DNA from: an uncultured Sphingobacteriaceae bacterium
Lineage (GTDB): Bacteria; Bacteroidota; Bacteroidia; Sphingobacteriales; Sphingobacteriaceae
DNA: 64,000 bases
Reading direction: 5' to 3'
NCBI GenBank assembly: GCA_946480915.1
Contig: CAMLLO010000003.1
Span: forward strand, 1-64,000
Positions 1-64,000 of this stretch are shown here, piece after piece. The notes beneath the pieces were generated by a model that worked only from the letters and a program-made list of their open reading frames with translations, was not told the origin of the DNA and ran no database searches. Within the stretch, counting starts at the first letter, position 1. Every line of letters starts with the position of its first letter. The translations under genes were made by a program, and so were the position numbers.

Positions 1-1111
1 TCCCCGCCGATTGAGATCTGTCATTCTTATCACCCTCTGGAGTAGCAGTCGCTGCTGATATCGCTCCCATATTTTTAGCCCACTCTGGAGTAGCAGTCGC
101 TGCTGATATCGCTCCAACATTTTTAGCCCAATCACCATCACTGCCAAGGACATTCCTATATTGATAAGCTCCAAGGTATTTCCCAGCTTCACCACCGAAG
201 TTATTTACAATTGTATTCCACATGTTGCCGTTTTCGGATTGAACTTTTGAATTGACATCTATATATTGTTCCGTCAACATCTGGGCAGTCATTTTAAGAG
301 TATTCTTTTCATACCGATCTTTTACCGTGTTTAACTCTAATTCCAGTTTGGTGAGACTGGCCTCTAAAACAGATTTCTCCTTTGTCAAATCCTCAATGCT
401 TTTCACCAAGCCTTTGGTTATGCCTAACTTTGAAAGAATTTCGTCCTTTTTATCAGAAGGTAGTTCATTCATCGCAATCTCGAACGCTTTGAATATTGCA
501 TCTAAATGTTTTTGTTTGAATAGAAACACATCAGCCAGTTCGTTCAAGAGTTTTTTTTGAATTTCTTTCTTTATACCCACAACATTCTTGAATTCAATGC
601 ACCAAGGAATTGGAAATGTTGTTTTAACCTCATTGATGAACTCTAAGGTTCGGTATTCAATATTCTTGGGAAGTACTTGCTTTAAACGCCTTTCACATGT
701 AGCACGATCAAACTTGGCCTTTTTTAAGGCTTCACGATACACTTGATAATATGCAAGTAACCCTTCGCGTATAAACACCAAAAGACGTTTTCCATTAAGC
801 TTTGCAAACCTGTACTCTCCGTGTGTTGGGGATATTTTTTCCTCCGTTAAATGCGGATATCCATGCCATTCCAATGGAGTACCGTATCTACCATCTATAA
901 TTAAGATGGTGATGAAGGTAGAGTCTAATACCTGCAAACAGGATTCCCAAGGTTGTAATTCTGGAGTATAGTCTGGAAAACCTTCCGCTGAACTTAGAAT
1001 GGGATCATATCCCAGATCACTTAAAAACTGTGCTAATTCTGCTCGGAGATCAATTAGGTTATATTCGGGTGAGCTTATAAAAATAGGAAACTTATATTCA
1101 CTTGAGGGCAT
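1..1111 (-). CDS. DUF4062-domain protein, 3' end beyond window
   Basis: An open minus-strand frame runs from an ATG at 1109-1111 to the left edge without a stop (370 codons visible), so the C-terminus is missing. The first ~85 residues match the DUF4062 pattern by eye: FPIFISSPEYNLIDLR near the start, then a hydrophobic strand ending LIIDGRYGTPLEW. The middle (about residues 190-280) is charged and helical, probably coiled coil. The visible C-terminal part holds a 16-residue motif repeated twice in tandem. DUF4062 often heads multi-domain signalling or NLR-like proteins, some linked to phage defence; that role here is inference. It is divergent from a HEPN gene and a PIN gene, with a 227-bp shared promoter region. 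The exact function is unknown. Confidence 0.75.
   Translation of the reverse strand, partial: MPSSEYKFPIFISSPEYNLIDLRAELAQFLSDLGYDPILSSAEGFPDYTPELQPWESCLQVLDSTFITILIIDGRYGTPLEWHGYPHLTEEKISPTHGEYRFAKLNGKRLLVFIREGLLAYYQVYREALKKAKFDRATCERRLKQVLPKNIEYRTLEFINEVKTTFPIPWCIEFKNVVGIKKEIQKKLLNELADVFLFKQKHLDAIFKAFEIAMNELPSDKKDEILSKLGITKGLVKSIEDLTKEKSVLEASLTKLELELNTVKDRYEKNTLKMTAQMLTEQYIDVNSKVQSENGNMWNTIVNNFGGEAGKYLGAYQYRNVLGSDGDWAKNVGAISAATATPEWAKNMGAISAATATPEGDKNDRSQSAG
35..130. repeat. Two tandem 48-bp units coding a 16-aa repeat
   Basis: Two nearly identical 48-bp copies (35-82 and 83-130) lie inside the DUF4062 gene. Each encodes 16 residues containing WAKNxGAISAATATPE. The unit is a whole number of codons, so copy number can vary without breaking the frame. 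More copies may lie beyond the window. Confidence 0.85.
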
Positions 1112-1338
1112 AAAGCAGGGGCTCGAATTCTGTAGTTAATGCTAATAGGATAATCAAACTTAATGATTATATGTTATAACTCTAGATGGCATTTAGAATC
1201 AGAGACTTCGTTTTCAGCTATTGTATGACTTTGTTTAACAAAACAAGTGTATTTCAAAATAGAGAACTCGGTCAGGGTAGTTCGCATCCCAAAATCCTTC
1301 TGAAGATTTAATCAGTATAGATCGGTATATTTAAGCTT

Positions 1339-1938
1339 ATGTATAAAAGCAATGAGATTCAGGAAAGTGTCCATATTCTAAATATACTTCGGGACAATCT
1401 TCTTAGTAATTTGAACGCCCTTTATGACTTACAAGAATACAATGTTAAGGAAGAAACCGTCAATAAAATTAACCATCTAACATTTGAAAGAGGGATTATA
1501 ATCATTGACAGTTACTTAGACGAGTATCATAAATTCTTCAGTAAACATTGCTCAGACTCTAATTCGAATAAACTAAGACAAGTTTATAAAGTCATAAAAA
1601 AGAAAATTAATCGATTTTCTGATATAAAAATATATAGAAATAATGTTGTGGCCCATAACCTCAGGGTGAATGGGAAGAATATTTATTTCCACGGCAACTT
1701 CAGAGGATATAAGGTTCCTCAAACAATAGTAGAATTTAATTTCATAGCGACATGTATTGACATTCTTACTGAGTTCATAAATAGAACCTATCCAAAAGAT
1801 TTCAATAACGCAGCTGATACAGTAAGTCAAAGGATGGCTGCCGATAGCACTCCTTACTTAACATCAATGACAAGGGAAGAAGCTGATGAAGAACTTATCG
1901 TCATTTCCAGTGAGATGTTGAAAATTCTTGAAAGTTAG
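1339..1938 (+). CDS. HEPN-like (AbiU2-type) putative RNase
   Basis: This 199-aa, mostly helical protein contains RNNVVAH (R100 to H106), which fits the Rx4-6H signature of HEPN ribonucleases. The surrounding layout of helices with the motif near the middle resembles the AbiU2-like HEPN group. HEPN proteins with this motif are commonly metal-independent RNases acting as toxins or defence effectors. No classical MNT antitoxin partner is adjacent. The next gene, 59 bp downstream on the same strand, encodes a PIN-domain protein, so the two may be co-transcribed. The family call rests on the motif and fold pattern only; substrate and partner are unknown. Confidence 0.6.
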   Translation: MYKSNEIQESVHILNILRDNLLSNLNALYDLQEYNVKEETVNKINHLTFERGIIIIDSYLDEYHKFFSKHCSDSNSNKLRQVYKVIKKKINRFSDIKIYRNNVVAHNLRVNGKNIYFHGNFRGYKVPQTIVEFNFIATCIDILTEFINRTYPKDFNNAADTVSQRMAADSTPYLTSMTREEADEELIVISSEMLKILES

Positions 1939-1997
1939 GCAACAGGCCTCCATAAATGTAACTTTGACAGATATCAACTAAAACAGTACCTCGACTT

Positions 1998-3023
1998 ATG
2001 GCAAGCATTTTTTTGGACAGCAACGCTCTTTTTTCTGACCCTCTTTTCAAAAGCTCCTTTGGTTCTTTGCTACTTGAATATGCCAAAGAGGGTAAGATAA
2101 AGCTTTTTATTTCTTCGATAGTCATTGACGAAATTTCTAATAACTATGAAAAGATTATAAGCAAGCACTTGCAAACAATAAAGCTCGAAGTCGAAAAGGT
2201 AAATAAGCTTCTTCAGGTTGAAACTTCTATAAAGCTTCCTACCCTTCACAACTTGAGGAAGGAAATCTCATCATTTTATAAATCATTAATATCTGACGGG
2301 GTTCTGATCGAGGTTCCCTACAGTAACGAGATTCTCCCAGAGCTGGTCAAGAGATCCATACACCGCATAAAGCCGTTTACTGAGAGAAAGCAGGAGTTTA
2401 GAGACGCCATAATTTGGCTTTCGTACAGTGAGGCAATTAGGAACTCGCAAATGAACAACTGCTTTTTCATAAGCAACAATAAAGAGGATTTCTGGGATTT
2501 GGATAAAAAAGGCCTGCACCCAGAGTTAAAGAGGGAAGCACCTAATATGAAGTTATATTCTAACTTTCAAGAGTTATGCACTTTGGAGAAGGTTTTTTTG
2601 AAAATTTCTACAGAAAAGAGATTTTCAAACTGGTTTCACAGTCTCCAACTCGATAACAATAAAATAGAAAAATACCTTAAGGGTGCAATCTGTGAAAAGG
2701 TACACGAACGAATAAAAAGATCAATCGCCAGGATGTCGCCTTCGGCTTACTTTTCAATTGATAACGGTATTTATTTTGACTTTAGCTTCGAATGGGACAG
2801 CTTAAAAGTGCTTACTTTCACGGCCTATCAACTTACTGATTTCGCTTCTATCGCTTGTGAAGTTCAGAGTAAAGCTAAAGCGGTTGTCCACACCAAAGGC
2901 TTAAAACACCGTGGATACTTCTATATTAAAACCGCGCTTTCAATAATTTTGACTGAAAACAGTGTCGATTTAGATGAGATTTATTCAACAGAGATTTCGG
3001 ACCTAGTAAAAGAGTCAATCTAA
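1998..3023 (+). CDS. PIN-domain protein (DUF4935-like) putative nuclease
   Basis: The first ~190 of 341 residues form a PIN domain. FLDSNAL supplies D7, VIDEIS supplies D44/E45, EFRDAIIW supplies D136 and ISNNKEDFW supplies D164, giving the full acidic set expected for metal-dependent RNase activity. The spacing and long helical insertion resemble DUF4935 (PIN-like) proteins. The remaining ~150 residues are an unassigned C-terminal domain. It follows the HEPN gene closely and in the same direction. PIN proteins of this size occur singly or in defence loci; no small antitoxin is visible. Active-site integrity is seen directly; biological role is inferred. Confidence 0.7.
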   Translation: MASIFLDSNALFSDPLFKSSFGSLLLEYAKEGKIKLFISSIVIDEISNNYEKIISKHLQTIKLEVEKVNKLLQVETSIKLPTLHNLRKEISSFYKSLISDGVLIEVPYSNEILPELVKRSIHRIKPFTERKQEFRDAIIWLSYSEAIRNSQMNNCFFISNNKEDFWDLDKKGLHPELKREAPNMKLYSNFQELCTLEKVFLKISTEKRFSNWFHSLQLDNNKIEKYLKGAICEKVHERIKRSIARMSPSAYFSIDNGIYFDFSFEWDSLKVLTFTAYQLTDFASIACEVQSKAKAVVHTKGLKHRGYFYIKTALSIILTENSVDLDEIYSTEISDLVKESI

Positions 3024-3074
3024 CTTAGATCCTATATTTCTCCCACTGATACTGTTCATACACAGCGTCGAATG

Positions 3075-3398
3075 TTAACAGCGGGCAATTTGATATGTCT
3101 TTAGCTCATAGTAATTAGTCTGCATCTCGGCAGAACAAGTCGTCAACGAGAAACGATCGATATTTGAATCATATTCATTCATATTATCTTCGATTATGAG
3201 GTCTTGAGCCCATTGTGAGGCTGTGGCAAAAACATATATTGGTTTCTTCAAAAGGAAAAGATTAAAAAAGTCGTCTTTCGATAAACCTCCAGTTTGGCGC
3301 AAGTATGCAGCCAAGCCATCGAGCGCAGAGTACTTGTGCCTCTTCTTCTTTCTAACTACCTTGTTGCTATAAATAAATTGGAGAAAGGCATTTTGGAT
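3075..3398 (-). pseudogene. ORF remnant of unknown origin
   Basis: An open minus-strand frame of 108 codons without an ATG reads like protein, with a basic stretch VVRKKKRHKYSALDGLAAYL followed by an amphipathic segment. A TTG could start a 79-aa version. I do not recognise the family. Lying between the PIN gene and a decayed transposase, it is most likely the tail of a deleted gene. It may also be non-coding. Confidence 0.3.
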
Positions 3399-3433
3399 TC
3401 ACTTTGTAGTTTGCCTTAGGATACTGCCCCTAA

Positions 3434-3492
3434 CTGTCCGTAGAGTTCCGCAGGGCTCTACGGATTCATAAATAACAAAGAGTCTCTGACTC
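3434..3492 (+). repeat. Left inverted repeat with internal REP-like hairpin
   Basis: It begins CTGTCCGTAGAG and ends GAGTCTCTGACTC. Its internal arms CCGTAGAG / CTCTACGG form a hairpin. It is the inverted counterpart of 3883-3944, with a few differences in the loop and spacer. Confidence 0.75.
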
Positions 3493-3494
3493 GC

Positions 3495-3812
3495 TCACAC
3501 GAAATCCATCTCAAGCAAACCCTTTTCTTCCGTATAATAATCAATAGCTGAAGAATAAATGTAATCCTGCGCATGCCTTACCAACCCTGCCCTCACCGGG
3601 TTTTCATGAAGATAATTTATCCTTGAATCCAAGATATCATTCGTGTCGCATTGTACCGGATGATTATCCTGTTGCCAGAACTGATGCTCATTGTTTCTAT
3701 TATTTTTTTCACCAGCTTTTTTAAAAATCCACAACATCCAGTTCTTTCTGCTCTCTCTTTCATTTGCCGCAATTGCCTTAAGGATTTGAGAAGATGTAAA
3801 CTTCTTGAGCAT
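3495..3812 (-). pseudogene. Truncated REP-associated tyrosine transposase (Y1/IS200-like)
   Basis: The 105 residues match the C-terminal half of RAYT/Y1 transposases: KKFTSSQILKAI (region around the usual catalytic helix), FWQQDNHP, and the family-typical YLHENPVRAGLV. The N-terminal half with the HUH metal-binding motif is absent. Only ~70 bp separate the ATG from the right inverted repeat, and a TAA lies four codons upstream in frame. RAYT proteins are usually near 180 aa, so about 75 residues have been lost. It is a non-functional remnant. Confidence 0.8.
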
Positions 3813-3882
3813 GTTGATCTTTTATCGAGTATCCACGGTCAGACATTCAGCTAAAATAGTATTTTCCGAGCTGGTTCTATGG

Positions 3883-3944
3883 GAGTCAGAGACTCCTGTT
3901 TATTTGTGAATCCGTAGAGACGCTGCGCTTAACTCTACGGACAG
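3883..3944 (-). repeat. Right inverted repeat with internal REP-like hairpin
   Basis: Read on the minus strand it starts CTGTCCGTAGAG and ends GAGTCTCTGACTC, the same as the left copy. It also carries the arms CCGTAGAG / CTCTACGG around a different loop. Confidence 0.75.
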
Positions 3945-4092
3945 GAAGGGCCTCGAGCAACATAAACTAAGGGCAGGACTATCAGAACATAGCAGCGCCC
4001 CAGCACCTTTTCCAACCACCCCTAAAACATCCGCCCCCTTTTTGTGGTTCTATAGTATCATATCGCGATTACATATTTAGCAAACAGAACAA

Positions 4093-5040
4093 ATGACAAC
4101 AGAACCGTCTTTCTGGCAACGTCTTGGTATCCATGAATGGTTTTTGAATGATAGCGGCTCTGCACCTACCGAACCACAGGCACTAACACCAAACGTAGTC
4201 TACAAGTATATTATAGATAAATTTAAAGAGTCTATCGGGCAATTAACTTTTGCCGACCGGGTGGTTTTTTACCACGAATATATTATTAGTTTTAATCCTG
4301 ACGATTACCGCGAATTCATGGACAATAAAAAAGGCATTTTTGGTCTTATTGTTCAGGAGGCGGTAAAGAAGTTTTATGAAATATTGAATCAATACCGGGC
4401 AGAGGGAAAAACGGTTGAACCATCCAGCAGTAAATGGGTTTTTCGCTTTGTATCTCATCCTGATTACGCTCGCGGCGATAAAGGCTTTATCGGAAAACTC
4501 CTGCCCGGCGGAACGCATAAAGAAGAAAATTTAAGAGTCACGTTTATTCCCCGCCAAACGGGCGTTGCCGAAACTTTCGACGTGAATGAAGATATTTTGA
4601 AAGGCTTCAATTTTTATAGCGAAGGGTATTATGAAGTGCCATATGTAGAAGATTTAAAGTACGATGCAAGCAAGCTTCAAAATACCGAGCAGCCTGCACT
4701 GGCTCGCTTTGAAACGATACTGCCCGATAAAGCTTACAGAGGGCATAAAGTGGAATACTATATGAAGGATCCGGAAATTATTGTATCTGGCGATGAAGAA
4801 ACCCGTGAAGACTCGAATATTTTCAAAATTCCGTCGGAATGGGTGAATACTCCTCATTTATCTATTAAATTTAATAAGGCTGATGATAAATTCTACCTGG
4901 CTTCTTTCGGAGAGAAAACCATCGTTAACGAAAAAGAAGTTCAGAGAAGTGAAGCACATTCACCATCGTGGGTAGAACTTCCTATTAATTCGAGGATGAT
5001 TCTGAACGGAATTATTGGCGTCAATATATTTAAATCATAA
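4093..5040 (+). CDS. FhaA-like protein: FhaA N-terminal-type region plus degenerate FHA domain
   Basis: This 315-aa cytoplasmic protein opens an operon with a PP2C phosphatase and a SEDS/transpeptidase fusion. Residues ~35-130 resemble the N-terminal region of mycobacterial FhaA (HEYIISFNPDDYREF against the NEYIITL...DFEKL pattern there). Residues ~220-315 look like an FHA fold: TPHLSIKF, KTIVNEKEV and a final LNGIIGVNIF match the usual His, VNG and terminal strands. The G-R and Ser that normally bind phosphothreonine are not evident, so phosphopeptide binding may be weak or lost. No Ser/Thr kinase is encoded nearby. By analogy it may link phosphorylation state to the peptidoglycan synthase downstream; that is inference. 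Confidence 0.65.
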   Translation: MTTEPSFWQRLGIHEWFLNDSGSAPTEPQALTPNVVYKYIIDKFKESIGQLTFADRVVFYHEYIISFNPDDYREFMDNKKGIFGLIVQEAVKKFYEILNQYRAEGKTVEPSSSKWVFRFVSHPDYARGDKGFIGKLLPGGTHKEENLRVTFIPRQTGVAETFDVNEDILKGFNFYSEGYYEVPYVEDLKYDASKLQNTEQPALARFETILPDKAYRGHKVEYYMKDPEIIVSGDEETREDSNIFKIPSEWVNTPHLSIKFNKADDKFYLASFGEKTIVNEKEVQRSEAHSPSWVELPINSRMILNGIIGVNIFKS

Positions 5041-5041
5041 T

Positions 5042-5140
5042 ATGTCGCATTTACTATCAGTAGCGCTGCTTTTTATTTGTGTCTTTTTACTTGCAGCTCA
5101 TTTTAAGGACATAAAAAATACACATAAACGGAATGGCTGA
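5042..5140 (+). CDS. 32-aa single-pass membrane peptide between FHA and PP2C genes
   Basis: An ATG one base after the FhaA-like stop opens a 32-codon frame: about 18 hydrophobic residues (LLSVALLFICVFLLAA), then a short basic tail HFKDIKNTHKRNG. Its stop at 5138-5140 lies inside the first codons of the PP2C gene, an 8-base overlap that suggests translational coupling. It sits where mycobacteria have fhaB, whose product begins with a membrane helix. Whether it is a real protein, a relic anchor or a coupling leader cannot be decided from sequence alone. Confidence 0.5.
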   Translation: MSHLLSVALLFICVFLLAAHFKDIKNTHKRNG

Positions 5141-6596
5141 AAACTTTTTTGGAATAACCGATACAGGTAGAGTACGCGATAACAACGAGGATGCCTTTAT
5201 TGCTAAGAAGGTGATGAACAATCGGTTCATTATTGCCTGTGCAATTGATGGAGTGGGAGGTTATTCGGGTGGAGAAATTGCCGCTGAGATTGCCCGCGAA
5301 TCTATATTTGAAAATTTCGCCAAACCCTCGGGCAATTTGATCGAGGCAATGAAAGCCTCGTTTATTCTTGCCAATCAGAAAATCTTTGCCGAAAAGCTTC
5401 AAAATAAAGAACATAGTAAAATGGCTTGTGTGTTAACACTAGCCGTGGTCGACGTTCAAAACAACCAGTTCCATTATGCTCATGTTGGCGATACAAGGCT
5501 GTATTTATTGCGGGATCATTCGCTGGTAAAAGTAACTAAAGACCACTCGTTCGTGGGCTTTTTAGAAGATTCGGGTCGCCTGGATGAAAATGCAGCCATG
5601 AAACACCTGAAGCGCAATGAAATAAATAAAGCTTTAGGCTTCGGCCGGGAAATCGAATCGCAGGATGATTACATTGAAACAGGCAGCTCGCCTTTTTTAC
5701 CGGGAGATATGCTTTTGCTTTGCAGCGATGGCCTCACCGATATGGTAAATAAGGAGTCAATAACTTCAATCGTTACCAATTCATCGTCCTTAGAAGAGAA
5801 AGCCACCCAGCTTGTTGAAATGGCTAACAAAAATGGGGGGCGAGATAACATTACCGTTGTACTGGTGCAAAATGATGCAACTTCGTCCTGGCAGGCAACT
5901 CCCTCGGTGGGAAGCCTTCATGAGGCTCAAAAAAAAAATTTGAAGCCGACTGATGAGCCCGCATCAAATAATAATAACCCTGCACCCGCGAAAACCGAAA
6001 ATAAGCCTGATCATAAATTGAGTGTGAAATCGCAAAGCAATCCTCAGATAAATAAAATTCTGGCTTTTCTCTGCATTTTCTTTCTGGCGACATCCGCGTT
6101 TTTATTATGGCGAAATATTAAGCAAAAAGCCTTCGCCGAGGCTCCGGAATCCATTAAGGCTGATACAATCCGAACATCTGAGGAAATTAAACTGCAAGAA
6201 GCTATCAATACCCTAAAGGGTGATACACTCGTTCTATCGGATTCAATTTTCAATAAACCCATTCTCCTTTCCGATACATTAACCATCCATCAGGATTCTC
6301 TATTCATTCTAGCCCGAGGAAAAATAATCATCCAGGGCGACTCGCTGTTTAAAGGACCCGCGATAGCGCTCTCACCCGACTCCCGATTTATACTTCTGGA
6401 TGGAGTGCAATTCGAAAATTTCGACATAGCTGTATCCGCGCAAAACGATGCTTTATATCTGCGTAATGTGCAGTTTGTCAATTGCAAATGGCCGGTTCAA
6501 AACTATTTTATGTTCCCCGATAAGCAATACGTCACTGGCCGCCTGGCCGGATCTTACTTTTTTAGAACTGATTCTTTAAATACCCAGAACAGATAA
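5133..6596 (+). CDS. Membrane-anchored PP2C Ser/Thr phosphatase (PstP-like)
   Basis: Residues 1-245 are a PP2C domain with the metal-binding motifs intact: RDNNEDAF (E19, D20), AIDGVGGYSGGE (D39), HVGDTRLYLL, LLLCSDGLTD (D199) and GGRDNITVVLV (D238). A basic, Pro/Asn-rich linker leads to one membrane helix (~306-327, ILAFLCIFFLATSAFLLW). The final ~150 residues are repeated short strands, like a small beta-helix, predicted to lie outside the cytoplasm. Cytoplasmic phosphatase, one helix and external domain is also the plan of mycobacterial PstP. It starts within the small peptide gene and ends one base before the SEDS-PBP gene. It probably dephosphorylates proteins controlling cell-wall synthesis; its cognate kinase is not in the window. 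Confidence 0.9.
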   Translation: MAENFFGITDTGRVRDNNEDAFIAKKVMNNRFIIACAIDGVGGYSGGEIAAEIARESIFENFAKPSGNLIEAMKASFILANQKIFAEKLQNKEHSKMACVLTLAVVDVQNNQFHYAHVGDTRLYLLRDHSLVKVTKDHSFVGFLEDSGRLDENAAMKHLKRNEINKALGFGREIESQDDYIETGSSPFLPGDMLLLCSDGLTDMVNKESITSIVTNSSSLEEKATQLVEMANKNGGRDNITVVLVQNDATSSWQATPSVGSLHEAQKKNLKPTDEPASNNNNPAPAKTENKPDHKLSVKSQSNPQINKILAFLCIFFLATSAFLLWRNIKQKAFAEAPESIKADTIRTSEEIKLQEAINTLKGDTLVLSDSIFNKPILLSDTLTIHQDSLFILARGKIIIQGDSLFKGPAIALSPDSRFILLDGVQFENFDIAVSAQNDALYLRNVQFVNCKWPVQNYFMFPDKQYVTGRLAGSYFFRTDSLNTQNR

Positions 6597-6597
6597 A

Positions 6598-9500
6598 ATG
6601 ATAGAGGAAACTCCTTTAAAAAATAGACGAAAAATTGAACGCCTGTTTCTGATTATGATCTCAGCAGTGCTGGCATTACTGTTTTTTTCTCTTTATGCTT
6701 TTTTACAACGCGACTTTAAAGATGTGAGCAGCCGTTTAGCTGAGGGAACCATGTTTAACCTGAACAGCAAAGATGCCGAGGGAATCCGCACGCTGATCAG
6801 AAAGGGCTATTATTTTGACGATAACAAAGACATCGATCTGATCTATTCTGCGGTGGCCAAGGGATTAGGTAAGGACCAAAAAGCGATCGATAATATTGGC
6901 GAATTAAACAAACGAAGATTTTTTATCGATGCCGACGAAGCTTTCATAAATGGAGGCGAATCTTTCAGAAAGCGCGTAATGGTTTCTCGCTCCATGCTTG
7001 GTTTTACCGGAGATGATTCCGTCGCTTTTGCGCTAGAAAGAACGAAACCACAACAGTTATCCGCGAGCACTAACGTGGGGCTGGGGAAATATTCAATCTC
7101 TGGTGAGATCCGGAACAAAGAAAAACAAGCCGTTCAGGGAGTATTGGTTCGGTTGGAAATGATTTTGCCACAAGATAGCGCTTACAGTGAAACAGTAACC
7201 GAGGTAGAAACCGAACGTGTAGAAAAGGGACCAGGCTTTAAACGGGTTTACCTTCTCGATTCACTTAAAAACAAGCAGCTAGAATCTCTGACAGCATATG
7301 CCCGTACAGATGCCCAGGGAAAATATACATTCACAAACCTTCCGGATGATAAAGCATTTAAAATTCTGCCCCTGCAACCGGGTTTCCAGTTCGGAATATC
7401 AAAAGGTGTGCAGGCTTTGGATAAAAATGAAAAACTAAACTTTCTGCGCGAGCCACATACTATCCGCCTGCTATCAACCCGCGATTTCAACATCCTGAAA
7501 AAGGAAGGCTCCTTGATTGTTCGCACTCCTGACGAATTCAATCAATGGTTCTGGATTATTATGGGATGCTTTTTTGGTGGCTTCCTGATCGTACACTTCT
7601 TGCTTTCATTCAAATTCCAGTACGCAGATCAACTAATTCTGCCCTTCGTAATGCTGCTTACGGGTCTTTCCATATTAACATTATTAAGTCTTCAGGATCC
7701 GCTTCGCGATAGGTTTTTAGCCAAAGATACCCTGCTTTACCTCGGTTTAGGCTTACTGGGTATCTGTGTGATGATGTTTGTTAAAATACGGAAGTTCAAC
7801 GTAGACAACAGTCTTTACAGGATGTTTGTCTTTAAAAGCAATCGCAAGGCGGCCAATGGATGGCCATGGGCGGTTTCGGCAGTAATTCTTCTGGTTTTAA
7901 CAATCGTGTTCGGAACTGGTCCGGAGGGAAGTGGTGTGAAAGTGAATCTCTTCGGGTTTCAGCCAAGCGAGATAGTAAAGTATCTGATCATACTTTTTCT
8001 GGCAGGTTTCTTCGCTACGAACGAACGCTTTATCAGCGAATACAGAAGCTATCGCAAGCGCTGGTCTTTCTTCTACTTTGCCCTCGTTTCAATAGTGGTT
8101 TCAATTCTTCTGTTCCTTGTGTTGGGAGACTTGGGTCCGGCGATGGTGGTATGTTTTACATTCATCGTATTATTCTCTTTCTGCCGCGGAGATTTTATGT
8201 TTATGATCGGCTCGGTAGTGCTCTACATTCTGGCCGCCTGGGTGTTAAATAACATTTGGCTGGCTACAGCAATTACAGTAGCCATCGTAGTGCTGGCCAT
8301 GATTTTCCAGCGCAAGCAAATCAGCGAATCCGCGATTATGGCTCTTGTAATTATCGCCGGATTTTTGCTCATTGATCAAATTCCATATCTCGACCAGGTT
8401 TTCCCGGGACCGGTTAAACGTTTAACCGAGCGCAAAGCAATCTGGCAAGACGCCTGGAATAACGAAGTGTACGGCGGTGACCACGTTGCAAATGGAATCT
8501 GGGCTATGTCTAGCGGGGGTGTTACCGGACAAGGAATAGGACAAGGCTTCGCTAAAACTATTCCCGAGGCCCATACCGATATGATTTTGCCGGCCATCGG
8601 TGAAGAGTTTGGATGGGCGGGCATCGTATGTATCTTCATTCTGTTCCTGATCTATTTACATCGTTCGATTATTATCGGGCGCCAAACGGGAATGCCATTC
8701 CTGTTTTACCTGTCGGCCGGAATTGGTGTAAGTACATTTGTACAATTTCTTTTGATTGCCGGAGGCTCAACCGGAGCCCTTCCGTTGTCAGGTGTTTCTT
8801 TGCCTTTTGTTAGTTACGGTGGCTCTTCCATGGTGGCCAATTTCCTTGCCGCCGGATTTTTGCTTTCAACATCCCTGATAAAGGGTACAGAAGTACAAAT
8901 GAGTTTTGTGACAAAACAACATGATAAAAACCTGGTTCCGGCCCTGGCCGCCGCATTAATTGGAGTGGTGCTGCTCACGGTGAATGTTTCCCGGTATTTA
9001 TTTAACAATAAAAAATGGGTGGTTCAGCCGGCTTTAGTTGCCGATCGAAGCGGAATGCGCATGTTTAGTTACAATCCCCGAATTGCCATTTTGATGAACA
9101 GGCTGCAGGCCGGTTCTTTATACGATCGTGAAGGCAGAATTCTGGCAACCAGTAAGCCCGAGCTAATTAAACAGCAACAGGGATTATTACGTGCGTCCGG
9201 AGGCTTGAATTTTGATATCGATTCGGTTATACATAAACGCCTGGACCGGTACTATCCTTTCGCTGAAGATACCTTCTTCTGGATTGGCGATGCGAATACA
9301 GGTATTTTCAACGGCAGCACGAACGGATATTTTGCCGAGTACCAGCATGCAGCCGAACTTAGAGGCTTTGAAACGCCTACCGAAAAAGTTATTGCAATAG
9401 CGAGCGCTTATCGCGAAGACCGCTTTTTAGCACGGGGAGTTAAAGAAATGACGGTAGTGAAGAAAGACTACAGTGAATTAGCTCCTTTATTGCTCGCCGG

Positions 9501-10812
9501 AATTAACAGCAGCAAGGTAGAACAATTTAAAAAGCGAAACCGGGATGTTCAATTAACCATTGATGCCCGTCTGCAAACCAATATACAACGGTCGATTGCC
9601 AGTGATGACTCTTTAAAGGACAACCGCGTGTCTGTTGTAATTATGGAGGATAATACCGGAGACGTTCTTGTGTCTGCAAATTATCCTTTGCCACCTGTAA
9701 ATAGCTGGGAGCAAATGACCATGACCATGGCCGAACAGAATCAGTTATCGCAATGGATGACCACCCGGGATCTGGGTTTTACCTACGCTACACAACCTGG
9801 CTCCACCGCTAAAATAGCCACTACCATAGCCGCTTTTAATAAACTGGGCATGGCGGCTACACAGAAAAACTACATGGTAAGTTCGGATGAAAGAATACGT
9901 ACAAAAGGGATAGAGCCTGATGAGACCGGGAAAATAAGTCTCGAACGCGCATTGGTAAAATCAAATAACGTTTACTTTATTAAACTTGCAAACGAAGAGA
10001 AACTGCAGGAAGAAATGGTGAACGTGTATTTAAAAACAGGGATGTTTTTAAGAGGTGTTGGTGGCTTTTTTTACGAGAAAGATGGACAGGACCTGCAGCA
10101 GGAAAACAAATGGCGCGAATTATGGCGCAACACAGAATTCAAAACGAAGCCGCGGTACGACCCGAACAACATTCGGCGGACACGCGCGAAAGGCATTTCG
10201 GGAATGGCTTGGGGGCAGGGTGAACTAATTGCCACTCCGGCAGCAGTTGCACGCATGGCGGCAGGCGTGGCAAATCACGGAAATATGGTAGAAAACCGGT
10301 ATGTTTTAAAGGTTCACAATTCCATACAAGGACTTAAAGGCAGTACAAAAGTTACTAAAGAGCCGCAATTTGCTGATGTAATTAAACAATACATGATTGA
10401 GCAAAGCGCGCCAAAAGTATATACCCTCGGCATTTCAGTTGCCGGTAAAACCGGAACACCCGAACGGATCTGGAAAAAAGAGCGCATAAATGATGGCTGG
10501 TATGTGTTTTTTGCTCCGAAAGCGAAAGGCGAAGGACATATAGTTGTTTGTGTCAGAGTTGAGTCTACAAAAGGGTCTAGCGATGCGGTCGCCTTAGCGG
10601 GAAAACATATAATACCCATCCTACTGCAAAAGGGATTAATAAAAAGCTTTTCAACTACACAGGCAATACCTGGCCAGGCTATTCCGGGAATGGGCATGCC
10701 CGCCGGGACTATAATTTCGCCAGCTCCGGTGGCAGATACGATGGTACCACCTGTAGCAGTACCTCAGGCAGACGCTGCACCAGCTCGAAGAGATAGTGTG
10801 AATGGCAACTGA
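6598..10812 (+). CDS. RodA/FtsW (SEDS) glycosyltransferase fused to class B penicillin-binding transpeptidase
   Basis: This 1404-aa protein joins two enzymes that normally form a complex. An N-terminal membrane helix (~17-37) is followed by an external region (~40-310) with a carboxypeptidase-regulatory-like beta domain (YSISGEIRNKEKQAVQGVLV ... TDAQGKYTFTNLP). Residues ~318-780 are a polytopic SEDS domain, recognisable by VYGGDHVANGIWAMSSGG and LPLSGVSLPFVSYGGSSM. After another helix, residues ~820-1350 carry transpeptidase motifs: SxxK at ~S1069 (PGSTAKIA), SxN at ~S1122 (KSNNVYF) and KTG at ~K1284 (AGKTGTPE). The tail is Pro/Ala-rich. It should polymerise and crosslink peptidoglycan. The gene begins one base after the PP2C stop, so the operon is tight. 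Whether it replaces RodA/PBP2 or is accessory is unknown. Confidence 0.93.
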   Translation: MIEETPLKNRRKIERLFLIMISAVLALLFFSLYAFLQRDFKDVSSRLAEGTMFNLNSKDAEGIRTLIRKGYYFDDNKDIDLIYSAVAKGLGKDQKAIDNIGELNKRRFFIDADEAFINGGESFRKRVMVSRSMLGFTGDDSVAFALERTKPQQLSASTNVGLGKYSISGEIRNKEKQAVQGVLVRLEMILPQDSAYSETVTEVETERVEKGPGFKRVYLLDSLKNKQLESLTAYARTDAQGKYTFTNLPDDKAFKILPLQPGFQFGISKGVQALDKNEKLNFLREPHTIRLLSTRDFNILKKEGSLIVRTPDEFNQWFWIIMGCFFGGFLIVHFLLSFKFQYADQLILPFVMLLTGLSILTLLSLQDPLRDRFLAKDTLLYLGLGLLGICVMMFVKIRKFNVDNSLYRMFVFKSNRKAANGWPWAVSAVILLVLTIVFGTGPEGSGVKVNLFGFQPSEIVKYLIILFLAGFFATNERFISEYRSYRKRWSFFYFALVSIVVSILLFLVLGDLGPAMVVCFTFIVLFSFCRGDFMFMIGSVVLYILAAWVLNNIWLATAITVAIVVLAMIFQRKQISESAIMALVIIAGFLLIDQIPYLDQVFPGPVKRLTERKAIWQDAWNNEVYGGDHVANGIWAMSSGGVTGQGIGQGFAKTIPEAHTDMILPAIGEEFGWAGIVCIFILFLIYLHRSIIIGRQTGMPFLFYLSAGIGVSTFVQFLLIAGGSTGALPLSGVSLPFVSYGGSSMVANFLAAGFLLSTSLIKGTEVQMSFVTKQHDKNLVPALAAALIGVVLLTVNVSRYLFNNKKWVVQPALVADRSGMRMFSYNPRIAILMNRLQAGSLYDREGRILATSKPELIKQQQGLLRASGGLNFDIDSVIHKRLDRYYPFAEDTFFWIGDANTGIFNGSTNGYFAEYQHAAELRGFETPTEKVIAIASAYREDRFLARGVKEMTVVKKDYSELAPLLLAGINSSKVEQFKKRNRDVQLTIDARLQTNIQRSIASDDSLKDNRVSVVIMEDNTGDVLVSANYPLPPVNSWEQMTMTMAEQNQLSQWMTTRDLGFTYATQPGSTAKIATTIAAFNKLGMAATQKNYMVSSDERIRTKGIEPDETGKISLERALVKSNNVYFIKLANEEKLQEEMVNVYLKTGMFLRGVGGFFYEKDGQDLQQENKWRELWRNTEFKTKPRYDPNNIRRTRAKGISGMAWGQGELIATPAAVARMAAGVANHGNMVENRYVLKVHNSIQGLKGSTKVTKEPQFADVIKQYMIEQSAPKVYTLGISVAGKTGTPERIWKKERINDGWYVFFAPKAKGEGHIVVCVRVESTKGSSDAVALAGKHIIPILLQKGLIKSFSTTQAIPGQAIPGMGMPAGTIISPAPVADTMVPPVAVPQADAAPARRDSVNGN

Positions 10813-10905
10813 GAAATTTTAAATCGGTGACATGGATATTTGATTCTAATCAATTATTTGAGACGAAAGGTCTGTGTACTGGCAATTCAGCTTTTTCATA
10901 AATCT

Positions 10906-10946
10906 TAAATTATCTTATTTACACAACAAATAAATAAGATAATTTA
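10906..10946. promoter_or_regulatory. Perfect 15-bp inverted repeat upstream of a small gene
   Basis: The arms TAAATTATCTTATTT (10906-10920) and AAATAAGATAATTTA (10932-10946) are perfectly complementary around an 11-base loop. The element ends five bases before the next ATG. AT-only arms and no following T-run fit an operator or translational-control hairpin better than a terminator, though it could also end the upstream operon. Confidence 0.55.
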
Positions 10947-10951
10947 GCCGT

Positions 10952-11179
10952 ATGAGAGACTTTGTTGTTGAGTATGAATTTAGGAAGTATTTCACCTTTT
11001 TAGAAAGTAGCGTGGCAACTCCTGAACGTCTGGAGGTTAAACTGATAATGTACAAGACAGAGTACAGTATCTATAAAGACAAAGCCACAAATACCTGGCA
11101 CAACCATGTAAGTAGATTTGAAATGTCAAAGGGATTGTTAAATGCTGTGGGTGAAGTTTTAGATGAATTCCTGAAATAA
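10952..11179 (+). CDS. Conserved-looking 75-aa hypothetical protein
   Basis: A small, mixed-charge soluble protein with no signal peptide or membrane helix. It shows alternating strand-like segments (VVEYEFRKYF, LEVKLIMYKTEYSIYK) and a C-terminal helix ending VGEVLDEFLK. I do not recognise the family. The ATG follows immediately after a strong inverted repeat, which suggests its own regulation. Codon use looks like that of neighbouring genes, so it is likely real. Confidence 0.5.
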   Translation: MRDFVVEYEFRKYFTFLESSVATPERLEVKLIMYKTEYSIYKDKATNTWHNHVSRFEMSKGLLNAVGEVLDEFLK

Positions 11180-11666
11180 AGATATAAGAGCCTGAGCCGT
11201 AAAGCGAAAGAAATACCAGCAAATAAAATTACTGCCGAAAAACGTGTAAACAAAAAAAGTCTTCAAACGGGGAGGATGAAGACTTTTAACTAACCAATTA
11301 TAAACCTGAACAAAAGTAGCAATAATGCTATTGTTTCAAAATAATTTAACAAAAATTAACAATTTCATAATGAAAGTTCTTGATTGTTGAAAAGAAAAAA
11401 CCCCCACCTGAAGGGCGAGGGTTATACGTTTATATCTGGATAGTTCAGTTCCTAAAACTACATATTTTTTCCAAGTTTGCAAAAAATTTATTGTTAAGGT
11501 CCGCTAAATTGCGAAATTTTTAATTTCACGCAGGCTAGTCCATACCGGGAGATCTTAAAAAATATCAAAACCTGTAAAATAGGCTTCATCTGTAAATCAA
11601 CCGCTTTTTAAACTAAATAGTTATTATTGTGACAGAATAATCTATTAAACCTTTTACAGTCCTATT
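11180..11666 (+). other. Intergenic region with at least two stem-loops
   Basis: This 487-bp gap has no convincing ORF. Arms AAAAGTCTTC (11255-11264) and GAAGACTTTT (11278-11287) form a perfect 10-bp stem around a purine-rich loop AAACGGGGAGGAT. A second, imperfect hairpin lies near 11398-11425 (AACCCCCACC ... GAGGGTT). The rest is AT-rich and presumably contains the promoter of the fucosidase gene. The first hairpin exposes a GGGGAGGA loop, unlike a plain terminator, so a small RNA or leader is possible. Confidence 0.45.
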
Positions 11667-13979
11667 ATGAAGTCCATCAGGCTCTTTTCAATCTTTCTTT
11701 TGTGTTATATCAGTTCATCATCATTTGCACAAACAGTTTCCGACGAACTTAAGATATGGTTCAATCATCCTGCGGCAAGCTGGAACGAGGCTTTGCCCGT
11801 GGGTAATGGAAGACTGGGAGCGATGGTGTTTGGTTATCCATTATCAGAGAGACTTCAGCTTAATGAAGAAACGGTCTGGTCTGGTCAGCCTAAAGATTTT
11901 GTGAATCCAGAATCTAAAGGGGTGCTGCCTGAAGTTAGAAAACTTCTTTTCGAGGGGAAATATACCGAAGCTCAAAAGCTGGCGCAGGAAAAGATGATGG
12001 GAAAACAAACGGACCTGGGAACTTATCAAACTCTTGGCGACATGCTTATTGATATGGAAATTCCAAAGGATAAGGATGTTTCAAATTACCGCAGGGAATT
12101 GGATCTTGAAACGGCCATAGCCAAAGTGGTATTTCGGGCAGATGATATTACATATACCCGCGAAATATTTTCTTCGAAACCTGGCGAAGCAATTTTGGTG
12201 AGATTAACGGCAAGCAAACCCGGAGCCTTAACATTTAATCTAAAGCTTCAGCGACCAGGAAATAAGGCCATAATCGCATATTCGGGAAATGGTATCAGCA
12301 TGTCTGAACACGTTGACAATGGGAACGGAGTGAAACTGGTATCGAAAGTCGGCTTGGTGAATGAAGGAGGCACAGTTCAGGCAACGTCGGGCAATATTAG
12401 GGTGGAGAAGGCAAATTCGGTTACAATTTATTTAACAGCAAACACAGATTATTGGAAAGGCAATCCGGAGCAACTTTCTTCAACACAATTGGGCAATGCC
12501 CTGAAGATATCTTACGAGAAACACCTTAAAGATCATATCGCCGATTATCAGAAGTATTTTAAGCGGCTTGATCTGGATTTCGGATCGACAAATGCTATTT
12601 ACTTTCCTACTGATTCAAGGCTTACGGCTTTGCAAAAAGGGAATATAGATCCGCAACTGATAAAACTTTACTACCAGTTCGGGCGATATCTTTTAATCAG
12701 CAGTTCGCGGCCGGGAGATTTACCGGCAAATTTGCAAGGTATATGGTCGGATGGATTATCGGCCCCCTGGTCTGCTGATTATCATATCAACATTAACATC
12801 CAGATGAATTACTGGCTGGCAGAACAGACAAATTTATCGGAGATGCATAAACCATTTTTAGATTTTATTGATGCACTTCGACCTGACGGCAGAAAAACCG
12901 CCAGAGACATGTATGGAATGAAAGGAATTGTAGCGCACTTTGCAACGGATGTATGGCATCATACCGAAACTGCCGGAAACGTTCAGTATGCAATGTGGCC
13001 AATGGGCTTGGGCTGGAGTGCGCAGCATTTATGGGAACATTACCTTTTTACAGAGGATAAAAAAGCTTTAGCTGAACAGGGATACCCAATAATGAAAGAA
13101 GCCTCGGAATTTTATGCCGACTGGCTTGTAGAAAATCCGCTGACTAAACAGCTTGTTTCGGGACCTTCCACTTCTCCGGAAAATACTTTCCTAACGAAAA
13201 GCGGTAAAAAGGCGACGATGGTGATGGGGCCAACGATGGATCATATGATTATTCGTGACCTGATGGAAAACACCATCGCAGCAAGTAAGGTGTTAAACAA
13301 AGATGCTGCGTTCCGACGGAAGCTTGAAGATATTCTAACTCGTTTAGCTCCTACTAAGATTGGAAGCGATGGCAGGATCATGGAGTGGACAGAGGAGTTT
13401 AAGGAACCTGAGCCGGGGCACAGGCACATTTCACATTTGTTTGGATTGCATCCCGGAAGGCAGATAACTGCTCAAAAAAATCCGGAACTTTTAGCAGCAG
13501 CCCGGAAAACCATAGAATACCGCCTGGCAAATGGCGGCGGCCACACCGGCTGGAGTCGGGCGTGGATTATTAATTTCTTTGCGAGGCTGCAGGACAGCGA
13601 GGAAGCATACAATAACCTGATGGCGCTTTTACAAAAGTCAACCCTGCCTAATCTTTTTGATACTCATCCGCCCTTTCAGATCGATGGTAATTTTGGCGCT
13701 ACCGCAGGTATCACGGAAATGCTGTTACAGAGCCACGCCGGCGAAGTGCATTTACTGCCGGCCTTACCCTCTGCCTGGCCGAAAGGTTTTATCCATGGTC
13801 TTTGTGCACGTGGGGGATTTGAACTGGACATTAACTGGGAAAACGGAAAGCTTAGCAAAGTATCTGTTCTTTCGAAACTGGGTAATAAATGTATAATCCG
13901 GTATGGCGAGAAGGTAATTACACTCCCGACCGAAAAAGGGAAGACCTATGTTTTTGATGGAGCTTTAGAACGCTTATAA
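11667..13979 (+). CDS. Secreted GH95-family alpha-L-fucosidase-like glycoside hydrolase
   Basis: The 770-aa product has a signal peptide (about residues 1-21, ending SSSFAQ), then the GH95 N-terminal beta domain starting LKIWFNHPAASWNEALPVGN with NGRLGAMVFG and LNEETVWSG. An alpha/alpha-barrel follows, with family motifs HININIQMNYWLAEQ, SGPSTSPENTF, GGGHTGWSRAW and FQIDGNFGATAGITEML; the NxN, Glu and Asp residues used by GH95 enzymes fall in these segments. The length is normal for the family. GH95 members hydrolyse terminal alpha-L-fucosides, and some act on galactosides. The gene stands alone, with no SusC/D pair beside it, so the natural glycan is unknown. It is probably periplasmic. Confidence 0.9.
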   Translation: MKSIRLFSIFLLCYISSSSFAQTVSDELKIWFNHPAASWNEALPVGNGRLGAMVFGYPLSERLQLNEETVWSGQPKDFVNPESKGVLPEVRKLLFEGKYTEAQKLAQEKMMGKQTDLGTYQTLGDMLIDMEIPKDKDVSNYRRELDLETAIAKVVFRADDITYTREIFSSKPGEAILVRLTASKPGALTFNLKLQRPGNKAIIAYSGNGISMSEHVDNGNGVKLVSKVGLVNEGGTVQATSGNIRVEKANSVTIYLTANTDYWKGNPEQLSSTQLGNALKISYEKHLKDHIADYQKYFKRLDLDFGSTNAIYFPTDSRLTALQKGNIDPQLIKLYYQFGRYLLISSSRPGDLPANLQGIWSDGLSAPWSADYHININIQMNYWLAEQTNLSEMHKPFLDFIDALRPDGRKTARDMYGMKGIVAHFATDVWHHTETAGNVQYAMWPMGLGWSAQHLWEHYLFTEDKKALAEQGYPIMKEASEFYADWLVENPLTKQLVSGPSTSPENTFLTKSGKKATMVMGPTMDHMIIRDLMENTIAASKVLNKDAAFRRKLEDILTRLAPTKIGSDGRIMEWTEEFKEPEPGHRHISHLFGLHPGRQITAQKNPELLAAARKTIEYRLANGGGHTGWSRAWIINFFARLQDSEEAYNNLMALLQKSTLPNLFDTHPPFQIDGNFGATAGITEMLLQSHAGEVHLLPALPSAWPKGFIHGLCARGGFELDINWENGKLSKVSVLSKLGNKCIIRYGEKVITLPTEKGKTYVFDGALERL

Positions 13980-14197
13980 CGTTGAAAATCTTCCTACGTT
14001 TTTCAAAGGAATTCCCTGGAATTTAAAGGCGAGCTTAGCCAGGTAAAAGACCAATACCTGCTGACGGGGCAGACTCCAGCGCAAGAGAATTTTGATCTGT
14101 CCGGACGGAGCGGAAGATCAGGGTCTTTTTGCCAGGTTTTTCTTTAATTAAGGCCATAAATATTATTAGATTTAGACCTTTTTGGGGGATAAAGGCA

Positions 14198-17116
14198 ATG
14201 AAAAAATACTTTGAAAGTTTCGAGCAATATTTTAATGGTGAACTGTATTATAACGACTCAGCCTTTCATCAAACCCAGTTACTGGCGTACTCGACCGATG
14301 CTTCTGTATATCAGGAGAAGCCTTTAGCCGTTGCTTTACCAAAAAACAATGACGACATAAAACTGCTGATAGATTTTGCCACGCGCTATAAATTAACGCT
14401 AATTCCAAGGGCGGCGGGTACTTCATTGGCCGGGCAGGTAGTCGGTAACGGAATCGTGGTAGATATCTCGAAACATTTCAACCAAATTATCGAGATAAAC
14501 GCTGCCGAAAACTGGGTACGGGTGCAGCCGGGAGTTATAAGGGATGATTTGAATTTTTACTTGCGCTCTTACGGACTAATGTTTGGTCCGGAAACATCTA
14601 CCGCTAACAGGGCCATGATTGGTGGTATGGTCGGGAATAACTCTTGCGGTTTGCACAGTATTGTATGGGGAGCCGTGAGGGATCATTTATTAGAAGCCAG
14701 TGTTATTCTTAGCGACGGCTCTGAAGTGACATTAAAACCGGGGGGGCCGAATGAGCCTGACGGAAAAAGTTTCAAGACCGAGATTTACGAGTCTTTGATG
14801 TCTTTATTATCCGATGAAAATACTAAGGAATTAATACAAAAGAACTTCCCAAAATCTACTGTCGTTCGTAGAAATACAGGTTATGCCCTTGATGCCCTAC
14901 TTGCTATGCAGCCTTTCAATGTGGCTGGAAAAGATTTTAATTTGTGCAGCCTGCTGGCTGGATCTGAAGGAACACTGGCGTTTATAACGGAGGTTAAGTT
15001 AAATCTTTTACCTCTGCCGCCCAAAGAAACCGGGGTGATATGCATACACTGTAATTCTTTGGATGATGCTTTACGGGCTAACATTGTTTCTTTGGAACAT
15101 AAACCAATGGCCTCAGAGCTTGTAGACAAATACATTCTCGATTTCACCATCGGACATCCTGAATACCAAAAGAATCGGTTTTTTATTGAAGGCGATCCGG
15201 CAGCGATTTTGATGGTAGAGTTTATGTGCCACGACAAACAGGAACTCCAATCGAAGATAGACCGGCTGATAAGCAATTTAAAAAGTTCCGGATTTGGTTA
15301 TGCCTTTCCTGTTTTATACAATGCCGATACGGTTTACGCCTGGGAAGTTCGTAAAGCTGGACTGGGTTTGCTGCGTAATCTGCGAGGGGATAGTCAGCCC
15401 GTAAATTTAATTGAAGACTGTGCAGTTTCGCCTCAGGAACTGCCGGAATACATTCAGGATCTTCAGCTTATTTTAGATAAATATCAGGTAAAAGCCTCTT
15501 ATTACGCACACGCCGGCGCCGGCGAATTACATGTCGAGCCAATCATCAACTTAAAAACGAAACAAGGATTATCAACCTTCAGAAATATATTGGCCGAAAC
15601 CGTTGAACTTGTGAAAAAATACAAAGGCTCCTTATCAGGAGAGCACGGAGACGGCCGTTTACGCGGTGAGTTTATACCGGCAATGCTGGGCAATGAAACG
15701 TACCTGCTTTTCGAAAAGGTGAAGGCGATCTTCGATCCCAATAATATTTTTAATGCAGGTAAGATAACCAAAACACCTGCCATGGATACGCATTTAAGGG
15801 TTAAAGAAGGCGCAGGCCCTGTTGAGGCATTAACCACATTTAACTTTTCATCCACAGGCGGGATTCTTGGCCTGGCCGAAAAATGTTCTGGTTCGGGCGA
15901 TTGCCGCAAGAGCGCCATTTCAGGTGGCGTTATGTGTCCGAGTTATATGGCTACCCGCCTTGAAAAAGACACTACAAGAGCCCGCGCAAACGTACTGAGG
16001 CAATTTCTCAGTAATGAACACGATAAACATCCATTCAACCATGAAGAAATTAAGGATGTTATGGACTTGTGTTTGAGTTGTAAAGGCTGTAAAACTGAAT
16101 GCCCTTCTGGCGTGGATGTAGCCAAACTGAAAGCTGAGTTTTTGCAACAATATTACGATCAGAATGGCATTCCGTTCAGATCTAAATTGATAGGCAACTT
16201 CAGTAAACAAATGAAGCTGGCTTCGATGTTTCCGCCGGTTTATAATTTAATTTTTCAGACGAAAATATTTCGGAAGTTGGCGAATTCGCTGGTTGGTTTT
16301 CATCCTGAACGATCAATGCCACATTTAAATGCAGTTACGCTGAGAACATGGTATAAAAAACGGAAGAAAACAATATCTCCAGGACGCAAAGTATATCTTT
16401 TTTGTGATGAGTTTACCAATTACAACGATCTGGAAGTTGGGCAAAAAACCATTCTTTTATTAGAAGCTTTGGGCTTTCAGGTGAACATGCCTGAACATGC
16501 CGAAAGTGGCAGAACGTATTTGTCTAAAGGATTGGTGAAAAAGGCGGCCCTTATTGCGAATCGAAATATCGAAACTTTTGCCGACCTGATTTCTGATGAG
16601 AGCCCTTTAATCGGCATTGAACCCTCTGCTATTTTAACCTTCCGGGATGAATACATAGATCTTGCTAAAAAAGACAATCGCGAGAAGGCACTTAAACTAT
16701 CAAAAAACACCTATACTGTTGAAGAGTTCCTTTCGAAGGAATTGCGGGGAGGAAGCATAAACCGGTCGGTGTTTACGAGCGATAAACGAAGGGTTTTAAT
16801 TCATGGGCACTGTTATCAAAAAGCTCTGTCCTCGCAGGAACATTTAAAGGCCATGTTAAGTATTCCGGAAAATTACAGCACCCACCTTATTCCTTCGGGA
16901 TGTTGCGGAATGGCAGGCTCGTTTGGTTATGAAAAAGAGCATTTTCAGATTTCCAATCAGATCGGCGAATTAATCTTGTTCCCTGCTGTAAGATCGGCGG
17001 AAGGGGAAACTCTGATTGCTGCATCGGGGACTTCCTGCAGGCATCAGATTAAAGATGGAACGCAAAGAACCGCGCAACACCCCGTAGAAATATTGTTCGA
17101 TGCTTTGAAAAAATGA
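14198..17116 (+). CDS. FAD-linked oxidase / Fe-S fusion (D-2-hydroxyacid dehydrogenase, GlcD-GlpC type)
   Basis: About 972 residues. The N-terminal ~530 form a VAO-type FAD domain (IPRAAGTSLAGQVVG, MIGGMVGNNSCGLHSIVWG, then the C-terminal cap ending SLSGEHGDGRLRGEF). Then come two ferredoxin-type Cys clusters (CSGSGDCRKSAISGGVMC and CLSCKGCKTECPSGVD). A CCG-type heterodisulfide-reductase-like domain ends the protein (HGHCYQKAL, PSGCCGMAGSFG). This layout matches YdiJ-like D-2-hydroxyglutarate or D-lactate dehydrogenases feeding electrons to the quinone pool. An upstream ATG at 14129 would add 23 residues, but the family start pattern favours the ATG at 14198. Substrate is not determinable here. 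Confidence 0.88.
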   Translation: MKKYFESFEQYFNGELYYNDSAFHQTQLLAYSTDASVYQEKPLAVALPKNNDDIKLLIDFATRYKLTLIPRAAGTSLAGQVVGNGIVVDISKHFNQIIEINAAENWVRVQPGVIRDDLNFYLRSYGLMFGPETSTANRAMIGGMVGNNSCGLHSIVWGAVRDHLLEASVILSDGSEVTLKPGGPNEPDGKSFKTEIYESLMSLLSDENTKELIQKNFPKSTVVRRNTGYALDALLAMQPFNVAGKDFNLCSLLAGSEGTLAFITEVKLNLLPLPPKETGVICIHCNSLDDALRANIVSLEHKPMASELVDKYILDFTIGHPEYQKNRFFIEGDPAAILMVEFMCHDKQELQSKIDRLISNLKSSGFGYAFPVLYNADTVYAWEVRKAGLGLLRNLRGDSQPVNLIEDCAVSPQELPEYIQDLQLILDKYQVKASYYAHAGAGELHVEPIINLKTKQGLSTFRNILAETVELVKKYKGSLSGEHGDGRLRGEFIPAMLGNETYLLFEKVKAIFDPNNIFNAGKITKTPAMDTHLRVKEGAGPVEALTTFNFSSTGGILGLAEKCSGSGDCRKSAISGGVMCPSYMATRLEKDTTRARANVLRQFLSNEHDKHPFNHEEIKDVMDLCLSCKGCKTECPSGVDVAKLKAEFLQQYYDQNGIPFRSKLIGNFSKQMKLASMFPPVYNLIFQTKIFRKLANSLVGFHPERSMPHLNAVTLRTWYKKRKKTISPGRKVYLFCDEFTNYNDLEVGQKTILLLEALGFQVNMPEHAESGRTYLSKGLVKKAALIANRNIETFADLISDESPLIGIEPSAILTFRDEYIDLAKKDNREKALKLSKNTYTVEEFLSKELRGGSINRSVFTSDKRRVLIHGHCYQKALSSQEHLKAMLSIPENYSTHLIPSGCCGMAGSFGYEKEHFQISNQIGELILFPAVRSAEGETLIAASGTSCRHQIKDGTQRTAQHPVEILFDALKK

Positions 17117-17263
17117 TAGGGCCAGGCTTGTAATAAACAGGTGGGACTTGTTCTCAAACCTCTGTAGTTCGAATACTTAAAAGCGTTTTGCAAGAGAATT
17201 TTTTTCTAAGATGTTTCAATAATTGAAGAATTGTATATATTAGGGCTTAAACTTTAAAAAATC

Positions 17264-17443
17264 ATGGAAAAATACAATCAGTTAAAAAGCCTTTTAGCAT
17301 CAGTAGAAGAAGATGCCGACAAATTTTACAACAAAGGAGTTAGTGCTGCTGGAACACGTGTTCGTAAAGCATTACAAGACATGAAAGCACTTGCTTCTGA
17401 TATGAGAAAAGAAGTAACTGATATCAAAAATAAAGAGAAATAA
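17264..17443 (+). CDS. Bacterial histone H1-like (Hc1-type) protein
   Basis: A 59-aa, Lys-rich helical protein: MEKYNQLKSLLASVEEDADK, then a segment with AAGTRVRKALQDMK and a basic end KEVTDIKNKEK. This pattern is that of small Hc1-like histones widespread in Bacteroidota, thought to bind DNA. It has its own promoter gap upstream and is followed 19 bp later by a clear terminator, so it is a single-gene unit, probably well expressed. Confidence 0.85.
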   Translation: MEKYNQLKSLLASVEEDADKFYNKGVSAAGTRVRKALQDMKALASDMRKEVTDIKNKEK

Positions 17444-17461
17444 GATATAAATATCTTTGGG

Positions 17462-17497
17462 AAAAACCGCCTCCGACTAATCTGAGGCGGTTTTTCT
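17462..17497. terminator. Intrinsic terminator after the histone-like gene
   Basis: Arms AACCGCCTC and GAGGCGGTT close a 10-base loop, with A-runs on the left and a T-run on the right. It can work in both directions and so also serves the convergent glycerophosphodiesterase gene. Confidence 0.9.
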
Positions 17498-17510
17498 GTT
17501 TAACGCAAGA

Positions 17511-18497
17511 TCACCGTCGCTGCAAAATTTCAAGAAGTAATTCAGGCTCGTTGGTGGTGATAAAGTCTATATTTTGCTTAAGTAGCCAGCACATGGCATC
17601 CTCCTGATCCACTGTCCACACATTCGTCGTTAACTTTTTTTCGTGAGCCTGTTTAATCCATTGCGGATTTTTTTTTAGAACGTTCACATCGTAATCAAAT
17701 CCCGAAATCTTATCTTTTGCAAGTTCTTCAGGTAATTTATCCCCTTTAAGGTATGCAACTGAAGCGTAAGGTTGAAGTTTAACAAGTTCTTTACAAATGG
17801 CATAGTCGAAACTGATATAGTCAACCCAGGCCTGAGCTTTGTAAGCTTTAACAAGTTCAACAATTTTTTTCGCGGCAGACATGCCATGATCTTTACTGAC
17901 AGACGAAGGTTTGATTTCCAGAATCAGGCGGGTGCTTTTTTGACTTAGCCCTTCTTTCAGATAATCGTTTAAAGTAGGCAGGCTTTCATTGTTCGAAAGC
18001 TTCAATTTTAATAGTTCGTTGGAGTTGGCCTGTTCAAGTGAAATACCTTGAACTTCGTAATCGTGACTGACAAATATTACCGAATCAGAAGACATATGAA
18101 CATCGAATTCGCTGCCGCTGCAACCCAGCTTTACCGCCTGCTGTAAAGCGGCGATAGAGTTTTCCGGCAAACCGGAATTTTTCCAGGCCCCACGGTGGGC
18201 AATTACCTTGTTTTCGATAAAGCTATCATGAATGATTTTAAATGATTCTGAAAGAAAATCCAGTTCTGTGTCGATAGAGATCGTCAAATCGTATTCAGCA
18301 TCTTTCTTATTATAAAAGGGAAGCAATTCAAGTCTGTTTCCTTTAATTACGAAAGCTTTCGCATCTTTTCCCGAAAGGATTATTTTTTTCAGTTCAAAAT
18401 CTTTTCCCGACAAACTAATCATTCCAACCTCATTCCGACCGGGCGAAAAGGTGTAGCTGCTTAGGAGGATTGAGGGTTTCTGCTGTGCATTTAACAT
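17511..18497 (-). CDS. Glycerophosphodiester phosphodiesterase family protein
   Basis: Residues ~90-328 are a GDPD TIM-barrel: VIAHRGAWKNSGLPENSIAA holds the HR and ENS metal/catalytic motif, GSEFDVHMSSDSVIFVSHD holds the E/D/H ligands, and LILEIKPSS and TTNEPELL follow. These enzymes release glycerol-3-phosphate from glycerophosphodiesters. The first ~90 residues form an additional beta domain. The only ATG gives a start MLNAQQKPS, which looks like the end of a signal peptide. In frame upstream lie hydrophobic codons (FLVLKYGSL) but no ATG before a TAG. Either a rare start codon is used or the 5' end is damaged. The protein is probably meant for export. Confidence 0.85.
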   Translation of the reverse strand: MLNAQQKPSILLSSYTFSPGRNEVGMISLSGKDFELKKIILSGKDAKAFVIKGNRLELLPFYNKKDAEYDLTISIDTELDFLSESFKIIHDSFIENKVIAHRGAWKNSGLPENSIAALQQAVKLGCSGSEFDVHMSSDSVIFVSHDYEVQGISLEQANSNELLKLKLSNNESLPTLNDYLKEGLSQKSTRLILEIKPSSVSKDHGMSAAKKIVELVKAYKAQAWVDYISFDYAICKELVKLQPYASVAYLKGDKLPEELAKDKISGFDYDVNVLKKNPQWIKQAHEKKLTTNVWTVDQEDAMCWLLKQNIDFITTNEPELLLEILQRR

Positions 18498-18757
18498 AAG
18501 GGAACCGTATTTCAGAACGAGGAATAGGGAATACTAATTTACAGCTTTTAAGCAATAAATATTTTCCTCCTAAAGCGTCAAACTGCCTTTATTTAACCCG
18601 GCTAGCAAGGCATTTCGGCTGCCGATTTTTATTCCAAAAGAGATTGAATCTACTCTTTTTTTCTGACGATAATCAATAATTGGGGTAATAAGAATCAGGA
18701 ATAAGCGCCTGATTACTTCTGAAATTTACCGCGTTAAATATTTTTAAATCTAATACC

Positions 18758-19297
18758 ATGAAAACTCAATTAATTTGTCGTACGTCGGCGATTTTCGTTG
18801 GCTTACTACTTGCCTTCGGTTCTTCTGCTCAGACCGTTGATACCTTGCTTAAAAGAACCGACAGTATATCTACCGGAAGAATTGACACCTTACCAACCGT
18901 AATAATTACCAGTAGTTCTGCAGTAAACCAGAAACTGTCGAAGGCCTTCAATAAAGATTTCAAGAATGCAGTAAATGCAAGATGGTTCGAAATAAACAAG
19001 AGATATTTGGTGAAATTTATTTCGGCGGATCAAAAAAATACAGCCTTATATAATAAAAGAGGTTATTTAATATATCATATCGCTTACGGAACAGAGAAAA
19101 ATCTTCCCGAAAACGTAAGAGATCAAATTAAAGCCCAATATCCAAAAGCTACCATTACCAATGCTATTTATGTTAATCAGGCAAACCGGAAGGTTTGGGT
19201 AGTAAGTTTGGAAGAAGGCCGAGAATTAGTTTTAACCCGGGTTGAGGACGACCAGCTTGATGAGGTTGAACGGTTTAAAAATGCATCGGTAAATTAA
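18758..19297 (+). CDS. Secreted PepSY-like protein
   Basis: A 179-aa protein with a clear signal peptide (cleavage near FGSSAQ, residue ~25). After a Thr/Ser-rich linker, residues ~60-170 show the PepSY-like/BLIP-like pattern common in Bacteroidota: FNKDFKNAVNARWFEINKRY, then IYHIAYGTEKNLPENVR and a C-terminal LVLTRVEDDQLDEVERF. These proteins sit in the periplasm and have no established enzyme activity. It opens the stress island, 20 bp ahead of a DUF892 gene in the same direction. Confidence 0.6.
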   Translation: MKTQLICRTSAIFVGLLLAFGSSAQTVDTLLKRTDSISTGRIDTLPTVIITSSSAVNQKLSKAFNKDFKNAVNARWFEINKRYLVKFISADQKNTALYNKRGYLIYHIAYGTEKNLPENVRDQIKAQYPKATITNAIYVNQANRKVWVVSLEEGRELVLTRVEDDQLDEVERFKNASVN

Positions 19298-19317
19298 TTC
19301 AGCAAGTTTTCAAGACA

Positions 19318-19821
19318 ATGAGAGGCATTAATACGCTGGATGATTTGATGACTTATTACCTGCAATCATTGCTGGAAACGGAATTGCGCTGGTCTGAAGC
19401 ATTGGACAGAATCGTGTTGGCAGTGAAGTCGCCGGACTTAAAAACCTTATTAGATAAATCCGCTGACCTTTCAAGAAATCACCTGAGAATTTTGGGTGAA
19501 ACCTTAGAGAGCTTCGAGAATGGCAACTCATTTAAGCAAGCATTGGTTGTAGATGGCTTGATCGGAGAAATGGATGAACTGCTTGAAATAACCACCGATC
19601 CTGAAGTTAAAGATGCTGCTATCCTTGTGTCTCATCAATGTATCGGACACTATAAAATTGCACAATACGGAGCGGTGAATTCGTTTGCTGGACTTTTTAA
19701 GATGCGGGAGATTGCTTCAATGATCCATCACTTACTGGAGGAAGAAAAAGCAGCGGATGAGGTGTTAACCGAATTTGCTGAAAGCAGGATTAATCCTGAT
19801 GCCCAATCCTTATTAAAATAG
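19318..19821 (+). CDS. DUF892 (YciE/YciF-like) ferritin-like stress protein
   Basis: A 167-aa all-helical protein with the DUF892 order: an N-terminal LDDLMTYYLQSLLETELRW helix, a LSRNHLRILGETLESF helix, then VSHQCIGHYKIAQYGAV and a final EEEKAADEVLTEFAE helix that provides Glu/His metal ligands typical of the ferritin-like fold. The family is induced by osmotic and general stress; its exact chemistry is unsettled. It is more divergent than the other two DUF892 copies in this window, which resemble each other. Confidence 0.8.
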   Translation: MRGINTLDDLMTYYLQSLLETELRWSEALDRIVLAVKSPDLKTLLDKSADLSRNHLRILGETLESFENGNSFKQALVVDGLIGEMDELLEITTDPEVKDAAILVSHQCIGHYKIAQYGAVNSFAGLFKMREIASMIHHLLEEEKAADEVLTEFAESRINPDAQSLLK

Positions 19822-19893
19822 ATGGTACGGGTCTAACAAACATTAAATTATTCTACATGCCCTGGATAATGAGGGAAATATAAATTTCAACAT

Positions 19894-20898
19894 ATGGAGA
19901 TTCCGGAGTTAATGCAAGCAATGGTATTCGAATGTGCCGGAAAGCCATTAGTTTTGAAGGAGGTACCCGTTCCTCAGCCTTCGGCTGATCAGATGTTATT
20001 AAAGATCCGGGCCTGCGGAATCTGCAGGACCGATCTTCATATAATTGACGGAGAACTTAAAAATCCTAAACTTCAGCTCATTCCGGGGCATGAAATTATC
20101 GCAACGGTTGTAAAAAAGGGGCAGAACGTAACCCGCTTTAATGAAGGTGATATGGTTGGTGTCCCCTGGCTGGCACACACCTGCGGAGAATGCAAGTATT
20201 GCGAGGCGGGTCAGGAGAATTTATGCGACAAACCTTTATTTACCGGCTATACCATTGATGGTGGATTTGCAGAATATACTGTTGCCTATGATCAGTATTG
20301 CTTTAATCTGTCGAGTTTTTACAACAATTCATCGGGAGCTCCGCTGATGTGTGCCGGGTTAATTGGTTATCGGTCATATAAAATGCTTGATAAAAAAGCT
20401 GAAAATATTGGCATCTACGGATTCGGCGCAGCTGCACATATTATCATTCAGCTTGCCATTTTTCAAGGTAAAAAGGTTTATGTGTTTACCCGTGCGGGAG
20501 ATAAAATAGGACAGCAATTTGCTCTGGATCTGGGTGCAGAATGGGCCGGAGATTCTGAGGCATCGCTTCCTGTAAAATTAGATGCCGCCATAATCTTTGC
20601 TCCCCTTGGAGATCTTATTCCAAAAGCTTTAGAAGATGTGGATAAAGGATGTATGGTGGTATGCGGCGGTATCCATATGACGGATATACCCTCCTTTCCT
20701 TACCGCCTTTTATGGGAAGAGCGCTGCGTGCGATCTGTCGCCAACCTGACACGCCAGGATGGAGTGGAATTTTTCGAGCTTGCAGAAAAGGTGCCTGTAA
20801 AAGCTACAACTGTTTTGTTTAAACTGCATGAGGCTAATCAGGCGATTGACAGCCTTCGTCATGGTAAAATACAAGGTGCCGCAGTACTTGTGATGTAG
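19894..20898 (+). CDS. Zinc-dependent alcohol dehydrogenase (AdhA-like MDR)
   Basis: A 334-aa medium-chain dehydrogenase. RACGICRTDLHIIDGE and PGHEIIATV give the catalytic zinc Cys/His/Glu, and HTCGECKYCEAGQENLCD gives the four structural-zinc cysteines. IGIYGFGAAAHIIIQLA is the Rossmann nucleotide loop, slightly altered from GxGxxG (GFGAAA). Such AdhA-like enzymes reduce or oxidise alcohols and aldehydes with NAD(P). It lies within the stress island downstream of DUF892, so aldehyde detoxification is plausible but inferred. Confidence 0.88.
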   Translation: MEIPELMQAMVFECAGKPLVLKEVPVPQPSADQMLLKIRACGICRTDLHIIDGELKNPKLQLIPGHEIIATVVKKGQNVTRFNEGDMVGVPWLAHTCGECKYCEAGQENLCDKPLFTGYTIDGGFAEYTVAYDQYCFNLSSFYNNSSGAPLMCAGLIGYRSYKMLDKKAENIGIYGFGAAAHIIIQLAIFQGKKVYVFTRAGDKIGQQFALDLGAEWAGDSEASLPVKLDAAIIFAPLGDLIPKALEDVDKGCMVVCGGIHMTDIPSFPYRLLWEERCVRSVANLTRQDGVEFFELAEKVPVKATTVLFKLHEANQAIDSLRHGKIQGAAVLVM

Positions 20899-21137
20899 CT
20901 TTTCTGTGCCGGATTTTACCCCCGGCCTGATAATAATCAGCAGCAGAACTGACGGTAATTTTACGAACGAGCCTATGGTTTTTGTTTCTTTGAATAACCG
21001 GGTATCGAATAATAAAGAAAACCGAGGTTCACATTCTTTTGCTTTGATTTTGTAGCAAAACCTCGCTTGATAAATAGTGATCAATTCAATCCCTCTTCAT
21101 CAATCAATAACATAAAACCTTTTAATGTGAGACTGTT

Positions 21138-23135
21138 ATGCGAAAAAGCACCGCGAAAAAGGAAAAGAGAAAAGAAGAGTTAAATAAGCTTCCGGAACAG
21201 GATCTGCCTGAAGGAACTAATTTCAATATCGGGTGGATATATATCGTTCTGTTTGGGATTATTTTAGCGATTTCTTTTTTTAGAGATTCCTCGGTGGCAA
21301 AAGAAATTACATGGCAGGAGTTCAATCGGAATATATTACAGCGCCACGCTGTTGATCATGTTGAAGTAATAAACAACGAGAACGTAAACGTATATATAAA
21401 AAAAAAATTTTCCAATAATCCGGCTTTTAAGGACGTGTTTAAGCCGATGATTGCCAATCAACCGAATGCCGGACCTCATTATGTGTTCACTATTGGCTCG
21501 GTGGAAACATTTGAACATAATTTAGAAGAGGCTCAGGCTAAATTTAAAGAACAGGATAAAATCTCTGTCAGGTATGTAAAGCAATCGAATTGGCTGATGC
21601 AAATGCTTGGATGGGTGTTCTTATTCGTTGTCATAACCTTCATCTGGCAGTTTCTTTTCCGACGAATGGCTGGTGCAGGTGGTAACTCCTCTGTTTTTTC
21701 CTTTGGAAAATCGACCGCTTTATTAATGGAAAAGGAGAATAAAAGCACGATTACTTTTGATGATGTTGCCGGACTTGAAGAAGCTAAAGTTGAGATTAAG
21801 GAAATTGTTGATTTTTTAAAAGATCCTAGCGCTTATACCAAATTGGGCGCTAAAATCCCCAAAGGAATTATTATTGTGGGCCCTCCGGGTACTGGAAAAA
21901 CCCTTTTGGTGAAGTCGGTCGCCGGCGAAGCCCAGGTTCCTTTCTTTTCCATTTCAGGTTCTGAATTTGTAGAAATGTTTGTGGGAGTCGGAGCCTCGAG
22001 AGTTCGCGATCTGTTTAAAAAAGCTAAGGAAAAGGCTCCGTGTATTGTTTTCATTGATGAGATTGATGCCGTCGGACGATCGCGTAGCAAAAATTCGTTA
22101 TACACCGGCGCAAATGACGAGAGGGAAAATACTTTGAATCAGTTGCTTACAGAAATGGATGGTTTCGGAACGAATAGTGGAGTAATTGTTTTGGCTGCCA
22201 CAAATCGTGCCGATATGCTTGACCCGGCTTTATTACGACCGGGAAGGTTTGATCGCCATATCTATCTGGAACTACCAAATTTCACTGAAAGAAAAGCCAT
22301 TTTCAAAGTGCATTTGCGCCCATTAGTGCTTGATTCATCTATAGAGGTTGATTTTTTGGCGGCACAAACTCCGGGGTTCTCGGGTGCAGATATCGCCAAT
22401 ATTTGTAATGAAGCGGCTTTAATTGCTGCCCGTCGTAAAAAGCAAAAGGTTGATAGACAGGATTTTTTGGATGCAACCGATAGGGTAGTAGCCGGACTGG
22501 AAAGAAAAAGTAAAATCATTTCTCCGGAGGAAAAGAAAATTATTGCTTATCACGAAGCCGGACATGCCGTTGTTAGCTGGCTTTTAAAATATGTTGACAC
22601 CCTGGCTAAGGTTTCAATCATACCAAGGGGAAAGTCGCTTGGCGCCGCCTGGTATTTGCCCGAGGAGCGTGAATTGCGAACCTCAACTGAATTTTCGCAA
22701 CGGCTTTGTGCAGCCCTCGGAGGACGGGCAGCAGAAGAAATAACATGGGGCGATGTATCTTCAGGGGCCTTAGACGACTTAGAAAAGGTTACAAAAGATG
22801 CATATATGATGGTGGCTTTTTACGGGTTCAACAAAAAAATTGGCAACACGAGTTTTTATGATTCGACCGGTTTGCGTGATTCAAGTATTCAAAAGCCATA
22901 TAGTGAAGAAACTGGTAAAATGATTGATCAGGAAGTGAGAAAGTTGGTTGAAGAGGCCTATAAGCAAACGAAGGAAATTTTATTGAATCATAAAGAAGAA
23001 CTTAAACAAATAGCAGAACTGCTTTTACAAAAGGAAGTGGTATTCAAAGAAGATCTCGAAAAAATACTGGGTAAACGGCCCGAGAGTAGCATGTCTGTTG
23101 AACTAAAAACGTCTCCCCAAATAACCGGAGCTTGA
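21138..23135 (+). CDS. ftsH: FtsH-type ATP-dependent membrane zinc metalloprotease
   Basis: A 665-aa protein with FtsH architecture: helix 1 (~33-49, [16 protein letters not shown]), a periplasmic domain, helix 2 (~153-172), then an AAA+ module with Walker A GPPGTGKT, Walker [12 protein letters not shown], and the second region of homology ([20 protein letters not shown]). The zinc site is HEAGHAV, with the third ligand expected in the LEKVTKDAY region. It degrades misfolded membrane and regulatory proteins. It sits directly upstream of an Hsp20 gene among other stress genes, so it is probably an accessory, stress-linked paralogue; whether a second FtsH exists elsewhere cannot be seen here. 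Confidence 0.95.
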
Positions 23136-23361
23136 TTGTGTGACCACAAACCGCTACATGCTTTTAGCGATATTTAAAATTCCTTCCGATAATCCAAAAT
23201 AAATACGTGGTCCGCCCATGAATTCGTCATCTTATTTCCATTCAGATTCTATTTTGATCAGAATCAGCCATGGGGCTGAGACCTATCAGTACATAGGATT
23301 TTGGATCTCTCTAATTTAGTTCTCAAATAAATAATTTAACAATCAAACAACGGAGGTATTT

Positions 23362-23814
23362 ATGGCTACGAGATCACTAGCGACACAGACAAGATCAATC
23401 CCATCATTATTTGAGGATATCTTAACCCCTTTTATGCAACTTCCTATTTCTTCTTTTTTTGGCGACGGTGGTCGAACCTTATCCGTTCCAGCAGCTAATA
23501 TTGTAGAAGGAAAGGATAATTACAAGATTCGCCTCGCTGTGCCGGGAATGAAAAGAGAAGATTTTAAAATCGACCTGGAGAACAATCAATTAAGAATCAG
23601 TGCAGAAACTGAAGAAAAGATGGAGCAAGAAGAAGATCAAATTACTCGTCAGGAATATAGCTTCTCTTCATTCTCGCGAGCCTTTGCATTGCCTGAGGAT
23701 GTGAATAAGGATAAGATACAGGCCAGGTATGAAAATGGAGTCTTAACTATTACTTTGGTGAAAAAGGACGAGGCAGTGCGGGGCGCCATAAGTAAACACA
23801 TTAATGTGTCGTAA
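23362..23814 (+). CDS. Hsp20/alpha-crystallin small heat-shock protein
   Basis: A 150-aa protein whose residues ~38-140 are an alpha-crystallin domain: VPAANIVEGKDNYKIRLAVP, GMKREDFKIDLENNQLRIS, and YSFSSFSRAFALPEDVN ending in ARYENGVLTITLVKK. It would act as an ATP-independent holdase. A good SD (GGAGG seven bases before the ATG) marks the start, unusual for this window and consistent with high expression. A terminator-like hairpin follows it. Confidence 0.95.
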   Translation: MATRSLATQTRSIPSLFEDILTPFMQLPISSFFGDGGRTLSVPAANIVEGKDNYKIRLAVPGMKREDFKIDLENNQLRISAETEEKMEQEEDQITRQEYSFSSFSRAFALPEDVNKDKIQARYENGVLTITLVKKDEAVRGAISKHINVS

Positions 23815-23827
23815 ATTTTTCTGCGAA

Positions 23828-23862
23828 CAATATGTCCTGCCCTATTTAAACGGGACATATTG
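23828..23862 (+). terminator. Stem-loop terminator after hsp20
   Basis: Arms CAATATGTCC and GGGACATATTG close a 14-base loop; a T-rich TGTTGTTTTC tail follows. It lies 14 bp after the Hsp20 stop. Confidence 0.75.
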
Positions 23863-23914
23863 TTGTTTTCTCAATTGAAGTACCAGAAAATTTACATTTT
23901 TCTCACTAAAAGAA

Positions 23915-25074
23915 ATGGCAACCGTCTTAACAGACCTACAGGAGTCCGGTCAAGTTAAATTAAGCTTTTACGAAGGCCGAATACGCAAACTCTTTAATAA
24001 AGCAGGTATACAAATAAATGGTTCAAACTCCTGGGATATACAGGTTCATGATTCATCCCTTTATGCAAACCTTTTTAAAAATGGATCTTTGGCATTCGGC
24101 GAATCGTATATGAATGGCTTATGGGATTGTGAAAAGCTTGACGAACTAATTTTCAGAATTATAAGAGCTAACATTGATAGTGAAGTCGCAAGAGATTTTC
24201 GTGCCATCGTATATTTTCTCAAATCTAAATTTTTAAACCAGCAATCGGCAAATAAGGTTCATGAAGTTGCAAGAAAACATTATGACATCGGGAACGACCT
24301 CTTCGCAGCCATGCTCGACAAAAGAATGATGTACTCCTGTGCTTACTGGAATAATGCTGAAACACTCGACCAGGCCCAGGAAAACAAACTCGAACTAATT
24401 TGCCAAAAGCTTAAACTTGCGCCCGGACAAAAGGTATTGGATATTGGCTGCGGATGGGGTGGCTTTGCTGAATATGCTGCAGAGAGGTATCAGGTAGAGG
24501 TGGTTGGGATTACAATTTCAAATCAACAACTTGAATTGGCGAAGGAACGATGTGCTAATCTTCCCATTGAAATCCGCTTACAGGATTACAGGAGTCTGGA
24601 CGAAAAATTTGATAAAATTGTATCCATTGGTATGTTCGAGCATGTTGGCTATAAAAATTATTCTGATTACATGCGAATAGTAAGGAATGCTTTAAAAGAT
24701 GACGGCTTATTCCTCTTGCATACTATTGGCGGAAACATTTCATTGACAACCATAGATCCATGGATCAATACTTATATTTTCCCGAATGCGATGATGCCTT
24801 CTGTTGCTCAAATGGTAAATCAATTGAAAATAAGTTTATCCTCGAAGACTGGCATAATCTCGGAAGCCATTACGACTTAACGTTGATGGAATGGATGCGT
24901 CGATTCAAAAATGCCTGGTCGCAAATAAGAGAGAGGTACGATGATCGTTTTTACAGAATGTGGATTTATTATTTAGCTACCTGTGCAGCGTCTTTCAGGG
25001 CAAAAAGAAATAATTTGTGGCAAATAGTTTTATCGCCCCCAACAAATCTGGAGGTTTACCAGTCTATCAGATAA
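23915..25074 (+). pseudogene. cfa: Cyclopropane-fatty-acyl-phospholipid synthase, split by a frameshift
   Basis: The N-terminal 300 residues read as a normal CFA synthase: VARKHYDIGNDLFAAMLD, MMYSCAYW, the SAM motif VLDIGCGWGGFAEYAAE, ISIGMFEHVGYKNYSDY-type motifs and INTYIFPNAMMPS. After VAQMV (about 24815) the frame goes wrong and stops at 24880. The family ending (SIENKFILEDWHNLGSHYDL ... FYRMWIYYLATCAASFRA) continues in the +1 frame to 25074. Inserting one base in GTAAAT at 24815-24820 restores a ~385-aa enzyme of normal length. Either the gene is recently inactivated or one A was lost from the assembly. The intact enzyme would methylenate membrane lipids under stress. Confidence 0.88.
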
Positions 25075-25093
25075 ATCCTTACTTTTTCCGGCC

Positions 25094-25618
25094 TTATTTA
25101 AGATATAGGTTGGGATCTTTTGCTTTGACATTGATTTCGTGCTCTGCTAATTGCGACAATCGATCGTCAATATGCTTTTCATTTATATCAATCCAATAGA
25201 ATACTTCAGCTTCTTTTTCCATGTTCAGTACCTTAGCAAAAGCCGCCGCGGTTCCATAAACACTTATTTTGAAATGGTTAATTGCCTGAATACTGGCAAG
25301 CAGCGCCGCGTCTCTAACATCCATATCCTGGCAAGTGAACATAGTTTGCTCGGCCTCTTTAATATAAGCATCCATTATACGATTTTTTGTATCACGGAAA
25401 GCGCTTGAACTTTCATCGAGGAGGGTCTCCATTTTTTGAATATGCTGTTGAATAAATTCACGATACTTCTCTAAAATGGCTTTTAGTTTTTGAGAAGTGG
25501 TTTTATTTATCCAGTCGGGCAAAATAACATGTAGCTGGTTTTCTGCACTTATACACTGACTGATATCGTAGTCAAGCAGCTTGCCCAAGTCGCTGATTGA
25601 TGAGTTATTTACTTCCAT
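25094..25618 (-). CDS. DUF892 (YciE/YciF-like) ferritin-like stress protein
   Basis: A 174-aa helical protein closely related by eye to the product at 30348-30869. Both contain LLxYDIS (here LLDYDISQCISAENQL), a QQHIQKMETL-type helix and the near-identical ending HIDDRLSQLAEHEINVKAK. The helices NHFKISVYGTAAAFA and DINEKHIDDRLSQLAEHE carry the likely Glu/His metal ligands. Function is presumed general stress. It is convergent with the cfa gene (20 bp between stops) and divergent from a small acidic-protein gene. Confidence 0.8.
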   Translation of the reverse strand: MEVNNSSISDLGKLLDYDISQCISAENQLHVILPDWINKTTSQKLKAILEKYREFIQQHIQKMETLLDESSSAFRDTKNRIMDAYIKEAEQTMFTCQDMDVRDAALLASIQAINHFKISVYGTAAAFAKVLNMEKEAEVFYWIDINEKHIDDRLSQLAEHEINVKAKDPNLYLK

Positions 25619-25834
25619 GACAATCTTATTTTATTCAAATTTATCGTTCAAATAAGCAGGCATGGCTGATTTATGTCAGTAAGGAAGTTGACATTTCTCA
25701 AGATTCTCAAGATCCGGAATTAGAAATTTCCAGGTGCTTTACATGGGCTTAGTTAAATGCAAATTTATTTGCCCAAAGCGTGGTTTTGATTAAATGGAAC
25801 GCTAATTGTTGGTTTTTAATTTAATAATTCGGTT

Positions 25835-26008
25835 ATGGCAAAGAAGAAAAAATTGACTGCGCAATTGCCTGAAGAGTATCCTGAAAGTACGCCAATTGCT
25901 GATCCCGAAGATCCATTTGTTCCTGAGGGAGATCCGGAGATAATTCCTTTCGAAGATCCTTTCGAAAACCCGCCTTATACACCACCTGTTCCTGGAGAAG
26001 GTCCATGA
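25835..26008 (+). CDS. 57-aa acidic, proline-rich small protein
   Basis: Starts MAKKKKLTAQLPEEYPEST; the rest is almost entirely Asp, Glu and Pro with repeated ExP/DPxxP patterns (ADPEDPF, EGDPEIIP, FEDPFENPP). It has no predicted fold and is probably disordered, with a basic head and an acidic tail. It has its own intergenic region and is followed by a terminator-like hairpin, which argues for a real gene. No family recognised. Confidence 0.6.
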   Translation: MAKKKKLTAQLPEEYPESTPIADPEDPFVPEGDPEIIPFEDPFENPPYTPPVPGEGP

Positions 26009-26040
26009 TGGTGGGATGTTATCCGCAGAGCTTAGATTTT

Positions 26041-26060
26041 ATGCCGGCCGAAGCCGGCAT
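26041..26060. terminator. GC-rich hairpin between small protein and BON gene
   Basis: ATGCCGGC and GCCGGCAT pair around CGAA, giving a stable bidirectional-type stem between two convergent genes. The flanking T-run is weak (upstream TTT only). Confidence 0.7.
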
Positions 26061-26086
26061 AATTAAGTCTTATAAGTCTTACCAGA

Positions 26087-26758
26087 TTAAAGAATGAATT
26101 CTGCTTCTTCTTCAACCTCTAGTTGGTTCTCTACTCTGAAAATGCCGGGGGCCGACCAGATTGCATCTTCAGCATCTTCTTTTTCTGCAAACGAACGTAC
26201 TTTACCTCTCAGAATGGCCTTGTTTCCGTCAACATCAATGTGCACTTTATTGGCATCAATGCTAGCGCTTCTATGAAAAGCAGCGCTTATTTTTTGTTTT
26301 AAGTTTTCGGGTGGGGTTTTTTGCTTCAATGTTAAATTATTAATAACGTTCCGTACACCAACCAGATTAATAACTGCGTTCTTTGCCGATTCGCGTTGGT
26401 ATCCCCAGTCAACTTCTCCTTCCAGAGTTAAAATTCCATCTTCGACTTTTACTTTAATACTTTGTTCATTGATGGACGTATGCCATTTTATTGCATTTAC
26501 AGCCGCTTCAGCAATTTCAGTATCCGATCTTTTATAACTTGGCGAAATTCCCACCTGAATATCCTCAGCTATTGCCTTAACTCCAGTCACCTTTTTAGCT
26601 TGTTTCTCAGCTTCCAATTTTTTCAAGTAACTGTCTACATGACCCGAAAGCGTTACCACCCCATTTTTTACAGAAACGCCAATTTCTGACGCGTTTAGAA
26701 GTGGATCCCATTTTAATTGGTCGAGTACATCCTGCTGGATTTGTGCATCATTTTTCAT
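26087..26758 (-). CDS. Three-BON-domain (OsmY-like) protein
   Basis: A 223-aa protein of three BON repeats (about 4-70, 78-145, 153-220). Each shows the alternating helix/strand pattern with a central Gly: VKNGVVTLSGHVDSY, VEDGILTLEGEVDWGYQRES and VDGNKAILRGKVRSFAEKEDA. No signal peptide is visible, so it is probably cytoplasmic, unlike E. coli OsmY. BON domains are thought to bind phospholipids. A paralogue with the same three-domain plan lies at 32259-32933 on the other strand. It is divergent from the Usp gene with a ~190-bp shared regulatory region. Confidence 0.88.
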   Translation of the reverse strand: MKNDAQIQQDVLDQLKWDPLLNASEIGVSVKNGVVTLSGHVDSYLKKLEAEKQAKKVTGVKAIAEDIQVGISPSYKRSDTEIAEAAVNAIKWHTSINEQSIKVKVEDGILTLEGEVDWGYQRESAKNAVINLVGVRNVINNLTLKQKTPPENLKQKISAAFHRSASIDANKVHIDVDGNKAILRGKVRSFAEKEDAEDAIWSAPGIFRVENQLEVEEEAEFIL

Positions 26759-26946
26759 AATAGTTGTGATTTTAATATTTTTAAAGGTACCTCATTGCCT
26801 GTTTTTTGATTTGACAATGGTCAGTTTTGAGCCTGATATTAGGGCAAATATTTTGGATGTTTATCATCTCGATGCTGGACAGTAATCAGTCAGTCCCAAA
26901 GGCTTTTTGCCCAATTTTATAATTCGTGAATGAATTCAGGTGTGTT

Positions 26947-27738
26947 ATGAAAAAAATTCTGGTGCCAATCGATTTTTCGCCAGCCTCTCGTCAGGCCAGC
27001 GAGTATGCAGCTGCCCTTGCCAGGCAACTTTCTGGCGAGATTCGACTTTTACATGTGTTTCACGAGGCCTCTGCAGTTATTGATGGAATGGTTAGCAGTG
27101 ATGCCACCGGCACTGACTTAATGGAAGAGAATGAAATCCTGGTGAAGAGGGAGATCGACTTTTTGAAAGAACGCTATGCGGTGGAAGTAAGCGGATATGC
27201 CAGGATAGGCTTTCGAATTGACCGAATACGGGATATGGCGAAGGAAATGCAGGCTGATTTGATTGTTATGGGAGCTGGTGATACAACATTAAGTACAATC
27301 AGAAAAGTTACTATACCTGTGCTTATAATTCCGGAGGGAGTTTCTTTTGTACCTATTAAACACATTGTATTTGCTGCTGATTTTAATGAGATTTCTAATG
27401 TTTCATGTTTTGATTCTTTGCTTAGGTTAATGGATAAACTCGATGCCATGTTACAGGTTTTGCATGTTAAAAGATACATGAAAGACAGACCGGATGTTGA
27501 AGAGCCTGGAAAGGCGCAACTACGCACTATTTTATCTAAAATAACTTTCTGGTATGAAGAAATAGAGGCCGATAGCGTTGAAGAAGGAATTGAGGATTTT
27601 GTAGAAAGTCATCCGGCCGAATTATTGGTTATGATAGCACATACACACAACGTATTCGAACGGATTTTTGGCGGCACTCATACCAGCTCAATGACCTATC
27701 AAAATAAATTACCGCTGTTAGTTTTGGAAGATAAATAA
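26947..27738 (+). CDS. Universal stress protein with two Usp domains
   Basis: About 263 aa. Domain 1 begins MKKILVPIDFSPASRQASEY and includes ADLIVMGAGD. Domain 2 begins HIVFAADFNEISN and ends ELLVMIAHTHNVFERIFGGT. Tandem Usp proteins bind ATP or act as stress regulators; the classical GxxGxxxxG(S/T) loop is not fully clear in either half. An ATG at 26926 exists, but MKKILVPIDF is the standard Usp start, so 26947 is chosen. It is divergent from the BON gene. Confidence 0.88.
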   Translation: MKKILVPIDFSPASRQASEYAAALARQLSGEIRLLHVFHEASAVIDGMVSSDATGTDLMEENEILVKREIDFLKERYAVEVSGYARIGFRIDRIRDMAKEMQADLIVMGAGDTTLSTIRKVTIPVLIIPEGVSFVPIKHIVFAADFNEISNVSCFDSLLRLMDKLDAMLQVLHVKRYMKDRPDVEEPGKAQLRTILSKITFWYEEIEADSVEEGIEDFVESHPAELLVMIAHTHNVFERIFGGTHTSSMTYQNKLPLLVLEDK

Positions 27739-27744
27739 TGAAGT

Positions 27745-28122
27745 CTATCTTGTTTTTTCAAGTTGCACTGCCAGGTAGATTATAGCAATTCCGATAAGAA
27801 AATAGAACATTTGCAAGGGATGAAAAGCATCGATCATGAAAATTTGCACAAGTATCCAGCCGCTTATAAATAAACCGCCTACGATAGACCATTTATATCT
27901 TGAGTGATATTGTTGAGCTATGCAAAATCCTGCAAACAAATTCAGGCAACCTACAGTTACCAGAAGAATTCCAGGGATCAAAAAGTTTTTGAATTCTGTA
28001 TTTCTTAATAAGTCAGTTGATAAATTTAGTAATCTTCCCGGCGGGTCGCTTATCATAAGTAAACCCGATACAATGCTTGTGAGAGCAACGAACATTATCA
28101 GGATGAATAAGGCAGATTTCAT
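27745..28122 (-). CDS. Four-helix membrane protein, unknown function
   Basis: A 125-aa hydrophobic protein with four predicted membrane helices (ALFILIMFVALTSIVSGLL, FLIPGILLVTVGCLNLFAG, IVGGLFISGWILVQIFM and LQMFYFLIGIAIIYLAV). No motif identifies a family. Its ATG overlaps the end of the PEBP gene by four bases (ATGA-type), so it is translationally coupled to it. Confidence 0.6.
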   Translation of the reverse strand: MKSALFILIMFVALTSIVSGLLMISDPPGRLLNLSTDLLRNTEFKNFLIPGILLVTVGCLNLFAGFCIAQQYHSRYKWSIVGGLFISGWILVQIFMIDAFHPLQMFYFLIGIAIIYLAVQLEKTR

Positions 28123-28754
28123 GTTATCCTTTTATAGGTTCCAATTAATTCTCCGAAACCTATAATATGTCCGCTCATTGCTTTCTCTAAATCAGCTTTC
28201 CTTGCGTTCGGACTTAATTTTAGTAATTCATCTAATGCGTAAACCTTAAAAAAGTATCGGTGAGTGCCGGAGGGAGGGCAGGGGCCACCATAATTTTTCC
28301 TTTCAAAATCATTTACCCCTTCTATGCCATGGATGCTATTCTCTTTTATATGATGCGTCAACGGGATGTTCCACACAAGCCAGTGCGCCCAGGTAGCTAT
28401 CGGAGCATCCGGGTCGTCAACGATCAATGCCAGGCATTTGGCTTCATTCGGAATGTGTTCAACTTCTAGCGGTGGACTTATATTTTTGCCGTCGCACGTA
28501 AACTTTGATGGAATCGGTTGATTGTTTTCAAAAGCAGGGCTGGTAATCTTGAGCTCTTTATAATATACTGTTTCGCTGGTGTCTAATTGATCGGGCCAAT
28601 TCTGTTCATGTTCTCCCGGAGAAAAAAGTGAATCAACGCCTTCAACGAAATCCGGATTCTCATGATGAATAATCGGTTCATCTGCATCCATAGGCATTTT
28701 AGCTTCCGAATTAGTTTTCGGAGCCGTCGCGTTTGGTTTTGCTACCTTTCTCAT
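28119..28754 (-). CDS. YbhB/YbcL-family (PEBP, Raf-kinase-inhibitor-like) protein
   Basis: Residues ~65-210 are a PEBP domain: LKITSPAFENNQPIPSKFTC, then IVDDPDAPIATWAHWLVWNI with the ligand-pocket DPDAP motif, and GPCPPSGTHRYFFKVYALDE. The first ~60 residues are a charged, disordered extension (AKPNATAPKTNSEAKMPMDA) absent from E. coli YbhB. PEBP proteins bind phosphorylated ligands or phospholipid heads; the bacterial role is unsettled. It is downstream of the erythromycin-esterase-like gene (26-bp gap) and overlaps the membrane-protein gene. Confidence 0.88.
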   Translation of the reverse strand: MRKVAKPNATAPKTNSEAKMPMDADEPIIHHENPDFVEGVDSLFSPGEHEQNWPDQLDTSETVYYKELKITSPAFENNQPIPSKFTCDGKNISPPLEVEHIPNEAKCLALIVDDPDAPIATWAHWLVWNIPLTHHIKENSIHGIEGVNDFERKNYGGPCPPSGTHRYFFKVYALDELLKLSPNARKADLEKAMSGHIIGFGELIGTYKRIT

Positions 28755-28780
28755 AATCTTAGTATTAAATTCTTGTCTTG

Positions 28781-30115
28781 CTATTCCCCAAATGGGTATG
28801 TTTCAGGTATTTGGTGTCCGTCGGGTTTGAGATGCAGCGGATGCAAAGCACTGGTCTCATCCAGATAGATAAACGCATCGTAACGCAACGGCAAAATGCT
28901 GGGCACATAATTACCATATTCATGTTTCGGATCATAAACCACCCCAATGGCCCTGTGTCCTAAATGATTTTCCATCAGAATGTCATGGTCCGCAAAATCA
29001 TCCATCATCAATAACTTATTTTCCGCACCTGCTGTATGCAATAAATATTCCCAGCTTCCTTTTTTTGCTTCTGGTACTTCCATTTTCTGCATTGGTGCTC
29101 CCCAATTTACACCTGCCATAACAGATCCTTTGTACGAGCCGAAGCCTACTAATACCACGCCTTTATCAGGATGCTGGGTTCTCGACAGCTCACCAATGTT
29201 AAACATACCATCATGAACCATGTCCGTTGCCCGGGCATCGCCGATGTGCGTGTTATGTTCCCATACAATTGCTTTAGAATTTTCGCCGTGATATGCCAAA
29301 AGTCTGTTGAGCGTTTCAGCCATATGCCTGTCCCGAACATTCCAGCTATGTGGGCCGCCCTGCACCATTGCTCTGTAATACTTCTCGGCATGCACCGTAA
29401 CCAGAGCATTTTGTTCGGCACTAAATACATTTTCATAATCGGAGTCGTAATGCGGCGACTTTTGCTGTATTTCTTTGAGCAGTTTCACTACCTCGTTCTG
29501 GCATAACTGAGGTACCAGCATTGATGCTCTGGCATATGCCTGGCCCTCATCGCTGCGATACGGCTCAAAACACCTGAAGGCATCTTCGGCAACTTGCAAT
29601 GCTGCGGGATCGGTGTTTTTAAGATACTGCATAATACTCTCCATGCTTTCCCAGAGACTGTATACATCGAGACCATAAAATCCAGCTTTTTTATTCGAAG
29701 GTAAATCCGAATTGTGTCTTTGCAGCCACTCCGCCAGTGCCGCTACTTCCCAGTTTGCCCACATCCATGTTGGCCAGCGGTTAAATTCGTGCAATACTTT
29801 TAAGGCTGTTTTGTGCTCCTGATCGTATCCTTTTACAAACCGGTTTAAGCGGTAGCAATCCGGCCAGTCGCCCTCAACGGCAATAAAATTGAATCCTTTT
29901 TCTTCTATCAGCTTTCGCGAAATATGAGTTCTCCAGGTATAATATTCATTCGTTCCGTGGCTGGCTTCACCCAGCATCACCACTCTCGAATCTCCGATTC
30001 GATCAAATAATGGCTGCAAATCAGCCCTGCTATTAAGCGGATAACTCCATTGTTTAATGGCAGATATAGCAGCAGATTCATCTACTGGTACTTCTTGTGT
30101 AAAATGACGTCTCAT
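28781..30115 (-). CDS. Erythromycin-esterase-family (EreA/ChanN-like) protein
   Basis: A 444-aa soluble enzyme. VVMLGEASHGTNEYYTWRTH carries the GExxHG active-site motif, FIAVEGDWPDC the second conserved acidic strand, and AIVWEHNTHIGDAR the third His/Glu motif. LFGFGSYKGSV-type and HRAIGVVYDP segments follow. Though some relatives hydrolyse macrolide lactones, many environmental members in stress islands act on unknown esters, so resistance should not be assumed. It heads a three-gene minus-strand operon with PEBP and the small membrane protein. Confidence 0.85.
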   Translation of the reverse strand: MRRHFTQEVPVDESAAISAIKQWSYPLNSRADLQPLFDRIGDSRVVMLGEASHGTNEYYTWRTHISRKLIEEKGFNFIAVEGDWPDCYRLNRFVKGYDQEHKTALKVLHEFNRWPTWMWANWEVAALAEWLQRHNSDLPSNKKAGFYGLDVYSLWESMESIMQYLKNTDPAALQVAEDAFRCFEPYRSDEGQAYARASMLVPQLCQNEVVKLLKEIQQKSPHYDSDYENVFSAEQNALVTVHAEKYYRAMVQGGPHSWNVRDRHMAETLNRLLAYHGENSKAIVWEHNTHIGDARATDMVHDGMFNIGELSRTQHPDKGVVLVGFGSYKGSVMAGVNWGAPMQKMEVPEAKKGSWEYLLHTAGAENKLLMMDDFADHDILMENHLGHRAIGVVYDPKHEYGNYVPSILPLRYDAFIYLDETSALHPLHLKPDGHQIPETYPFGE

Positions 30116-30270
30116 AATAATAAATCTCTGTCTATTGTCTGGATTTTTATCTCTTGAACAGCGTATTATGCAAAGGCTTTTCTTTGTAAAGATGTCTTTT
30201 AGATAATTTGTTTTTTCGATATAATTTATTCAAAACAACCTCATTTTATGCGCTTTAAGCATGATGATTG

Positions 30271-30286
30271 TCAGACTCTAGTCTGA
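30271..30286. promoter_or_regulatory. 16-bp palindrome upstream of DUF892 gene
   Basis: TCAGACT-CT-AGTCTGA is a perfect inverted repeat with a 2-base centre, flanked on both sides by TGAT-type sequence. It lies between the divergent erythromycin-esterase-like and DUF892 genes, a suitable operator position. The cognate regulator is unknown. Confidence 0.4.
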
Positions 30287-30347
30287 TGATTATCATGGAG
30301 ATAGAATTGAAAGCGGACTAGATTTGAATTATAAAAAGGAAAAAACC

Positions 30348-30869
30348 ATGGAAAATAACACGCCTATCAGCACACTTCATAATCTGATAGATTATGATAT
30401 CAGCAGGTTTATGAGTGCAGAAGTTCAGCTGAAAAACAGCCTGGCAGAATGGATAAACAGGGCAAATTCGCTGCAGCTGAAAAATGTGTTGCAGAGATAT
30501 TTAACTTTTGTACAGCAGCATATTGAAAAGTTGGAAGATTTTTTTGAACAGGAAAAAATAGGCTCTCTAAGTCTTAACAATCGCGTGATGCAGGCTTATA
30601 TCTCCGAGACCAATGAGGCCTTAGAAAATTGCACACATTTGGAAGTGAAAGATGCCTGCTTGCTTTCATCCGTGCAGGCTATCAATCATTTTAAAATAAG
30701 TACATATGGAACTGCCGCAGCATTTGCAAATGCACTCGGAATGGACAAATCTGCGACTGTTTTTCATGAAGCAGAAATTAACGAAAAACATATAGACGAT
30801 CGGTTGTCTCAGTTGGCCGAGCATGAGGTAAATATTAAGGCTAAAACTCCTATTGTTTTACCCGAATAA
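30348..30869 (+). CDS. DUF892 (YciE/YciF-like) ferritin-like stress protein
   Basis: A 173-aa helical protein starting MENNTPISTLHNLIDYDIS. An in-frame ATG at 30324 exists, but the chosen one has an AAAGGA site upstream and aligns with the start of the paralogue at 25094-25618. The shared C-terminus HIDDRLSQLAEHEVNIKAK and the helix NHFKISTYGTAAAFANALG show a duplication. It opens a run of four same-strand genes ending with the second BON protein. Confidence 0.82.
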   Translation: MENNTPISTLHNLIDYDISRFMSAEVQLKNSLAEWINRANSLQLKNVLQRYLTFVQQHIEKLEDFFEQEKIGSLSLNNRVMQAYISETNEALENCTHLEVKDACLLSSVQAINHFKISTYGTAAAFANALGMDKSATVFHEAEINEKHIDDRLSQLAEHEVNIKAKTPIVLPE

Positions 30870-30879
30870 ACCAGAGATC

Positions 30880-31539
30880 ATGGAAATGCAAATTGCTAAA
30901 GAGGTCTCAATCCCGGTTAATAATATAACCTTAAAAGGTGATTTGGTTGTGCCTCAAAATGCTACAGCTATTGTAGTTTTTTCGCATGGCAGTGGAAGCA
31001 GCCGGTTTAGCACCCGTAACCAGATGGTGGCCGAATACCTGCGGGAGAGAAATTTCGGAACGCTTTTATTCGACTTGCTCACAACTCAGGAAGATGCGGA
31101 TTACGATAACAGGTTTAACATCGATCTGCTGAGCAGCAGGTTAATAAGTGCAACCGAATGGCTTAGAGCTAATTCGGCTACAAAAGATCTGAACGTCGGG
31201 TATTTTGGCGCCAGTACGGGTGCTGCATCAGCCTTACAGGCCGCTGCTAATTTAAAATGGGTTGGCGCTGTTGTTTCGAGAGGTGGGCGCCCGGATCTGG
31301 CCATGCGGTTCGTAGAACGGGTCGAAGCTCCAACTTTGTTGATTGTCGGAGGTTTCGATACCGTGGTTCTGGAGTTAAATCAGAAAGTATTACAAAGATT
31401 ACACTGCCCTAAAGAGCTGGTAGTAGTTGAAGGGGCAACTCATTTATTTGAGGAGCCCGGAAAATTGAATAAGGTTGCTGAACTGGCTGCTGAATGGTTT
31501 GAAAAATACTTAAGCCCAGTGGCTGCGATTAAGAGTTGA
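30880..31539 (+). CDS. Dienelactone-hydrolase-like alpha/beta hydrolase
   Basis: About 219 aa with an alpha/beta-hydrolase core: AIVVFSHGSGSSRFSTRN forms the oxyanion region, VGYFGASTGAASAL contains the nucleophile elbow GASTG, LLIVGGFDTVV provides the likely acid and EGATHLFEEPGKL the catalytic His. The ATG at 30880 is preferred; an ATG at 30853 lies inside the previous gene. The next gene is a phosphoribosyltransferase 23 bp downstream. The two families often occur side by side or fused, so a shared pathway is likely but unknown. Confidence 0.82.
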   Translation: MEMQIAKEVSIPVNNITLKGDLVVPQNATAIVVFSHGSGSSRFSTRNQMVAEYLRERNFGTLLFDLLTTQEDADYDNRFNIDLLSSRLISATEWLRANSATKDLNVGYFGASTGAASALQAAANLKWVGAVVSRGGRPDLAMRFVERVEAPTLLIVGGFDTVVLELNQKVLQRLHCPKELVVVEGATHLFEEPGKLNKVAELAAEWFEKYLSPVAAIKS

Positions 31540-31562
31540 TACGGCCGAGAAAAAAGAATGTT

Positions 31563-32195
31563 ATGTTTAGAGATAGAATAGATGCCGGGTTATTCCTGGC
31601 AGAAAGGCTCAAAAAGTTTAAAGGCGATCCTGGTGTGGTTTTGGCGGTTCCAAGGGGAGGCGTGCCTGTGGCGTATTCTGTAGCCCGCGAATTAAATTTT
31701 CCGCTCGACTTGATCCTGACAAAGAAAATCGGACATCCCAGGAATGAAGAATATGCAATAGGTGCTGCAAGTCTCAGCGATTATTTTGTAATTCCTCATG
31801 CCAATGTTTCCGACGAATATATTCTTCAGGAAGTGGAACGAATTCGGACCCGTTTAAAGGAGATGTATAAAAAATTTATGGGAGATAGAGAGCCCGAGAA
31901 TCTTAAAGGGAAAACCGTAATTGTAGTGGATGATGGTATTGCCACTGGTAATACAATTTTGGCAACGGTAAATGTGCTGCGGAAGAGTGAACCCGCTAAA
32001 ATTGTAATTGCGGCTCCGGTAGCGTCTAAAACCGCTGTTCAGAAACTGTCTAAAGAAGTGGATGAAGTAATTGCTGTAATGATACCGCATGAATTTTATG
32101 GCGTAGGTGCATTCTATCATAATTTTACGCAGGTCGGGGACGAGAAGGTGTTGTTTTACCTGAATAAACTTAGAGAGTCGGGAAAGGTGGTTTAA
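31563..32195 (+). CDS. Phosphoribosyltransferase-family protein
   Basis: About 210 aa. VIVVDDGIATGNTILATVNV is a type I phosphoribosyltransferase PRPP loop, with VLAVPRGGVPVAYSVAREL near the N-terminus and DLILTKKIGHPRNEEYAIGA forming the hood region typical of the stress-associated subgroup. A TTG at 31536 could add nine residues; the ATG at 31563 matches the family start (MFRDRIDAGLFLAERL). It follows the alpha/beta hydrolase gene. The base substrate is unknown. Confidence 0.85.
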   Translation: MFRDRIDAGLFLAERLKKFKGDPGVVLAVPRGGVPVAYSVARELNFPLDLILTKKIGHPRNEEYAIGAASLSDYFVIPHANVSDEYILQEVERIRTRLKEMYKKFMGDREPENLKGKTVIVVDDGIATGNTILATVNVLRKSEPAKIVIAAPVASKTAVQKLSKEVDEVIAVMIPHEFYGVGAFYHNFTQVGDEKVLFYLNKLRESGKVV

Positions 32196-32258
32196 ATCTT
32201 GAATTCTTAAGACTTCCTTTGGGATTTCGAAAATCCTTTATAACGTGCATAAAATGAT

Positions 32259-32933
32259 ATGAAAACTGATTTACAGATCCAAAAGGATGTAATGGAAGAG
32301 CTTAATTGGGAGCCGTCTTTAAATGCTTCGGAAATTGGAGTGGCTGTGAAAAATAGTGTGGTAACTCTTTCAGGGAAAGTAGATACTTTTTCTAAAAAGC
32401 TCACGGCCGAGAAAGCTGCTAAAAGAGTGGCCGGCGTAAAAGCCGTTGCAGAGGAAATACAGGTAGGAATACCAATGGGCTTTACTAAAACTGATGCAGA
32501 AATTGCAGAAGCAGTCCTTGTCGCTTTACAATGGCACACCTCAGTTCAAGAAGAAAAAGTTAAAATTAAGGTTGAAGAAGGAAATGTAACACTTGAAGGA
32601 GAGGTAGAATGGGAATATCAGCGGGCATCTGCTAAGACGGCTATTGAGCAGTTGGCCGGCATTCGCTCTATCACTAATTTAATTATTGTTAAGCCACAAA
32701 TTACCGCACTAGATATCAGACAAAAAATTAGTTCTGCATTTCATCGCAGCGCTAATATTGATGCGGGTAGAATTGATGTTAGTGTAAACGATACCAAGGT
32801 GGTACTGTCTGGTAAAGTTCGTTCTCTGGCAGAAAAAGAAGATGCAGAAACTGCAGCTTGGGCAGCGCCGGGAATAACAAGTGTGGAAAATAATCTCGAA
32901 GTTGTGGTTAAAGATTATATTTTGGCTAAGTAA
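32259..32933 (+). CDS. Three-BON-domain (OsmY-like) protein, second copy
   Basis: A 224-aa paralogue of the 26087-26758 product, with the same three BON repeats (VKNSVVTLSGKVDTF, VEEGNVTLEGEVEWEYQRAS, VNDTKVVLSGKVRSLAEKEDA) and the same start pattern (MKTDLQIQKDVMEELNW against MKNDAQIQQDVLDQLKW). No signal peptide. It closes the plus-strand run DUF892-hydrolase-phosphoribosyltransferase-BON. Confidence 0.88.
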   Translation: MKTDLQIQKDVMEELNWEPSLNASEIGVAVKNSVVTLSGKVDTFSKKLTAEKAAKRVAGVKAVAEEIQVGIPMGFTKTDAEIAEAVLVALQWHTSVQEEKVKIKVEEGNVTLEGEVEWEYQRASAKTAIEQLAGIRSITNLIIVKPQITALDIRQKISSAFHRSANIDAGRIDVSVNDTKVVLSGKVRSLAEKEDAETAAWAAPGITSVENNLEVVVKDYILAK

Positions 32934-32956
32934 ATCGTCGCTCTGATTTGGTGATC

Positions 32957-33193
32957 TTAGAGTTTCTCGTTCAAAATATCATGAACTTCTTTGATATCTA
33001 ATTGAAGTAATAAAGATCCGAAAAAGACTGCTGCTTTATCCTGCGCCTGAAAATGCTGCAAAACAGCTCTTCTGATTTTATTGTGATCCAGCTTTCCCTC
33101 TTCATAGGTTCGCTTAATATAAGCCAGAAAGGTATTTGTACAATTGTTTTTGTGTTCTTCCAGATATCCTGAAACAGTATTCTTAAGATCCAT
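32957..33193 (-). CDS. 78-aa hypothetical helical protein
   Basis: A small charged protein (MDLKNTVSGYLEEHKNNC ... VHDILNEKL) predicted to be all helix, without signal peptide or membrane segment. Family not recognised. It converges with the BON gene and is followed on the same strand by a short membrane-protein ORF upstream at 33217-33351, possibly in one transcript. Confidence 0.5.
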   Translation of the reverse strand: MDLKNTVSGYLEEHKNNCTNTFLAYIKRTYEEGKLDHNKIRRAVLQHFQAQDKAAVFFGSLLLQLDIKEVHDILNEKL

Positions 33194-33216
33194 CCTTGTA
33201 TTCTATATCCTAAAAT

Positions 33217-33351
33217 TTATAATGATGTATAAATTGAAACTGCTAAAACCACTAGAGTTAGAATGACATACATTAAAATATCGAACTTCCTGTTCTGTTC
33301 AGTGCTGAACTTGTGTTTGTGCGGCGATGGGGTATAGGTTTTTAGGATCAT
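33217..33351 (-). CDS. 44-aa single-pass membrane peptide
   Basis: A basic N-terminus (MILKTYTPSPHKHKFSTEQN, then RKFD) precedes one hydrophobic helix (ILMYVILTLVVLAVSIY) ending at the C-terminus. The Lys/Arg-rich side should stay cytoplasmic. It lies 23 bp upstream of the 78-aa gene on the same strand. No family assigned; small stress-induced membrane peptides often look like this. Confidence 0.5.
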   Translation of the reverse strand: MILKTYTPSPHKHKFSTEQNRKFDILMYVILTLVVLAVSIYTSL

Positions 33352-33583
33352 AGGGAGATATTTTTGTTTTCATGATGCAATACTCGGGCCAAAATCAACA
33401 GTTTACGACCGGGATAATTTTTTTTCATACTAGGAGAGAAAAAAATCGATAGAATTAATCACTTGAAAACTAGCTGGATAATATTTAGGGCAACGGTGTA
33501 TGGGTTTAAAATCAGTGTTTTAAATTCAGAACAGTCATCTGCACTAAGCCGGCGACAAGTAAAGCTCCCTAACGATGCATTGA

Positions 33584-34165
33584 TTAAAAGTAGATATCGA
33601 CGTAATCCGTCAGCATTCCGCCTTCACAATTTATCATATCTTGTAAACGCCAGTATTTTCTGTTTTTCGTGGTTTTAAATAACTGTTTGCCTGTTTTAAT
33701 ACAAGGTTCGCCGCGGTTATTGCTTTCAATTACCGATTTGATTTCTCCCTGAAATAATAGTTCGGATTCTGAGACCTGCTTTATAAGGCCGTCAATACTT
33801 ATATAGTCTGCATTTTTGCTGCTTTTCTGTCCTCCTTTAATTGAATACCAGCCGTTTTCGGCAATTTGAATGTTAACACTTCCTGGTTCGTTCCAGCTGA
33901 TCCATTGCAAGGTGAAATCGTGTTTCCCAACTCTTAAGGCTTTATCTTTCGGGGACGTCGATAGTTTAATTGTTGTTGCGGCTTTTGCGTCAGTATCAGT
34001 TTTTCCAGAATCAGCAACGCCAATAAGCTTTTTCAAGCTGTCTATCTCTTGCCTTAGAACTCTGTTTTCCTTTTTCAATTCTATTACCTGATTTGAAGAG
34101 TTCTTACATCCCGAAAGGATACCTATCAATAAAATCAGCAGATGAAATCTAATAAGTGCATGCAT
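33584..34165 (-). CDS. Lipoprotein of unknown function
   Basis: About 193 aa from the ATG at 34165 (an ATG at 34186 adds seven residues). A signal peptide ends in the lipobox LSGC (IGILSGCKNSS). A short coiled-coil (VIELKKENRVLRQEIDSLKKL) precedes a beta-rich domain (HDFTLQWISWNEPGSVNIQI, WYSIKGGQKSS) ending EGGMLTDYVDIYF. No family recognised. It is probably anchored in the outer or inner membrane facing the periplasm. Confidence 0.65.
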   Translation of the reverse strand: MHALIRFHLLILLIGILSGCKNSSNQVIELKKENRVLRQEIDSLKKLIGVADSGKTDTDAKAATTIKLSTSPKDKALRVGKHDFTLQWISWNEPGSVNIQIAENGWYSIKGGQKSSKNADYISIDGLIKQVSESELLFQGEIKSVIESNNRGEPCIKTGKQLFKTTKNRKYWRLQDMINCEGGMLTDYVDIYF

Positions 34166-34328
34166 AGGTATATAATATTCATTCACGAAATAAGTTTGGC
34201 TCGGACTTGATACACCGGTTTGTCTTCTAGTACGATACGAAACCCTAAAAGTATAATCAGGATACTACAAGAGAGAGGAGTAATAAGTTGTTATACCTAT
34301 TTTTAGTAAAAATGGCGAGAACAGATAT

Positions 34329-36086
34329 TTATGAAGCTACAGGTAGCGAGAAGCAAAACCGGCTTCCCTCGCCAATTGCGCTTTCTACCCATATTCTCCC
34401 GCTTTGGGCTTCTATAAAATCTTTTGAAATAGCCAAGCCTAATCCCGTTCCAGACTTATTTTTCCCGTCTGTTGGTACTTGAAAATACTTGTCAAACAAC
34501 CTTTTTTGATATTGCTCTTCAATTCCTTTTCCAAAATCTTTCACAGAAAACTCTATCATGGTCCCGCTTGGCTTGATTTGTATAGTCACCTTTCCTTTTT
34601 CAGAACTATATCTCATTGCATTTGACAGGAAATTTATGAGCACCCAAGTAGTTTTTTCTATGTCAGCAGTTACTTTAGGCAGATTAGGTACACTAAAACA
34701 CTCAATCTGGATTTGTTTTTGATCTGCTTGAAATTTTACAGCATTTATGGCATAATCTACTATTTTATCCGGGTCTGCAGCCATAAAGCTCAGCTGGATG
34801 TTCCCTGTTTCTACCTGTGACAGATCAAGAAGTTCGCTTGTGATTTTTAATAGTCGTTGTGTATCATCCTCAATATGTTCTACCAGTTCTTTCTGCTCAT
34901 GATTCAGCTCACCAACTCGTTCGTCTTTAAGGAGCTTGATGCTCATTTTAATTGATGATATAGGTGTTTTTAATTCATGAGATACTGTAGCTATAAAATT
35001 AGTTTTGGCTTCATCCAGTTCTTTAAACTGCGTGATGTTTTTAAGGATGTAAACTTTCCCTGCAGAGTTTCCCGATTTAATTACTGCATTATCCGTATTT
35101 GATTCCTCTAGATTGGGAATCAGTATTTCTCTGCTTTCTAACTGAAAATATGATTCTTTGCCGTTCGCATATATCGTTAGTGGTTTTCTAGCATTTTGAA
35201 GCTCAAGGATACTCTTTAATAGATTATTCCTTTGAGAAAGCTCTAATGCATTTAACCCAACTATATTATTCTCATCCAGGTTTAGCACCTGTTCCGCGAT
35301 TGGGTTTACAAAAAGAATCTCATTATTTTCATTAAGACCGATTATGGCATCCTCCATTTGCTCGATAATGGCTTCAATTCGTAGTTTTTCGGATTTTAAT
35401 GTAGCCAGATTAGTGCTCTCCCATTCATCCAGGCGCGTAGCCATTTCGTTAAATGCTTTGGCTATATCAGAAAATTCATCATTTCCTTCAAAATACAGAT
35501 GTTGCTTATAATTTTTATGGGTAATTTCTTTTATCCCGGCTTTTAACTCATTCAATGGATTGGCAATAAACCCCGGAAAGTTTACAATGAAACTGAATAA
35601 GACAAGAAAGCTAAAGGCTGCTGCAAAGCTCATATACATCGTTGCTTTCTTAACCGATTTTTGAGCGGCTGCATTTTTTCGTACGATTGCATCAATATTA
35701 AGTTTTTCAATAAAATTTAAATTCATGCGTATATGCTTCAATGCCTGTTCTTTTTGGATAAGAGGGCTCGCAGGAGAAATTAACAGTGTAAAAGCATCTT
35801 TTAATCGCAATACCGCTTCTCTTTCACCAGCTTCTGTGATGTTATTTTCTTCCAGTTGAAGATGATTATTAAAAGTGTTAGATGCTTCACTGGAGAGAGG
35901 GAGACTGTTATTATCCAAGATATCTCTCATCGCCCTGGTGAAATTCAGCGTCTCATAATTATCCTTAAGAATAACCCGGGCACTTAAGGAAATTTCATTT
36001 AGATAGAATAAAGAGACCGCGCCAAAAAAAAGAACGATGGCGAATAAGAATCCGAAGCCCAGCCGGAGCTTTGTTTTTATTTTCAT
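34329..36086 (-). CDS. Membrane sensor histidine kinase of the kdp locus
   Basis: 585 aa: helix 1 (~8-29), a periplasmic four-helix sensor region, helix 2 (~151-172), HAMP (~172-225), PAS (~230-345), HisKA with phospho-acceptor H370 in SHELKTPISSIK, and HATPase_c with NAMRYSSEKGKV (N box), DFGKGIEEQY (G1) and GTGLGLAIS (G2). Its ATG overlaps the stop of the KdpD-sensor gene by four bases. It thus supplies the kinase half that E. coli carries inside KdpD. Its partner is probably the NtrC-type regulator at the other end of the kdp cluster; this is inference. Confidence 0.9.
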   Translation of the reverse strand: MKIKTKLRLGFGFLFAIVLFFGAVSLFYLNEISLSARVILKDNYETLNFTRAMRDILDNNSLPLSSEASNTFNNHLQLEENNITEAGEREAVLRLKDAFTLLISPASPLIQKEQALKHIRMNLNFIEKLNIDAIVRKNAAAQKSVKKATMYMSFAAAFSFLVLFSFIVNFPGFIANPLNELKAGIKEITHKNYKQHLYFEGNDEFSDIAKAFNEMATRLDEWESTNLATLKSEKLRIEAIIEQMEDAIIGLNENNEILFVNPIAEQVLNLDENNIVGLNALELSQRNNLLKSILELQNARKPLTIYANGKESYFQLESREILIPNLEESNTDNAVIKSGNSAGKVYILKNITQFKELDEAKTNFIATVSHELKTPISSIKMSIKLLKDERVGELNHEQKELVEHIEDDTQRLLKITSELLDLSQVETGNIQLSFMAADPDKIVDYAINAVKFQADQKQIQIECFSVPNLPKVTADIEKTTWVLINFLSNAMRYSSEKGKVTIQIKPSGTMIEFSVKDFGKGIEEQYQKRLFDKYFQVPTDGKNKSGTGLGLAISKDFIEAQSGRIWVESAIGEGSRFCFSLPVAS

Positions 36087-37210
36087 GATAATATTACTAA
36101 ATCTGTTTCTGTAGCCGCTATTTTATGCAGCAGCTGATTAAAAATTGCAGTCCTTAGAATAACTTGAAATAAGTTCAAATGTGGCTTGCCAATGCAAATA
36201 GTAGTAATTTCTTTCTCAACCGCTACTTGCATAATCGTTTTGGTGATATCGTCGTTTTTAATTTTTATTACTTCGGCTCCAAGTTCCGTAGCAAGTTTAA
36301 AATTATTGATCAAATGACGTTGTTTATCTAACTTAATTCTGTCAAGACTTTCGCTACTACTTTGAACATATAATACAATCCATGGAGAACGATAATACGA
36401 TGCTAGTCTTGCGGTCTTTCGAATCACGACTTTTGCCGTTTCGGAATTAGACGAGATACAAGCAAGGAACCGCTCTGGACGAAGTTTTACCTGTTTTGGT
36501 ATCTCAATATCTATTTTTCTTTCTACCTGATGTGCTACTTCCTTTAGGGCCAGCTCACGTAATTGAAGAATTTTATCTGATTGGAAAAAGTTGTTTAACG
36601 CTTGCTGGACTTTACTTTTGTCGTAAATTTTACCCTCTTTAAGGCGGGTAACCAATTCATCGGCCGTTAAATCTATATTTACAATTTCGTCTGCCAGTTC
36701 TAGTATCTTATCGGGGATACGTTCGGTGATTGAAACCCGGGTAATTTTTTCTGCTTCTTCATTAATGCTCTCCAAGTGCTGAATGTTTACAGCTGATATC
36801 ACACTGATTCCAGCCTCTAGTATATCCCATACATCCTGCCAGCGTTTGCTATTTTTACTACCCTCTACATTGGTATGAGCTAGTTCGTCAATAATTACAA
36901 CTTCGGGATGGCGACTGAGTATGCTCTGAACATCCATCTCTTCCAGTTCTTTGCCTTTGTAAAATATTTTTCTTCTCGGGATTAAAGGAAGTCCTGACAA
37001 AAGGGAATGCGTTTCAGAACGGTTATGTGTTTCTATATAGCCAATCTGAATATCAATACCGTTACGCAGTAACGTATGCGCTTCCTGTAACATACGATAG
37101 GTTTTACCAACCCCAGCGATCATGCCGATGTATATTTTAAGTTTTCCGCGTCTGGATTTTTTTACCAGGCTCAAGAAATTCTTTACAGAATCGTTATTCG
37201 TTGCTTCCAT
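36083..37210 (-). CDS. kdpD: KdpD N-terminal sensor protein (KdpD domain plus Usp domain, no kinase)
   Basis: 375 aa matching only the cytoplasmic N-terminal half of KdpD. The KdpD domain begins KLKIYIGMIAGVGKTYRML with a Walker-A-like motif (K36-T37), followed by YIETHNRSET, VVIIDELAHTNVEGSKNSKR and NIQHLESINEEAEKITRV. A Usp domain follows (RFLACISSNSETAKVVIRK ... ITTICIGKPHLNLF). The transmembrane, HisKA and ATPase parts are absent here; a histidine kinase overlaps immediately downstream. Sensing of K+ or c-di-AMP is known for KdpD Usp domains; applying it here is inference. Confidence 0.93.
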   Translation of the reverse strand: MEATNNDSVKNFLSLVKKSRRGKLKIYIGMIAGVGKTYRMLQEAHTLLRNGIDIQIGYIETHNRSETHSLLSGLPLIPRRKIFYKGKELEEMDVQSILSRHPEVVIIDELAHTNVEGSKNSKRWQDVWDILEAGISVISAVNIQHLESINEEAEKITRVSITERIPDKILELADEIVNIDLTADELVTRLKEGKIYDKSKVQQALNNFFQSDKILQLRELALKEVAHQVERKIDIEIPKQVKLRPERFLACISSNSETAKVVIRKTARLASYYRSPWIVLYVQSSSESLDRIKLDKQRHLINNFKLATELGAEVIKIKNDDITKTIMQVAVEKEITTICIGKPHLNLFQVILRTAIFNQLLHKIAATETDLVILS

Positions 37211-37227
37211 TTTATAGAAGTATATTA

Positions 37228-37791
37228 TTATTTCATTTCGTCTAAAGCAAGATTAAGCTCTAAAACGTTCACAGACGAAGGTCCGAATAAGCCCATTAAT
37301 GGCTTCCTAGTATTTTTTTCAACAAGCTCCTTAATTTGTTGCGCATCTAAATTTCGATTAGCGGCAACACGTTTTACCTGAATGTCGGCAGCCTCCACAG
37401 AGATATTGGGATCTAACCCGCTGCCAGATGCTGTTACCATATCAGCTGGAATTTGATATTTGTGAAGATAGGGGTGATATTTTAACAAGGTATCTATCCT
37501 TTCACCAACTTCAGTTAAATAATCCGGATTTGATGGCCCCTTATTTGAACCTGCCGAACCAGCAGCATTATAGCCAATCGCAGAGGGTCTTCCCCAGAAA
37601 TATTGGGCGCTTGTAAACGATTGACCTATTAAAGCGTAACCCACAACTTTGCCATCTTTCATTATTTTTTCTCCCCCGCCCTTTCCTTTCGAAAATTTAC
37701 CTGCAAAAGCAACTGCCAGAGGATAAATTACACATAACAGCACCAGAAGTACCAGCGTAAGTCGTATAGATTGTAAAATGTATTTTTTCAT
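37228..37791 (-). CDS. kdpC: K+-transporting ATPase subunit C
   Basis: 187 aa with one N-terminal helix (ILQSIRLTLVLLVLLCVIYPLAVAFAG) and the KdpC periplasmic domain: VGYALIGQSFTSAQYFWGRPS, NAAGSAGSNKGPSNPDYL, VTASGSGLDPNISVEAADIQ. It assembles and stabilises the KdpFABC complex. It follows kdpB by 11 bp and precedes the KdpD-like gene by 17 bp. Confidence 0.97.
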   Translation of the reverse strand: MKKYILQSIRLTLVLLVLLCVIYPLAVAFAGKFSKGKGGGEKIMKDGKVVGYALIGQSFTSAQYFWGRPSAIGYNAAGSAGSNKGPSNPDYLTEVGERIDTLLKYHPYLHKYQIPADMVTASGSGLDPNISVEAADIQVKRVAANRNLDAQQIKELVEKNTRKPLMGLFGPSSVNVLELNLALDEMK

Positions 37792-37802
37792 GAATTCTAT
37801 AT

Positions 37803-39836
37803 TTAAACAAATAAGCCAACTGCCAAATCAATAACCTTGATTCCGATAAAGGGAGCTACTACGCCGCCAATACCATAAATGAACAAATTTCGTCTAAGCA
37901 AGGCTGTAGCACCTATGGGCTTGTAAGCCACCCCTTTTAAAGCAAGCGGAATTAGGATCGGAATTATGATAGCATTGAAAATTACTGCCGAAAGGATAGC
38001 ACTTTCCGGCGTGTGCAGCCCCATAATATTAAGGCTTTGCAACGCTGGGATTGAAGCGATGAACAAAGCAGGAACGATCGCAAAATATTTGGCCACGTCG
38101 TTTGCAATAGAGAATGTTGTGAGCGTGCCCCTGGTGATTAGTAACTGTTTTCCAATTTCAACTATTTCAATCAGTTTAGTAGGGTCATTATCCAAATCGA
38201 CCATGTTACCTGCTTCTTTCGCTGCCTGAGTTCCGCTGTTCATAGCTACACCTACATCTGCCTGCGCAAGTGCGGGGGCATCATTGGTGCCATCACCCAT
38301 CATGGCGACGAGTTTTCCAAGAGCCTGCTCACTTTTGATATAGTTCATTTTATCTTCTGGTGTTGCTTCTGCGATAAAATCGTCTACTCCGGCTTTTTCA
38401 GCAATATACTTTGCCGTTAATGGGTTATCTCCGGTAACCATTACCGTTTTAACCCCCATTTTACGGAGACGTTCAAAACGTTCGCTAATGCCAGGCTTAA
38501 TAATGTCCTGTAATTCGATTACTCCCAGAGCTCTTTCATTTTCTGATACCACCAGCGGTGTACCGCCGTTTCTGGCAATCGCTTTCGCCTGGTCTTCAAT
38601 ATCATCTGGAAAAATATTTCCAGCTTTTTGAACAATGTTTCGAATTGAATCTACAGCCCCTTTTCTGATTCGTATTCCATCGGGCATATTGATTCCGCTG
38701 GACCGGGTTTCGGCAGTAAATCTGATAAATTCTGAATTAGCATGGGCCACAAGTACTACGTTTGGATCTTGGGTCAAAGCCAATTCAATAATGGATTTCC
38801 CTTCAGGAGTTTCATCAGACAGCGAACTTAAAACGCATGCATTTGAAAAGCTTTGCATAACCACACCAACAGCAGGATAAAAATTAGTTGCTTTCCTGTT
38901 TCCAATTGTAATGGTTCCGGTTTTATCTAGTAATAGCACGTCAATATCTCCTGCTGTTTCTACCGCCTTACCCGATTTCGTAATTACATTGGCACGTAAT
39001 GCCCTGTCCATACCTGCAATGCCAATCGCCGAAAGCAAACCGCCAATGGTGGTTGGAATAAGACATACAAATAGCGAAATAAGTGCTGCTATGGTAATGG
39101 GCGTATTTGCATAGTCGGCAAAGGGCTTTAGCGTTATACACACTATTATAAATACGATGGTAAAGCTAGCTAGTAAAATAGTTAATGCAATTTCGTTTGG
39201 TGTTTTTTGACGTGAGGCGCCTTCTACCAAAGCAATCATTTTATCCAAAAAACTCTCGCCGGGCTCAGTAGTCACCATCACCTTAATTTGATCTGAAAGT
39301 ACTTTGGTTCCACCTGTTACAGATGATTTATCACCACCCGACTCGCGGATAACCGGAGCTGATTCTCCGGTTATGGCAGATTCATCGATCGTTGCGATTC
39401 CTACTACAATCTCACCATCTGCAGGTATAATATCTCCGGCTTCGCAGAAAAAAACATCCCCTTTTTTTAGTTGGCTTGATGAACGGGTTTCAATTGTGCC
39501 ATTAACCAATACAACCTTCGCTGGTGTATCTTCGCGGGTTTTTCTTAAACTGTCAGCCTGCGCTCTGCCTCTGGCTTCAGCTATTGCTTCGGCAAAGTTG
39601 GCAAAAAGTAATGTTAGCAGTAAAATAAGGAAGATGAAAAAGTTATATATGGGAGAGCCCTGGCCACTGTGATTAATAGAATAGAATGTAACATAAGCCA
39701 TAATGAGTGTCCCGATTTCTACCGTAAACATCACAGGGTTTTTAATCATCACCCTTGGATCCAGTTTAGTGAACGATTGTGACAGTGCGGTTTGCACCAG
39801 AGCTGGCTCAAATAATTTATTTGATTGAGGTTTCAT
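37803..39836 (-). CDS. kdpB: K+-transporting P-type ATPase subunit B
   Basis: 677 aa, a type IA P-type ATPase. The actuator loop TGES is in [12 protein letters not shown]. The phosphorylation motif is [12 protein letters not shown]. The nucleotide domain includes [12 protein letters not shown] and KGAVDSI, and the hinge is [18 protein letters not shown] with [20 protein letters not shown]. It energises potassium uptake through KdpA. It starts immediately after the kdpA stop codon, a tight operon. Confidence 0.98.
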
Positions 39837-41558
39837 TTACTTATTAATAAGGGTAAAGTATTCGGCTATCGGACCTAAAGCCAATGCCGGGAAATAAGAA
39901 AGAGCATTAAGTAGAGCTATCACGGCAAATGTCATGAGAGCGAAAGTCATGGTATCGGTTCTTAGAGTGCCCGCTGATTCCGGAATGAATTTTTTAGAAG
40001 CCAGCAGTCCGGCAATAGCCACAGGACCAATAATTGGAAGAAAGCGGCCAAGTATTAACACAAACCCTGTTAAAACATTCCAGAAAATATTGTTATCCCC
40101 CAGACCTTCAAAACCGGAACCATTATTTGCATTAGACGATGTGACTTCATAAAGCATTTCCGAAAAGCCGTGAAAACCAGGATTATTTAACCAATTAGCA
40201 GGCCTAATTGTCCATGTAGCATCTCCGTAATGCTTAAAAACAAAGCTTGCCAAGGCTGTACCCGCCAGTATTAAAAACGGACTAAGCAGGGTAACAATAG
40301 CAGCAATCTTCACTTCCCTTGCTTCAACCTTATGGCCCAGAAACTCTGGTGTACGGCCAACCATCAAACCTGAAATAAATACTGCGATTATGAGGTAAAT
40401 GAAGTAGTTTAAGATGCCCACCCCGCAGCCACCATAGAACGAGTTAATCATCATCCCCAATAATTGCCACAATCCGGTAAGGGGCATAGTACTATCGTGC
40501 ATACCATTGACAGAGCCGGTAGAAATTACGGTTGTAATGGTACTCCAGTAAGCAGTAGCCATCGGGCCAAAGCGCACCTCTTTGCCCTCCATCGCTCCGG
40601 TTGCCTGAGAGATTTGCATTTTACTGATAGCTGGATTACCCCTTAATTCGCTGCTGATAGTTGGAATAAGTAAAAGAAGAAATCCAATGGTCATTATTCC
40701 AAAAATCGTATAGGCAAGTTTCTTTCTGCGGATAAAGCATCCAAACGCGAGAACCATGGCAATGGGAATAATCATTTGCGAAATAGCCTCTACCATATCA
40801 GTAAGGTAATTCGGATTCTCAAACGGATGAGTTGAGTTGGCACCAAACCAGCCACCTCCGTTTGTCCCTAAGTGCTTTATGGCAATCATTGCGGCAGCCG
40901 GACCTCTCGATACGTTTATCGTATCGCCCTGCATCGATATGAATTGATCTTTCCCCTCATAGCTTGATGGTGTTCCATTAAAGGCCAGTATGATGGCTAT
41001 AACTAAGGACAAGGGGAGGAGCAGGCGGGTAATGGATTTGATAAAATATTCCCAGAAGTTACCTAATGTAGTAGTTGTTTTATCGCGAAAGGCTTTGAAG
41101 AATATAACTGCTGATGCGATTCCGGTAGCTGCACTAACGAAATGGAGAAACATTATTACAAAGTGCTGGGTAAGATAACTTACTCCAGATTCTCCCGAAT
41201 AATGCTGCAAATTACAGTTCGCCACGAAGCTAATAATTGTATTAAAGGAGAGATCGGGTGTCATTCCGGGATTGCCATCCGGGTTGAGCGGTAATTTATC
41301 CTGATAAAGAAGGACAAAGAAGCCATACACCAGCCAAACAGAGTTGATAGTAAGCATAGCTTTGAGCTGCTGCTTCCAATTCATTTGCTCTCTGGGGTTA
41401 ATTCCCGAAAGTTTATAGATGCTCCTTTCCACGGGATTTAGAAAGTCTGTCCAGGTCTTTTCTCCTGCAAATACCTTTGCAAGATATTTACTTAGAGGAA
41501 TAGCAATTAGCAGCGTAAGCAGATAGGTAGCAATAATTCCCAGTAATTCTGTGTTCAT
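39837..41558 (-). CDS. kdpA: K+-transporting ATPase subunit A (potassium channel-like)
   Basis: 573 aa, polytopic, with the four KdpA pore segments related to K+-channel filters: ISFVANCNLQHYSGESGVSY, KHLGTNGGGWFGANSTHPFE, and YEVTSSNANNGSGFEGLGDN among them. NPVERSIYKLSGI near the N-terminus is typical. It selects and translocates K+. It is preceded by two very small membrane ORFs, one matching KdpF. Confidence 0.98.
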   Translation of the reverse strand: MNTELLGIIATYLLTLLIAIPLSKYLAKVFAGEKTWTDFLNPVERSIYKLSGINPREQMNWKQQLKAMLTINSVWLVYGFFVLLYQDKLPLNPDGNPGMTPDLSFNTIISFVANCNLQHYSGESGVSYLTQHFVIMFLHFVSAATGIASAVIFFKAFRDKTTTTLGNFWEYFIKSITRLLLPLSLVIAIILAFNGTPSSYEGKDQFISMQGDTINVSRGPAAAMIAIKHLGTNGGGWFGANSTHPFENPNYLTDMVEAISQMIIPIAMVLAFGCFIRRKKLAYTIFGIMTIGFLLLLIPTISSELRGNPAISKMQISQATGAMEGKEVRFGPMATAYWSTITTVISTGSVNGMHDSTMPLTGLWQLLGMMINSFYGGCGVGILNYFIYLIIAVFISGLMVGRTPEFLGHKVEAREVKIAAIVTLLSPFLILAGTALASFVFKHYGDATWTIRPANWLNNPGFHGFSEMLYEVTSSNANNGSGFEGLGDNNIFWNVLTGFVLILGRFLPIIGPVAIAGLLASKKFIPESAGTLRTDTMTFALMTFAVIALLNALSYFPALALGPIAEYFTLINK

Positions 41559-41566
41559 AGCTTGAA

Positions 41567-41644
41567 TTAAAATTTTTCAGGTTTAAGCAGGACGTATATC
41601 ATGTACACGAAGACTGCAACTGCGATAATGAATAATGCGATCAT
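41567..41644 (-). CDS. kdpF: K+-transporting ATPase subunit F
   Basis: A 25-aa peptide, almost entirely one membrane helix (MIALFIIAVAVFVYMIYVLL), ending KPEKF. The size, the single helix, the LxPEKF tail and the place just upstream of kdpA all match KdpF, which stabilises KdpABC. It is below usual gene-calling length. Confidence 0.85.
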   Translation of the reverse strand: MIALFIIAVAVFVYMIYVLLKPEKF

Positions 41645-41647
41645 GAT

Positions 41648-41731
41648 TTAGATTTTTTCGAACCAGTCAATGGATTTAAAAAATAGCCACATACAAAGAA
41701 ACAGGGCGAGGGAGAGAAGTATTACCAGCAT
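41648..41731 (-). CDS. 27-aa membrane peptide upstream of kdpF
   Basis: An ORF of 27 codons: one helix (MLVILLSLALFLCMWLFF) and a short tail KSIDWFEKI. It ends four bases before the kdpF ATG, so the two are likely translationally linked. It is the first gene after the predicted sigma-54 promoter. It could be a second KdpF-like subunit or a leader peptide. Confidence 0.55.
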   Translation of the reverse strand: MLVILLSLALFLCMWLFFKSIDWFEKI

Positions 41732-41755
41732 ATCTTGATTGTTTTCACCAACAAG

Positions 41756-41770
41756 GCTACTTCAATGCCA
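41756..41770 (-). promoter_or_regulatory. Sigma-54 (-24/-12) promoter for the kdp operon
   Basis: The minus strand reads TGGCATTGAAGTAGC, against the consensus TGGCACG-N4-TTGC. The essential GG and GC lie at the right spacing. Transcription would begin about 12 bases downstream, leaving a leader of roughly a dozen bases before the 27-aa ORF. An NtrC-type activator is encoded next door. A 10-bp palindrome TAATCGATTA (41788-41797) just upstream could be part of an enhancer site. Confidence 0.7.
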
Positions 41771-41844
41771 GAATACTGTTATTTTCGTAATCGATTAATG
41801 TACAGTCGTTTATAATAACTGCACAAAACAATGAGGGCTAATAA

Positions 41845-41881
41845 ACAAAGAAACCCTTCCATTTTGGAAGGGTTTCTTTGT
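41845..41881. terminator. Strong terminator between the regulator and the kdp genes
   Basis: ACAAAGAAACCCTTCC and GGAAGGGTTTCTTTGT form a 16-bp stem around a 5-base loop, with A and T runs at the base. It separates the regulator gene from the kdp transcript on the same strand. Confidence 0.88.
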
Positions 41882-41905
41882 CAATATGGAGTGGTATAGC
41901 GGTGC

Positions 41906-43237
41906 TTATATCCTGAACTCTTCTATTTTACGATATAAGGTAGTGAGTCCAATTCCCATAAGTCGGGCTGCTTCAGTTTTGTTACCGCCAGTATATTTTA
42001 AGATACGCTGAATATGCAGTTTTTCTATTGCTGCCAATTCAAATGTATTTTCAGGTAGCGGCGAGCTTTCATCAAATTCAAACGGTAACACATTCAACGA
42101 CAAAGCCGGGGCATCCGAGAGGATTAGAGCTCTTTCGATCACATTCTTTAACTCCCTGATATTGCCTTTCCAAGTATGACTTTTAAGCTTGGACAAAAAA
42201 TATTCATCAACTGCAGGAACTGGTTTGTTTAGCTTCTGAGCAAATTGTTGAATATAATATTTGACTAATTGAGGTATATCTTCGGTGCGATTGTTCAAAG
42301 ATGGGAGTTGAATAATGAATACAGACAACCTGTAAAAAAGATCTTCCCTGAAATGTCCTGCCTTGATTTCTTCCTGTAAATTTCGGTTGGTTGCTGCGAT
42401 TATCCTTACATCCGTCCTGGTTGTTTTTGTATCCCCAACTTTGATAAATGCCCCGTCTTCAAGCACTCGCAATAATTTGGCTTGCAAATCGACACTCATT
42501 TCACCAATCTCATCGAGAAAGATCGTACCATGATCAGCCTCTTCAAACAATCCTTTTTTATCCTTCAAGGCACCAGTAAAAGCTCCCGCTTTATATCCGA
42601 ATAATTCACTTTCAAGAATATCTTTCCCAAAAGCACTGCAATTAACTGCGACAAAGCTTTGATCTTTCCGTTTGCTGCTTTGATGAATCGCCTGCGCAAA
42701 AATCTCTTTTCCTGTACCAGTTTCGCCCAGTAGCAAAACAGTAGTATCTGTGCGGGCAACTTTCTGAGCTAAATCTTTCGCGTGCAGTATGGCTTCAGAT
42801 TTCCCAATTATAACGTCAAATCCGTAGCGTTTTTCAAGCTTTTGTTCGAGCTGATGAACTTTCTGTTGAAGCAATGCCTTATCCATTGCCCTGGCAACTA
42901 AAGGAATAATTTTATCATTATCATCTCCTTTCGTGATATAATCGAATGCACCATTTTTTATCGCTTGTACGCCATCAGGAATATTACCGAATGCTGTGAG
43001 ATTTATTACTTCGGTTGCGGGGCTCAATTGGCGGATCTTTATCACCAATTCTACCCCGTTACAATCGGGTAGCTTTACATCACTAAGAACTACAGGGATA
43101 TCTTCTTTTTCTAAAAGCTTAAGTCCAGACTTTCCATCTTTCGCCTGATAAACTTTATAGCCCTCAAGCTCGAGAATTCTGGAAATTAGCGAGCGAAGAC
43201 GCTCTTCATCGTCTATAATTAGAATCTTTTTGATGAT
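41906..43237 (-). CDS. NtrC-family sigma-54-dependent response regulator
   Basis: The open frame codes about 443 aa: a REC domain (KKILIIDDEERLRSLI; phospho-Asp in VVLSDVKLPDCNG), a sigma-54 AAA+ domain with Walker A GETGTGKE, the GAFTGA loop (KAGAFTGALKDKK), Walker B-like TIFLDEIGEM, and a Fis-type HTH (NKTEAARLMGIGLTTLYRKI). The REC domain has no ATG, GTG or TTG before an in-frame TAA at 43244-43246. The first possible codons are ATC ATC at 43232-43237, so a rare start, a mutation or an error is implied; a GTG at 43048 would remove most of REC. It probably activates the sigma-54 promoter of kdp, replacing KdpE. Confidence 0.85.
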   Translation of the reverse strand: MIKKILIIDDEERLRSLISRILELEGYKVYQAKDGKSGLKLLEKEDIPVVLSDVKLPDCNGVELVIKIRQLSPATEVINLTAFGNIPDGVQAIKNGAFDYITKGDDNDKIIPLVARAMDKALLQQKVHQLEQKLEKRYGFDVIIGKSEAILHAKDLAQKVARTDTTVLLLGETGTGKEIFAQAIHQSSKRKDQSFVAVNCSAFGKDILESELFGYKAGAFTGALKDKKGLFEEADHGTIFLDEIGEMSVDLQAKLLRVLEDGAFIKVGDTKTTRTDVRIIAATNRNLQEEIKAGHFREDLFYRLSVFIIQLPSLNNRTEDIPQLVKYYIQQFAQKLNKPVPAVDEYFLSKLKSHTWKGNIRELKNVIERALILSDAPALSLNVLPFEFDESSPLPENTFELAAIEKLHIQRILKYTGGNKTEAARLMGIGLTTLYRKIEEFRI

Positions 43238-43430
43238 AAATTTTTAAACAAATAACGGGTAAAATAATGCCTCGAGCAAACTAAATATGCTGACGGGGGC
43301 TGAGAACACTTAATTGGAGTAATTTTGTTTATGGAAGAATGCCGACTGATTCCCATCCTACATTGCGGGCAGATTGTTGCTAACGATAAATTATAACTTC
43401 TAAAAAGAAAATTATGCTATTTACGGTTGT

Positions 43431-43463
43431 AAATTATATAAAACTCTCTCAAAATTATATAAA
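43431..43463 (+). promoter_or_regulatory. Two direct repeats upstream of the efflux operon
   Basis: AAATTATATAAA occurs at 43431-43442 and again at 43452-43463, exactly 21 bp (two helical turns) apart. It lies just before the predicted promoter of the metal-efflux operon, a typical place for tandem operator sites. The binding protein is unknown. Confidence 0.45.
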
Positions 43464-43484
43464 GTCATAAATAACAATTCTTTA

Positions 43485-43492
43485 TATATTTG
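43485..43492 (+). promoter_or_regulatory. Bacteroidota -7 promoter element (TAnnTTTG)
   Basis: TATATTTG matches the TAnnTTTG -7 box of Bacteroidota housekeeping promoters. The ATG of the first gene follows nine bases later, so the transcript would have almost no leader. No good TTG -33 element is evident. Confidence 0.4.
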
Positions 43493-43501
43493 CTTTTGTA
43501 A

Positions 43502-43942
43502 ATGAAATTATTCCGTACCTATATCGTACTTACGTTAGCCATGCTGATAACCTTGTCGGCAAGCGGGATAACAATTTCTTTGCATAAGTGCTGTGGTTCT
43601 ATAAAAGGATTTTCGCTTTTCGCTAGTGCTCACAAATGTGAGATGGCCGAGAAACCGGCTCCAAAAGACTGCCCCCAACATTCAAAAACATCGCTAAAGA
43701 AAACGTCCTGCTGTACAGATCAGAAAATAGTTTTAACTAAATCCACAGACAAAGCATTTCCTGCAACTACAAATAGCCAGGTAAAAGAAACGAAACAAAA
43801 CTTTGATGTTTTGTTTTTCCATACCTTAATTACCAACTGGTTTAGTTCATCCGATCAGCAAGAAGAAGAAATACGAAAGCCATCTCCCGGCTTGTTTATC
43901 ATAGAAGCATTAATTCTCTTGCTTCAGCAATTCAGATTATAG
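43502..43942 (+). CDS. HYC_CC_PP-family cysteine-rich protein
   Basis: A 146-aa exported or membrane-bound protein: N-terminal signal/anchor (TYIVLTLAMLITLSASGITI), then HKCCGSIKGF, a His/Cys stretch AHKCEMAEKPAPKDCPQH, KTSCCTDQK, and a PSPGLF near a C-terminal hydrophobic segment. These match the HYC, CC and PP signatures of a family that routinely precedes metal RND pumps in Bacteroidota. The many Cys and His suggest metal binding, probably Cu+ or Ag+; this is inference from context. Two hairpins separate it from cusA. Confidence 0.8.
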   Translation: MKLFRTYIVLTLAMLITLSASGITISLHKCCGSIKGFSLFASAHKCEMAEKPAPKDCPQHSKTSLKKTSCCTDQKIVLTKSTDKAFPATTNSQVKETKQNFDVLFFHTLITNWFSSSDQQEEEIRKPSPGLFIIEALILLLQQFRL

Positions 43943-43958
43943 GATTTTTATCAGCGAC

Positions 43959-44000
43959 ACCACCACATTTTGGTGGTCTCTAACCCATTTTGTCGGGTTA
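43959..44000 (+). promoter_or_regulatory. Two adjacent small hairpins before cusA
   Basis: ACCACC/GGTGGT (43959-43977, 7-base loop) and TAACCC/GGGTTA (43981-44000, 8-base loop) sit in tandem between the HYC protein gene and the pump gene. Without T-runs they look more like RNA-processing or attenuation structures than terminators. Confidence 0.4.
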
Positions 44001-44102
44001 ATGAACCGGTCAGCTTCGAGGTATTTGGCGTTTTACGTCAATTTTCTCTCGCATCAATCAGCCGACCTGAATTTTTTGACTGATAATAATTAACAAAATC
44101 TC

Positions 44103-45404
44103 ATGATAGAGAAACTGATTGCATTTTCATTACGCAACAGGTTTTTAGTTCTCCTTTGTTCGGCGGCCATATTTGTATGGGGAATCTATTCTGTAAAAAC
44201 CAGTAAAATTGATGCCATTCCGGATTTGTCCGAAAATCAGGTAATTGTGTTTACCGAATGGATGGGGCGCAGTCCGCAGCTTATCGAAGACCAAATTACC
44301 TATCCACTGGTTACTAATTTGCAAGGTATTCCCAAGGTGAAGTATGTTAGGGCCAGTTCCATGTTTGGAATGAGTTTTATCTATATCATTTTTGAAGATG
44401 ATACCGATACCTATTGGGCCCGATCGCGCGTTTTGGAACGCCTTAGCTCCCTCGGTACTGCCTTACCTGCAGGGGTAAAGCCCACAATGGGGCCCGATGG
44501 AACCGGTGTGGGACATGTTTTGTGGTATACTCTGGATGCGCCCGGAATGGATTTGGGAGAACAGCGCGCCGTTCAGGATTGGTACATAAAATTCGCCCTG
44601 CAAAATGTGAAAGGAATAAGTGAAATCGCCTCTTTCGGCGGATTTCAAAAACAGTATCAAATAAGTATTGACCCCAATAAATTAAGCTATTACAAACTTG
44701 GCTTGTCAGATGTGATGCGCTCGGTAAACTCGAACAATAACGAAGCGGGGGGCAGGAAGTTTGAAATGAGCGATATCGGGTACATCATAAAAACTACCGG
44801 ATACCTGAAATCTATTGAGGAGATTGAAAATCTATCAATTAAAACGCGCAACTCAATTCCTGTACGGATTAAAGATGTGGCTTCTGTAGAAATGTCGGGC
44901 GAAAGCCGCCTGGGTATTTTTGATTATAACGGCCAGGGCGAAGCCGTAGGCGGAATTGCTGTTTTGCGGTACGGAGAAAATGCTGATGAAGTAATTGGTC
45001 GACTGAAAAATAAAATGAAAGAGGTGAGCAAGGGCTTACCTGCGGGACTAAAGTTTAACATTGTTTACGACAGGGGCGAACTGATCGAAGAATCGATTTC
45101 GTCTATAAAAACGACTTTAATCGAAGAGATGATAGTCGTTTCACTCATCGTACTACTATTCCTTCTGCATTGGAGAAGTGCTATCAGTATTATTATTCAA
45201 ATCCCTATTACCATTGCTGCCAGCTTTATCGTATTGAACGCGTTCGACATCAGTTCAAACATCATGTCTTTAACTGGGATTGCCCTTGCCATAGGGGTAA
45301 TTGTTGACAATGGAATTATAATGGCCGAGAATGCATACCGGCATCTTGCAGTAAGACAGGCGGAGTTAACTGCTTTGCAGAAAGGAGAAACTAATGTTAA
45401 ATAA
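44103..45404 (+). CDS. cusA: CusA/CzcA-type RND efflux pump, N-terminal half
   Basis: 433 aa covering the first half of a heavy-metal RND permease: helix 1 (~13-31), IDAIPDLSENQVIVFTEW, porter subdomains PN1/PN2 with FGMSFIYIIFEDDTDTYWAR, then helices 2-4 (~343-415), ending with the proton-relay segment GVIVDNGIIMAENAYRHL. It then stops at TAA in the TM4-TM5 cytoplasmic loop (GETNVK). The rest of the pump begins in another frame 11 bases before this stop, at an ATG preceded by a good GGAG site. Together the two genes make ~1080 aa, a normal CusA length. Substrate probably Cu/Ag from context. Confidence 0.88.
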   Translation: MIEKLIAFSLRNRFLVLLCSAAIFVWGIYSVKTSKIDAIPDLSENQVIVFTEWMGRSPQLIEDQITYPLVTNLQGIPKVKYVRASSMFGMSFIYIIFEDDTDTYWARSRVLERLSSLGTALPAGVKPTMGPDGTGVGHVLWYTLDAPGMDLGEQRAVQDWYIKFALQNVKGISEIASFGGFQKQYQISIDPNKLSYYKLGLSDVMRSVNSNNNEAGGRKFEMSDIGYIIKTTGYLKSIEEIENLSIKTRNSIPVRIKDVASVEMSGESRLGIFDYNGQGEAVGGIAVLRYGENADEVIGRLKNKMKEVSKGLPAGLKFNIVYDRGELIEESISSIKTTLIEEMIVVSLIVLLFLLHWRSAISIIIQIPITIAASFIVLNAFDISSNIMSLTGIALAIGVIVDNGIIMAENAYRHLAVRQAELTALQKGETNVK

Positions 45405-47337
45405 GTTTAGCAAATACTTTGCTCGTAATAAAAAAGAGAACTATGTGAGACTTTCTGATGAAGAGCGTTTGCAAATCATTGAAAAATCTTCAAAACAGGT
45501 ATCTCGCGGAGTTTTTTATTCTACCGTAATAATTATCACCTCATTTCTACCGGTTTTTTTATTAACCGGCCAGGAGGGTAAGCTTTTTCATCCGCTGGCA
45601 TACACCAAAACCTTCATTTTGATGATTGATGCTTTGCTGGTGGTAACGCTTGCACCGGTTCTGATTTCATTTTTTATGAAAGGACGCTTTCGCATGGAAT
45701 ATGAAAATCCCATTAACCGAAAACTGGAAAGCTTTTATGAGCCATTAATCCGTACTTGTATAAAACATCGCAAAACTACTATAGGCATAAATATTCTAGC
45801 CGTTCTTATTAGCATTCCATTGCTTATGAGTATGGGCAGAGAGTTTATGCCGCCGTTGGATGAACAGTCGATTTTGTTTATGCCAGTTACTTTGCCCGAT
45901 GTTTCCAATGCAGAAATCAAACGAATTCTACAGGTACAAGATCGAATCATAAAATCTGTTCCCGAAGTAGATAAAGTTTTAGGGAAAGCGGGACGTGCGA
46001 GTACAGCTACCGATAACTCGCCTATCAGCATGATAGAAACCATGATTTCATTGAAGCCAAAGAGCGAATGGCGGCCGGGCCTTACAAAAAAAGATCTGAT
46101 CAAGGAACTGGATCAAAAGCTTCAGATTCCCGGTGTGGTAAATGGCTGGACACAGCCTATTATTAACCGGATAAATATGCTTTCAACGGGTATTCGCACA
46201 GATGTGGGGGTTAAAGTTTACGGACAGGATTTACAGCAAATAGACAAAGTGTCAAAGCAGGTGCACTCCCTTTTACAAGGTATCGATGGCGTGAAGGATA
46301 TTTACGTAGAACCCGTTACAGGGGGTAAATATCTGGAGATCGATATTCAACGAGATCAGTTGGAGCGCTACGGTTTAACTGTTGAAGATGTAAATTCTAC
46401 TGTTGAAACCGCTATCGGAGGCGCTCCATTCGCGACAACAGTAGAGGGGCGTCGCCGGTTTAACATCAGTCTGCGGTTAGGACAGGATTATCGTAACAGT
46501 ATCGAACGCTTAAAACGGATTCCCTTGAATTCCCCTGATGCGGGAGTAGTTCCGCTTTCGTCTGTTACCGAGATCCGTTTTGTAAATGGTCCGCCCATGA
46601 TTACTTCCGAAAACGCCATTTTACGAGGGGCGGTAATGTTTAACGTTCGCGACAGAGATTTGGGGAATACGGTTCAGGAAGCGATTTTAAAGCTTAACAA
46701 GCAGCTTCAATTACCGAATGGTGCTTTCATAGAATGGAGTGGTCAGTATGAAAACTTAATTCGTGGACAGCAGACATTGGTTTTCATCGCTCCTATTGTT
46801 CTATTGATCATTTTCTTATCTCTTTATCTCGCTTTTAAATCCTTACGGGAAGCCTTTTTGAGTTTGATAACCATTCCATTTGCATTGATCGGTGGCGCCT
46901 ACCTTGTTTACTTCTGGGGCGTGAATCTTTCGGTAGCAGTAGCTGTTGGGTTCATTGCTTTGTTTGGTATTGCAGTAGAAACCGGAGTTGTGATGGTAAT
47001 ATATTTAAATGATGCTATGAGCCGGCTGGTAGCTTTGAAAGGAAATTCCAGAGATACGATCACCAACGACGACCTTAGGGAATATGTGATTGCCGGCGCT
47101 GCAAAACGTCTTCGTCCAAAGATTATGACGGTTTGCGTAGCCCTGTTCGGACTAATTCCGGTGCTGTGGTCGCAGGGAGTGGGAAGTGATGTAATGCAGC
47201 CAATTGTGCTGCCTATGATTGGCGGGGTATTGACTTCTTCCATCCATATTTTGATTGTTACACCACTTATATTTTTAATGACAAAAGAATACGAATTGAA
47301 CAAATTTGGAAAAATGGAGGTGCACAATGGACATTAA
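45394..47337 (+). CDS. cusA: CusA/CzcA-type RND efflux pump, C-terminal half
   Basis: 647 aa starting MLNKFSKYFARNKKENYV, a basic cytoplasmic lead-in, then IEKSSKQVSRGVFYSTV and helix 5 (IIITSFLPVFLLTGQEGKLF), helix 6, porter domains PC1/PC2 (MGREFMPPLDEQSILFMP, STGIRTDVGVKVYG), and helices 7-12 (LVYFWGVNLSVAVAVGFIALF onward) ending near the TolC start. AAAGGAGAAACTAATG gives a clear SD, so translation should restart here after the first half. Residues needed for metal transport in CusA (such as the Met triad) would lie in PC1/PC2; I could not confirm them individually. Confidence 0.88.
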   Translation: MLNKFSKYFARNKKENYVRLSDEERLQIIEKSSKQVSRGVFYSTVIIITSFLPVFLLTGQEGKLFHPLAYTKTFILMIDALLVVTLAPVLISFFMKGRFRMEYENPINRKLESFYEPLIRTCIKHRKTTIGINILAVLISIPLLMSMGREFMPPLDEQSILFMPVTLPDVSNAEIKRILQVQDRIIKSVPEVDKVLGKAGRASTATDNSPISMIETMISLKPKSEWRPGLTKKDLIKELDQKLQIPGVVNGWTQPIINRINMLSTGIRTDVGVKVYGQDLQQIDKVSKQVHSLLQGIDGVKDIYVEPVTGGKYLEIDIQRDQLERYGLTVEDVNSTVETAIGGAPFATTVEGRRRFNISLRLGQDYRNSIERLKRIPLNSPDAGVVPLSSVTEIRFVNGPPMITSENAILRGAVMFNVRDRDLGNTVQEAILKLNKQLQLPNGAFIEWSGQYENLIRGQQTLVFIAPIVLLIIFLSLYLAFKSLREAFLSLITIPFALIGGAYLVYFWGVNLSVAVAVGFIALFGIAVETGVVMVIYLNDAMSRLVALKGNSRDTITNDDLREYVIAGAAKRLRPKIMTVCVALFGLIPVLWSQGVGSDVMQPIVLPMIGGVLTSSIHILIVTPLIFLMTKEYELNKFGKMEVHNGH

Positions 47338-48796
47338 GAGAATTAGGTCATTAGTTTATAGTTCATTAGTTTATAGTTCAATAGTAAGTTTAGTTAAGGC
47401 GCTTAATCTCGCCTTATGTTTCCCTTTTTCTTTGGGGCGAAGTGTTGGGGATGAGGGGTATTCGTATTCATCTCAAAGTCCCCTCACCCTTAATCCCTCT
47501 CCCCGGGGAGAGGGGGTTGGCGCTTTATGCAAGAAACTTTATGAGGGAATCTCTTTAAAGCCTGGTCTTTCTTTGATTGTGTTGTGTATGCTTAGTCTCA
47601 ATATTTCAGCGCAGCAAGGCATGAGCCTGCCGGAAATACTGAAAGAAATTGAAGCGAACAATCCATCTCTCAAAACATATGAATATCAGGCGAAAAGTCA
47701 GGAAGCAAAGGTCGAGGGTGCGGGCGCATGGATGCCACCAATGATAGGGGCGGGAACCTTTATGACGCCTTACCCCGGTCAGGGCATGATTGAAGAAGGC
47801 GATAAAGGCGCTCTTATGATTTCTGCAGAGCAGGATATTCCCAATCCCGCTAAGGTAAAGGCACGGAGAGAATATCTCAATACTTTGGCGGAAACCTATA
47901 CCCTGGGCCGGTCTGAGCGTTTTAATGAATTGCGAAGCAGGGCGAGACAGCTTTATTTCGATTTAATCATAGCATCTAAAAAGCAAAAGTTTCAACGCGA
48001 GAACAAGCAGATCATGCAAACAATGAAAAAGCTTGCAGATATTCGCTATCCCTATAACCAGGGAAAACTGAATGAGGTTTTTAAGGCAGAAGGTCGGCTT
48101 GCTGAAGCAGATAATATGTTGCTAATGACCGAGGGACGGATCAAATCGGATAAAATGGTATTAAATGCCTTGATGAACCGCCCTGCGACCGCATTATTGG
48201 AAATTGATACCACTTTGAAAGTGTCGTTTACTCCCCTCGCTGGTCTCGATTCAACCTATTTGGTCGATGTGCGCAGCGATCTGCGACATATGCAGCATAA
48301 TATTCATTCGATGCAGGCAAATATTAATCAAATGCGGCAGCAGGCAAAGCCCGATTTTCGAATCCGCTTCGATCATGCAGCCAATTATTCGGCGATGATG
48401 CCAAGTCAGTTTACCCTTATGGGGATGCTCTCCATCCCAATCGTTCCATGGTCATCAAAAATGTACAAATCGGAAATTAAATCGATGAATTTTGAAATTG
48501 ATGCCATGCGTCAGCAAACTGAAGGAATGGTTACAGAAATGCTTGCCATGGCTAAATCTATGTCGGTCGAACTCACATCGATGGAGCAGCAGCTTAAAGG
48601 ATATGAAACGAGGATATTGCCCGCTTTGAAGAAGAGCCTTGATGTTTCGATGCTTTCTTACCAGGAGAATAAAATGGATTTGAGCGAAGTGATTATCAGC
48701 TGGGAAGCACTGAACATGACCCAGATGAATTACCTGGATGCTTTGCAGCGATATTATAAAATGATTACAGATTATGAAAAGAGCATTGAAAGATAA
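47327..48796 (+). CDS. TolC/CusC-family outer-membrane efflux protein with repeat-containing leader
   Basis: 489 aa. The ATG at 47327 has a GGAGG site and overlaps the pump stop by 11 bases. The mature part (from ~SAQQGMSLPEILKEIEANNP) has the two helical-hairpin repeats of TolC proteins (SARAR-type QARELYFDLI-like helices; LPALKKSLDVSMLSYQENKM). The first ~80 residues are odd: short direct repeats (SLVYSSLVYSS) and SPLTLNPSPRGEGVGAL, the translation of a common palindromic intergenic repeat, come before a normal signal sequence LSLIVLCMLSLNISAQ. The insertion keeps the frame. Export with such a long leader is uncertain; an internal start at a later codon cannot be excluded. Confidence 0.82.
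   Translation: MDIKRIRSLVYSSLVYSSIVSLVKALNLALCFPFSLGRSVGDEGYSYSSQSPLTLNPSPRGEGVGALCKKLYEGISLKPGLSLIVLCMLSLNISAQQGMSLPEILKEIEANNPSLKTYEYQAKSQEAKVEGAGAWMPPMIGAGTFMTPYPGQGMIEEGDKGALMISAEQDIPNPAKVKARREYLNTLAETYTLGRSERFNELRSRARQLYFDLIIASKKQKFQRENKQIMQTMKKLADIRYPYNQGKLNEVFKAEGRLAEADNMLLMTEGRIKSDKMVLNALMNRPATALLEIDTTLKVSFTPLAGLDSTYLVDVRSDLRHMQHNIHSMQANINQMRQQAKPDFRIRFDHAANYSAMMPSQFTLMGMLSIPIVPWSSKMYKSEIKSMNFEIDAMRQQTEGMVTEMLAMAKSMSVELTSMEQQLKGYETRILPALKKSLDVSMLSYQENKMDLSEVIISWEALNMTQMNYLDALQRYYKMITDYEKSIER
47346..47530 (+). repeat. Intergenic-type repeats inserted in the TolC leader
   Basis: Tandem copies of TCATTAGTTTATAGT (from ~47350) are followed by a palindromic element at ~47480-47525, whose core is CCCTCTCCCCGGGGAGAGGG (47497-47516). 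Both types are usually found between genes; here they lie within the start of the outer-membrane factor gene. Confidence 0.75.
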
Positions 48797-50102
48797 ATCT
48801 GCATTCACCATGATTTGCTTTGTGTTACTCTTGCTTTTTAGTTGTAGAGATAAAGCACACCAAGACGATACAAATTCAGCGACGAAATATACCTGTCCTA
48901 TGCATCCACAAATTATTTCGGATAAGCCGGGTACCTGTCCCATTTGCCATATGGAGCTGGTTCCGCTAAAGGCAGCGGCTTCGCATAATGTTGCCGACAC
49001 GAGTCTTGAAAGTTTAGTCAAACCCACCAATCAACTGGTACTTTCTGAAATTAGAACTGTGAAACCATCAGAAGGGGTGCGCACAGCAGATGTAAGAATC
49101 CAGGGAATTATAAATTACGATTCCAATAATCGGAACGTTATTTCGAGTCGGGTAGGCGGGAGGATTGAGCGATTGTACGTTAAATATAACTATCAAAGCG
49201 TCAGCAAGGGGCAAAAGCTGATGGATATTTATAGTCCTGATTTAGCGAATGCACAACAAGAACTGCTTTACCTGAAGAATAGCGGCGACAAAAACCTTTT
49301 AGACGCGGCAAAAATGAAGTTGCGCTTACTTGGAGCTTCTGACCAACAAATTAATACCCTGCTCAGAACTGGAAAGCTGGACTATACCTTTTCCGTTTAT
49401 AGTCCGTATTCCGGCTATGTATCCGAACAATCGGGAGCAGTAGCTGCCGAGACTGCATATAGCTCTGGTACAGTGATTACTGAAAGTTCGGGTTCTTCGA
49501 TGGGCGAAATGGGTGGAAATAGTGCTTCTGTTGCATCAAAATTGCCGACGGTTAAAACAAACTCGCCTCTGCAATTGCGGGAGGGGCAATATATTAGCCA
49601 AGGGCAAAAAATATTCGACCTTATAAAGGCTTCTTCAGTCTGGGCCGAGTTTTTTGCCAGCGCCGAACAGTTGAACTATTTGAAGCGCGAAACTCCTGTG
49701 CAGGTAACTGCGCTTGATAACCCGGCACAAAGTACTCTATCCAAAATCAGCCTGATCCAGCCTTATTACAGCGAGGGCGCTACATTTTCTCTGGTAAGAT
49801 CGAAAGTAAATAATTCGGGCAAGCAATGGAAGGTAGGACAGCTGGTCGAAGTTAAAACAGATGTGGATAGTAAATTTGGGAGCTGGCTTCCCCGAAGTTC
49901 AGTTCTGCACTTGGGGTCGAAGTATGTCGCTTTTGTAAAGAATGAGGGACATTTCATTCCTGTTTATGTAAGAATAACCGAACGGAGAGGCGACTGGGTG
50001 GAGATTGGCGAAAGCTTGCCGAAAGATGCGAATGTTGCAGTAAATGCCTGGTTTTTGGTAGACAGTGAGAGTTTTGTGAAGGTAGATAGTTTGAAGATGT
50101 AG
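48774..50102 (+). CDS. CusB-type RND adaptor with metal-binding head (first copy)
   Basis: 442 aa. A lipoprotein signal (MICFVLLLLFSCRDK) is followed by a heavy-metal-binding domain YTCPMHPQIISDKPGTCPIC. The adaptor core comes next: barrel-sandwich (RIQGIINYDSNNRNVISSR, RLYVKYNYQSVSKGQKLMDI), alpha-hairpin (DLANAQQELLYLKNSG) and beta-barrel (SVWAEFFASAEQLNYLKR). It overlaps the end of the TolC gene by 23 bases. The adaptor bridges CusA and the outer-membrane channel and may hand over Cu+/Ag+. Confidence 0.9.
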   Translation: MKRALKDKSAFTMICFVLLLLFSCRDKAHQDDTNSATKYTCPMHPQIISDKPGTCPICHMELVPLKAAASHNVADTSLESLVKPTNQLVLSEIRTVKPSEGVRTADVRIQGIINYDSNNRNVISSRVGGRIERLYVKYNYQSVSKGQKLMDIYSPDLANAQQELLYLKNSGDKNLLDAAKMKLRLLGASDQQINTLLRTGKLDYTFSVYSPYSGYVSEQSGAVAAETAYSSGTVITESSGSSMGEMGGNSASVASKLPTVKTNSPLQLREGQYISQGQKIFDLIKASSVWAEFFASAEQLNYLKRETPVQVTALDNPAQSTLSKISLIQPYYSEGATFSLVRSKVNNSGKQWKVGQLVEVKTDVDSKFGSWLPRSSVLHLGSKYVAFVKNEGHFIPVYVRITERRGDWVEIGESLPKDANVAVNAWFLVDSESFVKVDSLKM

Positions 50103-50176
50103 GCGTTTGTATGCAAAAGTCGATATATATATTTAAACACATCATGGCTGTAGCAATGATTATTAAATAGATTGAA

Positions 50177-51379
50177 ATGAAATTTAAAAAATTAAATATT
50201 CTTGGATTCCTGTTTTTGTGTATAGCGGTATTATGGCTCCCCGCTTGCGGCGGCGACAATCATTCAGGCGACCACCAGAAAGCTAAAACTGAGGCAAAAT
50301 ACACATGCCCCATGCATCCACAAATAGTACAAAGCCACCCGGGAAACTGCCCGATTTGCGGCATGGAGCTAGTCCTGATGAAAGATACAGGAAAGGAAAT
50401 GTCGCTTATGCTAAACGAAAGTCAGATTCAATTGGCCAATATACAGACCATTAAAGTGGGCTCCTCGAACTTCAATACGTCGAAGATCCTGAATGGCCGC
50501 ATCGTAACAAACCCTATGCAAACCGAATTGATATCAAGCCGTATGGCGGGCCGCATCGAACAGCTTTTTGTTAAAGAAACCGGAAGGAAGATCATAAAAG
50601 GCGAGCCCCTGTTCAAGGTTTACAGTGAGCAGTTACAAGTATTGCAGCAAGATTATTTGCTGCAGATAAAACAGGTGGCGGCTTTTCCGGGAGAAAAAAT
50701 ATATCAGTCTTTAAGGGAGGCTGCTCGAAATAAGTTAAAACTATTCGGGTACTCTGATGCTCAGATTAGTGCTTTGGCTAAGCGAAACCGTGTGTCGCCA
50801 TTGGTTACCATGTATGCTTCAGCATCGGGAATCGTTAATGAAATTAACGTATCAGAGGGACAGTACATCCCGGAAGGAAGTCCGGTTCTACGTTTAGAGA
50901 ATTATGATCGTTTATGGATCGAAGCAGATGTTTATCCTTCAGAAATTAATCAGGTCGCTCTTGGATCAAACCTAAAAGTCGTTGTAAATGGATTATCAGA
51001 TTTAAGCCAAAATGCAAAGGTCGACTTTATCAGTCCCGCTTTAGATCCTTCAACTCAACGTTTAACTATTCGTGCGTCTATTGATAATTCTGCAGGTAAA
51101 ATCCAGCCTGGTATGCAGGCAAATGTATATTTATCTACCGGAAATGTTTCAAATGTTGTTAGTTTACCAATAGAATCTGTACTTCGGGATGAAAATGGAG
51201 CCTACGTTTGGATAAAAACCGCTGCAAATTCTTTCACCTCCCGGCAAGTTATTACCGGGGCAGAAGATGCAAACAATATAATTATTACGTCAGGAATTTC
51301 TGGCGGCGAAGAAATAGTCACAAGAGGTGCATATTTGCTGCATAGCGAGCTGACTCTGAAACGAGGAACAAGTCTTTAA
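50177..51379 (+). CDS. CusB-type RND adaptor with metal-binding head (second copy)
   Basis: 400 aa with a lipoprotein signal (FLCIAVLWLPACGGD) and a near-identical metal-binding motif YTCPMHPQIVQSHPGNCPIC. The adaptor body includes RIEQLFVKETGRKIIKGEPL, YSEQLQVLQQDYLLQIKQ and DRLWIEADVYPSEINQV, ending GAYLLHSELTLKRGTSL. It is shorter than the first copy and shares only family-level similarity. Two adaptors for one pump suggest either different partner stoichiometry or a pump-specific pair; inference only. Confidence 0.9.
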   Translation: MKFKKLNILGFLFLCIAVLWLPACGGDNHSGDHQKAKTEAKYTCPMHPQIVQSHPGNCPICGMELVLMKDTGKEMSLMLNESQIQLANIQTIKVGSSNFNTSKILNGRIVTNPMQTELISSRMAGRIEQLFVKETGRKIIKGEPLFKVYSEQLQVLQQDYLLQIKQVAAFPGEKIYQSLREAARNKLKLFGYSDAQISALAKRNRVSPLVTMYASASGIVNEINVSEGQYIPEGSPVLRLENYDRLWIEADVYPSEINQVALGSNLKVVVNGLSDLSQNAKVDFISPALDPSTQRLTIRASIDNSAGKIQPGMQANVYLSTGNVSNVVSLPIESVLRDENGAYVWIKTAANSFTSRQVITGAEDANNIIITSGISGGEEIVTRGAYLLHSELTLKRGTSL

Positions 51380-51398
51380 ATAAGTATAAACTAATAGT

Positions 51399-51932
51399 AT
51401 GAAAATGAACACAATCCTAATTAGCAGTCTGGCTGTGCTTTTTGCAGTGTCAACCGCATGTCAATCAGAAACAACAAACAAAACTGCTACAGAACAACAC
51501 GACGATCATGAGCAGGAAACTGCAGTAGTCGAAGCAGGTAATCCTGAATTTAAAGATGAATCGTCAAATGCCGTTTATCAGCATTACATTCATCTAAAAA
51601 CGGCCTTGGTTAATTCTGATGTTAAAGAAGCTCAGGCCGGGGCATTGGCTTTAAAAGCAGCATTAACTAGTGTCGGCAGCAAGAAAGGCGCAGATGTTGC
51701 TTCTAAAATCGCCGCTTCTTCCGATATTAAACAACAACGCAATGACTTGAATGCCTTAACCATCGAGGTTGAAACGGTGATTAAAAAAACAGGACTTAAA
51801 TCGGGGAAAATCTACAAGCAATATTGCCCGATGGCAGATGCATATTGGTTAGCCAGCGAAAAAGAGATTAGGAATCCGTATTATGGTAATGATATGTTGA
51901 ATTGCGGAGAAGTTAAGGGAGAAATAAAATAA
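51399..51932 (+). CDS. DUF3347 lipoprotein of the metal-efflux operon
   Basis: 177 aa with lipoprotein signal (LAVLFAVSTACQSE), a His/Asp-rich linker (EQHDDHEQE) that could bind metal, and a DUF3347 domain: VYQHYIHLKTALVNSDVKEA, LNALTIEVETVIKKTGLKSG, and a C-terminal QYCPMADAYWLASEKEIRNP with Cys and Met resembling a metal ligand set. The protein ends NDMLNCGEVKGEIK. DUF3347 proteins are regularly linked to Cus-type systems. It is the last gene of the operon before a terminator. Confidence 0.85.
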   Translation: MKMNTILISSLAVLFAVSTACQSETTNKTATEQHDDHEQETAVVEAGNPEFKDESSNAVYQHYIHLKTALVNSDVKEAQAGALALKAALTSVGSKKGADVASKIAASSDIKQQRNDLNALTIEVETVIKKTGLKSGKIYKQYCPMADAYWLASEKEIRNPYYGNDMLNCGEVKGEIK

Positions 51933-51937
51933 TCGGA

Positions 51938-51970
51938 AAAGTCCCGGAAAGCTCAGCATTCCGGGACTTT
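51938..51970. terminator. Terminator after the metal-efflux operon
   Basis: Arms AAAGTCCCGGA and TCCGGGACTTT form an 11-bp perfect stem around an 11-base loop, six bases after the last stop codon. It can act in either direction. Confidence 0.88.
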
Positions 51971-52431
51971 ATTGATGATTCATCACAATTCATTCACTTA
52001 CTGTTTTCTGGACGCGATGGAAACATAGGATCTGTTAAATATCAGGCCTGTAATAGCAAGAGCTCCTCCTCATCGACATACAATGTGAAAATTCTTACAT
52101 GCTGAAAATATTCTATTCTTTAACCTCTTAGCCATTCAACCACCAAACTGAGAATGTTAAACATATGTTAAATGATCCGCGAAGTATTGAATTCCTATGC
52201 ATCCCTGCGAAGACAGAATCAGACTGGATACATTAAAACAAGAACACATTTTGCCAGTTTTCTAGCTCGAAAAGAGCCTAATATTCTTTCAATTTTTTTT
52301 TCATGTACATAAAAGGCCGGCATACAAATTGCGGGCTTAACAGGCCTTAAACATGACAGTCCATGACAGATGTAAGCCCTTACTTTTCTATTTTTAGAGC
52401 CTATTAACTTTAAACAAATAAACCTCAGTAC
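51971..52431. other. Intergenic region upstream of the rhamnose operon
   Basis: About 460 bp without a convincing gene; a 72-codon minus-strand frame at 52219-52437 looks incidental. No clear repeat or regulator was seen. The promoter of rhaT presumably lies in the AT-rich last 60 bp. Confidence 0.5.
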
Positions 52432-53505
52432 ATGCAAGCAATTTTAGGTGTTATTTTTCACTTTATCGGCGGATTCGCCTCAGGTAGTTTTTACATTCCT
52501 TACAAAAAGGTAAAAGGTTGGGCATGGGAAAGTTACTGGATCGTGGGTGGAATTTTCTCTTGGTTTATTGTACCTCCATTAGCTGCATATTTAACAATTC
52601 CCGGCTATTTGGATATCATAAAAAATACTGATGGTGGCATATTAGGTCTTACCTATTTCTTCGGGGTTTTATGGGGAATTGGAGGCTTAACCTATGGTCT
52701 GGGTGTTCGGTATTTGGGCGTGGCCCTGGGTAGTTCTATTATATTAGGACTTTGTTCTGTTTTCGGTGCACTTATCCCTTCTATTTATTATGATTTCAAC
52801 CCGAGTCCGGGAAAAGATACATTCACCGACCTGATTAGTTCAACATGGGGACAGATGGTGCTGATTGGCGTTTTGGTATGTGTAATCGGAATAATCATTT
52901 GCGGTAAAGCCGGTTCGATGAAGGAGAAAGATCTGGCCGCAGAAAATAAGGCAAATAATATTGAATTTAAAATTGGCTTAGGTCTTTTTGTATCTATTGT
53001 TTCAGGTATCCTTAGCGCTTGTTTTGCCTTTGGTATAGATGCGGGAAAAGATATGGCTCATATTGCCAATGATGTGTGGAAAGCTGCTAACCCTGGTGAA
53101 GGTGAATTCTTGTTCCAGAATAATGTTACCTATGTGGTTATTCTTTGGGGTGGTTTAACAACAAACCTAATCTGGTGTATGATACTGAATGCACGTAACA
53201 AAACGTTCTCCGATTACGGTAATAAGAAGGTTCCGCTTCTTAAGAATTATTTATTCTCAGCGCTAGCTGGTACAACCTGGTTCCTGCAGTTCTTCTTCTA
53301 CGGTATGGGCGAAAGTAAACTGGGTAACGGGCCAAGTTCGTGGATCTTACACATGGCCTTTATAATCCTTGTGGCAAACACATGGGGTTTGGCGTTAAAT
53401 GAATGGAAAGGCGTACGTAAAGCTACGCTAACAACAGTAATAGTAGGTATTATCGCTATAATTCTCTCAATTTTAATTGTAGGATATGGCAACTCATTAA
53501 AATAA
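52432..53505 (+). CDS. rhaT: L-rhamnose/proton symporter
   Basis: 357 aa with about ten membrane helices. The RhaT signature is clear by eye: GVIFHFIGGFASGSFYIPYK at the N-terminus (QAxxFxxxK-type entry), then WAWESYWIVGGIFSWFIVPP and LGVALGSSIILGLCSVFGAL, with FQNNVTYVVILWGGLTTN later. It imports L-rhamnose with H+. It heads the rhamnose operon, with 17 bp to the aldolase gene. Confidence 0.93.
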   Translation: MQAILGVIFHFIGGFASGSFYIPYKKVKGWAWESYWIVGGIFSWFIVPPLAAYLTIPGYLDIIKNTDGGILGLTYFFGVLWGIGGLTYGLGVRYLGVALGSSIILGLCSVFGALIPSIYYDFNPSPGKDTFTDLISSTWGQMVLIGVLVCVIGIIICGKAGSMKEKDLAAENKANNIEFKIGLGLFVSIVSGILSACFAFGIDAGKDMAHIANDVWKAANPGEGEFLFQNNVTYVVILWGGLTTNLIWCMILNARNKTFSDYGNKKVPLLKNYLFSALAGTTWFLQFFFYGMGESKLGNGPSSWILHMAFIILVANTWGLALNEWKGVRKATLTTVIVGIIAIILSILIVGYGNSLK

Positions 53506-53522
53506 AAGTTAAAATTTAATTT

Positions 53523-55643
53523 ATGTCTGTCGAAACAACACGTTTTAAACACGTTAGCTACCTGTGGGATGACGCTAAAGCAGCCGAGCTTGCTGGTGAT
53601 GAAGTAGGATTATTAATATATCGTTCCAATCTATTGGGAGCTGATTTGCGTCTTACGAATTATGGCGGTGGCAATACTTCTTGCAAAGCCATGGCTAAAG
53701 ATCCTTTAACGGGAGAAGAAACTGAGGTTATGTGGATTAAGGGTTCTGGTGGTGATATCGGTACTTTAAAACGCAGTGGACTTGCAGCCTTGTATGTAGA
53801 TCGTTTACGTAGCTTGAAAAATGTATATAGAGGTATAGAGCACGAGGATGAGATGGTTGAATTATTCAATCATTGCATTTACGATCTAAGCTCAAAAGCT
53901 CCTTCTATTGACACTCCCTTACACGGGTTTTTACCGTTTAAACACATTGATCACTTGCATCCGGATGCTGCAATCGCTATCGCGGCAGCGAAAGATGGTA
54001 AGAAAATCACTGAAGAATTATTTTCAGGAACTATTGGTTGGGTAGAATGGCAAAAACCGGGTTTTGATCTGGGTCTTCAGTTAAAGCAATGCCTTGACGA
54101 AAATCCTGGAATCCGTGGTATTATGCTCGGTTCTCACGGCCTATTTACCTGGGGAGATACAGCATACGAAAGTTACATGAATACTCTCGAAGTAATTGAG
54201 CGTTGTGCGCAATACCTTGAAGAGAACTTTGGCAAAAAAGGTCCGGTATTTGGTGGTCAAAAAATTCAGAGCTTAGATCAGGAAAACCGTAAAAAACAGG
54301 CCGCATCAATTGCACCTATATTGCGTGGTTTCTGCTCAAGCGAAAGACACATGATCGGTCACTTTACGGATGATTCTCGTGTGCTTGAATTTATTAACTC
54401 GAATGATTTAGACAGGTTGGCTCCTCTTGGTACCAGTTGCCCGGATCACTTTTTACGCACCAAGATCAGCCCTTTAGTTTTGGATCTTGCACCTGATGCT
54501 GATTTATCAGATGTAAATGCGTTAAAAGAAAAGTTAGCTCCTGCTTTTGAAGCTTACCGTAAAATGTACACAGAGTATTATGAAACCTGTAAGCATCCAA
54601 ACAGCCCTGCAATTCGCGACGCTAATCCCGTTATAATTTTGTATCCTGGAGTTGGTATGTTTGCTTTTTCAAAAGACAAACAAACAGCTCGCGTTGCCGC
54701 AGAATTTTATACGAATGCTATCAACGTAATGAAAGGTGCGGAGGCAATCTCTGAATACACTTCATTGCCACGTCAGGAGGCCTTCAATATTGAGTACTGG
54801 TTGTTAGAAGAAGCAAAGCTTCAACGCATGCCAAAACCAAAAGCTTTATCTGGTAAAATTGCTTTGATCACGGGCAGTGCTGGTGGTATTGGAAAAGCAA
54901 TTGCTAAAAAGTTTGTTGATGAAGGCGCAGTGGTTATTCTTAACGACATGAATGTTGAGCGTTTGGAGAGTGCGGGTGAAGATTTCAAAAGCCAGTATGG
55001 CAAAGATTCTTATGCAACAGCAGTTCTGGATGTAACCAATAGTTCTCAAATTAAAGATGCCTTAGATATAGCTGCATTAGCGTTCGGAGGTGTCGACATC
55101 GTTGTAAACAATGCCGGTTTATCAATTTCAAAATCAATTGCCGATCACACCGAAAAAGATTGGGATCTGTTATATGATGTATTGGTTAAAGGCCAGTTTT
55201 TTGTAACTCAGGCTGCTGCGGCAACTATGCAAAAACAAAACATTGGTGGCGATGTAATCAATATTGTAAGTAAAAATGCATTGGTTAGTGGTCCGAATAA
55301 TGCGGGTTACGGAAGTGCTAAAGCAGCTCAGTTACATTTAAGCAGGTTAAACGCTGCCGAACTGGGTGCAGATAAAATCCGTGTCAACGTAGTAAACCCG
55401 GATGCTGTAATCAGCGATAGTAATATTTGGGCAGGTGGCTGGGCCGAAGGTCGTGCTAAAGCTTATGGAATTACTGTAGCAGAATTGCCTGCATATTATG
55501 CTAAACGTACATTGCTAAACGAAATCATATTGCCAGAAGATATTGCAAATGCTTGTTTCTCTTTTGCGGGAGGCCTTTTGAATAAATCTACCGGTAACGT
55601 TTTAAATGTTGACGGTGGCGTTGCAATGGCCTTTGTGAGATAA
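53523..55643 (+). CDS. rhaD: Rhamnulose-1-phosphate aldolase fused to lactaldehyde dehydrogenase (SDR)
   Basis: 706 aa in two enzymes. Residues ~20-430 are a class-II aldolase/adducin domain (LLGADLRLTNYGGGNTSCKA; metal-site HGFLPFKHIDHLHPDA and GIMLGSHGLFTWG). Residues ~443-706 are an SDR: GKIALITGSAGGIGKAIAKK (GxxxGIG), NNAG, and YGSAKAAQLHL with catalytic Tyr/Lys. The fusion is known: it splits rhamnulose-1-P into DHAP and L-lactaldehyde and oxidises the aldehyde to L-lactate. This links directly to the LutABC genes downstream. A stem-loop follows the stop. Confidence 0.95.
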   Translation: MSVETTRFKHVSYLWDDAKAAELAGDEVGLLIYRSNLLGADLRLTNYGGGNTSCKAMAKDPLTGEETEVMWIKGSGGDIGTLKRSGLAALYVDRLRSLKNVYRGIEHEDEMVELFNHCIYDLSSKAPSIDTPLHGFLPFKHIDHLHPDAAIAIAAAKDGKKITEELFSGTIGWVEWQKPGFDLGLQLKQCLDENPGIRGIMLGSHGLFTWGDTAYESYMNTLEVIERCAQYLEENFGKKGPVFGGQKIQSLDQENRKKQAASIAPILRGFCSSERHMIGHFTDDSRVLEFINSNDLDRLAPLGTSCPDHFLRTKISPLVLDLAPDADLSDVNALKEKLAPAFEAYRKMYTEYYETCKHPNSPAIRDANPVIILYPGVGMFAFSKDKQTARVAAEFYTNAINVMKGAEAISEYTSLPRQEAFNIEYWLLEEAKLQRMPKPKALSGKIALITGSAGGIGKAIAKKFVDEGAVVILNDMNVERLESAGEDFKSQYGKDSYATAVLDVTNSSQIKDALDIAALAFGGVDIVVNNAGLSISKSIADHTEKDWDLLYDVLVKGQFFVTQAAAATMQKQNIGGDVINIVSKNALVSGPNNAGYGSAKAAQLHLSRLNAAELGADKIRVNVVNPDAVISDSNIWAGGWAEGRAKAYGITVAELPAYYAKRTLLNEIILPEDIANACFSFAGGLLNKSTGNVLNVDGGVAMAFVR

Positions 55644-55654
55644 AATAAAGATCG

Positions 55655-55704
55655 GAAAGTATGAGATCAGAAAGCTATAAATGGCTGATATGGATCATAC
55701 TTTC
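55655..55704 (+). terminator. Stem-loop between rhaD and the isomerase gene
   Basis: GAAAGTATGA (55655-55664) and TCATACTTTC (55695-55704) pair perfectly around a 30-base loop. Without a strong T-run it may be a partial terminator or an attenuator tuning expression of the downstream genes. Confidence 0.5.
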
Positions 55705-55806
55705 TGACCTTAATTAATCCTTACCTTGCCTGGAATGTTTAAGAAAATTAATCAGTAAAATCTGTCTCTTGTCTTCCCGACTTTTGGACTGAATAAAGAA
55801 ATAACC

Positions 55807-57081
55807 ATGAAACTCGAAAAATATCAGATTGAGGAGCACAATAATAAACAAGCTCAGCAACACAAAAGAAAATTTGAATTTGTAGCACAAGAGGTTGCTG
55901 GCGTAGAGGGTATTATCCAAAAACTTATTAAGTTTCAGATCGCAATACCTAGCTGGGCTTTAGGTACCGGCGGTACTCGTTTCGGCAGATTTTCTGGCGG
56001 TGGAGAGCCTCGCAACCTTGAAGAGAAAATGGAAGATATCGGTTTATTGCATCAACTGAACCAGTCGAGCGGTGCAATATCTCTTCACATTCCATGGGAT
56101 ATCCCAGAAAATGCGAATTCAATCAAGGCTTTAGCTGCGCAATACGGTTTGAAATTTGATGCGGTGAATTCAAATACCTTTCAGGATCAACCAGGGCAAC
56201 AACACAGTTATAAATTTGGCTCTTTACAGCATGTTGATAAAGCAGTACGTAAGCAAGCCATTGAGCATAATATTGAAGTAATCCGTCAGGGTGTTGAATT
56301 AGGATCTGATTCATTAACCGTTTGGCTAGCGGATGGTTCGAGTTTTCCTGGTCAGTTGAATTTCCGTAAAGCTTTTAACAATACCTACGAAAGTTTACAG
56401 GAAATTTATGCAGCGCTTCCAGACAATTGGAAAGTGTTTGTAGAGTACAAAGCATTCGAACCAAACTTTTACTCAATGACGGTAGGGGACTGGGGACAAT
56501 CGTTGCTTTATGCCAACAAATTAGGTCCAAAGGCTTACACTCTTGTAGATTTAGGTCATCATTTGCCTAATGCGAATATCGAGCAAATTGTTTCTTTATT
56601 ACTTAATGAAGGCAAATTAGGTGGTTTCCACTTTAACGATTCAAAATACGGCGACGACGATTTAACTGCGGGCTGTATGAAGCCTTATCAGCTGTTTCTA
56701 ATCTTTAACGAATTGGTTGAAGGTATGGACGCGAAGGGAATTGATCATGCAACCGGTTTAGGCTGGATGATTGATGCATCTCACAATATTAAAGATCCAC
56801 TTGAAGATTTGTTGCAATCTGTTGAAGCAATTATGATGGCTTATGCTCAGGCTCTGCTGGTGGATACAAAGGCATTAGATCAGGCCCGTCAGGAAAATGA
56901 TGTGGTACGTTGCCAGGAGATTTTGCAAAATGCATTCCGCACAGACGTTAGATCTATTGTTGCCGAAGCAAGATTACGTTCTAACGCAGCTTTAAATCCG
57001 GTTCAATTATACCGTGAATTAAAAGTTAGAGAAAGTCTGGTTGGTGAACGTGGATTAAAGACCGTAGCAACGGGATTGTAA
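55807..57081 (+). CDS. rhaI: L-rhamnose isomerase (Pseudomonas-type TIM-barrel)
   Basis: 424 aa xylose-isomerase-like TIM barrel with the start pattern IPSWALGTGGTRFGRFSGGG typical of the P. stutzeri-type rhamnose isomerase. Metal-ligand regions: VFVEYKAFEPNFYSMTVGDW, DLGHHLPNANIEQIVS and GGFHFNDSKYGDDDLTAG. It converts L-rhamnose to L-rhamnulose. It is distinct from E. coli RhaA. Third gene in the operon. Confidence 0.92.
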   Translation: MKLEKYQIEEHNNKQAQQHKRKFEFVAQEVAGVEGIIQKLIKFQIAIPSWALGTGGTRFGRFSGGGEPRNLEEKMEDIGLLHQLNQSSGAISLHIPWDIPENANSIKALAAQYGLKFDAVNSNTFQDQPGQQHSYKFGSLQHVDKAVRKQAIEHNIEVIRQGVELGSDSLTVWLADGSSFPGQLNFRKAFNNTYESLQEIYAALPDNWKVFVEYKAFEPNFYSMTVGDWGQSLLYANKLGPKAYTLVDLGHHLPNANIEQIVSLLLNEGKLGGFHFNDSKYGDDDLTAGCMKPYQLFLIFNELVEGMDAKGIDHATGLGWMIDASHNIKDPLEDLLQSVEAIMMAYAQALLVDTKALDQARQENDVVRCQEILQNAFRTDVRSIVAEARLRSNAALNPVQLYRELKVRESLVGERGLKTVATGL

Positions 57082-57084
57082 AAT

Positions 57085-57250
57085 AGATTTGAGATACGAG
57101 GTGTTAGATTTGAGAAGGCATAGTTCAAGCTGTTTGCTGTTTGCCATTCACATCGAATAAAAATATGTGGGATTTGAGAAGTGCGGCTCTAGACCCTGCA
57201 TTTCTCAAGTCTCATATCTAACATCTCAAATCTCTCATCTCATATCTAAA
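57085..57250. repeat. Inverted-repeat rich spacer before the rhamnulokinase
   Basis: Several copies of GATTTGAGA-type words on one side face TCTCAAATC and TCTCATATCTAACATC on the other, allowing long imperfect hairpins. The words TAGATTTGAGATACGAGGTG and the reverse of TCTCATATCTAACATCTCAA are related. The pattern resembles dispersed intergenic repeats of Sphingobacteria. It may affect RNA stability within the operon. Confidence 0.6.
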
Positions 57251-57256
57251 AAACCA

Positions 57257-58648
57257 ATGAGTAAAACCCCGGTAATAGCAGTATTTGATGTTGGGAAGAC
57301 CAACAAAAAGCTTTTCTTTTTCGATGAGCAATACAAGATAGTTCTTGAACGAACTTCGCGTTTTGAAGAAACCGTTGATGAAGAAGGTGATCCTTGTGAA
57401 GACTTAGTTAATTTAACAAACTGGATTAAGGTTACTCTTGCTGAGGTGATGCAATTGCGGCAGTTCGAGATTAAGGGTATTAACTTCTCGGCCTACGGTG
57501 CAAGCTTTGTTCATATCGACGAAAGCGGAAATCCAATCGGATGTTTATATAATTATTTAAAACCATATCCCGAGGAGTTAAAGGAAGAGTTCTATAACCA
57601 ATATGGTGGCGAGTTAAAGGTTTCTACCGAAACGGCATCTCCTGTGTTAGGAAATTTGAACTCCGGCATGCAACTCTACAGACTTAAATACCAAAAACCA
57701 GAAGTATATAGCAGGATAAAGTATTCGTTACATCTGCCTCAGTATTTAAGCTATCTGATAACAGGACAATTTTATAGCGATATAACGAGTGTCGGTTGTC
57801 ATACCAATTTATGGGATTTTACAAAGCAAGATTATCATCGATGGGTGAAAGATGAGGGTATCATTAACAAGCTTGCTCCGCTTCATCCCTCAGATTCTGC
57901 TATTGAAGTAAACATCGGAGGCAATAAATATTCGGTAGGAATAGGCCTTCACGATAGTTCTTCTGCGCTGATTCCTTTTTTTACAAGTTTCCACGAGCCT
58001 TTTGTATTAATATCTACAGGCACTTGGTGTGTAACATTGAATCCATTTAACTCATCTCCCCTTACAAGCGAGGAATTAAAGAGCGATTGCTTATGTTATA
58101 TCAGTTATAAAGGGAAACCGGTTAAAGCTTCGCGGGTATTTGCAGGCAATGAGCACGATCATCAATCGAAACGTATAGCTGAACATTACAAAAAGCCGGC
58201 TGACTTTTATAAGAAAGTTAAATACAATTCTACCATCATTAGCAAGCTTCAAGGCAATGCTAAAGAAGTGGGACTAATTGTTAATTGGGATAATTTGGCT
58301 AACTCGGGTTTTGAGAAAAGAGATTTGTCTGTTTTTGCAAATGCAGAAGAAGCCTATCATCAATTAATTATAGATTTGGTTAAACTTCAGGCAGTTTCTA
58401 CCAATATGGTAGTAAAAGGAACCGGAGTTAAACGTATTTTTGTCGACGGTGGCTTTAGCAATAACACTATTTATATGCAATTGCTGGCTGCAGCATTTCC
58501 TGATATGGAAGTTTTTGCCGCTTCTGTGGCTCAGGCCACTTCTATCGGTGCAGCGCTCGCAATTCATAAACACTGGAATAGCAAGTCTTTGCCGACAAAT
58601 ATTATAGATTTAAAATATTATTCAGCTTCACAGGAAATAGAAATATGA
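57257..58648 (+). CDS. FGGY-family rhamnulokinase
   Basis: 463 aa from ATG 57257 (MSKTPVIAVFDVGKTNKKLF). An ATG 90 bp upstream lies in repeat sequence and is unlikely. The N-terminal VFDVGKTNKK loop, GINFSAYGASFVHIDESG, ISTGTWCVTLNPF and the C-terminal IFVDGGFSNNTIYMQLLA phosphate motif are those of FGGY carbohydrate kinases. In context it phosphorylates L-rhamnulose to rhamnulose-1-phosphate. It overlaps the next gene by four bases (ATGA). Confidence 0.9.
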   Translation: MSKTPVIAVFDVGKTNKKLFFFDEQYKIVLERTSRFEETVDEEGDPCEDLVNLTNWIKVTLAEVMQLRQFEIKGINFSAYGASFVHIDESGNPIGCLYNYLKPYPEELKEEFYNQYGGELKVSTETASPVLGNLNSGMQLYRLKYQKPEVYSRIKYSLHLPQYLSYLITGQFYSDITSVGCHTNLWDFTKQDYHRWVKDEGIINKLAPLHPSDSAIEVNIGGNKYSVGIGLHDSSSALIPFFTSFHEPFVLISTGTWCVTLNPFNSSPLTSEELKSDCLCYISYKGKPVKASRVFAGNEHDHQSKRIAEHYKKPADFYKKVKYNSTIISKLQGNAKEVGLIVNWDNLANSGFEKRDLSVFANAEEAYHQLIIDLVKLQAVSTNMVVKGTGVKRIFVDGGFSNNTIYMQLLAAAFPDMEVFAASVAQATSIGAALAIHKHWNSKSLPTNIIDLKYYSASQEIEI

Positions 58649-59379
58649 AAGTCGGGTTATTTATACCCTGTTATGTAGATCAGTTTTATCCTAATGCCGC
58701 TATCGCGACGCTTCAATTATTAGAAAAATTTGGAGTAGAGGTGGTATTTCCCAAAAAGCAAACCTGCTGCGGTCAGCCAATGGCCAATTCAGGTTTTTCT
58801 CATTTATCGGGCGAGTGTGATGAGCTGTTTGTCGAGAATTTTGCCGAATTTGATTATGTAGTATGCCCTTCCGGGAGCTGTGTACTTCATGTTAAGGATC
58901 ATTTGCATTCATCTAAACATCCCGAGAAGGCAAAAGAAATACGCACAAAGGTATATGAGCTGGTAGAGTTTCTTACCGATGTTCTTGAGGTAAAAGAACT
59001 AAAAGCCAGTTTTCCGCATAAAGTGGGCGTCCATCAAAGCTGTCACGGTCTGAGAGGTTTAAAGCTGTCGCAGATGAGCGAATTAGTGGCGCCAAAATTT
59101 TCTAAACCGGAACAATTATTAAACATGGTTAGCGGAATAGAGCTAATTACCTTAACCCGTGTGGACGAGTGTTGTGGTTTTGGGGGGACTTTTTGTGTTG
59201 CCGAAGAAGCAGTTTCTGCAAAGATGGGTAAAGACCGGGTTGCCGACCATGTAAAAAATGGGGCAGAATATATTACAGGTGCAGATCTATCATGTCTTAT
59301 GCACATGGAAGGCATCTTGAAAAGGCAAAAAAGCAATGTGAAAATAATACACATCGCCGAAATTTTGAACGCAGGCTAA
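58645..59379 (+). CDS. lutA: Lactate utilisation Fe-S protein LutA (LldE)
   Basis: 244 aa with two CCG domains: KQTCCGQPMANSGF and RVDECCGFGGTFCVAEE, each coordinating an unusual Fe-S cluster, as in GlpC/HdrB proteins. CYVDQFYPNAAIATLQLLEK at the N-terminus is typical of LutA. With LutB and LutC it oxidises L-lactate to pyruvate. It overlaps the kinase gene by four bases. Confidence 0.93.
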   Translation: MKVGLFIPCYVDQFYPNAAIATLQLLEKFGVEVVFPKKQTCCGQPMANSGFSHLSGECDELFVENFAEFDYVVCPSGSCVLHVKDHLHSSKHPEKAKEIRTKVYELVEFLTDVLEVKELKASFPHKVGVHQSCHGLRGLKLSQMSELVAPKFSKPEQLLNMVSGIELITLTRVDECCGFGGTFCVAEEAVSAKMGKDRVADHVKNGAEYITGADLSCLMHMEGILKRQKSNVKIIHIAEILNAG

Positions 59380-59399
59380 AATACTTAGAGATTTGTAAG

Positions 59400-59560
59400 G
59401 TTTAGACCTTGTCATCTTGAACTCGCTCAGGATTTTAAATACAACTGGAAGATGCTGGAACAAGTTCAGCACGACGTGTGCTTAGCCTTTGGGTGGATTG
59501 TTCTCCCGAGAGCTTGTCATCCTGAAGTCGTTTCAGGATCTCAGTAACTGGTGATATGAT
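59400..59560. repeat. Dispersed-type intergenic repeats between lutA and lutB
   Basis: Contains TTGTCATCTTGAACTCGCTC, GATGCTGGAACAAGTTCAGC and TTGTCATCCTGAAGTCGTTT followed by CAGGATCTCAG. These are variants of the GTCATCCTGAA...CAGGATCT element common between genes of this group. They can fold on themselves (CTGAA/TTCAG). Confidence 0.6.
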
Positions 59561-59574
59561 TTCACCATTGAAAA

Positions 59575-60969
59575 ATGAATTTCATGAAAGAAGAATTAGT
59601 GAAAGATCACGCAGAATTATCAGATATCTTCAACCAGGATGAGCCACGTGTTAACTGGCACGATGAGACTCTTTGGTTTGTTCGTCAAAAGCGCGATAAA
59701 GCAGTAAATACCATTCCTGAATGGGAGCTGCTAAGAGAAACTGCATCTCAAATCAAACATAATGTACTTTCAAACTTAAGCGCTTACCTAGAGCAGTTTG
59801 AGGCAAATGCCTTGGCGAATGGCGCTCAGGTGCACTGGGCTGCCGACGCGAAAGAGCATAACGAGATAGTACTTTCAATTTTAAATAAAAACTCGGTTAA
59901 CAGAATGGTAAAGAGTAAATCCATGTTAACGGAGGAATGCCACCTAAACGATTTTCTATCAGAAAATGGAATTGAAGTGGTCGATTCTGATTTGGGAGAA
60001 CGGATTGTTCAGCTAGCGCAGGAGCCACCAAGCCATATTGTATTGCCTTGCATCCATAAAAAGAAAGAGGAAATAGGCGATTTGTTCCACATCCACTTGG
60101 GTACAGCCGCCGGGGAGGCAGATCCGCAGGTGCTAACCGAGGCCGCTAGGCAGGATCTCAGAAATACGTTTCTTACCAGGAAAGCTGCTTTAACAGGTGT
60201 TAACTTCGCGGTAGCCGAAACAGGAGAAGTTGTGGTTTGTACCAATGAGGGAAACGCCGATATGGGCGTGCATTTAGCTGATGTACACATCGCCTCTATG
60301 GGCATTGAAAAGATTATCCCCCAAAGGAAACATCTGGGCTTTTTTCTGAGATTGCTAACACGAAGTGCTACTGGGCAGCCTATCACAACCTATTCAAGCC
60401 ATTTCAAGAAGCCTCGTCCCGGTACAGAGATGCACATTATCCTTGTTGATAACGGCAGAAGTCGGCAGCTGGGTAGAGAAGACTTCAGAAACTCGTTAAA
60501 GTGTATTCGTTGCGGCGCTTGCATGAATACCTGCCCGGTTTACAGAAGAAGCGGCGGACATAGTTATCATTATGCGATCTCTGGCCCGATTGGGTCAATT
60601 TTGGCGCCGAATCTGGATATGAAAAAAAATGCAGACTTACCTTTTGCGTCAACGCTTTGCGGTTCGTGCTCAAACGTGTGTCCAGTAAAAATTGACATCC
60701 ACGATCAGCTGTATAAATGGCGGCAGGTATTGGTGAAAGAAGGGTATGTAAGTACTGTTAAAGCTGCAGGAATGCGCGGCATGGCATGGGTGTTTTCGTT
60801 TCCTGCTCTGTTTAATATCGCGGGAAAATCCGGACGCTGGTTTATGAAATATTTTCCATTTATGGTTAGTAATAAATTAAACCCCTGGTATAAAGAACGC
60901 GAAATGCCCGAGCCACCTAAAGAGTCGTTTAGAGAATGGTATGCGAAGAGGGAGAAGGGGAAGAAGTAA
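59575..60969 (+). CDS. lutB: Lactate utilisation Fe-S protein LutB (LldF)
   Basis: 464 aa. The LUD-type N-terminal domain (DEPRVNWHDETLWFVRQKRD, VVDSDLGERIVQLAQEPPSH, AAGEADPQVLTEAARQDLR) is followed by two ferredoxin clusters, CIRCGACMNTCPVY and CGSCSNVCPVKIDI, and a C-terminal EMPEPPKESFREWYAKR. An ATG three codons later is an alternative start. It is the central electron-transfer subunit of lactate oxidation. Confidence 0.94.
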   Translation: MNFMKEELVKDHAELSDIFNQDEPRVNWHDETLWFVRQKRDKAVNTIPEWELLRETASQIKHNVLSNLSAYLEQFEANALANGAQVHWAADAKEHNEIVLSILNKNSVNRMVKSKSMLTEECHLNDFLSENGIEVVDSDLGERIVQLAQEPPSHIVLPCIHKKKEEIGDLFHIHLGTAAGEADPQVLTEAARQDLRNTFLTRKAALTGVNFAVAETGEVVVCTNEGNADMGVHLADVHIASMGIEKIIPQRKHLGFFLRLLTRSATGQPITTYSSHFKKPRPGTEMHIILVDNGRSRQLGREDFRNSLKCIRCGACMNTCPVYRRSGGHSYHYAISGPIGSILAPNLDMKKNADLPFASTLCGSCSNVCPVKIDIHDQLYKWRQVLVKEGYVSTVKAAGMRGMAWVFSFPALFNIAGKSGRWFMKYFPFMVSNKLNPWYKEREMPEPPKESFREWYAKREKGKK

Positions 60970-60971
60970 GA

Positions 60972-61020
60972 AAAAAGGTGAAAGGTAAAAAGGTAAAAGG
61001 TGACAGGATATAGGTGAAAG
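60972..61020 (+). repeat. Low-complexity GGTGAAAGGTAAAA-type repeats
   Basis: AGGTGAAAGGTAAAAAGGTA, AAAGGTGACAGG and AGGTGAAAG are related purine-rich words in tandem. They overlie the gap before lutC and resemble dispersed intergenic repeats. Confidence 0.55.
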
Positions 61021-61079
61021 CGAGTATGGGATTCAATCAATCTGTACATCTATTATTCAAATAAATTCTACATTAATTC

Positions 61080-61661
61080 ATGGGTAGCAGAGATAAAATA
61101 TTGGCGGCTGTAAAAGCCAATCAACCGGCACTGATAGAAATTCCGGTTGTGAATATTCCTCAATCGACAGATGGGCTTGTTGAACGGTTTACGGCAATTG
61201 CAACGGCAATTGGAAGTAAAGTGATTGAAATTGAAAGCCTGGAGGAAATAAAAGAGTATGTAAGCGGACATTTCGGTGCGCCTTCGCGAGTTATTTCTTC
61301 TTTTTCAGAATTATCTGCTATCGCTGAAACGAATATATCGGGGTTTGACCCTCACGAATTAGAGAATGTAGATTTCGCCATTCTTAAGGCCGAGATGGCA
61401 GTGGCAGAAAATGGCGCTTTGTGGGTTCCGGAAGGAAATACCATGCAGCGGGTTTTGCCATTTATTACACAGCATCTCGCCCTTGTGGTTTCAAAGAATA
61501 CGCTCGTTCCAACGATGCATCAGGCATATGGACTTATTGGCGATAGGGAGTATGGATACAGTGCTTTTATAGCGGGGCCATCTAAAACAGCCGATATAGA
61601 ACAATCACTGGTGCTGGGTGCGCACGGACCAAGATCCATGGTTGTATTTTTGATAAAATAA
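61080..61661 (+). CDS. lutC: Lactate utilisation protein LutC (LldG)
   Basis: 193 aa, LUD-family (DUF162) protein. It begins MGSRDKILAAVKANQPA, contains FAILKAEMAVAENGALWVPE and ends VLGAHGPRSMVVFLIK, all typical of LutC. It has no Fe-S cysteines. It completes the lutABC set that turns rhamnose-derived L-lactate into pyruvate. Confidence 0.92.
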   Translation: MGSRDKILAAVKANQPALIEIPVVNIPQSTDGLVERFTAIATAIGSKVIEIESLEEIKEYVSGHFGAPSRVISSFSELSAIAETNISGFDPHELENVDFAILKAEMAVAENGALWVPEGNTMQRVLPFITQHLALVVSKNTLVPTMHQAYGLIGDREYGYSAFIAGPSKTADIEQSLVLGAHGPRSMVVFLIK

Positions 61662-61971
61662 GCATCTCTGCAAGTGTTTTTTTTTGAATGTTATCGCTCT
61701 GAAGTTTAGCTAATCAAGTGGAATTTTAAAAGTCATTCTATTTTCATCTGCCGCTTCATTGTACGGAGGGGATTATTCTGTTGATTCTAGCTGCCATTTG
61801 AATCTAATTAACATCACGCTTTAACACCCAGTTTAGCCAATAAACATAATTACTTTTTACATTGCAGCACGGTGCAGGTTGGCTATGTTCAGAAATAATA
61901 CTATGTTTAGATAACGAACCTGTTACACTACGCAATGCTATATAGTGGTCTATCAAACCGTGTAAAAGAGT
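61662..61971 (+). other. Intergenic region before the ECF sigma gene
   Basis: 310 bp with no credible ORF. It contains a T-run just after lutC (61677-61685) that may aid termination. The AT-rich last ~100 bp presumably hold the promoter of the sigma gene. No clear ECF-type element could be assigned. Confidence 0.4.
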
Positions 61972-62550
61972 ATGCTGAAAAAACTTTCTGATAATGATCT
62001 TCTTGAATTACTGAAGGATGGCCAGATGGCTGCATTCGACGAGTTATACAATCGTTATTGGTCTAAATTATATTCCCAGGCCTATAAGAGAATTAACAGA
62101 ACTGAAGTGGCAGAGGAGATTGTTCAGGATTTTTTTACCAGCCTTTGGATCAATAAAGATTCGGTGATCATTCATACATCGTTCAGTAATTATGCCTATG
62201 CGGCTGTTAGGAATCTTGTTTTTAAGCAATATCAGAAAGAATATAACGTCCGAAAATTCGAAGATGCTCATAAAATGAGCCTTGTTGAAAGCGATACTTC
62301 AACCGAGCAACTCATAGAGTTAAATGATTTGCGACGGGTACTGGAGCAACAGGTAGAAACTCTGCCTCCCAAATGCAGAGGGGTTTTTAATCTCAGTCGC
62401 AAAGAATATAAAAGCAATAAAGAAATTGCTGCCATTCTTGAGATTTCTGAGAAGACGGTTGAAAATCATATGACAAAAGCACTTAAAACGCTGCGTTTAA
62501 GTGTAAAAAATATTATCCCGCTAGTTTTAGCCTTTTCTAAGTTTTTTTAA
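61972..62550 (+). CDS. ECF RNA-polymerase sigma factor (FecI-like, Bacteroidota type)
   Basis: 192 aa. Region 2: LLELLKDGQMAAFDELYNRY, AEEIVQDFFTSLW. Region 4: LPPKCRGVFNLSRKEYKSNK, then HTH EIAAILEISEKTVENHMTKA. Its length and the pairing with a FecR-type gene 75 bp downstream identify the polysaccharide-utilisation type of ECF sigma. It would be released by the anti-sigma when the SusC receptor senses its ligand. Confidence 0.93.
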   Translation: MLKKLSDNDLLELLKDGQMAAFDELYNRYWSKLYSQAYKRINRTEVAEEIVQDFFTSLWINKDSVIIHTSFSNYAYAAVRNLVFKQYQKEYNVRKFEDAHKMSLVESDTSTEQLIELNDLRRVLEQQVETLPPKCRGVFNLSRKEYKSNKEIAAILEISEKTVENHMTKALKTLRLSVKNIIPLVLAFSKFF

Positions 62551-62625
62551 ATATTTTTTTATTTCACTAGGGGTTAGGTGGTAGTTTGAGAACTATGTAC
62601 CTATACCGGATATTCTAATCATTCA

Positions 62626-63645
62626 ATGCAAGACGAAGTAATATTTCAATTAGTTGATAAGTATCTCAAGGGAGAATGCACCCTTGAAGAAGAGATGGTT
62701 ATTATGAACTGGTATAATTCTTTTAATTCTACAGTTGACCCTATATCACTTTTATCTGAAAAACAGCAAGACGATCTAAAAGCCGCTATGCTTAGTCGCA
62801 TCAAATTTAAAATCTCAACGATGCCGGTCGTCCATTCGAAAAGATCAACCAATTCAATAAAAGGGTATTATTATGCTGCGGCAAGTATTGCCGCGGCATT
62901 TTTGATTGTGTTTTCATTACTGAATCAGAACTTTAAAAAGGGTAAGCCGGAAGAGAATGTTTTAGCAGAGATTGCTACTCAAATTAATTTTAAGAACGAT
63001 CTTAACAGGATTCAAAAATATATTTTACCCGATAGCACGATTGTATGGCTTCAGCCTGATGCCGCTATCAGTTACGATCATGATTTTGTTCGACAAACAC
63101 GGGATATAAAATTGGCTGGCGAAGCATTTTTTGAAGTAACGAAGGATGCAAAACACCCATTCCTGATTCACAGCGATGACTTTATTACCAAAGTATTAGG
63201 TACAAGCTTTAACGTGAAATCTTATGCAGGGGCTAACAATGCCGAGGTTTCGGTGGTTACAGGTAAGGTTTTGGTTTATACTCCGGCTTCAAAAAATGAA
63301 AAATTGCGCAGTGTTTATCTGCTTCCAGCACAAAAGGTGACATACAATAAGGCCAAACATCAATTGATAAAACTCAAAGTCGAGGAGCCAACTTTAAGCA
63401 TTTGGGAAAAGAATACCCTCTCTTTTGAAAATGAACCAATCACTAAAGTGGTCGAAACTTTAAATAGAACGTTTAAAGCCAAAATCATTTTAACGGATCC
63501 TGATATCAGCCAGTTAACCTTAAGAGCGGATTTTACAGATGTTAATTTGCCTAATATTATGGACATGCTGTCCAAATCTTTAAATATTACTTATGAGCTT
63601 AACGGAGATACAATCATAATCTCCAAAAAACCTGAAACTAACTAA
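62626..63645 (+). CDS. FecR-family anti-sigma factor with DUF4974
   Basis: 339 aa: cytoplasmic start (QDEVIFQLVDKYLKGECTLE) that binds sigma, one helix (~79-98, YYAAASIAAAFLIVFSLLNQ), a periplasmic FecR domain (LPDSTIVWLQPDAAISYDHD, VLGTSFNVKSYAG, VVTGKVLVYTP) and a C-terminal DUF4974 (LSFENEPITKVVETLNRTF, NITYELNGDTIIISKK). It holds the ECF factor inactive until signalled by the TonB-dependent receptor. Confidence 0.95.
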   Translation: MQDEVIFQLVDKYLKGECTLEEEMVIMNWYNSFNSTVDPISLLSEKQQDDLKAAMLSRIKFKISTMPVVHSKRSTNSIKGYYYAAASIAAAFLIVFSLLNQNFKKGKPEENVLAEIATQINFKNDLNRIQKYILPDSTIVWLQPDAAISYDHDFVRQTRDIKLAGEAFFEVTKDAKHPFLIHSDDFITKVLGTSFNVKSYAGANNAEVSVVTGKVLVYTPASKNEKLRSVYLLPAQKVTYNKAKHQLIKLKVEEPTLSIWEKNTLSFENEPITKVVETLNRTFKAKIILTDPDISQLTLRADFTDVNLPNIMDMLSKSLNITYELNGDTIIISKKPETN

Positions 63646-63704
63646 AATTTAACCTAACCCCCCTGCATGAAAAATGAAATAGAATAATTAGAAAGTATTA
63701 AAAA

Positions 63705-63785
63705 GTTAAGAAGTGGTTGCGACACTTCTTAACCCAAAACCTAAACTATCGGATTAGTGCTTTATCACTAATGCCAGGTTTTTTA
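63705..63785 (+). terminator. Two stem-loops between the fecR and SusC genes
   Basis: GTTAAGAAGTG/CACTTCTTAAC (63705-63733) is a perfect 11-bp stem with a 7-base loop. ATTAGTG/CACTAAT (63753-63772) follows, and then a T-rich GGTTTTTTATT. Together they should end or attenuate the sigma/anti-sigma transcript before the receptor gene. Confidence 0.7.
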
Positions 63786-63819
63786 TTGTCTCATTTTTGG
63801 AAATAAAACAAATAAAAGT

Positions 63820-64000
63820 ATGAATTTTTATTTACAACTCTCTAATGACTTAGGTTATATTATGAGAATTACATTAAGTCAATTAATAATATTTATTGTT
63901 TTAACAGGTGTCTCCTATGCCGACGAAAGCAACGCACAAGGTGTGTTGAATAACTCTGTTAAATTAAATCAAACTACCACTACGTTAAACAATGCCTTAA
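63820..64000 (+). CDS. SusC-type TonB-dependent receptor, N-terminal end only
   Basis: 60 codons run off the right edge. A long N-region (MNFYLQLSNDLGYIM) leads to a hydrophobic signal segment (ITLSQLIIFIVLTGVSYA), then GVLNNSVKLNQTTTTLNNAL, the beginning of an STN secretin/TonB domain as seen in FecI/FecR-controlled SusC proteins. An ATG at 63862 is an alternative start. The glycan or ligand cannot be judged. Confidence 0.7.
   Translation, partial: MNFYLQLSNDLGYIMRITLSQLIIFIVLTGVSYADESNAQGVLNNSVKLNQTTTTLNNAL

Follow-up and report, generated by a model that had tools for sequence, protein, structure and literature searches.

A conserved block of genes in Bacteroidota probably encodes a third SEDS-class B PBP synthase, a single polypeptide under the control of a dedicated phosphorylation switch. 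Control of wall growth by kinases has been described chiefly in Actinobacteria and Firmicutes (compare PMC6554272); a full kinase-phosphatase-FHA set serving its own SEDS-bPBP synthase would extend this logic to the different envelope type of Bacteroidota. In addition, the one-piece synthase is a convenient object for studying the joint activation of SEDS and PBP parts, and the micropeptide encoded in the block is a new candidate subunit. An initial annotation of the whole 64-kb stretch of DNA analyzed here (the window) had named an FhaA-like or FHA protein, a membrane peptide of 32 aa, a PP2C phosphatase and a SEDS domain joined to a transpeptidase. These genes are real and are positioned as follows:

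4093..5040, + strand: FHA1, 315 aa, with an N-terminal alpha-beta domain and a C-terminal FHA fold whose phosphothreonine site is degenerate
5042..5140, + strand: membrane micropeptide, 32 aa, single helix, tail HFxDIK
5133..6596, + strand: PP2C-type Ser/Thr phosphatase, with one membrane helix at about residues 305-329 and a C-terminal outside domain
6598..10812, + strand: SEDS glycosyltransferase::class B PBP transpeptidase fusion, 1404 aa
within 6598..10812, + strand: N-terminus of the fusion, a helix and a further region ahead of the SEDS part
10813..11666: site of FHA2 and kinases in relatives, neither of which was found in the window
11667-13979: GH95 gene, the next after the stretch lacking FHA2 and kinases

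In relatives, the block consists of FHA1, the membrane micropeptide, PP2C, the SEDS::PBP fusion and a second FHA protein (FHA2), together with one to three Hanks kinases. These follow FHA2 or precede FHA1; in the distant Spirosoma-type loci they stand between PP2C and the fusion. We kept 80 loci (L001-L080) of 180 places found, and gene content was counted in the 72 in which the fusion is present and followed by 900 nt or more. FHA2 is the next gene after the fusion in 71 of the 72 loci, and a Hanks kinase is located after the fusion, no more than 4 kb away, in 60, before FHA1 in 43, and in either place in 69. Just 6 and 153 nt are present ahead of FHA1 in L013 and L052, two loci in which no adjoining kinase was seen, and in L029 the translations indicate an inserted histidine-kinase gene followed by FHA2 and a kinase. 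One locus (L023) has no PP2C match; where PP2C (L003) or the fusion (L053) is split, the higher-scoring piece was taken and the pieces were left unjoined. The description of the module as kinase-less is therefore true of the window alone, because relatives keep kinases in the block, and the gene order is not unique to one strain but widely conserved.

FHA1 was detected in 6 of 296 genomes of a phylum sample, in 49 of 151 genomes from the order of G002 (known via L002, Daejeonella lutea), in 2 of 149 from the order of G009 (known via L025, Flavisolibacter ginsengisoli) and, with FHA1 of G263 as the query, in 5 of 194 from the order of G263. The name Spirosoma-type for G263 reflects the 74.1% identity between its FHA1 and that of Spirosoma oryzicola. 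In the order of G002, the 49 genomes with FHA1 (of 151) are exactly those with FHA2, the two genes lying on one strand and 5.2-5.9 kb apart. All five distant genomes of the Spirosoma type have the order FHA1-peptide-PP2C-kinase-kinase-fusion-FHA2, and a Spirosoma oryzicola plasmid record annotated as FHA, PP2C, kinase, kinase, FtsW/RodA and FHA likewise holds the micropeptide. We read the block as patchily distributed and once plasmid-borne. Titles and abstract openings of the literature matches listed contain no description of the block or of a natural SEDS-PBP fusion in Bacteroidota, and passages of PMC12088040 have nothing on the block.

The window copy of the fusion has the SEDS catalytic Asp and the PBP motifs SxxK, SxN and KTG, taken in their usual roles. 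Among the 74 fusions 1200 aa or longer, window included, the HTD pattern is present in 71, SxxK in 72, KTG in 71, SxN in 66 and FQPSE in 55. Exactly three SEDS proteins are encoded in each of 14 genomes, and in all 14 one of the other two SEDS genes adjoins a transpeptidase gene of ~640-760 aa, while the remaining one lies a few kb from a transpeptidase gene of ~700-730 aa. In trees with midpoint roots and without actinobacterial sequences, each half of the fusion groups as a distinct clade (100/100), separate from RodA/PBP2 and FtsW/FtsI; a long-branch warning covers both the E. coli rows and the fusion clade, and joins between long branches, such as that of E. coli FtsW to the fusions, may not be genuine. 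Rows of the SEDS tree were named by best E. coli match, and those labeled RodA_L154, RodA_L156 and RodA_L158 are FtsW by position, being on the same stretch as FtsI; the first residue is missing from the rows for E. coli RodA and PBP2. The proposal that rodA and pbpA have merged is ruled out by the two further SEDS genes with their own transpeptidases in 14 of 14 genomes and by the separate clades. We read the fusion as a predicted third SEDS-class B PBP peptidoglycan synthase.

The two FHA proteins differ at the columns that we take, from alignment, to be the phosphothreonine site. All 81 FHA1 sequences have G in place of the R, and the S position is N in 73, S in 5 and D in 3, confirming the suspicion that the 4093-5040 protein is without phosphothreonine-binding residues; Spirosoma-type FHA1 keeps both R and S (5/5). 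R155, S186 and H189 are invariant in FHA2 (74/74 rows, two being repeats of a locus). For family and profile work we aligned 42 FHA1 and 34 FHA2 sequences, and FHA1 was also aligned in 25 rows. PF00498 was detected in 34 of 34 FHA2 rows, and a structure model and structure search give FHA1 the FHA beta-sandwich fold. The N-domains of both proteins are predicted to have three strands and three main helices with a shorter one in the middle; there are also two short helices ahead of this domain in the FHA1 model. Profile comparison of FHA1 with FHA2 gave a probability of 2% and barely an alignment. Against PDB sequences the two profiles had no match up to E 10; two peptide deformylase chains, matched by the FHA1 sequence on its own at E 0.62-0.78, were taken as chance.

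Kinases of the block have HGDxKxNN and DFG in 135 of 135 ORFs, 127 of which are from L001-L080, and Spirosoma-type kinases have HRDxKxxN and DFG (10/10). PF00069 was detected in 9 of 9 scanned kinases. A search for PASTA or other Hanks kinases had been suggested; Hanks kinases do lie beside the block in relatives, and a PASTA domain was found in 0 of 9 scanned block kinases (E <= 0.01). Further kinases are encoded outside the block in several genomes. Judged from these sequences, the HGD versus HRD loop and the differing kinase place between lineages could reflect a loose association.

The micropeptide is present at 80 of 80 places and is also found in G310, in G047 and in all five distant loci. 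Its median pN/pS is 0.368 over 572 pairs, calculated from 58 sequences of exactly 32 aa using own-frame pairs with pS 0.1-0.7; for the other two frames all pairs with pS >0.05 were used. The window PP2C has the metal-binding motifs NED18, DGVGG39, SDG198 and DNIT238, and among 78 proteins of at least 400 aa the corresponding patterns occur in 78, 77, 76 and 51.

Taken together, we propose that the membrane kinases would phosphorylate themselves, FHA2, or a cytoplasmic part of the synthase; that FHA2, which keeps the phosphothreonine residues, would bind the phosphorylated partner and switch or place the synthase; and that PP2C would reverse the phosphorylation. In the window lineage, where its site is degenerate, FHA1 more likely acts as a permanent scaffold that the micropeptide may anchor. 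The synthase may add wall material under particular conditions, beside the RodA/PBP2 and FtsW/FtsI pairs. We count against this reading the less constant motifs (SxN, FQPSE and the last PP2C motif, in the proportions given above), the differences in kinase loop and place between the two lineages, the extra kinases outside the block and the long-branch warning on the trees. A more far-reaching version, which we put forward tentatively and regard as somewhat short of an even chance, is a self-contained, transferable, phosphorylation-gated third synthase, in which PASTA-less kinases, FHA2 and PP2C would set fusion activity, FHA1 would be a phospho-independent scaffold and the ancient 23-35-aa micropeptide a required subunit, the whole acting separately from the RodA and FtsW machines and being convergent with the actinobacterial locus.

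The window copy is an exception among its relatives, neither FHA2 nor a kinase having been detected in its 64 kb. A tblastn search of the window with FHA2 and the two kinases of L001 gave zero matches at E<1, phmmer comparison of 395 window segments of at least 50 aa with three kinases and two FHA2 proteins gave nothing at E<=1, and defense models had no match to three window proteins. Because the window is without FHA2 and kinases, its locus by itself cannot supply a complete switch; in this genome the missing genes may be gone, may lie elsewhere, or may have been severed from the block through an assembly error. On balance we lean slightly toward a window copy that is rearranged or mis-assembled, the FHA2-kinase block having been cut off downstream of 10812 by rearrangement or contig chimerism. 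The window shares only about 4019-10650 with the fetched stretches of the two nearest genomes (G001 and G310), similarity at the DNA level stopping at 10644-10650; both flanks differ, and the window FAD-linked oxidase has merely 26-29%-identical matches in these genomes. The 280 nt that separate the fusion from FHA2 in L001 are a plausible break point; however, no mobile gene was identified at the junction. This explanation concerns the window copy only and is compatible with the phosphorylation switch.

It is unlikely that FHA1, PP2C and the kinases serve general signaling with the synthase merely co-transcribed. Several genomes have kinases elsewhere, so PP2C could have many targets, and mycobacterial PstP acts globally (PMC6554272); nevertheless, the block has kept its content in named genera from several families, in the distant Spirosoma-type loci and in a plasmid copy, and the only Pkinase matches of the two nearest genomes (E <= 0.001) are those in the block. 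A module that is kinase-less by nature, its FHA1, PP2C and fusion relying on kinases encoded elsewhere or on none, would fit the window and the point at which its similarity to the nearest genomes ends. It is very improbable, however, given that in both of those genomes the fusion is immediately followed by FHA2 and two kinases, that FHA2 is the next gene in nearly all loci, and that 49 of 49 FHA1 genomes of the order sample have FHA2.

Returning to the proposed switch-controlled third synthase, the fusion has in common with the RodA/PBP2 and FtsW/FtsI pairs both catalytic parts and their motifs, and differs in being one polypeptide with an N-terminal extension and a separate clade for each half. 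The PP2C shares its catalytic domain with Stp1/PstP-type phosphatases (207.4 bits to the Stp1/IreP family NF033484), but scores below the model cut-off of 230 and has an extra domain after one helix. FhaA (Rv0020c) has 527 residues, about 300 of them between its two domains, and its solved N-domain comprises three strands and three helices, of which the second is short (PMC6151718). FHA1 has 315 residues in all, has lost the phosphothreonine R and S in the window lineage, and its N-domain, like that of FHA2, agrees with the FhaA structure in predicted helix and strand number, a comparison of counts only. The FhaA_N profile (PF12401) was above cut-off in 0 of 15 genomes, with sub-threshold matches in three on contigs other than that of the block, whereas the control matched C. 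glutamicum and S. acidocaldarius, one of the two above cut-off; nor is FhaA_N among the families listed for the 42 FHA1 and 34 FHA2 rows. Structure searches did not return the FhaA N-domain entry 2LC0 among the matches listed, which shows nothing because FHA domains filled these lists. Homology of the 4093-5040 product to FhaA is therefore not borne out.

The actinobacterial fhaA-fhaB-pstP-rodA-pbpA-pknA-pknB locus, as described in PMC6554272, has in common with the block two FHA proteins, PP2C, SEDS, class B PBP and, in relatives, kinases. Descent of both from the same ancestral operon, rather than independent assembly, is doubtful: the same protein types and the count-level likeness of the FHA N-domains speak for it, whereas the FhaA_N result with its C. 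glutamicum control, the 2% probability between the FHA1 and FHA2 profiles, the lack of PASTA in nine of nine kinases and the deep clades of the fusion, in trees free of actinobacterial sequences, argue against it. The analogy itself is better than the initial annotation could know because relatives carry a second FHA protein and kinases; the module was rightly likened to fhaA-pstP-rodA-pbpA, and what is not supported is its kinase-less state, the merged rodA-pbpA and the FhaA homology. We therefore read the block as working, by analogy, like the actinobacterial fhaA/fhaB-pstP-rodA-pbpA-pknA/B locus. Compared with that locus, PP2C, SEDS and class B PBP are linked here with SEDS and PBP in one gene, the scanned kinases have no PASTA, the FhaA_N model stays below cut-off, the block is patchy and once plasmid-borne, an extra membrane micropeptide is present, and the synthase is a third SEDS-bPBP beside two others.

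Four closely spaced genes on the plus strand of the window form a block, and this observation of the initial annotation was confirmed. The block and the two genes upstream of it are as follows:

1339-1938, upstream of the block: gene with a HEPN_AbiU2 domain (PF18734, 27.3 bits against a cut-off of 26.8)
1998-3023, upstream of the block, after the HEPN_AbiU2 gene: PIN_12 gene
4093-5040, plus strand: FHA1
5042-5140, plus strand: membrane peptide of 32 aa (the micropeptide)
5133-6596, plus strand: PP2C phosphatase
6598-10812, plus strand: protein of 1404 aa with SEDS and transpeptidase domains (the fusion)

The HEPN_AbiU2 and PIN_12 genes (1339-3023) are possibly a HEPN-PIN defence or toxin-antitoxin pair. 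Downstream of the block are a GH95 glycosidase gene and an FAD-linked oxidase gene.

A search of the protein collection gave 1714 FHA1 homologues at E ≤ 0.001, and among the 120 listed some carry the UniRef name FHA domain-containing. Scanning genome contigs located 180 places encoding an FHA1 relative, the best 80 of which were kept (L001-L080); these include Mucilaginibacter, Pedobacter, Daejeonella, Segetibacter, Flavisolibacter and other genera. Within the best 80 of 180, the PP2C gene adjoins FHA1 in 79 places and the fusion is present in 74. The fusion gene of L053 (12508-16538) and the PP2C gene of L003 (1917-3357) each appear as two overlapping ORFs, reflecting a frameshift or sequencing error. 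A hydrophobic ORF of 24-45 aa begins shortly after FHA1 in 78 of the 80 places, the other two having a gap of 143 or 148 nt, and its tail, HFxDIK, is almost invariant. For the window and L001, pS is 0.575 and pN 0.079, and across 572 pairs pN/pS has a median of 0.368, compared with 0.829 and 1.523 in the other two frames, taken over a broader set of pairs. Given this low ratio relative to the other frames, we take the micropeptide as a coding gene under selection.

The initial annotation described the module as kinase-less, which is true of the window alone. In the 72 loci whose sequence includes the fusion and runs on for 900 nt or more, a second FHA protein of ~260 aa, FHA2, comes after the fusion in 71, and module-type Hanks kinases are found no more than 4 kb downstream of the fusion in 60, upstream of FHA1 in 43, and on one side or other of the block in 69. 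Of the three exceptions, L013 and L052, in which no kinase was found, have hardly any sequence available upstream of FHA1, and L029, read from its translations, has an inserted histidine-kinase gene followed by FHA2 and a kinase. At L097 (8199-11603), a big sensor histidine kinase gene, recognized by eye in translation, separates the fusion from FHA2 in this one genome. Because most of the module kinases have one strongly hydrophobic stretch C-terminal of the kinase domain, we term them membrane kinases. Of the 151 genomes sampled from one order, 49 have FHA1 and these same 49 have FHA2, on one strand and spaced 5159-5914 nt apart. Two FHA2 matches (G345:C37:4221-5000 and G342:C3:594988-595773) each cross one in-frame stop. 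The nearest genomes compared, G001 and G310 (FHA1 identity 88% and 90%), are assigned to one genus; in both, FHA2 and two kinases follow the fusion, and these two kinases give the only Pkinase matches at E ≤ 0.001. Within the 64-kb window, tblastn with the L001 FHA2 and kinases found none at E < 1, nor did phmmer with three kinases and two FHA2 proteins from both lineages at E ≤ 1. Our first guess is that this absence is due to a rearrangement or an assembly accident.

Querying with FHA1 from G263, a distant genome, gave matches in 5 of the 194 genomes sampled from that genome's order. All five of these Spirosoma-type loci share the gene order FHA1, PP2C, kinase, kinase, fusion, FHA2; the position of the kinases differs from that in the L001-L080 lineage. 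The kinase catalytic loop reads HGD in 135/135 ORFs, 127 of them from L001-L080, whereas it is HRD in 10/10 of the Spirosoma-type, and the micropeptide of all five loci is 23-27 aa long and ends in HFxxLP. The complete module is also borne by a 136.7 kb plasmid of Spirosoma oryzicola (Cytophagales; NZ_CP089545.1, at 6336-16892 of L162), where the annotation reads FHA, PP2C, two Ser/Thr kinases, FtsW/RodA family and FHA. Its FHA1 is 74.1% identical to that of G263, and it likewise has a micropeptide version ending in HFxxLP, which is absent from the gene table as listed, itself incomplete. This was the sole FHA1-positive record among 72,556 plasmid records searched. The patchy distribution of the module across the genomes sampled, together with the plasmid copy, suggests that it is accessory, can be transferred and serves under special conditions.

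Each of 14 genomes encodes exactly three SEDS proteins, with open frames of 387-480 aa, 420-468 aa and, for the fusion, 1335-1427 aa. In all 14, a few kb separate one SEDS gene from a transpeptidase gene of ~700 aa, and another SEDS gene adjoins one of ~640-760 aa; we take these arrangements to be FtsW/FtsI and RodA/PBP2, a naming that the tree supports for three genomes. Trees of both halves were built from 16 rows each, covering seven fusions, four genomes for RodA and PBP2, three for FtsW and FtsI, and E. coli. They place the fusion in a separate clade with support of 100/100; they are midpoint-rooted, carry a long-branch warning and are drawn without Actinobacteria. The catalytic motifs of the fusion are kept for the most part.

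The FHA1 model (mean pLDDT 78.5) predicts an FHA fold at residues 198-315. At the columns that we presume, from the alignment and general knowledge of FHA domains, to be phosphothreonine positions, FHA1 has Gly in place of Arg in 81/81 sequences and, at the Ser column, Asn in 73, Ser in 5 and Asp in 3; Arg and Ser are retained in 5/5 Spirosoma-type FHA1 proteins. FHA2 retains Arg155, Ser186 and His189 in 74/74 rows, of which two duplicate a locus; Asn214 is present in 73, with one row truncated. With the gene content, conservation, domains and motifs of the module observed as described, kinase phosphorylation may be read by FHA2 to control the fused synthase, and PP2C would undo it. FHA1 would serve as a scaffold in the window's lineage, and the micropeptide as a partner in the membrane, its charged C-terminus facing the inside.

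Among the matches listed in open-licence PMC papers, a scope mostly outside subscription papers and preprints, there is no account of the Bacteroidota block. The N-domains of FHA1 and FHA2 are both predicted to run helix, strand, shorter helix, helix, strand, strand, with two additional short helices ahead in the FHA1 model. In PMC6151718 the solved FhaA N-domain is described as three strands forming a sheet, together with a short capping helix and two amphipathic ones, a build that the predicted domains resemble; that description does not give the order of elements along the chain. The Pfam FhaA_N model was over cut-off in 0/15 genomes; its control set gave matches in C. glutamicum and S. acidocaldarius, one of the two over cut-off. 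We speak of a similar build, with homology to FhaA a possibility. PMC6554272 describes pstP, rodA, pbpA and a PASTA kinase as a linked set across the Actinobacteria, in a locus that also includes fhaA and fhaB. Since PASTA was found in 0/9 Bacteroidota block kinases scanned, the SEDS and PBP domains are fused, and FhaA_N does not pass its cut-off, we do not count the block as an instance of that locus, although it probably works alike.
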